Positions 1 through 26,262 of a DNA stretch of 26,262 bases are shown here, one piece after another. The DNA is from a virus. The stretch is taken from the IMG/VR virus record IMGVR_UViG_3300025283_000006, positions 1-26,262 of that record; one strand, written 5' to 3'. The position numbers were made by a program, and so were the translations under genes. Under the pieces are notes generated by a model. The model was given only the letters and a program-made list of their open reading frames with translations, was not told the DNA's origin and searched no databases. Every line of letters begins with the position of its first letter. The first letter of the stretch is position 1.

Positions 1-3000
1 GCTAAAGAGACCACGTTTGGTGGCAACCTTTTGGAGGTACTCAAGGGCGCTATCCCCGGCGCTGCGGGATTGGTTGAAACTGCCGGTACCGGTGTTGCTG
101 CGCTGCTGCCCGAGGAGCAGGAGCAGGCGGTTCGTGGGGGACTGAAGTCTTTCCGCGAAGGGGTCAGTGACGTACCCTTGTTCAAGGTAACTCCTGGCTA
201 CGAAGAGTCTGTAGGTCGCAAGTTTGGTGAGGCCCTGGGCTCCACCCTTCCGTTCTTCCTACTCCGGGGGCGTACAGGTGCCGGTATCGGCGCAGGTGTC
301 GGTGTATCCGCAGGTGCCGGTGAGGCTCGCCAAGCAGCAGAAGCCGCAGGTGCCACAGAAGAGCAACGACGCCTAGCCACAGCACTCGGTGCGCCGACCG
401 GTTTGCTCGACATTCTGGCTCCCAACATCGGGCCGATCAAAGGTGTGATTACTACGGCCTTGGCCCGTGGCGGTATCGAAGGCGCAACCGAAGCGGCGCA
501 GCGCATCGCCCAAAACTTCATTGCACAGCAGGTCTACAAACCTGAGCAGGAACTGCTCACAGGATCCGGTGAGGAGGGTGCGTACGGTGCAGGTGTCGGC
601 GCTGTCGCCAGTCTAATTCTGGACATGACCGTGGGGCGCAAGGCCCGTCTCGCTGCGCAAGCCCAAGCTCAAGCACCTGCGGCGCAACCCCCTGCGCAAC
701 CCCCCGTTGCGCCCATCGCACCTTCGGTGCCTGAAGCTCCGGCCACGGGTTTGATGGCTCCAATTCCGCCGTCGGCTGAGTTCCCACAGGGTGAGTTGTT
801 CCGACAAGACATCACACGTGCCCGCGCCCAGCAGGCACCTGTTGTTGAAGAGGGTCGTCCTGAGTTTGCTTTGACGCCGCAAGGGCCTGTCACTGAGCCC
901 ACCGCTGAGCAAATGGAGTTGCCGTTTGGCGCACCTGCTGCCGAACCCACCGCCGCTGCGCCGCAACAACGCGACTTGATTGATGAGTTGGAGACCGCCC
1001 AGATCCGCGAGATGCAGGATCAGGATGAGATTCGTCAGATCGAAGCCATGTTGGCTGAGGATGCGCGTCGAGCAGAGGCTGAACGTGCTAAACGAGAACG
1101 TCTGAAGTTTGAGTCTGACCTTGCCGAAACCGATGCGCGTCGGATGCAGGCTGAGCAGAAGAAGACAGAAGACTATCGCATAGAGATTCTGCGCACCATT
1201 ATCGAAGAGCCCTCGGTCAAGAACATCCAGGCCACGTTCGGTGACGCCCTGAAAATAGCGGGATTCACGGATACAAATTTCACACCTCGTGAGCAGCAGA
1301 TGATCGACCGGGCTAATGATGTCCGTGGCATCCAACCTGAAGAGCCCATCCCCTCTGCCCCGGCTGAACTCGGCGCGATGGAAGCCGCTATCCCTGAGCG
1401 TCGGGAAGGCCGTGAACCGCAGCAGTTGGGGTTTCCCGGTATCGGTAAACGCGAAATGCGCCCCGCACCTGCTGCGCAACCCCTTGCGCCTGAAGCGCAA
1501 CTTCCCGGTGCGCCCGGTGTGCAGATGGAAATGTTTGGCCCCCGAGGAGGGGTGCTTGCGCCGATAAAGGAGACCCGCCGTGCAGATCTTAGAACTCAGC
1601 CTGTCGCAACTGGAGTTGGCGATGCGCCTGTCCAGACAACTGTCCCTAGCGGAGGGGTACAACCTACCGTTGGAGATACCAGAGTCGCTCAAACATCTCA
1701 ACCCACTGGACTGGGCGCTAGTAGAAAACTTGCATCACAACCTGATGTTCGAGAAGAGCCTGCACCGGCTCCAGTAGAGGCAACCCCCAAACTTACACCG
1801 CAACAGATGTTGGAACGTGCTGAGGAGGCCCAGCGCAAAGCTGATGAAGCCGCCCGTGCCGAAGTTAAGAAGGCCGTCAAAACCGTCAAGCCCAAGGTAA
1901 GTAAAGCTGAACAGCAACTGGATCAAGCACGTGAGGGCTATTTGCTTGTCGCTAAAGGCAACACCGACAAAGCTCTGAACCTTCTGGCGCACGACATGGC
2001 TTTTGCTATGTATCCAGAGAAAAACGTCGCCAAGGAGATGAATAAGATCAACTTGGATCTGGCGTCCGACAAGATCTCCAATCCCAAGTTCTTCAAGCGT
2101 GATGAAGTGTATGCACCCAACACGGGCGGCAAATATGCTAAGGCGTTCTTTGAATCCCTGAGCCTGGAAGAGTACAAGGTGCTTGCGGCCAAGCTGCGCA
2201 ACATCTTCCAAGATTACGCGGTCACTGAGTCGCGCATGAACACTGCCGACATGCAGGCTTCGGCGCGGAAGGCTGAACAAGTTAGCGAGAACGACCAGAC
2301 CAAGAACGGCCTGAACCTTGAGGTTCCGATCCTGGGGATGCGGATGCACCCGGCTGTCCAAGATCGTCTTGCTGCTGGAGATCTGGCCGGTGCATTGCGT
2401 GTCATGGGTGGACTGACTGACGGTCGCACCTCCACGGTTGCTTCGCGTGTGGCCGACTACATCGCCGACACCAAGGTGGTGCTGGCCGACAACGTGACCA
2501 ACGAGGCCGGTAGGCCCGTGGCCGGTCGATTCGACCCCGCCACCAACACGATCACGCTTAACACCTCCATGGGTATGTCGGGGCACACACTGCTGCACGA
2601 GGCTGTGCATGCTGTGACCTCACATGTTCTGAGCAATCCGTCACACCCCGTAACCAAACAACTTACGGCGCTTTACAAGAACGCCCTTCCGTACATCGAC
2701 ACCGCATACGGTGCACGGTCACTAGATGAGTTCGTTGCTGAGGCATTCAGTAATCCCGACTTCCAGTTCAAGTTGTCCGGCATCCCCGCCGACGGCAACA
2801 CCACCATCTTCCAACGGTTCATCCGTGCGGTTCAGAACATGGTGCGGCGTTTAGTGGGCATGGATGCTCAGCCCGTGGAATCTGTCATGGATGCCACGGA
2901 TCGTCTGGTTTATCAGATCATGGCCCCCGCTCCGGCATTCCGGGGTGCCGGAAGCCTCTACGCCGCCGCAACCACTGGGCAGGCAGGTCGCACCCTGGAC

Positions 3001-5817
3001 ATCTACGGTGCCAATGCGATGCAGGTACCCACATGGTCTAAAAAGATCATATACGCGGCGCGGGAGTTTCTTGGTCGTAGCCCTAAAGACACGGCGGCTA
3101 ACCTGTATCGTCAGGCCCTGCCGCTCAACGCTCTGGTCGATACGGCCAAAGATCGTATCCCGCAGGCTGAGCAGATTGGCATCTTGGTCGATGAGCGTGC
3201 CGGTGCCGAAAATCGTCGTAACCAGAAGATTGACGCCGTTGCCAAGTACGTGCAGGACTGGGCGCAGAGTAATGAACTAAAACTGGATAACCTGAACTCG
3301 GTTATCTACAACAGCACGTACTACCAAGTTGATCCGGCCAAGCCCCGTAGCGACTACGTGGGTAAGGTGGACAAGGATGGCAACAGCCTTGTGGAAGTCT
3401 GGGACATGCTGGCTCCCAAGTGGAACGCGCTTGGAGAAGACGGTCGCAGCATCTACAACACGATGCGCAACACCTACAAAAACCTGCACGATGACGTATG
3501 GCGGGTGTTGTCAGACCGTATTACTGCCACCATGGGGAACACCGAAGCGGCCAACCGAGTCAAGCAGGATGTGTACACCCGCTTGTTTGAGCGCGGTCGG
3601 ATCGAGCCGTACTTTCCACTGACTCGTTCTGGTAAGTATTGGTTGTCATATCACGCCGACGGCGAGTTGTACGTCGAGGCGTTTGAGACAGACGGGATGC
3701 GGGAAGATGCTATCAAGGCACTCAACGCTGCCGGTGGCGTGACGGAGATCCAGAAGTTTGCCAACGTCTCGCAGATCAACTACCGCAACGCCCCATCCAC
3801 ATCTTTCGTCAACAGCATCCTCAAGACCCTAGACGCCGGAAAGATCGGTGCTGATGCCAACACCAAGGAGAAGATCAGTGAAGTCACCGAAGAGGTGATG
3901 AACTTGTTCTTAAGTGTGCTGCCGGAGACTTCCTTCGCGCAGGGCATGCGGCGTCGTAAAAACACCCTGGGCTTCCAACAAGACGCGGTGTTTGCGCTGC
4001 GGGGTAAGGCGCTGAATATTTCTCGCCAATTGGCAAACATCGAATACGGTGCCAAGTTGGAGCGGGCACGGGCCGAGATGCGTGAACACGTGAAGAACAA
4101 CGGTAATCAAGAAGCCGATGTTGCTTACATGGATGAGTTGGATCAGCGCATCGACTACGCCATCAGCCCCAATGTTCACTGGCTGTCTCGGGCGGCTACG
4201 TCGTTCGGTTTTGCCTGGACGCTTGGCTTTAACGTGTCATCAGCCCTGGTCAACCTTGCGCAGATTCCGATTGTGGTGTTGCCCTACTACGGTGGGCGCT
4301 ACGGGTATCCGCAGACCGCTGCCGCTATCGGGCGTGCCACGAAGTACTTCTCCGGTAGTGGTTTGAGCCGCGAAACCGAGATGCTGGTGCCCGTCACAGA
4401 TGACAAGGGCAATACGATCATGAAGCAGTTGAAGGTATCGGTTATGCCGTCTATCGACAACTACGACTTTAGTGATCCCAAGAATGCCAAGATCAAGCAC
4501 CTTGAGACGTTGGTGCGTATTGCAGGAGATCGGGGTCAACTTAACCGGTCTATCAGTTACGACATCTTGGAAGCCTTTGAGGGTGACTCCATTCTTACCC
4601 GTGCCAACCGACTCATGGGTGCCTTCTTCCACCACGGAGAGCGCATGAACCGGCAGGTGGCTCTGATGTCGGCCTACGAGTTGGAGTTGGATCGACTGAA
4701 GAACCCCGGTGCCAAGCTGGAAGATGGCCGCAAAGCAAGTGACCTAAGCGCCACACAGAAAGAAGAATACGCCGCCAACCGCGCCATCTATCTGGCTGAA
4801 ATGACCAACGGCGGCACCGCCGCAACCGCTGCACCGCGCCTGATGCAGAACAACTTCGGTCGCGTGGCGTTTATGTACAAGCGATACGGTGTGTCGATGT
4901 ACTACATGATGTTCAAGACGGCGCGGCAGATGGCAAAGCGCGAAGACCCGGAGGTTCAGCGTATTGCCTTCAAGCAACTTGCAGGTATCGCAGCCTCGGC
5001 TGCACTGATGTCCGGTGTCCGTGGCATCCCGATGTTTGGCACGGTGGCGATGCTCTACAACCTGTTACTGGTTGGGGATGATGAGGACGACTTCGAGACC
5101 CGCGTTCGTAAGTATTTGGGTGAGACCGCCTACGGGGGCCTAATTGATGCCTTCACCGGTTTGGCTGTCGGTAGCCGCATGGGCTTGAGTGATCTGCTTT
5201 TCCGCGACATGAGTATCAAAGAACACAGCAGCGTCTATCATCAACTGGCTGAGATGTTAGGTGGCCCGGTGGTGGGTGTGGGTATGCGAATGGAGCGTGG
5301 CGTCAAGCTCATTAACGAAGGTCACTATCAACGCGGCTTTGAACAGTTGATGCCCTCGGCGTTCTCCAGCTTCAGCAAAGTAGAACGCTTTGCCCGAGAG
5401 GGTGCGCTTACCCTGCGAGGCGATCCGGTTACGTCCGAGTTCAGCACCGGGCAACTTGTTGGGCAAGCTCTGGGGTTTGCACCGGCCAGCTACATATTTG
5501 AACTAGAGAAAAACACTGCCCAGAAGAAGATTGAGCGTGCGACCTCTGAGGAGCGTACCAAGCTGTTGCGCAACTACTACATAGCCCGTCGCAACGGAGA
5601 CGACGATGGGGCAGCGCAGGTAATCGCCAAGATGGAGGACTTTAATCGGCGGCATCCCGGTGCCGGGATCAGTACGGAGACGCTACGCAACTCCATGGCG
5701 AAGCACATCAAAACCACGCGAGAGATGGTCAGTGGCATCTCCATCTCCAAGAACATGCGTGCAGAACTGGCAAAGCATCGCGCCGAGTTCGACGGCCCTG
5801 AAGACGAAGAAGACTAA
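1..5817 (+). CDS. Giant polyvalent virion (DNA-ejection) protein, 5' end outside window
   Basis: Probably an internal or ejected virion protein of the large polyvalent type, delivered with the DNA into the host. The frame is open from base 1; the first possible start inside the window is TTG at 31, with no SD before it, so the true start is probably upstream. Counting from 31, there is a Gly/Ala-rich start, Pro/Gln/Ala linkers (about 210-310 and 430-590), charged coiled coils (about 315-385 and 590-640), and a gluzincin-like protease: HEAVH at 856-860, with a downstream LDEFVAEAF segment that could supply the third ligand. A PLxRFG-like PLTRSG lies at 1196-1201. Hydrophobic stretches near 1390-1425 and 1640-1680 could enter membranes. 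It is the only + strand gene here. The motifs are seen; the role in ejection is inferred from the family. Confidence 0.85.
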   Translation, partial: AKETTFGGNLLEVLKGAIPGAAGLVETAGTGVAALLPEEQEQAVRGGLKSFREGVSDVPLFKVTPGYEESVGRKFGEALGSTLPFFLLRGRTGAGIGAGVGVSAGAGEARQAAEAAGATEEQRRLATALGAPTGLLDILAPNIGPIKGVITTALARGGIEGATEAAQRIAQNFIAQQVYKPEQELLTGSGEEGAYGAGVGAVASLILDMTVGRKARLAAQAQAQAPAAQPPAQPPVAPIAPSVPEAPATGLMAPIPPSAEFPQGELFRQDITRARAQQAPVVEEGRPEFALTPQGPVTEPTAEQMELPFGAPAAEPTAAAPQQRDLIDELETAQIREMQDQDEIRQIEAMLAEDARRAEAERAKRERLKFESDLAETDARRMQAEQKKTEDYRIEILRTIIEEPSVKNIQATFGDALKIAGFTDTNFTPREQQMIDRANDVRGIQPEEPIPSAPAELGAMEAAIPERREGREPQQLGFPGIGKREMRPAPAAQPLAPEAQLPGAPGVQMEMFGPRGGVLAPIKETRRADLRTQPVATGVGDAPVQTTVPSGGVQPTVGDTRVAQTSQPTGLGASRKLASQPDVREEPAPAPVEATPKLTPQQMLERAEEAQRKADEAARAEVKKAVKTVKPKVSKAEQQLDQAREGYLLVAKGNTDKALNLLAHDMAFAMYPEKNVAKEMNKINLDLASDKISNPKFFKRDEVYAPNTGGKYAKAFFESLSLEEYKVLAAKLRNIFQDYAVTESRMNTADMQASARKAEQVSENDQTKNGLNLEVPILGMRMHPAVQDRLAAGDLAGALRVMGGLTDGRTSTVASRVADYIADTKVVLADNVTNEAGRPVAGRFDPATNTITLNTSMGMSGHTLLHEAVHAVTSHVLSNPSHPVTKQLTALYKNALPYIDTAYGARSLDEFVAEAFSNPDFQFKLSGIPADGNTTIFQRFIRAVQNMVRRLVGMDAQPVESVMDATDRLVYQIMAPAPAFRGAGSLYAAATTGQAGRTLDIYGANAMQVPTWSKKIIYAAREFLGRSPKDTAANLYRQALPLNALVDTAKDRIPQAEQIGILVDERAGAENRRNQKIDAVAKYVQDWAQSNELKLDNLNSVIYNSTYYQVDPAKPRSDYVGKVDKDGNSLVEVWDMLAPKWNALGEDGRSIYNTMRNTYKNLHDDVWRVLSDRITATMGNTEAANRVKQDVYTRLFERGRIEPYFPLTRSGKYWLSYHADGELYVEAFETDGMREDAIKALNAAGGVTEIQKFANVSQINYRNAPSTSFVNSILKTLDAGKIGADANTKEKISEVTEEVMNLFLSVLPETSFAQGMRRRKNTLGFQQDAVFALRGKALNISRQLANIEYGAKLERARAEMREHVKNNGNQEADVAYMDELDQRIDYAISPNVHWLSRAATSFGFAWTLGFNVSSALVNLAQIPIVVLPYYGGRYGYPQTAAAIGRATKYFSGSGLSRETEMLVPVTDDKGNTIMKQLKVSVMPSIDNYDFSDPKNAKIKHLETLVRIAGDRGQLNRSISYDILEAFEGDSILTRANRLMGAFFHHGERMNRQVALMSAYELELDRLKNPGAKLEDGRKASDLSATQKEEYAANRAIYLAEMTNGGTAATAAPRLMQNNFGRVAFMYKRYGVSMYYMMFKTARQMAKREDPEVQRIAFKQLAGIAASAALMSGVRGIPMFGTVAMLYNLLLVGDDEDDFETRVRKYLGETAYGGLIDAFTGLAVGSRMGLSDLLFRDMSIKEHSSVYHQLAEMLGGPVVGVGMRMERGVKLINEGHYQRGFEQLMPSAFSSFSKVERFAREGALTLRGDPVTSEFSTGQLVGQALGFAPASYIFELEKNTAQKKIERATSEERTKLLRNYYIARRNGDDDGAAQVIAKMEDFNRRHPGAGISTETLRNSMAKHIKTTREMVSGISISKNMRAELAKHRAEFDGPEDEED

Positions 5818-5843
5818 AAAAGACCCCGGCACAAGGCCGGGGT
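5816..5843 (-). terminator. Rho-independent terminator of the leftward operon
   Basis: Read on the - strand: ACCCCGGC, a 5-nt loop, GCCGGGGT, then C and six T. The 8-bp GC-rich stem plus U-tract is a classic terminator. The U-tract reaches the TAA of the + strand virion gene, so leftward transcription stops just before running antisense into it. In the + direction the hairpin lacks a U-tract, so it would work poorly for the virion gene. Confidence 0.85.
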
Positions 5844-5862
5844 AATACGTTTCACTAGGAGA
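5843..5862 (+). promoter_or_regulatory. T7-promoter-like sequence joined to an orphan SD leader
   Basis: TAATACGTTTCACTA followed by GGAGA closely resembles the classical T7 RNA polymerase promoter but lacks about three bases near the initiation site. The same bases contain CTAGGAGATAAC, the leader type seen before several genes of this genome, but here on the + strand with no gene after it. It is a single copy and no T7-type RNA polymerase is visible, so chance resemblance or a relic of a lost gene is more likely than a working promoter. Confidence 0.15.
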
Positions 5863-5898
5863 TAACGACAGGCAACTTGCTCTGTCCAAGAGATGTTA

Positions 5899-6165
5899 TC
5901 ACAGCATTCTCCAAAAGCGTACCCCCCAACGGCCCCCCTCTATGTGGGGTCGAAACACCACAGACCATTTACGTTCATCGGTAATCTGTAGTACTTGACG
6001 AACAAGTTCTACAGTGTTAACGCAAGGAACGAAGAACGAACATCCCGTCCCAATATTCTCCCAAGGAACTGCTACCCTTACGCCATCAGGCGCAAGATCA
6101 CCGACTTTCAGCCTGTTTTTCCAAGAGCGCGGCGGTTGTCGCCATAGATTGTTCGGTCTCATCAT
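5899..6165 (-). CDS. Small conserved-looking phage protein, unknown function
   Basis: 88 aa, the last gene of the leftward operon before the terminator. The C-terminal half has a folded, aromatic-rich composition (GCSFFVPC, KWSVVFRPHIEGG, WGVRFWR), unlike a shadow frame. It overlaps the 3' end of the primase-helicase gene by 68 bases. The two adjacent ATG codons at 6165 and 6162 lack a clear SD, so translation is probably coupled to the upstream gene, or a later start is used. No enzyme motif was recognised. Function is unknown; confidence that it is a gene rests on position and composition. Confidence 0.65.
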   Translation of the reverse strand: MMRPNNLWRQPPRSWKNRLKVGDLAPDGVRVAVPWENIGTGCSFFVPCVNTVELVRQVLQITDERKWSVVFRPHIEGGRWGVRFWRML

Positions 6166-8962
6166 TCATAAAACTTGAGCAGTCAATCGTCAGCACATCT
6201 GCCGGAGGCAGGTTCATGTGAGTGCCACGGCTCAAGCGCATCTTCTCTTTCTTCATATTGGTCGGTGCGGTTTTGAAAGAGTCAACCAGACCTGCATAGT
6301 TAATCTGATTTTTGGCGCACCAATCCTTGAGCGGCTTAGGCAGCAGGTACAAACGCTTAACGTCGTACTCATACCGCGCCACAAAGTTTATCCGTGGCAC
6401 CGCTTCAGGATGAATCAGATGATCAAGCCCAGTATTGCCTTTACGAGCATCATCCGTAGATTTAATGCGCAGGATGTTGTTATAGTTTTCGGCGAGATAG
6501 TCTGTTAGCAATGAGTTGGACTCGCTTGCCATCTCCTTGGACGCCGCCTTGGCCTCTTTAAGCATTTTGATCGCCCATTGAGCAATCGGCGCAATCTCCC
6601 AGTTAATTAGCCCCGCACGCTTGCCAACCATCAAACCTGTGATGATGCGCGATACAAGCGCCGACCAAAACCTGTTTTCAGCAGTCAATTCGGCAGCGGC
6701 GTCAATTTTCTTTTGATTGACATTGGCTAACTCTTTAATGGCTTCTAAGTTGTTGAGTACGTACTGGATGTAAACAATTCCGGCGTGAGCGTAATGCTCT
6801 TTGATAGCGTTGCTAAATTGATCAGTTTCATCTTTACTGTTGAAGTAGATGCGCGTGGCTTTATGCTCTAGTATGCGTTGAACTTCGGCTTCAGGCATGC
6901 GCTTGTACAGACCAATCCGCTCAATCAACCCAGCGTTACCCGAGGATCCAAACAAAATCTTCCAGGGTTTGCCACGGATGCGCTCTACGTTGCTCTTGCC
7001 AGACATCCGGTTGCGTTGCATTCCGCTAGGAAGTTGATAGGCCCAGTCTGATAGTTCTTGCGGTTTGGTGTTGGTCAACTCGTCCATGTAGCAGGGTAGA
7101 TTCTTGTAGATCTCAGCCCGGTTCATCTTAGAGTTAATCGTGTCACGCTCCTGAAGCATCAGCATGTCGGGGTCTCCCCAGACAGATGCACCTGCCAACA
7201 TCGCCGTGGTTTTGCCTAGACCGGAGTCCTTGCTGTACACGTGGAATGCCGCCGCATTGATTACTTGAAAGTGCATCAATGGAGAGCCCAACGACAACCC
7301 AAAAATAAACTGATGCAGTTCAAAGCCCGGACGGTTAAAGAACTCCATAGTTTGCTTCCACCCTTCAAACGTCCCTCGGGGCGTAAAATAAGGAAACAAC
7401 TGTGCTGTGGCAGTGGACGGAGAATTAACTTCAATTCGATCTTTAAAGATCTCCATGTTGCCCACGCAGAATGACGTGCCTGCTTCATTCGTCCAACCAA
7501 ACTGTCGCTGCGCTTCGGTTGCTTCAGCCTTGTATTGCAACTCGTTTACCCATCTCATGGTGTAGTCCATTAGTTCTGCTACGTTCAACACTGTCACACC
7601 CTGCATGGCAAGGTGTTTTCTAAAGTCATCCTTGGAGCCGACTGCCGTAAGTGGCAGCGTGAACTCCCGCACCCCGTCTCGTGGCAGATGCAGCCGCATG
7701 ACCAGAGCCTCACCCATGTCGAAATCTTTAAGCCGACGTACTACATACAGATCGTTGTGATAAACAAGTTTGTCTCTGGGCTCGTTATCTTCGTCATCAC
7801 CTTTCTTGTGCAAGAAGATGCCACCGGCCTTTCCACGGAAATACGGTTGTGGGTACTTAGGAATCGTGTACTGAATCGGTTTGGCTTGAGGAATGTCCAA
7901 GGATTTCTGAACAACAATGTTGTCCTCTTCCTTGGCTTCCAAAATCTCACGCCCCAGACTGATGGGTGACTTAATCTTGCCCCAGTGTGTGCAGTTGGGA
8001 CACACGCCCGGACGATAATCGTCAAACCTCTCGCACAGGTACGGTCCCTTGATCAACGCCGCCTTTTCTTCCGTAATATCGGTCGAATACTCGGGATGAT
8101 TTGATGAGATCCTATGGATGGCCTTGCCACCGTCTACGCAAAACTTGGCAATTGATAACCCTGCACGCCACATCGGTTCAGGTATGTTGGCCTGATTAAC
8201 AACAACTTCGTGCAGTTGGGCACACCCGTTACCTTCGGCGGTCTTGAGCAAGATAGTCTTAAATCGACTCGTATAACTGCCAGACAGCGCCTGCATCACC
8301 GAATCTTGTTCACGTGGTATGTACTTTTTAGATGCAGTCAGAACGTCGGTGTCATCCCCAAGCAAGTCTTTGAACGTGTCAAATTCCACAGGCACAGCCC
8401 AAGAACCCACAAGTAAGACGTCCTTGACAAGATCGTCTTTGTGATTGTGAGTACCCGGCATCCGCAGAACCCGTGCGGCATCAGCCGTCACGGCGGGGTC
8501 GCAGTGCAGATTATTTTGCTTGCAAGCACGCTTGAGCCGCTCAGCAACCGGTGTCCATGTTTCACGCGAAACCGGGCTGACCATTGGCCAGTAGGCGTGA
8601 ATGCCTCTACCACTGTTAACCACAGTCGGTCGTGGTAGGCTGAGTTGTTTACAGAATCGACGCAAGGCGTCGAGCGCCTGTGCTTGTGTTGGGTATTCTT
8701 TACCCGTACCGCAGTCCAGATCCAAAAAGAAAGAGCGCATCGCGGTGACATTGGGTGCTTTACGCGACCCAGCTTCCGCAAACGTGCCCAGTGCAAAGTA
8801 CGCATCAAACCCGTCGTCGTCCAGTTGACGGGCGGTGGTCACTACGGCATCAATGTTGTCGTAGAACTTCTGTACCTTACGACCATCGGAAATCCTCGCT
8901 GCATATACGCAGTAATACCCTCCATCGCCAAGGATGGTCTCCAAAAATGCTTTTGTGTCCAT
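6098..8962 (-). CDS. Primase-helicase (archaeo-eukaryotic primase plus DUF927-like ATPase)
   Basis: 954 aa. It probably synthesises primers and unwinds DNA at the phage fork. The N-terminal primase core shows the metal-binding DLD (81-83), SGRGIHAYW (117-125, the sxH-type motif) and ARVLRMPGTHNHK (163-175), as in archaeo-eukaryotic-type primases. A possible zinc site lies at C310, C321, C324 and H326. The C-terminal ATPase has Walker A SKDSGLGKTT (577-586), Walker B PCYMDE (623-628) and a sensor-like FGSSGN (671-676), resembling the DUF927 helicase group. The start ATG at 8962 has only a weak SD (GGCGG). It lies downstream of the putative ssDNA-binding gene across a stem-loop. The bifunctional architecture is clear; helicase polarity and primer type cannot be read. 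Confidence 0.88.
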   Translation of the reverse strand: MDTKAFLETILGDGGYYCVYAARISDGRKVQKFYDNIDAVVTTARQLDDDGFDAYFALGTFAEAGSRKAPNVTAMRSFFLDLDCGTGKEYPTQAQALDALRRFCKQLSLPRPTVVNSGRGIHAYWPMVSPVSRETWTPVAERLKRACKQNNLHCDPAVTADAARVLRMPGTHNHKDDLVKDVLLVGSWAVPVEFDTFKDLLGDDTDVLTASKKYIPREQDSVMQALSGSYTSRFKTILLKTAEGNGCAQLHEVVVNQANIPEPMWRAGLSIAKFCVDGGKAIHRISSNHPEYSTDITEEKAALIKGPYLCERFDDYRPGVCPNCTHWGKIKSPISLGREILEAKEEDNIVVQKSLDIPQAKPIQYTIPKYPQPYFRGKAGGIFLHKKGDDEDNEPRDKLVYHNDLYVVRRLKDFDMGEALVMRLHLPRDGVREFTLPLTAVGSKDDFRKHLAMQGVTVLNVAELMDYTMRWVNELQYKAEATEAQRQFGWTNEAGTSFCVGNMEIFKDRIEVNSPSTATAQLFPYFTPRGTFEGWKQTMEFFNRPGFELHQFIFGLSLGSPLMHFQVINAAAFHVYSKDSGLGKTTAMLAGASVWGDPDMLMLQERDTINSKMNRAEIYKNLPCYMDELTNTKPQELSDWAYQLPSGMQRNRMSGKSNVERIRGKPWKILFGSSGNAGLIERIGLYKRMPEAEVQRILEHKATRIYFNSKDETDQFSNAIKEHYAHAGIVYIQYVLNNLEAIKELANVNQKKIDAAAELTAENRFWSALVSRIITGLMVGKRAGLINWEIAPIAQWAIKMLKEAKAASKEMASESNSLLTDYLAENYNNILRIKSTDDARKGNTGLDHLIHPEAVPRINFVARYEYDVKRLYLLPKPLKDWCAKNQINYAGLVDSFKTAPTNMKKEKMRLSRGTHMNLPPADVLTIDCSSFMNDETEQSMATTAALLEKQAESR

Positions 8963-8989
8963 GACCGCCGTTGGATGGGATGAAGGAAA

Positions 8990-9007
8990 GGGGGAACGAA
9001 GTCCCCC
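8990..9007 (-). other. Intergenic stem-loop before the primase-helicase gene
   Basis: GGGGGA and TCCCCC form a 6-bp stem around a 6-nt loop (ACTTCG-type on the RNA strand), between the stop of the ssDNA-binding-like gene and the ATG at 8962. A run of seven T precedes the stem in the direction of transcription rather than following it, so this is not a standard terminator. It could tune readthrough, mRNA stability or access to the weak SD. Confidence 0.4.
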
Positions 9008-9019
9008 TCCAAAAAAAGT

Positions 9020-9940
9020 TTAGTCGTCCCATTCATCCACTACGGCGGATAGATCCGTCTTTTCGTTCTGTGTCGGAGCGGCAGCAATTTTCTTCACTAC
9101 CTTCTTCGGCTCAACCACTGGCTCTTCGACTTCCTCAGCCACCACTTTCTTAGCTGTAACTTCAGGCTTTGGTGCGGGAGACGGTTTGTTTTCAATCTTT
9201 GGTGCCGGGATCACGCCATCCATCTGCGACACATTCATGGTGATGGCACGGATAGTGTCGTCGTGCTTCTGCATATCCACGGCGATCTGCAACTCATGCT
9301 CTTCCAACTCACGCACGGGCTTGAACACCAACTTCGGCGTAGGACTTGCAGTGTCGAATCGCATCTCAGTGATGATGCTGATGGCCGGGGTGTTGTACGC
9401 TTTGAGATGGCGACCGTAGGCTTGTAGCGGCATTTTCTTACCGTCTGCGTCTCCAAACACTGAGGTGGAGGGTAGCGTAACTTGATACACCTCACGCTTA
9501 TTTAGTTCACCGTCGAGCATCACAGCAATACGCTGTTGAAAACGGCAGGCGCGAGTCTCGCCCTGACCGGAGCCTTTGATATGCTGAGGGCAGTCCTTGC
9601 AGAACTGAGCCTGACGCTGCTCAACGGGCACAGCCGAGTCGGGGCGTTGCGTATCAGAAGACCAGCAGGTGGGCTTGGTAACTTCACCTTCAGTGTAAGT
9701 TCCGGCGAAGAACATACGCGACACAGGTGCAGCGTTGATAAGCACCACGTTGATGGCGCGATCTTCAGAAACACGTACTTCTTTGCCGCCCACGATCTCA
9801 CGAAACACGCCGCCCTTGATGCTGATGCGACGATTGCTACCACCGGCACCGCCTGCGATGGTTGAGGTCAAGTTGTCTTCAACATCGCCAAGGATGGCGA
9901 GGGCTTTGGAGGGCTTACCAAACAGAGTCATTGCAGTCAT
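9020..9940 (-). CDS. Putative ssDNA-binding replication protein with Cys4 cluster
   Basis: 306 aa. C92, C114, C117 and C132 could bind one zinc within a beta-rich core (about 40-235). A Lys/Pro/Val/Glu-rich tail (245-295) leads to an acidic end, DLSAVVDEWDD. An ordered core with a flexible acidic C-terminus is typical of ssDNA-binding proteins such as SSB and T7 gp2.5, and the position next to primase-helicase fits. No OB-fold can be proven by eye, so the role is inferred. The start ATG at 9940 is set by CTAGGAGA 8 nt upstream; a second ATG at 9931 is less well placed. The preceding HTH gene ends 14 nt upstream. Confidence 0.6.
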   Translation of the reverse strand: MTAMTLFGKPSKALAILGDVEDNLTSTIAGGAGGSNRRISIKGGVFREIVGGKEVRVSEDRAINVVLINAAPVSRMFFAGTYTEGEVTKPTCWSSDTQRPDSAVPVEQRQAQFCKDCPQHIKGSGQGETRACRFQQRIAVMLDGELNKREVYQVTLPSTSVFGDADGKKMPLQAYGRHLKAYNTPAISIITEMRFDTASPTPKLVFKPVRELEEHELQIAVDMQKHDDTIRAITMNVSQMDGVIPAPKIENKPSPAPKPEVTAKKVVAEEVEEPVVEPKKVVKKIAAAPTQNEKTDLSAVVDEWDD

Positions 9941-9954
9941 TTGTTTTCTCCTAG

Positions 9955-10215
9955 TCAGAGGTCAGTGTCAGGGTGAACGAAATCCAGTTCCATTTGTGCA
10001 GGGCTGCTCTTGTCGATTGCACTGCTTTTAGATTTGGTCAATGCTTCAACCACTTTGGACAACTGGAACCGATAAGTGTTGCCCAACTTCATGTAAGTTT
10101 CTCGTGGGATGTACCCTTGCCGCAGCCACGCTCGAACGGTGGAGACAGACACCGTAAAGTGTTTCGCCACGTCTTCAATCGGGATGAACGGCTCCTTCTG
10201 CTCCGGCTGCGTCAT
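9955..10215 (-). CDS. Small MerR/excisionase-like helix-turn-helix protein
   Basis: 86 aa. Residues about 10-60 fit a winged HTH of the excisionase/MerR-like type: IEDVAKHFTVSVSTVRAWLRQGYIP, here described by its pattern of a helix, a turn at S-V-S and a recognition helix with RAWLRQG, then YRFQLSKVVEAL. It probably binds DNA as a regulator or replication accessory. AAGGAGG lies 5 nt before the ATG, and the ATG overlaps the upstream stop as TAATG, so the two genes are translationally coupled. Excision function is not supported because no integrase is visible. Confidence 0.75.
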   Translation of the reverse strand: MTQPEQKEPFIPIEDVAKHFTVSVSTVRAWLRQGYIPRETYMKLGNTYRFQLSKVVEALTKSKSSAIDKSSPAQMELDFVHPDTDL

Positions 10216-10619
10216 TACTTCCTCCTTACCGTGATGGTGTACTCGCTGTCCACGTTCAGCCCCGGTGGCAGCAGATCGGGGTTCTCTTCCAAGAACTCTT
10301 TCATGTTGGCCTGATGGATTCGCTCGTGCAGAAGTTCTGGCACCTGCTTCTCCACGATGAACTTGCGCATTGAGTCCCAGTCGTTTGTCCAGTAGTTAAC
10401 TTTGACGGTGCGATAGAACAGCCCTTCCGTGGTGCGTACGCTCTCCACGTTGTTGTCTTTGCAGTGCTGCAAGAGGGCCGACTTAACCGTGACCATCTTT
10501 TTTTTAAGTGCTTCCTCCTCAGCCTCGTAGGCTTGACGCTTGACTGTGAGGGCGGCATACATCTTGAGATAGACCCGTACCAGTTTTTCTACGGGCACCT
10601 TTACTTTGGCGTCTTCCAT
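10215..10619 (-). CDS. Conserved-type phage protein with N-terminal coiled coil, unknown function
   Basis: 134 aa. Residues about 10-55 form a charged helical/coiled-coil stretch (KRQAYEAEEEALKKKM). The remainder is mixed alpha/beta, with LFYRTVKVNYWTNDW and ending in EYTITVRRK. No catalytic motif was recognised. SD AAGGGGA precedes the ATG at 10619. The gene sits between the SNF2 helicase and the HTH protein and overlaps the latter by one base, so a replication or recombination accessory role is plausible but inferred. A Gam-like nuclease inhibitor was considered because of the coiled coil and context, but nothing specific supports it. Confidence 0.7.
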   Translation of the reverse strand: MEDAKVKVPVEKLVRVYLKMYAALTVKRQAYEAEEEALKKKMVTVKSALLQHCKDNNVESVRTTEGLFYRTVKVNYWTNDWDSMRKFIVEKQVPELLHERIHQANMKEFLEENPDLLPPGLNVDSEYTITVRRK

Positions 10620-10667
10620 CGTTATCCCCTTGTTGTTGGAATCTGTACTGTAATGCCAATTGGTGGG

Positions 10668-12209
10668 CTATGCAAGCAAGTCTTTGTAAAGATCGACAAT
10701 TTTTGTGTGAACGTCAATTTTATTATCTAGTAAGTTGTAAATGTGTTGTTCAACACCCGAGCCCGCGAGCTGAACGACTGTTGATGGATGGCGTTGGCCT
10801 GATCGATGGACTCTGGCGTTAGCCTGGGCGTAGGTCTCCAAACTGCTCGTTGGCCCCCACCACACGACCGTGTTTGCTGCCGTCAACGTCACGCCGTGCG
10901 CGGCGGCTTGCGGCTGAATCACCAACACTCTTGGGGCACTACTATCAATTTGAAAACGGTTGAAGATGTCCGTACGCTTGTTTACTGAGACCTCCCCATG
11001 GATCACCTCGGTGGGTATGCCATCGGCGTTCAGCTTGTCAACCAAGATCTTAATGACGTGCTTGAAAGGGACGAAGATCAAGACCTTCTGACTGGCCTCG
11101 TCAATCACCTCCTTCAGCACGGCGTATCGCTTGCTGATGTCGAACTCCAGGGTCTCCCCCGTGTCGGAGTACACGGCACCACATGAGATCTGTAAGAGCT
11201 TGTTCATGTTGACGGCTGCGTTAACCGACGTGATTTCTTCACCCGCAGCCTGCACTATCATTTTGTTTTTAAGCATGTTGTAGTACCGCTCCTGCTGCTT
11301 AGTCAGTTCAACCTTGCGCTTGACGTAGGTCATCTCCGGCAAATCTAAGCACTCGTCTTTGGTGTAGCGGATGGCGGGTTGCAAGGCGTTGAACACCGTC
11401 TGGGTAGCGTTCTCCTTGGGCACCCATCGGAAGTTGGTAACCTTGAACATCACCATGTCCCGGTAGGAAGAGAAGTATCGTGGTACCGCGTTCGGATTGA
11501 TCAGCTTTGCCAAGCCGTAGGCGTCCAGGGGGGACTGTGCCGCCGGGGTGCCTGTCATCATCCACAGCCACATGTCAGGCTTGAGTAAGGAGAAAAGTGT
11601 CTTCCACCGTTTGGTCTGCACGTTCTTGTAGGCGTTGGCCTCGTCCACCACGATCAGGTCGAAGTCGGCCTTGATGATGTCGTCAAGCACGATTTCTACG
11701 CCGTCGTAGTTGATGATGACGTACTCGGCATCGCCGTTGATAATCTCTCGGCGTTTGACCGCGCCGCCGTAAGCGATGTCCACGCTGCGGTGGATGGCAA
11801 ACTTGAACAGGTCTGCACGCCACGCACTATCCATGATGGACAACGGGCAGATCACCAACACGCGCTTAATGCGGCGTTGTTTAAGAAGATAGTCGGAGGC
11901 CCAGATCACCGAGCCCGTCTTGCCGGTGCCTTGCTCGTTCAGACAGAAGGCACGCTTGTGCAGCGTAAGAAACGCAGCCGTGATGCGCTGATGATCAAAC
12001 GGTTTGTGTCGCCCTGGCCAGTCGTAGTGCCCAAGAATGGGCGAGGGCACGTTTCTGATCTTGAGATTTTTAAGCACCTGGGCCTCGTCCAGGCCCCACT
12101 TCACCAACACCTGATTGTTGGGAAGTTCTTTACTTTTAGGTATTATCGTGGTGACCCGTTGCGGATTACGCAGGGTCAGCAGCAGTGCTTTGTTGTCGAT
12201 GATGTCCAA
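10668..12209 (-). CDS. SNF2-family DNA helicase/translocase
   Basis: 513 aa. It is a superfamily 2 ATPase that likely translocates on duplex DNA during replication or recombination. Seen motifs: Q-like/motif I NEQGTGKTGS (91-100), motif II VVDEAN (187-192; DEAN in place of DEAH), motif III MMTGTP (217-222), motif V region QPQAAAHGV (from 432) and motif VI ARVHRSGQ (465-472), the last typical of SNF2 proteins. Accessory chromatin-type domains are absent, as in phage versions. The start is TTG at 12209, chosen because GGAGAG lies 5 nt upstream and no ATG fits. Its own promoter (12284-12312) and a leader stem-loop (12237-12264) precede it. Confidence 0.9.
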   Translation of the reverse strand: MDIIDNKALLLTLRNPQRVTTIIPKSKELPNNQVLVKWGLDEAQVLKNLKIRNVPSPILGHYDWPGRHKPFDHQRITAAFLTLHKRAFCLNEQGTGKTGSVIWASDYLLKQRRIKRVLVICPLSIMDSAWRADLFKFAIHRSVDIAYGGAVKRREIINGDAEYVIINYDGVEIVLDDIIKADFDLIVVDEANAYKNVQTKRWKTLFSLLKPDMWLWMMTGTPAAQSPLDAYGLAKLINPNAVPRYFSSYRDMVMFKVTNFRWVPKENATQTVFNALQPAIRYTKDECLDLPEMTYVKRKVELTKQQERYYNMLKNKMIVQAAGEEITSVNAAVNMNKLLQISCGAVYSDTGETLEFDISKRYAVLKEVIDEASQKVLIFVPFKHVIKILVDKLNADGIPTEVIHGEVSVNKRTDIFNRFQIDSSAPRVLVIQPQAAAHGVTLTAANTVVWWGPTSSLETYAQANARVHRSGQRHPSTVVQLAGSGVEQHIYNLLDNKIDVHTKIVDLYKDLLA

Positions 12210-12236
12210 CCACTCTCTCCACGGACAAACGGAACT

Positions 12237-12264
12237 GGGACGAAGTGGTTTCCCACATCGTCCC
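12237..12264 (-). promoter_or_regulatory. Leader stem-loop with GAAA tetraloop upstream of SNF2 gene
   Basis: On the - strand, GGGACGA and GTGG pair with CCAC and TCGTCCC around GAAA, with one T-T mismatch. This gives an 11-pair stem closed by a GNRA-type tetraloop. It begins about 13 nt after the expected transcription start and ends about 27 nt before the TTG start codon. With no U-tract after it, it is more likely an mRNA stabiliser or translation control element than a terminator. Confidence 0.55.
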
Positions 12265-12283
12265 GGTCTAGTGTTGAACGCTC

Positions 12284-12312
12284 AATCTAGCCTATCGCAC
12301 GATGCGCGTCAA
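12284..12312 (-). promoter_or_regulatory. Leftward sigma70-type promoter for the SNF2 gene
   Basis: On the - strand TTGACG (12307-12312), a 17-bp spacer and TAGATT (12284-12289). The -35 is preceded by CGC, giving CGCTTGAC, exactly as in the promoters at 23121-23126 and 24690-24695. It lies in a gap between genes, directly upstream of the helicase leader, and would reinforce the distal part of the long operon. Confidence 0.65.
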
Positions 12313-12320
12313 GCGGATTT

Positions 12321-12575
12321 TTACTTCTTCTTGGCCTGCCCGTTACGGGCGCGATTCTTGGACGGTGCCTCAAGAAAGTAACCATCCTTGTTGCTTCCAC
12401 CCTTGGCAAGAGACGCTTTGTGGGAGACATCTTTCCCGGCACGACTGATGCCCTTCTTGTCCATGGCTCTACGCGCACGCTGACGCTCCAGCTTTGCAGG
12501 GATCTCGCCTCGCTTCAGTTGCATCTCGTACTCGTGTTTGTAGTCCCGGTCTTTCTCGGGGTGTTTGTATGGCAT
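12321..12575 (-). CDS. Small basic phage protein, HNH-like remnant pattern
   Basis: 84 aa, very rich in Lys and Arg. The C-terminal half, DVSHKASLAKGGSNKDG followed by SKNRAR, recalls the H...GGSN...N part of HNH endonucleases, but the full catalytic set and zinc cysteines are missing. A nucleic-acid-binding role is more likely than nuclease activity. SD GGGAG lies before ATG 12575, and TAATG overlaps the end of the PD-(D/E)XK gene. This is the last gene before the SNF2 promoter. Confidence 0.75.
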   Translation of the reverse strand: MPYKHPEKDRDYKHEYEMQLKRGEIPAKLERQRARRAMDKKGISRAGKDVSHKASLAKGGSNKDGYFLEAPSKNRARNGQAKKK

Positions 12576-13246
12576 TACTCGTTTCTCCCGTTATGGGGGC
12601 AACTCAATACTACACAATGTTTGCGGCACAAGCCACTGGGTCGTGGATTCCAAACGCCCGAGGCATATGCGGCCTTCATCCGGTCGTGATTGCGCAGCCA
12701 CTTCTGCCACAGGGCGGGTGCCTGTTTCAAGGTGTAGTTGGCCTTGGGAAAGACGTTGGCAATTACAAACAGTAGCCCTGCCTTAACACGTTGTATCTCA
12801 GGGAAGTGTTTGAAGACGGCCAGTGCCATCAACTCTAACTGCCCTGTGTCGGCATATTTGGCACTTTTACCAGTTTTGTAGTCAAGCACCCTGGCTTCTT
12901 TCTTGGCGTTGTCAATGATGAGCAAGTCGGCGATGCCACGAAACCAGACGTTAGGATCCCTAAACCCGCAGGGTTCTAAATTCTCCGTTAGCCCCATTTC
13001 GTACTCGCAGTGCTTGTCACCGGGGATCTTCTTGAGGCTATCTAATGCACCCTTAACGAACTTGAACGCTTCGGGCAGTTGCCGATCTTCCTTGATGTAA
13101 AACTCCGCAGCCTCATGAAACCGTGTGCCGTAAAGCATGGCCTCAGATGTCGGCTCTTTAAAATCTTTAGCTACCCGCAAATGGTAATACTTTTTTGGAC
13201 ATTGCTCAAAAAGTTTGATGCCGCTGTACGACCACGGTGAACTCAT
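12575..13246 (-). CDS. PD-(D/E)XK exonuclease (RecB/Cas4-like)
   Basis: 223 aa. It fits a RecB-family nuclease of the phage recombination type. The N-terminal WSYSGIKLFEQCPKKYY is the usual family signature. H44, D107 (GIADLLI), D122-Y-K124 and Q136 match the catalytic order H...D...DxK...Q. C16 with C207, C211 and C216 could hold an Fe-S cluster as in Cas4 and AddB. The start ATG at 13246 has AAGGA upstream and overlaps the upstream stop (TGATG); a longer reading from 13300 has an unlikely N-terminus. It is followed by the small basic gene with a TAATG overlap. Confidence 0.85.
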   Translation of the reverse strand: MSSPWSYSGIKLFEQCPKKYYHLRVAKDFKEPTSEAMLYGTRFHEAAEFYIKEDRQLPEAFKFVKGALDSLKKIPGDKHCEYEMGLTENLEPCGFRDPNVWFRGIADLLIIDNAKKEARVLDYKTGKSAKYADTGQLELMALAVFKHFPEIQRVKAGLLFVIANVFPKANYTLKQAPALWQKWLRNHDRMKAAYASGVWNPRPSGLCRKHCVVLSCPHNGRNE

Positions 13247-13431
13247 CACCGATCCTTGTCCTGCATCACCAACAAGGCGGCGTGCGCCTCCGCTGCCCAC
13301 TTAATTGTCTTTAGCGCATGTTCGCGTGCTTCGCACCAGTTTTTTTCCAATGCTGAGTTGTGCATTTCACGTAGTGCCTTTTCAGCCATCATGGCTGGGT
13401 ACGCATAGTCAATAACTTTAACAGTCTCCAT
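13246..13431 (-). CDS. Small alpha-helical phage protein, unknown
   Basis: 61 aa, predicted mostly helical (AEKALREMHNSALEKNW, then KTIKWAAEAHAALL). The ATG at 13431 has GGGGA 7 nt upstream and lies inside the 3' end of the polymerase gene (14-base overlap). Its stop overlaps the start of the nuclease gene (TGATG). Coupling between polymerase and nuclease suggests a replication or recombination accessory, but no motif was recognised. A longer reading to 13563 lies within the polymerase gene and lacks support. Confidence 0.75.
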   Translation of the reverse strand: METVKVIDYAYPAMMAEKALREMHNSALEKNWCEAREHALKTIKWAAEAHAALLVMQDKDR

Positions 13432-15250
13432 AACTTTTCCCCATTCCAGATTCACAGTTGACGGGCAAACCCTGCGCCCATTCGGGTGTCCAACGCATGC
13501 AGTCCTCAATAAACATTTGAGCCTCGTGAGCCTCACGTTCTGGAACAACTGATGCGATAGCATCGTGTACCGTCATCACTACGGGGTACCGTTTGACAAT
13601 CCTGAGCATCTGTTCGGCGATGATGCACCGGGCAATAGCTTGACAGACATTCTCGATGACCTTGCCCCCGTATATGCGGGTGCGGCCCTTGCGAGTTTGA
13701 TAGTGAAACTCTACGCCCTTCTCTCCCTCACTGAACCGTAGGTCGTCATAGCGCATTAGCAAACCCGAGGGCAGCTTGATGGCGCTTTCCGTGGAAACAA
13801 TCTCAAGGCTGCCGGGACGTCCTAACTGTGCATGATCACCTCGTGACATGTTGACCAGTGCGTTCTGAGCTTGCCGCCACAACCGCACAATGGAGGCGTT
13901 GGTTCTGCGATAGATGTCGATAATGCGACGGCACTCTTCCAACTCAACCTCCATGCCCATGCTCTTCAACTGCGCTTGGAACTTCGCCGCCCCCATGCCG
14001 TAGCCTGCACCAAGCACCGTGGTCTTACCGATAAACCGTTCGGATTTTGTGATCTCGTCCTCGGGTTTGCCATAGATAACGGACGCCATCTTCTTGTAAA
14101 CATCTTTATTACCGGCAAACGCCTCCATCAAATCATCTTGTTCTGCCAACCATGCAAGCACGCGGGCTTCAATCTGTGAAGAGTCGGCATCGATGATGAC
14201 GTGCCCCTCGGGCGCGAGGATGGCGCTCTTTAACTTGTTTGCATTCTCTCCACGACTCGGGAGATTCTGCATGTTGATCTTGTCGTCCCCTCCCCACCGT
14301 CCGGTGTGTGCGGCGTAGTAGCGGATAGGTACGGGCAGAGTGCCACGTTTGGCAATGTCGATGAACCGCTGCGTACGTGTTTCTTCCAAGGTGGACTTGG
14401 TGCCCAATCGTGCAGCCACTAATGCTTGCACTCTCACATCAGGATGAGATGCAAAAGCTGTAAACGCTTCGTCGTTCTTGGCCAATGCCAGTGTTTCTTT
14501 ACCCGTAGTCAGGCTGATCTTCGTTGGAGGCTCTACGCCAAAAGATCGTAGTAGTTCAGCGAACTTTTGATTACTCATCAGTTCATCCCTATCCACGCCG
14601 CTACTTATCAGTAAAGTTTCCTTCTTGGCTTTGGTCTCGACCAAATGCTGCTCCAATAAAGGCAGATTCAGTTCCAACTTGGGTTCCACGAACATACGCA
14701 ACGTCAGATCGATGACCTTGAGTTCTTGCTTCGGAAACTTGCGCACCATACGGTTGAACAGTTTGTACGTGAGTTCCACGTCGTTGATGCAGTAGTCGCC
14801 GTAGCGAGACAGTTCCGCATCCGTGAAGTCTTTGCGGCACTTGCCGATAGCGTTCAGAACCTCCGTGCCTTTCTCGCCCAGGTTGTAAAGTTCGGCAAAT
14901 GCTTTGAGAGAGCCACTTACCTCAACGCCATGTAAAGCACGCCCCATGCACAGAGTATCAAGCCACACGCGAGGACGAATGCCAAACCTCCAAGAGAGAA
15001 TAGCGCCGTCGAACATGGTGTTATGCGCCAAAACCATGGCGTTTTCCCATTTGAACGATCCATGCAGCCACTTCTTTACGTCTTCGTGTGCACCGCTTGC
15101 CCACTCGGTGCCCCCGTCGTTGACCTTGATGCCAACACCGATGACTTCAAACAAATCACTGCGAACATATTCCTCGGTGGTTAGCTTTGATAAAGAAAAA
15201 TCCTTGTCGTAATAAGTTTCAAAGTCAAGCGTGATCAGATCCATTGGCAC
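13418..15250 (-). CDS. Family A DNA polymerase with 3'-5' exonuclease
   Basis: 610 aa replicative DNA polymerase of the phage Pol I/T7 type. Exonuclease: ExoI D9-F-E11, ExoII HNTMFD (N77, D81), ExoIII Y153-x3-D157. Polymerase: motif A D356-SSQIEAR, motif B R405...K409...YG417-418, motif C VHDA (561-564). The usual HDE at motif C is HDA here, an atypical but phage-tolerated change to verify. No 5' nuclease domain is present. Start: GTG at 15250 lies 7 nt after AGGAG; ATG at 15244 is 13 nt away and is the alternative. The start overlaps the ends of both upstream reading frames (DUF3310 and zinc ribbon). Confidence 0.93.
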   Translation of the reverse strand: MPMDLITLDFETYYDKDFSLSKLTTEEYVRSDLFEVIGVGIKVNDGGTEWASGAHEDVKKWLHGSFKWENAMVLAHNTMFDGAILSWRFGIRPRVWLDTLCMGRALHGVEVSGSLKAFAELYNLGEKGTEVLNAIGKCRKDFTDAELSRYGDYCINDVELTYKLFNRMVRKFPKQELKVIDLTLRMFVEPKLELNLPLLEQHLVETKAKKETLLISSGVDRDELMSNQKFAELLRSFGVEPPTKISLTTGKETLALAKNDEAFTAFASHPDVRVQALVAARLGTKSTLEETRTQRFIDIAKRGTLPVPIRYYAAHTGRWGGDDKINMQNLPSRGENANKLKSAILAPEGHVIIDADSSQIEARVLAWLAEQDDLMEAFAGNKDVYKKMASVIYGKPEDEITKSERFIGKTTVLGAGYGMGAAKFQAQLKSMGMEVELEECRRIIDIYRRTNASIVRLWRQAQNALVNMSRGDHAQLGRPGSLEIVSTESAIKLPSGLLMRYDDLRFSEGEKGVEFHYQTRKGRTRIYGGKVIENVCQAIARCIIAEQMLRIVKRYPVVMTVHDAIASVVPEREAHEAQMFIEDCMRWTPEWAQGLPVNCESGMGKSYGDC

Positions 15251-15572
15251 ATGCTTTCTCCTGTTCTGTTTCCCTTGTGTCGCCAGCGGCTGAGGTACTT
15301 GACGGCGTTGCCGTCCAAGTAGCCAAGATTCCAATCAACGATGACATCCCAAGTTTCGTACTTGTAGTCTTTGTAGTGCGAGCCCCCAGTCTGATGATCG
15401 TTTGCTCGCCCTTGTACTGGCTGTTGGTTGGATAGCGTAAGTCCTGAGATGTCCCCAAGGTGGTGAACCGATGTTTTGATGAGCATTCATATCTCCTTCG
15501 CTTCATGCCATCTCTGGTTGTTCGTGTTTCAATTATTCGGGCTGCTGCTCCGCATTCCGGGCATTGACTCAC
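15225..15572 (-). CDS. Zinc-ribbon protein (NrdR N-domain/Ogr-like), overlapping DUF3310
   Basis: 115 aa if read to its stop. C4-x2-C7 and C30-x3-H34 with ETRTTRDGMKRRRYEC and HRFTT match the zinc ribbon of NrdR-type regulators and related phage DNA-binding proteins. Only about the first 45 residues look like protein; the rest is the out-of-frame reading of DUF3310. The true gene may end by a frameshift into DUF3310, or the long tail may be translated. The GTG start at 15572 forms a GTGA overlap with the stop of the small membrane protein and has a G-rich SD-like stretch upstream. An upstream ATG at 15590 lacks an SD. Confidence 0.6.
   Translation of the reverse strand: MSQCPECGAAARIIETRTTRDGMKRRRYECSSKHRFTTLGTSQDLRYPTNSQYKGEQTIIRLGARTTKTTSTKLGMSSLIGILATWTATPSSTSAAGDTRETEQEKACANGSDHA
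15235..15486 (-). CDS. DUF3310 protein (T7 gp1.7-like nucleotide kinase family)
   Basis: 83 aa. The core HYKDYKYETWDVI (37-49) and GNAVKYLSRWRHK (59-71) is the DUF3310 signature, found in many phages and related to the C-terminus of T7 gp1.7, a nucleotide kinase; enzyme activity here is inferred. The ATG at 15486 has AAGGAG 6 nt upstream. The gene lies entirely inside the zinc-ribbon reading frame at 15225-15572, in another frame, so the first 29 residues are uncertain. Either the two genes truly overlap or a frameshift links them. Its stop overlaps the polymerase start. Confidence 0.8.
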   Translation of the reverse strand: MLIKTSVHHLGDISGLTLSNQQPVQGRANDHQTGGSHYKDYKYETWDVIVDWNLGYLDGNAVKYLSRWRHKGNRTGESMCQWI

Positions 15573-15688
15573 AGAGCACCCCCCATCCATATGAACAACA
15601 TAAACAAACAAATTATCACCAACACCTTGAGCAGGCCCCCGAGGAACCAACCCAGGGTGTCGATGTCGTCTTCTTCGTAACGGTGCAC
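15569..15688 (-). CDS. 39-aa single-pass membrane protein
   Basis: Short acidic N-terminus (HRYEEDDIDTLG) followed by one long hydrophobic helix (about residues 13-37; FLGGLLKVLVIICLFMLFIW). The GTG at 15688 is 5 bases after the stop of the DGQHR gene; AAGG is present but very close, so translation may be coupled. The TGA overlaps the next GTG start as GTGA, which supports both genes. Function is unknown; single-pass phage early proteins of this size often act on host membranes, but nothing specific is seen. Confidence 0.55.
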   Translation of the reverse strand: MHRYEEDDIDTLGWFLGGLLKVLVIICLFMLFIWMGGAL

Positions 15689-15693
15689 TGCCT

Positions 15694-16485
15694 TTATTCA
15701 GGGATGGGATAAACCAACACCTCCGGGGTGTACAGCTTGGATGTGGGTTTGCCTTCGCAAAACAACTGAATGGCACGCTGAACCTTCTTCGTGGTTGTCA
15801 CACGCTCGCTACCCATCCATGCACCGCCACCTGTGGAAATCAAATACTCACGTAGTCGGATAGCGGCGTTCTCGTAATTACCCGTAATCTCACCACTGTA
15901 CATAATCTCGGCAAAACGCCTGATTTTTTCTCTAGGCTCACCGGCTTGTATCGCGCAGAAGTAAGACGCCACAATTCCAGAGTTGGTTAAGTTGCGCTTC
16001 TTTTTAGGAACCATAGTCATCACGCTACTCAAGTCGTCACCGTAACGCACGGCGTAGTCCACAATTTGAGGCACTGACCTGGGTAACGTGTTGTCGCCCA
16101 TGCGACCCAATACAAATCGCACCATTGCTACGATATTGCGATCAATCCAGTCAGGGCCACCGCCGATACGAATAGCGTCATGCGTGAGGCGCGGTGCGTT
16201 TTGATCAATTATTTGCCCAGCGTGTCGAGGAAGGCCATGTGTGATAACAAACTTCACAGGTATGTCAGCACGTATCACCGCATGCAGCCGATGCTGACCA
16301 TCAGCCAAGGTACCATCCTCGTAGAAAGCTAGGCCCTGATGAGTTGTTTCAAACCGACCATCCTTTATGTCCCGTGTGTACTTGGCAATAATCTCATCCC
16401 GTAGGTGACGATTGATGCTATTTTTTTTGAGCCACGTGCGTGCAGTGGCGGGAGTGACGTTAATAATGCTTATGTGCAGAGCCAT
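15694..16485 (-). CDS. DGQHR/ParB-like domain protein
   Basis: 263 aa. The segment LADGQHRLHAVI (60-71), following a ParB-N-like arrangement of helices (about 10-45) and AFYEDGT, places it with ParB/sulfiredoxin-fold phage proteins, some of which are nucleases or bind nucleotides. Gene context (polymerase, nucleases) suggests a DNA metabolism role; partitioning is not implied, as no ParA is seen. SD CTAGGAG lies 8 nt before ATG 16485. The C-terminal half (about 110-240) is helical and unrecognised. A repair-type or regulatory role would be a guess. Confidence 0.7.
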   Translation of the reverse strand: MALHISIINVTPATARTWLKKNSINRHLRDEIIAKYTRDIKDGRFETTHQGLAFYEDGTLADGQHRLHAVIRADIPVKFVITHGLPRHAGQIIDQNAPRLTHDAIRIGGGPDWIDRNIVAMVRFVLGRMGDNTLPRSVPQIVDYAVRYGDDLSSVMTMVPKKKRNLTNSGIVASYFCAIQAGEPREKIRRFAEIMYSGEITGNYENAAIRLREYLISTGGGAWMGSERVTTTKKVQRAIQLFCEGKPTSKLYTPEVLVYPIPE

Positions 16486-16500
16486 GATGAAATCTCCTAG

Positions 16501-16656
16501 TTAAAAAGGTGCCTCGGGGTGTTGGTTGTGAGGCTTGGGTTTATGTTGCTTCTTCATCTTATATGGCTGACCCTTGTAGGTCGGAAAAGGCCAGCTCTTC
16601 GGAGGCTGTTCTAGTGCAGCCCTGATTTCTTTTGCACGTACGTGGCGAGTAGCCAT
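16501..16656 (-). CDS. Small basic protein, unknown
   Basis: 51 aa, with a helical N-terminus (RHVRAKEIRAALEQ) and a Lys/His/Pro-rich tail. GGGGA lies 5 nt before ATG 16656. It overlaps the previous gene by 46 bases in another frame. A longer frame from 16689 exists, but the SD argues for 16656. No domain was recognised; nucleic-acid binding is possible from charge only. Confidence 0.55.
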   Translation of the reverse strand: MATRHVRAKEIRAALEQPPKSWPFPTYKGQPYKMKKQHKPKPHNQHPEAPF

Positions 16657-16775
16657 TTGTTCCCCAATCGATAAACTGCCCGCGCCCACTCACGTTGATT
16701 GCGCCGGTTGACTTCTCTGGGTGTGTAGCCCCCGTCCCACAGACGCCGTGCCATCTTCAACAGCTTTGCGTTCAT
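16611..16775 (-). CDS. 54-aa Arg/Trp-rich phage protein
   Basis: MARRLWDGGYTPREVNRRN and REWARAVYRLGNKWLLA give a compact helical, DNA-binding-like pattern. AAGGA lies before the ATG at 16775, and ATGA overlaps the VRR-NUC stop. Overlaps on both sides fit a tightly packed phage operon. Function is unknown; a small DNA-binding or assembly adaptor is possible. Confidence 0.7.
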   Translation of the reverse strand: MNAKLLKMARRLWDGGYTPREVNRRNQREWARAVYRLGNKWLLATYVQKKSGLH

Positions 16776-17065
16776 TCGTATCCTTTCAGTAGTTCGAGAA
16801 CTGTGTCTACGTTGTTTTCGTTAATCACCAGGGCAAAACCAACGGCCTTCTGGATGTCATCAAGATTTTTTTGTTGCATTGTTGTTGGTTTGTTACTACC
16901 TGCCTTGCACTCAATGCCAAAGAACCGGCCCTTGTAGCAACCCACAATGTCAGGCACTCCGCTCTTGCCATACCCGCCCGTGGCAGGGAAGAAGTAGTAA
17001 GCACCCATGGCCTTGAGTCGTGCAACAACAGCCTTCTTGACTTTGCTTTCAGGTGTCATTGCCAT
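16772..17065 (-). CDS. VRR-NUC domain nuclease
   Basis: 97 aa, a complete stand-alone VRR-NUC of the PD-(D/E)XK superfamily. Catalytic pattern: GVPDIVG (P38-D39), E52-C-K54 and Q64/Q65. Such phage nucleases are often near or fused to SNF2 helicases; here the SNF2 gene lies about 4.6 kb further down the same operon. They are thought to resolve or trim DNA junctions; activity is inferred. ATG 17065 overlaps the preceding gene by 10 bases. ATG at 17059, forming a 4-base ATGA overlap, is an alternative. Confidence 0.85.
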   Translation of the reverse strand: MAMTPESKVKKAVVARLKAMGAYYFFPATGGYGKSGVPDIVGCYKGRFFGIECKAGSNKPTTMQQKNLDDIQKAVGFALVINENNVDTVLELLKGYE

Positions 17066-17415
17066 GATGTAAACCACCCTTTCACACGTTGCGCCAAAGT
17101 TGGCTTGACATAGATGATGGATGCGTGCGCAGCGTGCACGTGTTGTGCCGGGGTGATCTGGATCACTGCCTTTTCTGGGGAACTACTATCTTCTTTGAGC
17201 AAAGCCTTGCGCGGACGACCACGCTTCTTCGGCGTAGCCTCGCGCAAAAGCGGCTTCCATCCGGGGCCGAGGGGCGCTGCCTTTTTCCTGTCTAGATACC
17301 GCACCGTGTGTACACGCTGCACATCACACTTGAGTCGGCGTGCAACCTCAAAAGGCTCGTAGCCCTTGTCCAACATGCGTCGGATCTTTGCGGCCAATGT
17401 CATTTTTTTAGCCAT
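17056..17415 (-). CDS. HTH plus AT-hook DNA-binding protein
   Basis: 119 aa. Residues about 7-42 form an HTH-like unit (IRRMLDKGYEPFEVARRL then QRVHTVRYLDR), followed by an AT-hook core KKRGRPRK (63-70). It probably binds AT-rich DNA; the iteron region at 24.7-25.2 kb would be a natural target, but that is speculation. The ATG at 17415 has GGGAGA 5 nt upstream. A longer frame to 17469 runs through the 17-bp palindrome and is rejected. The C-terminus (about 85-119) is unrecognised. It could regulate transcription or help replication. Confidence 0.75.
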   Translation of the reverse strand: MAKKMTLAAKIRRMLDKGYEPFEVARRLKCDVQRVHTVRYLDRKKAAPLGPGWKPLLREATPKKRGRPRKALLKEDSSSPEKAVIQITPAQHVHAAHASIIYVKPTLAQRVKGWFTSWQ

Positions 17416-17443
17416 CGTTTTCTCCCAGTTGTTTTCAAACCAA

Positions 17444-17460
17444 GTTAGGGAATCCCTAAC
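17444..17460. repeat. 17-bp palindrome, copy 1
   Basis: GTTAGGGAATCCCTAAC, with perfect 8-bp arms around one base. It is 5 nt after the stop of the 17466-17921 gene and 28 nt before the HTH/AT-hook ATG. Family described under findings. Confidence 0.95.
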
Positions 17461-17465
17461 ATTTG

Positions 17466-17921
17466 TCACGGACGTGACTCCTCCTCAGAGGTGCACTTCG
17501 GGCTGTAGACCCAAAAGACACCCGCCGATATGCGACGCCCGACATCCGCAACATGCGGCGTCGGCTTGATCCGGTGATCAACCATCATCAGTATGGCAAG
17601 ACGCTCCTGTACCCAGTTGGGTAGAGCATCGACACCATCGTAATCGCCTTCGCGGATGTCGTCAATATCTGGAAACGCAAAACACAGGACGTTTACTGAC
17701 CCATCCTGATTCAACGTGACACGAAATGTTTCTGTATCTGGTCGTGCGGGTAGATCGAGATCATCCTCTGCCATGTGCGCGGTGTATCCACGTGAGTAAG
17801 CGAACGCTGCACCACACTCAATCAGATCTACCACCTTGTATAACTCCTTGGACAACTCACCTACGCTGTTTTGCAGTGCACCGAGTTTGACGCTCAAGTC
17901 ACGGATGTGTACGCTTGTCAT
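17466..17921 (-). CDS. Unknown phage protein, coupled to the upstream gene
   Basis: 151 aa. An N-terminal helix/coiled coil (about 8-35) is followed by an acidic middle and a short beta-rich C-terminus. No motif was recognised. The ATG at 17921 overlaps the stop of the 353-aa gene as TGATG, and no good SD exists, so it is probably translated by coupling and likely works with that protein. GTG at 17924 is an alternative start. Its C-terminus (DVGRRISAGVFWVYS) resembles the C-terminus of the 353-aa partner (DVGTRVSDVGMRATETTFYV), possibly an old partial duplication. Confidence 0.7.
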   Translation of the reverse strand: MTSVHIRDLSVKLGALQNSVGELSKELYKVVDLIECGAAFAYSRGYTAHMAEDDLDLPARPDTETFRVTLNQDGSVNVLCFAFPDIDDIREGDYDGVDALPNWVQERLAILMMVDHRIKPTPHVADVGRRISAGVFWVYSPKCTSEEESRP

Positions 17922-18982
17922 CACACGCGCTCTACGTAAAAGGTTGTCTCAGTTGCACGCATGCCAACATCGGACACACGGGTGCCCACGTCCACCATGG
18001 ACAGCACAGCCATCTTCCCGGTCAACTCCTCGGGCATGGTTTCGGCAGTGAAAGTCTGAGGGTCGTGCATCACGGGCGGCGACTTGTGTACGTCGAACAT
18101 CTCAATAACATTAAAGTGTTGTACGTCCTTACGTGTTAGCACAGTGACGAACCACCCATGGCGGACTTTTGATATGTGTTCTTTCTGCATGACCCGGGCA
18201 CCCACGTACGCCTGCACTTGCTGCTTCAATTCGACAGACAGAAACTCATGCCCACTTTCTAGCAGGTGCACCAACTCCCTCATCAAGTCCGTGTTTTTAC
18301 GAACCTCCGATACGGTGTTGTGTACTGCGACGTTAAAGTTTGCTGTCTCATTCTGAACTGCGCTTGTGAAAAAATCGAGCTTTACCTGCGCAGTCTCTTG
18401 CGGTGCGTAGGGGCGCATCACCGACCTGGCGTTTTTGACAGCGCGGCCCACGTCGGCAGACATCAACATGCAGTGCTGCGCGTTATCGGTGTTGTATTTG
18501 CGGTTTTGGATCAGGCGTGAATAGATGCCATAGGTCGGATCGTCACTGGCGTGGGCCGTGGTGGCGTAATTTTTGTACCCAATGCGCATCAGGGCATACG
18601 GCTGCTCAGGCAAATAGACCCACAACTCACACAGCAGGGAGTAGCTGCCGCTACTACCAAACATAGCGCCGTCTGGATTGCTCTTCACCACAGTTATACG
18701 ACGGCTGGCGCAGTCCTGCCGCATACCGAACTTGATGCGGTGATTGGCCGCACGCAACTCATCACACAGCAGGGCCAGCTTGGGCTCCACAGGGATGCCG
18801 TCATACCTCGCCGCATGGAAAAAGATATCGCGGTCTGAGATGTCAGTTTTGATTAAACGGATGCGCTTCACCTCTTCCTGCAACCTGCGCAGGTATTTCT
18901 CCGTGTCGCTTTGAATGTAATCGACCTGCGCTGCGGAATGTTTGAAGATGGGATTGAATTTGATGGTGGCAAGAATGCCCAT
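17921..18982 (-). CDS. Unknown 353-aa phage protein
   Basis: 353 aa with mixed alpha/beta content. No Walker, nuclease or HTH motif was recognised. A helical segment about 215-275 (EVRKNTDLMRELVHLLESG, ELKQQVQAYVG) could be a coiled coil. CTAGGAGA lies 7-8 nt before ATG 18982, and a 17-bp palindrome lies just before that. It sits after the ATPase/VWA/DUF3150 set and could belong to that module, but this is inference only. Confidence 0.75.
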   Translation of the reverse strand: MGILATIKFNPIFKHSAAQVDYIQSDTEKYLRRLQEEVKRIRLIKTDISDRDIFFHAARYDGIPVEPKLALLCDELRAANHRIKFGMRQDCASRRITVVKSNPDGAMFGSSGSYSLLCELWVYLPEQPYALMRIGYKNYATTAHASDDPTYGIYSRLIQNRKYNTDNAQHCMLMSADVGRAVKNARSVMRPYAPQETAQVKLDFFTSAVQNETANFNVAVHNTVSEVRKNTDLMRELVHLLESGHEFLSVELKQQVQAYVGARVMQKEHISKVRHGWFVTVLTRKDVQHFNVIEMFDVHKSPPVMHDPQTFTAETMPEELTGKMAVLSMVDVGTRVSDVGMRATETTFYVERV

Positions 18983-18998
18983 GATCTTCTCCTAGTTT

Positions 18999-19015
18999 GT
19001 TAGGGATTCCCTAAC
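18999..19015. repeat. 17-bp palindrome, copy 2
   Basis: GTTAGGGATTCCCTAAC, 16 nt upstream of the ATG at 18982, immediately before the SD. Confidence 0.95.
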
Positions 19016-19022
19016 TCGTTGC

Positions 19023-19046
19023 GTTGTTGAGTTGTTGAGTTGTTGG
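19023..19046. repeat. Tandem 8-bp repeat GTTGTTGA x3
   Basis: Two perfect units and one GTTGTTGG unit, 8 nt right of palindrome copy 2, in the leader of the 353-aa gene. Such short tandem repeats can arise by slippage and change leader length. Confidence 0.7.
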
Positions 19047-19139
19047 GTTGGGGGGACAGGTAGATTCCACGCCCCCCTCGCGGTTGGAGGGCGGTGCAAA
19101 GTGTTTGGCTTACTGCCAGGGCTAGGTACACCGTGCACC

Positions 19140-19180
19140 GTCACGACAGGGTTGCATCTACCGGGCGCTGCTGTCGTGAC
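19140..19180. other. 10-bp inverted repeat in the 19016-19196 intergenic region
   Basis: GTCACGACAG and CTGTCGTGAC are perfect 10-bp arms separated by 21 bases. The 181-bp gap around it holds no convincing gene: a 63-codon frame ending at 18992 runs through the tandem repeat and palindrome. The inverted repeat could be a regulator site or a leader hairpin; no U-tract follows. Confidence 0.5.
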
Positions 19181-19196
19181 CATGAATCACCTAGCC

Positions 19197-20441
19197 TCAG
19201 TCTTTGACGTGCACCGTGGTACCCACGGGTGCCGTGTCGTTGTTTGCACCGACAATGCACCACAGTACCGGGCAAGGCCACGTGCCCCATGACCCGCCGA
19301 GATACCCGTCAGTCAAGACCACCACAGCTTGCGGCTTCACACCGTACTCAGCCATGTAACTTGTTACACATTCCACGCTCGTACCACCTCCGCCCGCAGG
19401 CTTGGTTGATTGCACGATGTTGTCCACCTCACTGTCCACGTACGTCTCGTCACGGCACACACGGGTATCCCAGTACAGCAGGCGCACCTTGTCGGGCTTG
19501 ACCGTATCGCAGATGCCCTTGACCTCACCGAGGAACTGAGACAACTCTTGTGCACCGATAGAGCCTGACGTGTCAATGGCAAGCACCAACTCGCCGACCT
19601 TCTCGCTCACACCTGATGGCATGTAGATACCCGAGGACACAAACCTGCGGTTGGGTCGCTTCCATGTTGAGAACTCATTGCCTGCGCACGTGGTCGTCAC
19701 GAACTCACGCAGCACCTCACGCCAGTCAATTTTGGTCTTGAGCAATTCTTCCAAGTCGCGCAAGCCACCGGATCCCAACTTACCTGCGGCCAACACACCC
19801 TGACGCACGGCCTCGTCGATGTCACGCCCCAACTCTTTCTTCTCTTCGTCGCTCATGCTCTGCGCACCCTCCCAGTCGTGGGAGTCGAGACCACCGTCCA
19901 TGTTGCCCTCACCCTCACCGGGGCGACCTGCGCCGCCCCCACTCTCACCCTCACATTGCCCATCCTCGTTCTGCGGCTGCTCAGGCATGGCGTGATACAC
20001 CTGAGCCGTGTCCATACCCACGTACTGTTGGTCGATCACGCCGATGGGTTTGCCTGTCTTTTTATCTTTAGGCATGACAGCAAAGCCGTCCGCGTTCTCG
20101 GCGGTGATCTTCAAGTTGATCACATGGTCACAGGCGATGTTGGCCTTGCGTGCGTTGGCGTCATACAGATGTTTCCACGTGGTCAGGTGGCGATAGAGCT
20201 TGTGATAGCACTCGTGCAGCACGACGAAGCGCAACTCTGCATCGTTGAGTGAGTCCACAAACGCACGGCCATACTTTTCATCTCTCCCGTTGGTGCATGC
20301 GGTCGGGATCTTGTCCGACACGGTGCGGTTGCCGAGCATGAGGATGCCTGCCAGTGCCACGTACTTGGGGTTGCCGATGATGTCAATGACTGCCTTTTGC
20401 AGTCGCTGTTCAGCGGTCAGTTGTTTGCCGATCATGAGCAT
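19197..20441 (-). CDS. DUF2201-like metallopeptidase/VWA protein
   Basis: 414 aa. The N-terminal half carries a zinc-protease motif H76-E-C-Y-H80, with ACDHVINL (103-110) as a second conserved region. An acidic Gly/Glu linker (155-190) follows. The C-terminal half is a von Willebrand A-like domain with MIDAS residues D290-T-S-G-S, T354 (GGGTS) and D378 (TDG). This is the architecture of VWA-like metallopeptidases encoded with MoxR ATPases, here at 20584-21681. It could be an ATPase-driven chaperone or protease acting on host or phage complexes; the substrate is unknown. ATG 20441 has AAGGA upstream; the gene follows a 40-aa gene. Confidence 0.85.
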   Translation of the reverse strand: MLMIGKQLTAEQRLQKAVIDIIGNPKYVALAGILMLGNRTVSDKIPTACTNGRDEKYGRAFVDSLNDAELRFVVLHECYHKLYRHLTTWKHLYDANARKANIACDHVINLKITAENADGFAVMPKDKKTGKPIGVIDQQYVGMDTAQVYHAMPEQPQNEDGQCEGESGGGAGRPGEGEGNMDGGLDSHDWEGAQSMSDEEKKELGRDIDEAVRQGVLAAGKLGSGGLRDLEELLKTKIDWREVLREFVTTTCAGNEFSTWKRPNRRFVSSGIYMPSGVSEKVGELVLAIDTSGSIGAQELSQFLGEVKGICDTVKPDKVRLLYWDTRVCRDETYVDSEVDNIVQSTKPAGGGGTSVECVTSYMAEYGVKPQAVVVLTDGYLGGSWGTWPCPVLWCIVGANNDTAPVGTTVHVKD

Positions 20442-20450
20442 GATGTTTCC

Positions 20451-20573
20451 TTATTTAATTTGCCATGTGATGCGGTCGTTGATTGCACGTCGCCGTTGCC
20501 AGTACGGCAGGGCGTACGGTACGTTTGTCTCTATGCAAATCAAGCGACCCTTCAAAAACACATACATGTGCAT
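20451..20573 (-). CDS. 40-aa protein between ATPase and VWA genes
   Basis: Short basic, aromatic protein (MHMYVFLKGRLICIETNV, then PYWQRRRAINDRITWQIK). GGAGAG lies before ATG 20573 and it fills the gap between two partner genes with 10-base spacing on both sides, so it is probably translated. No motif was recognised; a small adaptor of the module is a guess. Confidence 0.65.
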   Translation of the reverse strand: MHMYVFLKGRLICIETNVPYALPYWQRRRAINDRITWQIK

Positions 20574-20583
20574 TGCTCTCTCC

Positions 20584-21681
20584 TTACTTCTTATCAGCCG
20601 TGAACATGTAGTTGTTGGCCATGGCCCACTGCGTGAACTTCTTGTTGGTCATCACAGCCTTCTGCTTGTCGGCAGGGAACTTGTTGCCACGCACGCCATT
20701 GGCGAACATGCCTTGAGCTTCCTTGTCGAGTCTTTGCATGTAGTCCATCCACGGATCCATCCAAGTCGCGTCGATGATGGAAAGGGTGCGATACACCACC
20801 ATGCACACAGCAGCGGGGCTGTCGGGCACCTTGGCATGGAGCGGATCCTTCTTGAGGTCGTCGAGCTTTGGCAGTTGATCCGCTAACTTTACGTGTGCTG
20901 TCAGATCCATGGCGCCACGCTCACCCACCGTGCCCATGAGTAAACCTGTTAGGGTCTGATCGTCGTACTGATCGCGCACCTTGAGCCAGTCGCTTGCCGC
21001 TTCCAACGAACGGGGCGTGACGAAGGCAGCGCGTTGCTGCTTGGGGTGATAGATATACGGGTTGTCGTCCGGGTTGGGCACGTCGTCGAATGACTGGAAC
21101 AGTTGCGGGTTGTCCTTGCACCATCCGAGCAACGTGTGATCGATGCCGTTGGCGATACCCCACTCGATCCACTCCAAGTTGGTCGGCTTGCGTGAGGTGA
21201 CAATCGACATGCGGTTGCGTGCATGCGGTGGCAGCAGGTCACCCACACCCTCGGCCCCAAGGTTGGTCGTGGCAAACACGATGCTGTCCTCGTGGAGGGT
21301 GTAAGAACCCATCTTGCGTTCAAGCATGAGTCGCAGCATGGCGTTCTTCACACTTGGATTAGCCTTGCCGTACTCGTCCACCATCAGGAGAATGGGCTTG
21401 CCCAGGTGCACGCCGAGTTCCTCGTTGGTCACGTAACGCACGCACCCTTGGTTGTCGATGGTCTGCAACTGCGGGATGGTGATGTCCCCTAAATCCTTGG
21501 TAGTGCAATCGAAATAGCACATCGTGTGTTTCGGCAGCAGCTTGCCCAGGGCTTTCAGCAGAGATGACTTGCCCGTACCCATGTGTCCCTGCATGAGGAC
21601 GGTTCGCTTGTTACCACCGGCCAGGATGGCAGCGGTGATCTGATCGAGGGACAGGGCGTAGAGAGAAGTTGCGGTTGTCAT
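20584..21681 (-). CDS. MoxR-like AAA+ ATPase
   Basis: 365 aa. Walker A GHMGTGKSS (32-40), Walker B ILLMVDE (97-103), sensor 1 FATTN (136-140) and arginine region ARNR (154-157) identify a AAA+ ATPase of the MoxR/dynein-related type. Such ATPases remodel proteins together with VWA partners, and the VWA gene is two genes downstream. ATG 21681 is chosen because CTAGGA precedes it; a GTG at 21741 would add a QPS repeat encoded by the tandem 9-bp repeat and is rejected. The C-terminal domain (about 220-365) is unrecognised. Confidence 0.88.
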   Translation of the reverse strand: MTTATSLYALSLDQITAAILAGGNKRTVLMQGHMGTGKSSLLKALGKLLPKHTMCYFDCTTKDLGDITIPQLQTIDNQGCVRYVTNEELGVHLGKPILLMVDEYGKANPSVKNAMLRLMLERKMGSYTLHEDSIVFATTNLGAEGVGDLLPPHARNRMSIVTSRKPTNLEWIEWGIANGIDHTLLGWCKDNPQLFQSFDDVPNPDDNPYIYHPKQQRAAFVTPRSLEAASDWLKVRDQYDDQTLTGLLMGTVGERGAMDLTAHVKLADQLPKLDDLKKDPLHAKVPDSPAAVCMVVYRTLSIIDATWMDPWMDYMQRLDKEAQGMFANGVRGNKFPADKQKAVMTNKKFTQWAMANNYMFTADKK

Positions 21682-21697
21682 GGTCGTTTTTCCTAGT

Positions 21698-21733
21698 GAT
21701 GGTTGTGATGGTTGTGATGGTTGTGATGGTTGT
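21698..21733. repeat. Tandem 9-bp repeat GATGGTTGT x4
   Basis: Four perfect units in the leader of the ATPase gene, directly upstream of its SD. As the unit length is a multiple of three it stays in frame (QPS repeats) if an upstream GTG were used. It is prone to copy-number change by slippage. Confidence 0.9.
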
Positions 21734-21772
21734 TTCAACACTTACTTCTAAAATTGATGCCAGGGTTGCGTG

Positions 21773-21789
21773 GTTAGGGACTCCCTAAC
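21773..21789. repeat. 17-bp palindrome, copy 3
   Basis: GTTAGGGACTCCCTAAC (C in the centre), 3 nt after the stop of the DUF3150-like gene and 91 nt before the ATPase ATG. Confidence 0.95.
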
Positions 21790-21792
21790 TTG

Positions 21793-22719
21793 TTACCACC
21801 CCAGTCCCAGACTGTCGATGGTCTTGCGCACTGCGTCCATCTGCTGCTTGGTTTGTGATCGCAGGTACGCATCCTCACGCAGGGCCTCGGGTGTCACGCC
21901 CTCAAGCGCCTGCTCTAGGTCGGCGGCTGCCTTGGTCATGGTCGGGTCGCTCGTGACGTTGAAGTCGTTGAGCATGACCACCATGTCCTTGACGTTGCTG
22001 ACCAGAGAGTCGCGGAATATCTTCTTGTTGGTGTCGTCGCCGTAGTCCAGCCGCTCACTCATCTTGCTGATCGCCTCGTAGGTGCGCTGCCACACATCAC
22101 CCATGGCGGTCTTGAGTTGATCGCTGTAGAACTTCTCATACTGACCGCGCAGTGCCTCGGCTGCCTCGTTGCCCACGTCCAGCCGCCAGTCGCCTGCCTC
22201 GGGCACGGGCATGGCTGCAAACCGGAAGCGGAACTTGTTACGCAGTGTTTCGGCTGTTGGGTACTCGTCGGCGTTGAACAGGGAGCCGAGCTTGAGTTGG
22301 GCGTTCTGGATCTCCCAGTCGTACGCTTGCAGGAAGTTGTCAGTCAGACGGAAGAACTCCTGCTGCAAGGCGCTCATCTCCTTCTCGTACCCGGCGCGGG
22401 TCTCGTTGCCCAGGTATGCACGGGTCGTGCACAGGCGCAGTCCCAGGTCTGACCAGGGTGTGGTCATGGCGTAGTGGATGTTGCGTGCGTTGGCTGCAAA
22501 CTTCTGCACTGCATCCAGTTCGGCGCAGTCGCCAAGGAGCTTCTTCGATACGTTGGCCACGCCCTTGGCGGCGTTGTTCTGGTTAACAACTTCCTGTGAG
22601 GCTCGCTTGTCGAGCTTTCGTCCCGTCCACGTGGAGATGGACAGGTCAATCAGCACCGCTGAGGATGCGATGGACGGGGCCGAGAAGATCGGCGCTGTGG
22701 TGGTCATGTGGATCTGCAT
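21793..22719 (-). CDS. DUF3150-like protein of the ATPase/VWA module
   Basis: 308 aa, mostly helical. The N-terminus VLIDLSISTWTGRKLDKRAS (22-41), followed by long helices with charged and Gln residues, resembles DUF3150, a family found beside MoxR ATPases and VWA proteins in phages; this assignment is from memory. Function is unknown; it may be the substrate or scaffold of the ATPase. AAGGAG lies before ATG 22719. A 17-bp palindrome lies 17 nt upstream, and another after its stop. Confidence 0.7.
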   Translation of the reverse strand: MQIHMTTTAPIFSAPSIASSAVLIDLSISTWTGRKLDKRASQEVVNQNNAAKGVANVSKKLLGDCAELDAVQKFAANARNIHYAMTTPWSDLGLRLCTTRAYLGNETRAGYEKEMSALQQEFFRLTDNFLQAYDWEIQNAQLKLGSLFNADEYPTAETLRNKFRFRFAAMPVPEAGDWRLDVGNEAAEALRGQYEKFYSDQLKTAMGDVWQRTYEAISKMSERLDYGDDTNKKIFRDSLVSNVKDMVVMLNDFNVTSDPTMTKAAADLEQALEGVTPEALREDAYLRSQTKQQMDAVRKTIDSLGLGW

Positions 22720-22736
22720 GGTTCTCTCCTTGAGTT

Positions 22737-22753
22737 GTTAGGGAATCCCTAAC
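22737..22753. repeat. 17-bp palindrome, copy 4
   Basis: GTTAGGGAATCCCTAAC, 17 nt before ATG 22719. It overlaps the TAG stop of the 75-aa gene, so that gene ends inside the element. Confidence 0.95.
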
Positions 22754-22976
22754 TGGGTTGATGTTTACTCTGCACTGCCCCGTCCAACAAGCCTTCGGCT
22801 TGAAGTCGCACTTCAAGGGCATAAAGGAAATCGTTAAGCACCTTTGGGCATTCGTCGCTTTCGCGCTGAATGCCGTTCACGAATAACATCGTGCTCATGG
22901 ACTCTACAAAATAGAGCGCATCTTCTGCGCTGCCATGAAAGCCAAGAAATTTTTCGGTCACACTCATAGGTTTCAT
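22749..22976 (-). CDS. 75-aa early protein, unknown
   Basis: Acidic and mostly helical, with no motif recognised (MSVTEKFLGF, then LNDFLYALEVRLQAEGLL). AAGGA lies before ATG 22976. It is the first gene after the promoter at 23098-23126, behind a highly palindromic leader, so it is a likely regulated early gene. The stop codon lies within palindrome copy 4. Confidence 0.7.
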   Translation of the reverse strand: MKPMSVTEKFLGFHGSAEDALYFVESMSTMLFVNGIQRESDECPKVLNDFLYALEVRLQAEGLLDGAVQSKHQPS

Positions 22977-23005
22977 GATTTGTTCCTTTCTAAGGTGATG
23001 GGAAA

Positions 23006-23088
23006 GACCGACACTTGTCGGTCATTTGACTTGAATACCGTGCTGGAACCCAAACCCAGGCCTGGGTTGTCGGGTCGCTTTCTGACCC
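23006..23088. promoter_or_regulatory. Leader with three palindromes
   Basis: Between the promoter at 23098-23126 and ATG 22976 lie GACCGACACTTGTCGGTC (23006-23023, 8-bp arms), the perfect 16-bp palindrome AACCCAGGCCTGGGTT (23053-23068), and GGGTC...GACCC (23072-23088). They may be operators for a dimeric regulator or stem-loops of the leader RNA. None is followed by a U-tract. Confidence 0.6.
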
Positions 23089-23097
23089 AACACCTAT

Positions 23098-23126
23098 AGT
23101 CTATCACAGAACAATACAAAAGTCAA
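23098..23126 (-). promoter_or_regulatory. Leftward sigma70-type promoter
   Basis: On the - strand TTGACT (23121-23126), a 17-bp spacer and TAGACT (23098-23103). The -10 is preceded by TTCTGTGA and the -35 by CGC, both shared with the promoter at 24667-24695. It would drive the 75-aa gene, DUF3150, ATPase and VWA genes and possibly more. Confidence 0.75.
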
Positions 23127-23153
23127 GCGTTGTGTAGTTGAGTTGACTATCTG

Positions 23154-23270
23154 TCACCACGGCCTCCAAACAAGCAGGTCTAGTAATAATATCACAATCG
23201 CAAACAGATAGACAATTAGCCACGTGAGCATGCTCACGCCTGCTTCAATACGTTCTTCGGTCTTGCTCAC
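23154..23270 (-). CDS. 38-aa single-pass membrane protein
   Basis: A short charged N-terminus (SKTEERIEAG) is followed by one hydrophobic helix (about residues 15-34; LTWLIVYLFAIVILLLDLLV) and a WRPW end. The GTG at 23270 has GGAGG 7 nt upstream, which decides the start. It is the last gene before the promoter at 23098-23126. Function is unknown; membrane-active phage early peptides are one possibility. Confidence 0.75.
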   Translation of the reverse strand: MSKTEERIEAGVSMLTWLIVYLFAIVILLLDLLVWRPW

Positions 23271-23288
23271 TTGTTGTCCTCCAGTTGT

Positions 23289-23663
23289 TCAATCAAAAAA
23301 GTATCCGTTCAGATACTCACCTCGGGCGGCGAGTCCTGCGGTGCCCCAGTCCGCGATGGTGCGCATGGCCCCGGCTGTCATGGGCAGTATGTTGGCTTCT
23401 AAGGGGTGTGACTGGTTGCGATGTTTAGATGTGGTGACGCTGTACTTACCTGTGTTCTCGTACCACTGCACCTTGCCGTCCTCGGGCAACCACTCTGCGA
23501 TAAACAGGGGCCAGTGAGAGCCATATGAGTAGACGACGTAGCGATGAGTGTGGCAATTACCACACGCGAGATAGATACGGGCAAACAAGTTATTACCATC
23601 GAAGGGCTCTCGGCGTTGTATGTACTGGCGTGCGTTGGCGTTTGCTGTAATGATGGGTTTCAT
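23289..23663 (-). CDS. Unknown phage protein with CxxCH site
   Basis: 124 aa. C34-x2-C37-H38 and H40 may bind zinc. RYVVYSYGSHWPLFIAEW (41-58) and QWYENTGKYSVTTSKH give a beta-rich fold typical of small conserved phage proteins. AAAGGA lies before ATG 23663. No enzyme motif was seen; a regulator or anti-host role is possible but unsupported. Confidence 0.75.
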   Translation of the reverse strand: MKPIITANANARQYIQRREPFDGNNLFARIYLACGNCHTHRYVVYSYGSHWPLFIAEWLPEDGKVQWYENTGKYSVTTSKHRNQSHPLEANILPMTAGAMRTIADWGTAGLAARGEYLNGYFFD

Positions 23664-23679
23664 GGTTTTCCTTTGTTGT

Positions 23680-23931
23680 TTAGATCATGCCGCACCGAGG
23701 GCACGAGGGCCAACAGCCGGGATACTCTGGTTCTGGCGGTTCGGTGCAGCCGCAGACACACCTGTACTGGGGCTTTTCTTGGACGAACTCAACCGTCCAC
23801 TCGCCGTAGCTGTGGGTGTAGTCGCTTTCCAACTCCTTCCACGCTTTGTCTTCAGCCTCCTCGGGTGAGTTAGCCTCCACTGTGTAGAGGACATAGCTTT
23901 CACGTTTTAACTCCACTTCGTACTTTTTCAT
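23680..23931 (-). CDS. Small Cys-rich early protein
   Basis: 83 aa. The N-terminal part (YEVELKRESYVLYTVEANS, EEAEDKAW) has the beta-alpha pattern of small phage proteins. The C-terminus has C58, C60, C62, C73, C77 and C80, likely a zinc site. GGAGAG lies before ATG 23931, and ATGA overlaps the previous gene. Function is unknown. Confidence 0.75.
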   Translation of the reverse strand: MKKYEVELKRESYVLYTVEANSPEEAEDKAWKELESDYTHSYGEWTVEFVQEKPQYRCVCGCTEPPEPEYPGCWPSCPRCGMI

Positions 23932-24119
23932 TTCGTCTCTCCTTTCATCAGGTCTTTCTCTTCAAACACATCCCTGTAGAAGATGCGTGCGTAGTTGCGG
24001 TCAGGACTTTCGTCAGGAAACTCTTGACGCGCATAAATTTCTGCGGCCATCTTGGTGCTGAACAATATGGGCATGGGCAAGTCAGCGTCTGCGCCCTGTA
24101 CATACCAAACTTCTTTCAT
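23928..24119 (-). CDS. 63-aa early protein, unknown
   Basis: Acidic small protein (MKEVWYVQGADADLPMPILF, then YARIFYRDVFEEKDL), with a beta-helix pattern; no motif recognised. AAGGAG lies 6 nt before ATG 24119. It overlaps the next gene as ATGA, and palindrome copy 5 lies 15 nt upstream. Confidence 0.7.
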   Translation of the reverse strand: MKEVWYVQGADADLPMPILFSTKMAAEIYARQEFPDESPDRNYARIFYRDVFEEKDLMKGETK

Positions 24120-24134
24120 TTCTTCTCCTTTGTT

Positions 24135-24151
24135 GTTAGGGAATCCCTAAC
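24135..24151. repeat. 17-bp palindrome, copy 5
   Basis: GTTAGGGAATCCCTAAC, 3 nt after the stop of the 76-aa gene and 15 nt before ATG 24119. Confidence 0.95.
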
Positions 24152-24154
24152 TTG

Positions 24155-24385
24155 TTACCTTACGCTCTTCACGTTGATGCCCACGGCAGCTTCACGTGCG
24201 TACTCGGCGGTGAAGAACATGGCACCTTGCTTGTGGGGTGTGAGTACGCACCAACTTCTGCGCTCCTCACGGGCGGCATCCTCGCCGCACATCAGGCAGA
24301 TGGTGTAACCGGCATCGCGTCGGCCAGGGGAGAACGTGTCTCCGCACCGGGTGCAGATGGGTTTGATCTTGCGGGTTTTGCGCAT
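24155..24385 (-). CDS. Small zinc-finger early protein
   Basis: 76 aa. C11-x2-C14 and C30-x2-C33 form a zinc ribbon with a basic surround (MRKTRKIK, GRRDAG), so nucleic-acid or protein binding is likely. AAGGAG lies before ATG 24385; it is the second gene after the promoter at 24667-24695. The C-terminal part is unrecognised. Confidence 0.75.
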   Translation of the reverse strand: MRKTRKIKPICTRCGDTFSPGRRDAGYTICLMCGEDAAREERRSWCVLTPHKQGAMFFTAEYAREAAVGINVKSVR

Positions 24386-24397
24386 GGTGGATTCTCC

Positions 24398-24544
24398 TTA
24401 GTAGTCGTAGCGGCGCAGCGTCAAGCGGTGACTGATCTCGCGCCCCCAGTCATAGGCTTCTTGCAGGGTGCGGTCGGCGTAATGAGTGGTACAGGAGAAG
24501 CGAAACTCTCGCACGCCGTTCAGGAAGGCTAGGATGGTTTTCAT
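24398..24544 (-). CDS. 48-aa first gene of the early operon
   Basis: MKTILAFLNGVREFRFSC, then CTTHYADRTLQEAYDWG and a basic LTLRRYDY end. AAGGA lies 7 nt before ATG 24544. It is the first gene after the promoter at 24667-24695, with palindrome copy 6 just upstream of the SD. No motif was recognised. Confidence 0.7.
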   Translation of the reverse strand: MKTILAFLNGVREFRFSCTTHYADRTLQEAYDWGREISHRLTLRRYDY

Positions 24545-24567
24545 GGTGTGATCCTTTCACGTGTTGA

Positions 24568-24584
24568 GTTAGGGAATCCCTAAC
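24568..24584. repeat. 17-bp palindrome, copy 6
   Basis: GTTAGGGAATCCCTAAC, 23 nt before ATG 24544, inside the transcribed leader about 80 nt downstream of the promoter -10. Confidence 0.95.
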
Positions 24585-24666
24585 CGGCAGGGCGACATTG
24601 CCCGAAGTCAGCGGGTAAACCCTGTGATGCAACATACTGCATACAATACCCAACTGACTAAGTGTC

Positions 24667-24695
24667 AGTATATCACAGAATTTATCGAATGTCAA
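24667..24695 (-). promoter_or_regulatory. Strong leftward sigma70-type promoter
   Basis: On the - strand TTGACA (24690-24695), a 17-bp spacer and TATACT (24667-24672): perfect -35 and near-perfect -10. TTCTGTGA before the -10 and CGC before the -35 are shared with the 23098-23126 promoter. It would start the early operon at 24544. Confidence 0.88.
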
Positions 24696-25131
24696 GCGTT
24701 AGTAAAGTTTGTTAGTAGATTGTGTTGTAAATATAATGTTCGTGAACTGTTCTGGATGGGGGGGTTGCAAGTGCTTGATTTGTAAAAAAAGTTCGAAAGT
24801 AGATTTGTAGGGGCAAAAAAAGGGGGTGTCTAAACTTTTTAGCGCAAACGTGAAAAAAGCGAACAGTGCGGTGTTCGTCTTCAAAGCATCGGGAAAAAAT
24901 TTTTCGGAGACCCCTCCTTCTTTTTAAAAAACGAACAGTATGATTACTATTACTTTTAGATAGGATATTGCAAAATTTCATAGGCAAAATCTAACACTTC
25001 TGAGTAGATGCCGAAGCCACAGCATATAAAACTATAATGTACGCACGCATGCGAACAGTATGGGGTATTGTTCGAACATTTGCCGCTACTGTATGAAAAT
25101 TCAACACGTGTTAAGTGTTTAGCCACGTGTT

Positions 25132-25225
25132 AAAAACGAACAGTTCAATGCGGCTAAAAACGAACAGTCGAACAAAACCAAAAACGAACAGTCGAACACG
25201 ACGCTTTCAGAACAGTTCGAACAGT
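25132..25225 (+). repeat. Iteron-like direct repeats, 24-bp period
   Basis: AAAAACGAACAGT at 25132-25144, 25156-25168 and 25180-25192, then GAACAGT at 25210-25216, all exactly 24 bp apart, plus GAACAGT at 25219-25225. CGAACA half-copies at 25169 and 25193 keep the same 24-bp spacing. The last copy runs into palindrome copy 7. Confidence 0.9.
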
Positions 25226-25240
25226 TAGGGATTCCCTAAC
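25224..25240. repeat. 17-bp palindrome, copy 7
   Basis: GTTAGGGATTCCCTAAC, sharing two bases with the last iteron-like motif. There is no gene directly downstream, unlike most other copies. Confidence 0.95.
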
Positions 25241-25250
25241 GCTGCGTGGC

Positions 25251-25283
25251 GCGGGGCTCGCCGCTGCTGCGGCACTACTATCA
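25251..25283. repeat. Imperfect 33/34-bp direct repeat, left copy
   Basis: Shares GGGGCTCGCCGCTGCT and ACTACTATCA with the copy at 25382-25415. The stretch 25241-25486 holds no gene; it contains this repeat pair, a decayed palindrome and a terminator. Confidence 0.8.
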
Positions 25284-25301
25284 CAGGGCTTACCCGCATG
25301 A

Positions 25302-25318
25302 GTTAAGTATTCCCTAAC
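25302..25318. repeat. Decayed 17-bp palindrome, copy 8
   Basis: GTTAAGTATTCCCTAAC: one arm is intact, the other has two changes. It lies between the two 33/34-bp repeats. Confidence 0.7.
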
Positions 25319-25381
25319 TTGTTTTGCTGTGTGTGATCTCGTGACAGTACTGGTATGGTAGGCATACCGCACGCCGCATGC

Positions 25382-25415
25382 GCGGGGGCTCGCCGCTGCT
25401 TGGGTACTACTATCA
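25382..25415. repeat. Imperfect 33/34-bp direct repeat, right copy
   Basis: Partner of 25251-25283, 131 bases away, with differences only between the GCTGCT and ACTACTATCA blocks and one extra G. Confidence 0.8.
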
Positions 25416-25451
25416 AACCCTCCAACGGATTGGAGGGTGCAAATTCAAGAC

Positions 25452-25479
25452 AAAAAAAAGCCCCGGCTTTCGCCGGGGC
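25452..25479 (-). terminator. Rho-independent terminator of the 189-aa gene
   Basis: On the - strand GCCCCGGC, loop GAAA, GCCGGGGC, then a run of eight T. It is 8 bases after the gene's stop codon. It isolates this gene from the origin-like region. Confidence 0.92.
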
Positions 25480-25486
25480 CATGGGG

Positions 25487-26056
25487 TTACTTGTCAGCCG
25501 GTGCCGTGATACGTGCTACAGCCGATTCAAGGTCCTTGATAAAGGCCGGAAGGTCCTTCACCGATGCACCCTCGGCCTTTTGGGCCTGGGCGATCACAGT
25601 GCTTAGGGTCTTGCGCCACTGCGCGGCTTTGTCACCCGTGGAACCCTCACCTTCGCCCTCGGCCTTAGCCTCAGCCTCAGCAAGTCGGCGCTCCAGGCCC
25701 TTGCGGTAGTCCTTGATCTTGCTGGCGATCTGCTGCTGCCAATACTTGCGGTTCTCGCGGCACTTGCTGTCCCGGTTCAGCTTGGCCTGATCCTCGCCCA
25801 CTGTCTTAAGGGCCTTGGCCTCACCCGTGAGCATGGCCTGGGCCGCTGCACTGAAACCCGCCACAACGGCGTGGCACACCGAATCGTAGAAGGTACGGTC
25901 GGCACCCTTGGTAGGGGCCACGAGCATTTCCGGGGTGATGCCCTCAGCCTGCATCACGTCCAGGGTCTTACCGCGCGTTTTGCCTCTCTTTACGTCCACT
26001 TGGACGTCACTGGTGATAGCGGAAGCAACCGCGCTAGAGATTACATTGGTTTTCAT
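25487..26056 (-). CDS. Unknown 189-aa phage protein with coiled coil
   Basis: 189 aa. A basic segment (VDVKRGKTRGK), a helical core and a Lys/Glu-rich coiled coil (about 105-140; YRKGLERRLAEAEAKAEGEG) are seen, with a helical C-terminus. No catalytic motif was recognised. AAAGGG lies 6 nt before ATG 26056. It is monocistronic, with its own terminator and a long leader containing an inverted repeat and palindrome copy 9. It may be a strongly expressed early protein, but its function is unknown. Confidence 0.75.
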   Translation of the reverse strand: MKTNVISSAVASAITSDVQVDVKRGKTRGKTLDVMQAEGITPEMLVAPTKGADRTFYDSVCHAVVAGFSAAAQAMLTGEAKALKTVGEDQAKLNRDSKCRENRKYWQQQIASKIKDYRKGLERRLAEAEAKAEGEGEGSTGDKAAQWRKTLSTVIAQAQKAEGASVKDLPAFIKDLESAVARITAPADK

Positions 26057-26079
26057 GGTATGCCCTTTCTAGACATAAT

Positions 26080-26109
26080 CGGCACACAATCAATATGTTG
26101 TGTGAACCG
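26080..26109. promoter_or_regulatory. Inverted repeat in the leader of the 189-aa gene
   Basis: CACACAA (26083-26089) and TTGTGTG (26098-26104) around 8 bases, extended by CGG/CCG with an AA bulge. It is 23 nt upstream of ATG 26056, so it may be an operator or an RNA hairpin that limits translation. A possible weak promoter (TTGCGT, 17 bp, TACAGT) lies further upstream. Confidence 0.5.
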
Positions 26110-26183
26110 ATGAGTAGACTGTAAGACGTTATGACGTGATACGCAAGGGAAACGCACGGCCTGACACAATCCGATAGGTTCAG

Positions 26184-26200
26184 GTTAGGGATTCCCTAAC
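26184..26200. repeat. 17-bp palindrome, copy 9
   Basis: GTTAGGGATTCCCTAAC, 127 nt upstream of ATG 26056. No gene is visible from 26057 to the window end. Confidence 0.95.
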
Positions 26201-26262
26201 GGCCTGAGGTACGCAAGGCCGAATCCGCCGGACAGCGACCCCACCGTATCCCGGCCCCCCCT

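Follow-up and report, generated by a model that had tools for sequence, protein, structure and literature searches.

What does a short palindrome do that recurs at one gene junction after another in a phage genome, and what reads it? The question is raised by the window analysed here, a whole IMG/VR record of 26,262 bases that covers part of the genome of an uncultured phage. It holds nine palindrome sites: eight perfect copies of GTTAGGGA-N-TCCCTAAC (17444-17460, 18999-19015, 21773-21789, 22737-22753, 24135-24151, 24568-24584, 25224-25240 and 26184-26200) and a ninth (25302-25318) in which one arm has decayed by two uncompensated mismatches. Even with up to three mismatches allowed, dinucleotide shuffles predicted only 0.06 sites by chance (sd 0.24), and none of 100 shuffles reached nine. 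An earlier note, made from the sequence alone, had listed the eight perfect copies together with the decayed one and none left of 17.4 kb, and our search of the window recovered all nine, the leftmost at 17444.

The copies lie between genes. They are found, relative to genes on the minus strand, between o152 and o127, an HTH-like protein (17056-17439; copy 17444); upstream of the conserved unknown gene o353 (17921-18982; copy 18999); between o308, a DUF3150 protein (21793-22719), and the MoxR-like AAA ATPase gene moxR (20584-21741, phrog_1297; copy 21773); upstream of o308 itself (copy 22737); between o76 and o63 (copy 24135); and ahead of a 48-aa ORF (24544-24398), in what is presumably the early-operon leader (copy 24568). 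The VWA/metallopeptidase-like partner gene, vwa (19197-20441, minus strand; phrog_1314), is syntenic with moxR in the family. The three remaining copies surround a 189-aa ORF, o189 (25487-26056, minus strand), with 25224 and 25302 in non-coding DNA, the former downstream of o189, and 26184 located 128 nt upstream of its start. Measured on the minus (gene) strand, the palindrome ends 28, 16, 17, 15 and 23 nt before the ATG for copies 17444, 18999, 22737, 24135 and 24568, respectively, in agreement with the 15-28 nt that had been reported for five cases, and copy 21773 lies ~90 nt ahead of the likely moxR ATG. Copies 21773, 24135 and 17444 start 3, 3 and 5 nt past the preceding stop, within the 0-5 nt previously noted for several copies, and copy 22737 contributes the stop codon TAG of the preceding ORF. 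In the window the Shine-Dalgarno (SD) sequence is separate from the palindrome and on its downstream side; the proposed adjacency to the SD held for the five copies before an ATG but not for 25224, 25302 and 26184, which are non-coding.

The best promoter-like site, TTGACA-17-TATACT with an extended -10 (24695-24667, minus strand), lies ahead of the early operon with its start point ~75 nt upstream of copy 24568, and is clear of palindromes, as the earlier note had said of the promoters it saw. We rejected the palindrome as an intrinsic terminator, i.e. a GC-rich hairpin with a U tract: in the window an A-rich SD region comes after the copies, only copy 17444 scored as terminator-like, and 11 terminator-like scores were found versus 9.5 expected in shuffles. 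An actual intrinsic terminator, GGCCCCGGCGAAAGCCGGGGCT followed by T8 (25459-25480, minus strand), lies directly 3' of o189, and o189 therefore apparently forms its own transcription unit; such a terminator followed o189 in 24 of 53 cases, the window included.

The window phage belongs to a large, syntenic family of phages of ~59-66 kb. The group of uncultured phages in which intergenic palindromes recur is large, with at least 523 IMG/VR stretches. The palindrome of the window itself occurs in 103 IMG/VR stretches, many with 3-9 copies, while 257 Gb of genomes from bacteria and archaea gave only 10 hits, single and unrelated. Nearly every relative has a dispersed palindrome of its own at the corresponding junctions, in 2-11 copies that are uniform in sequence within a phage and different between phages; the types include GTTAGGGA-N, GTTAGTG-N3, GTTAGGCG-N, GTTATACG-N, GTTAGTCC-N2, TCTAGTCG-N, CCTTACA-N and others. 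Two expectations of the earlier note, that related phages would keep the element at syntenic positions and that coding DNA would not hold it equally densely, were borne out: matching junctions carried the same palindrome or a substitute, and copies were strongly depleted within conserved genes (32 observed versus 317 expected). Long contigs had none in their structural half. Exact AGGAG peaked 0-20 nt downstream of the palindrome, and sigma70-like start points peaked 40-50 nt upstream of it. Centre lengths were mixed by 1-2 nt in 22 of 82 phages, a variation that would not be tolerable for a rigid dimer and that counts against the operator reading preferred below. The element had no match in Rfam, and no account of it was found in the literature on KPP25 promoters, palindromes upstream of early-gene starts, MoxR/VWA phages or the phage RHph_TM3_14A.

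The replacement of one palindrome by another can be complete. In two phages, G016 and L064, the DNA around the sites is near-identical ('...aagcctcggcttctaa [GTTATACGCCGTATAAC] aact' versus '...aagcctcggcttctaa [GTTAGGGACTCCCTAAC] aact'), and other genes differ by a distance of 0.07, while the similarity of o189 is 0.14. Such entirely replaced operator sets pose an evolutionary puzzle, in that many dispersed sites have been altered along with one gene. Most likely, the palindrome is the landing site of an undescribed phage-encoded regulator, and this regulator and all copies of its site change together across relatives.

The putative regulator, o189, represents a new family with an all-helical prediction, and it covaries with operator type. 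It was present in all 48 contigs spanning TerS to MoxR, none of which was palindrome-free, and the long contigs that lack it (G020, G024 and G028) have ends that fall in or beside the locus. An operator copy lies upstream of o189 in 42 of 45 relatives; in 23 of 42 this copy precedes the o189 promoter-like site (13% in shuffled sequence), and in several it is ~70-80 nt before the promoter-like start. The protein had no Pfam, PHROG, PDB-sequence or Foldseek match, and among the families listed in Pfam or PHROGs for the window o189 and 85 homologues there was none of the CI/HTH_3 type; HTH matches (PF23336) appeared in two members, below threshold only. Its AlphaFold model (pLDDT 89.9) gave nothing with E below 1 when compared by Foldseek with PDB and BFVD, and the best VIA-align hit (Z 6.1) covered the C-terminal helices only, within the chance range for helical proteins. 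The lack of a recognisable DNA-binding domain counts against a reader role for o189; the predicted helical fold may contain an unusual HTH.

In partial Mantel tests with operator class, terS (0.346) and o189 (0.342) scored best, and vwa, o308, HTH_17 and o127 fell short of significance. At the level of single columns, 23 pairs of relatives with different operators were compared with 25 pairs with the same operator over 2357 columns of 15 proteins. Columns 117, 116 and 112 of o189 ranked first to third, and column 116 differed in 15 of the 23 different-operator pairs and in none of the 25 same-operator pairs. All three remained significant when only diverged o189 pairs (identity up to 45%) were used, and they share one long predicted helix (residues 100-134); in the window, the predicted specificity residues 112-117 (S K I K D Y) are encoded at 25706-25723 on the minus strand. 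MoxR, VWA, DUF3150, polA and others were dismissed as the covarying reader, their columns lying below those of o189 in this test. Plain mutual information also placed column 116 of o189 first of 3162, but many small-n portal and TerL columns scored high as well; these are phylogenetic noise, and we therefore preferred the paired test. Particular residues went with particular bases: Asp116 occurred with G at base 7 in 34 of 34 cases and Lys or Arg116 with C in 9 of 9. Among held-out phages Ser112 accompanied G at base 6 (21 of 21) and Ala112 accompanied T (18 of 18), i.e. 39 of the 39 that could be scored, although these counts overstate the number of events because related phages are not independent. 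One lineage (G027/L208) breaks the rule for residue 112, combining Ala112 with a GGG operator, and has two o189 paralogues. The circumstantial case that o189 is the regulator is strong.

We put the probability at about three in four that the palindrome serves as a symmetric operator in double-stranded DNA and is read by the phage-encoded o189, with probable repression of the early operon and autoregulation of o189. Among the parts of this reading, it is very probable that the palindrome is an operator and likely that o189 is its reader, while the odds that o189 represses as a road-block are about even. The protein would bind, probably as a homodimer, with residues 112, 115, 116 and 117 of the one long helix contacting bases 5-7 of each half-site, so that Ser112 or Ala112 would pair with G or T at base 6, and Asp116 with G, or Lys/Arg116 with C, at base 7. 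Because the copies are intergenic, lie just before ribosome-binding sites in the early/ATPase operon and mostly off promoters, and also flank o189, the most likely action would be a block of elongation (or of access) by o189 bound at many places, which would repress or damp the early operon, together with autoregulation through the copies around its own gene. The suggestion of a phage-specific operator restricted to early and ATPase-module genes is supported, with o189 as its candidate reader and a specificity that depends on the phage.

The earlier note had also offered an RNA hairpin as an alternative. The palindrome would then fold in mRNA into a hairpin of 7 bp and a 3-nt loop just ahead of the SD, controlling translation, processing or stability, perhaps while bound by o189. 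The hairpin is indeed predicted immediately before the SD, with in-context folds of -9.2 and -10.6 kcal/mol at two sites; loops of 3, 4 and 5 all occur, sometimes within a single phage, and in window-type phages the centre base on the gene strand is C more often than G (22 versus 4). However, the arms are fixed by sequence within a phage, beyond what mere pairing would need, none of 12 imperfect copies was compensatory, and the predicted energy varies from -7.7 to -3.6 kcal/mol across operator types, a spread of ~4 kcal/mol. Moreover, A and T flank the centre symmetrically in the window type although they cannot pair in RNA, copies often precede the promoter-like site of o189, and the match of residue 116 to G or C at base 7 suits reading of DNA through the major groove. 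We therefore disfavour the hairpin, which seems rather improbable. It is similarly improbable that o189 merely hitch-hikes with an operator read by another protein, whether o127, the product of the terS-like gene beside o189 or some host factor. While o127 has an HTH-like motif and a copy ahead of its own gene, its helix (KCKPQAVYNIRY) is identical in phages of the GTTAGGGA and GTTATACG operator types and its partial correlation is low (r 0.16, p 0.095); covariation supports neither o127 nor the HTH_17 proteins as readers. The partial correlation of terS is as high as that of o189, but terS hardly differs between G001 and G016 despite their different operators, and the strongest column-level signal falls in a single helix of o189. 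A host-encoded reader is not favoured, as the site is not multicopy in the bacterial genomes searched.

The palindromes could instead serve DNA maintenance, i.e. partition, replication, packaging or recombination, with their position at gene starts a by-product of intergenic location. Their symmetric form resembles parS or iteron sites, and the copies cluster towards one genome end, around non-coding DNA that also holds other repeats. Set against this, they are spread over ~9 kb at the starts of consecutive genes, the SD is enriched just downstream, and they precede the same genes across relatives while sparing the structural half of long contigs, making a maintenance role quite improbable, though the o189/palindrome system may organise DNA in some way. 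That o189 is an activator or an early-to-late switch instead of a repressor is unlikely: the copy ahead of its promoter-like start in several relatives is at an activator-compatible position, but the majority of copies lie downstream of promoters or distant from any, and sigma70-like starts peak upstream of the palindrome.

With the o189-read operator as the preferred reading, the closest parallel by arrangement among those named in the earlier note is the L5 stoperators. As with these, many dispersed intergenic sites, mostly off promoters, would answer to one phage-encoded protein, here inferred. In cluster A phages (L5, Bxb1 and TipsytheTRex) the site consensus and the Rep protein diverge jointly between relatives (PMC6550527), and a block of elongation has been proposed (PMC9283540). 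The two differ, however: a stoperator is an asymmetric 13-bp site that follows the direction of transcription and binds an HTH-bearing monomer (PMC9283540), whereas here we find perfect palindromes of 17-18 bp, a putative reader without a recognisable HTH, restriction to the early operon and no integrase in the relatives searched. The cluster A system belongs to temperate phages with maintenance genes and confers immunity to superinfection. The SAS and ESAS of cluster K mycobacteriophages are likewise short repeats near the starts of non-structural genes that are kept in relatives (PMC3203893). The SAS (GGGATAGGAGCCC) are asymmetric, contain the SD and lie 3-7 nt from the start, and the ESAS are 17-bp inverted repeats, imperfect ones whose spacer is variable (PMC3203893). 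The palindrome shares with both a place shortly before start codons and conservation in relatives but, unlike the SAS, is symmetric and outside the SD, upstream of it, and unlike either varies from phage to phage together with a protein.

Lambda-type CI proteins recognise 17-bp dyad-symmetric operators, a few helix residues set their specificity, and heteroimmune types occur in similar phages. The palindrome resembles CI operators in its dyad symmetry, and the covariation of half-site bases 6-7 with residues 112, 116 and 117 of one predicted helix may reflect reading by a recognition helix; in contrast, CI operators are few and within promoters, o189 has no CI/HTH similarity, and no lysogeny genes came to light in the relatives examined for them. 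The temperate phage P1 has many dispersed operators for one phage protein, C1, as proposed here, but those are asymmetric. A cultured distant relative, Rhizobium phage RHph_TM3_14A (36.6% identity in DNA polymerase; same ATPase/metallopeptidase/SNF2 gene set), carries 34 copies of TTACC-N5/6-GGTAA, which differ from those of the window family in being genome-wide, late genes included, and in having more variable inner bases; no o189 homologue was found in it. The Pseudomonas phage KPP25 (DNA polymerase 34%) has no dispersed palindrome.

Searches found no tyrosine integrase in 10 relatives and no serine resolvase in 8 (mostly ~60 kb); a search of 10 phages for a T7-like RNA polymerase (PF00940) gave no match and is uninformative, the control search being equally blank. 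It is possible, if speculative, that the regulator/operator pair of these phages, which appear to be lytic, is immunity-like and changes as a unit, the regulator gene being exchanged and all dispersed operators rewritten with the intervening genes near-identical. Without any lysogeny, the pair would then silence the early operon of related phages that superinfect, and o189 would be a DNA-binding family with a readable residue-to-base code, unrelated to known repressors. The o189 family was previously undescribed, and its link to the palindrome supplies a hypothesis for its function. Since dozens of phages hold different regulator/operator pairs, and regulator and all landing sites change together, the protein-DNA recognition code is partly readable from sequence alone, and a few synthetic sites could serve to test it. 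Were the pair to act in superinfection, this would be a case of diversifying 'immunity groups' among phages that lack lysogeny genes.

We located the eight perfect and one decayed copies of the 17-bp palindrome (17444-26200) exactly where the earlier note had placed them, nine sites against a chance expectation of 0.06 in the window with up to three mismatches allowed. The window comprises an entire IMG/VR record and is itself a phage fragment, in which the genes rightward of 6.1 kb lie on the minus strand in the order DUF927 primase-like, MerR/HTH_17, SNF2 helicase, family-A DNA polymerase, VRR-NUC-like, o127, o152, o353, a VWA gene, MoxR ATPase, o308 (DUF3150), small genes and o189 (ORFs are named by length in residues). 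Read along these genes, the palindrome follows a stop codon and precedes the next SD, and the claimed spacing of 15-28 nt ahead of an ATG was recovered for five copies. A 9-bp tandem repeat (GTGATGGTT, 21696-21731) lies between the palindrome at 21773 and the likely moxR ATG. The adjacent ORFs o152 (17466-17924) and o353 (17921-18982) appear to be related to each other, and iterative searches from either gathered about 130 proteins on 65 contigs. The product of o263 (15694-16485), found in only 4 of 90 contigs searched, has a DGQHRL motif that recalls ParB-like proteins.

Scanned for exact matches, IMG/VR yielded the palindrome in 103 stretches, many with 3-9 copies; in bacterial and archaeal genomes totalling 257 Gb, only ten single, unrelated matches appeared. 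Multi-copy carriers were syntenic with the window, with protein identities of 65-77% for DNA polymerase, 67-82% for SNF2 and 45-80% for MoxR. Their GC content ranged from 0.40 to 0.57, yet nearly all palindrome copies were letter-perfect. A MoxR-alignment search matched at least 523 relatives, 80 of which were fetched. Cultured relatives were distant: Rhizobium phage RHph_TM3_14A and Pseudomonas phage KPP25 shared 36.6% and 34% DNA polymerase identity, respectively. RHph_TM3_14A (L219/L220) carries TTACC-N5/6-GGTAA 34 times genome-wide, frequently straight after stop codons; no o189 homologue was found in it, and a literature search found no published report of this repeat.

De novo inverted-repeat counts, made relative by relative, showed a dispersed palindrome in almost all relatives, uniform inside one phage and differing among phages. 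The operator types were GTTAGGGA-N or -NN, GTTAGTG-N3, GTTAGTCC-NN, GTTAGGCG/A-N, GTTAGTCG-N, GTTATACG-N, GTTATCCA-N, TCTAGTCG-N, CCTTACA-N, CCTGACC-NN and TTTACGGAATTCCGTAAA. All palindromes can differ even among near-identical phages: downstream of the shared o308 3' end '...cctcggcttctaa', contig G016 has GTTATACGCCGTATAAC and L064 has GTTAGGGACTCCCTAAC. Such uniformity within a phage and replacement between phages is the behaviour expected if a phage-encoded trans-acting factor reads the site. One contig of 5282 bases, L055, mixes GTTAGGCA-type and GTTAGGGA-type palindromes and has an o189 equal to that of the GTTAGGGA phages L070/L081; it is possibly an intermediate of an operator switch.

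Each conserved protein was tested for correlation with operator class once the MoxR-similarity trend had been removed; terS and the adjoining o189 (25487-26056, minus strand) scored best. Between G001 and G016, whose operators differ, terS is nearly identical and o189 completely different. In a paired test of 23 different-operator and 25 same-operator disjoint pairs of relatives, covering 2357 columns of 15 proteins, the top three columns were o189 residues 117, 116 and 112 (p 1e-7 to 8e-7, uncorrected); residue 116 was unlike in 15/23 different-operator pairs and 0/25 same-operator pairs. The signal persisted, with smaller numbers, among pairs with equally diverged o189 only. All 48 locus-spanning contigs had o189, and no o189-bearing phage without palindromes was found. 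The most obvious candidate reader, the HTH-like o127 (17056-17439), showed no such correlation, and its recognition helix was identical among phages with unlike operators, varying by clade and not by operator. This protein is syntenic across the family and contains an AT-hook-like RGRPRK as well as a C-terminal LWQRVKGWF that is conserved.

Pfam, PHROGs and PDB sequences contained no match to the putative reader o189. Its AlphaFold model was all-helical (pLDDT 89.9) and placed the predicted specificity residues within a 35-residue helix (100-134); a GTTATACG-type homologue had a very similar helix order (pLDDT 85.7). Foldseek found no structural match in PDB or BFVD, and VIA-align gave only weak matches to C-terminal helices, neither of which is proof of a new fold. 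In the discovery set, Asp116 accompanied G at half-site base 7 in 34/34 cases and Lys/Arg116 accompanied C in 9/9. Within C7 phages, Arg116 paired with GGC and Lys116 with GTC or TAC; Ser112 went with GGG operators and Ala112 with GTG. Among 43 held-out, non-identical contigs, none used in finding the residue-112 rule, G6 was correctly predicted from Ser112 in 21/21 cases and T6 from Ala112 in 18/18. One of these, L263, has an o189 near the window type except for Ala112/Asn115, and its operator is GTTAGTG. A clear exception was G027/L208 (Ala112 and Ser115, GGG operator, two o189 genes), absent from the counts because its arm calls were shifted by one base. All of these counts, discovery and held-out alike, are phylogenetically non-independent, the paired test being the stricter statement. 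Side-by-side o189 paralogues also occur in L216 (6544-7065, 7401-7925) and L207 (5836-6438, 7444-7992), each with one operator type.

The palindrome can form a 7-bp hairpin, and it might instead act as RNA, or at least with some asymmetry; centre lengths were mixed in 22/82 phages, and C exceeded G at the centre on the gene strand. However, imperfect copies were never compensated, and predicted hairpin stability ranged from -7.7 to -3.6 kcal/mol depending on operator type. Moreover, the A and T flanking the centre were symmetric in 204/215 GTTAGGG-N3 copies although they cannot pair, and the o189 promoter-like site has a copy upstream of it in many relatives. These observations argue for a DNA site over an RNA hairpin.

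A DNA site bound by protein resembles the stoperators of cluster A mycobacteriophages most closely in its working, but falls outside them, given its symmetry and a protein with no recognisable relationship to theirs. The start-associated sequences of cluster K, also offered as a parallel, are asymmetric and include the SD (PMC3203893), so that this likeness holds for position only. The o189 gene appears to be transcribed as a unit of its own; 42/45 relatives have an operator upstream of it, and an intrinsic terminator follows it in 24/53, including the window (25480-25459). Between o189 and the early operon, relatives have, often beside a palindrome, an element with GATACCAGTTCC (common to 21 contigs) and GAAGCGGCGGCGAG, similar-looking to a 45-nt element of the window (GGCTCGCCGCTGCT..CACTACTATCA; 25239-25283 and 25371-25415, 80% alike). 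A ~24-nt direct repeat (TAAAAACGAACAGT...) occurs three times at 25131-25202, and this non-coding region contains GTTCGTAATGTTC / GAACATTAGAACATT repeats in relatives; these are possibly iterons or a second protein-binding array.

Sigma70-like start points peaked 40-50 nt upstream of palindromes and exact AGGAG 0-20 nt downstream, and conserved genes contained 32 copies against 317 expected. With protein occupying one gene start after another downstream of the promoters, elongation would meet a road-block like that proposed for stoperators (PMC6550527, PMC9283540). Neither a tyrosine integrase nor a serine resolvase was found in the relatives searched, mostly about 60 kb, and thus lysogeny repressor is not the obvious role. 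The diversification of specificity would agree with a role in damping early genes past their time, or in excluding related phages.
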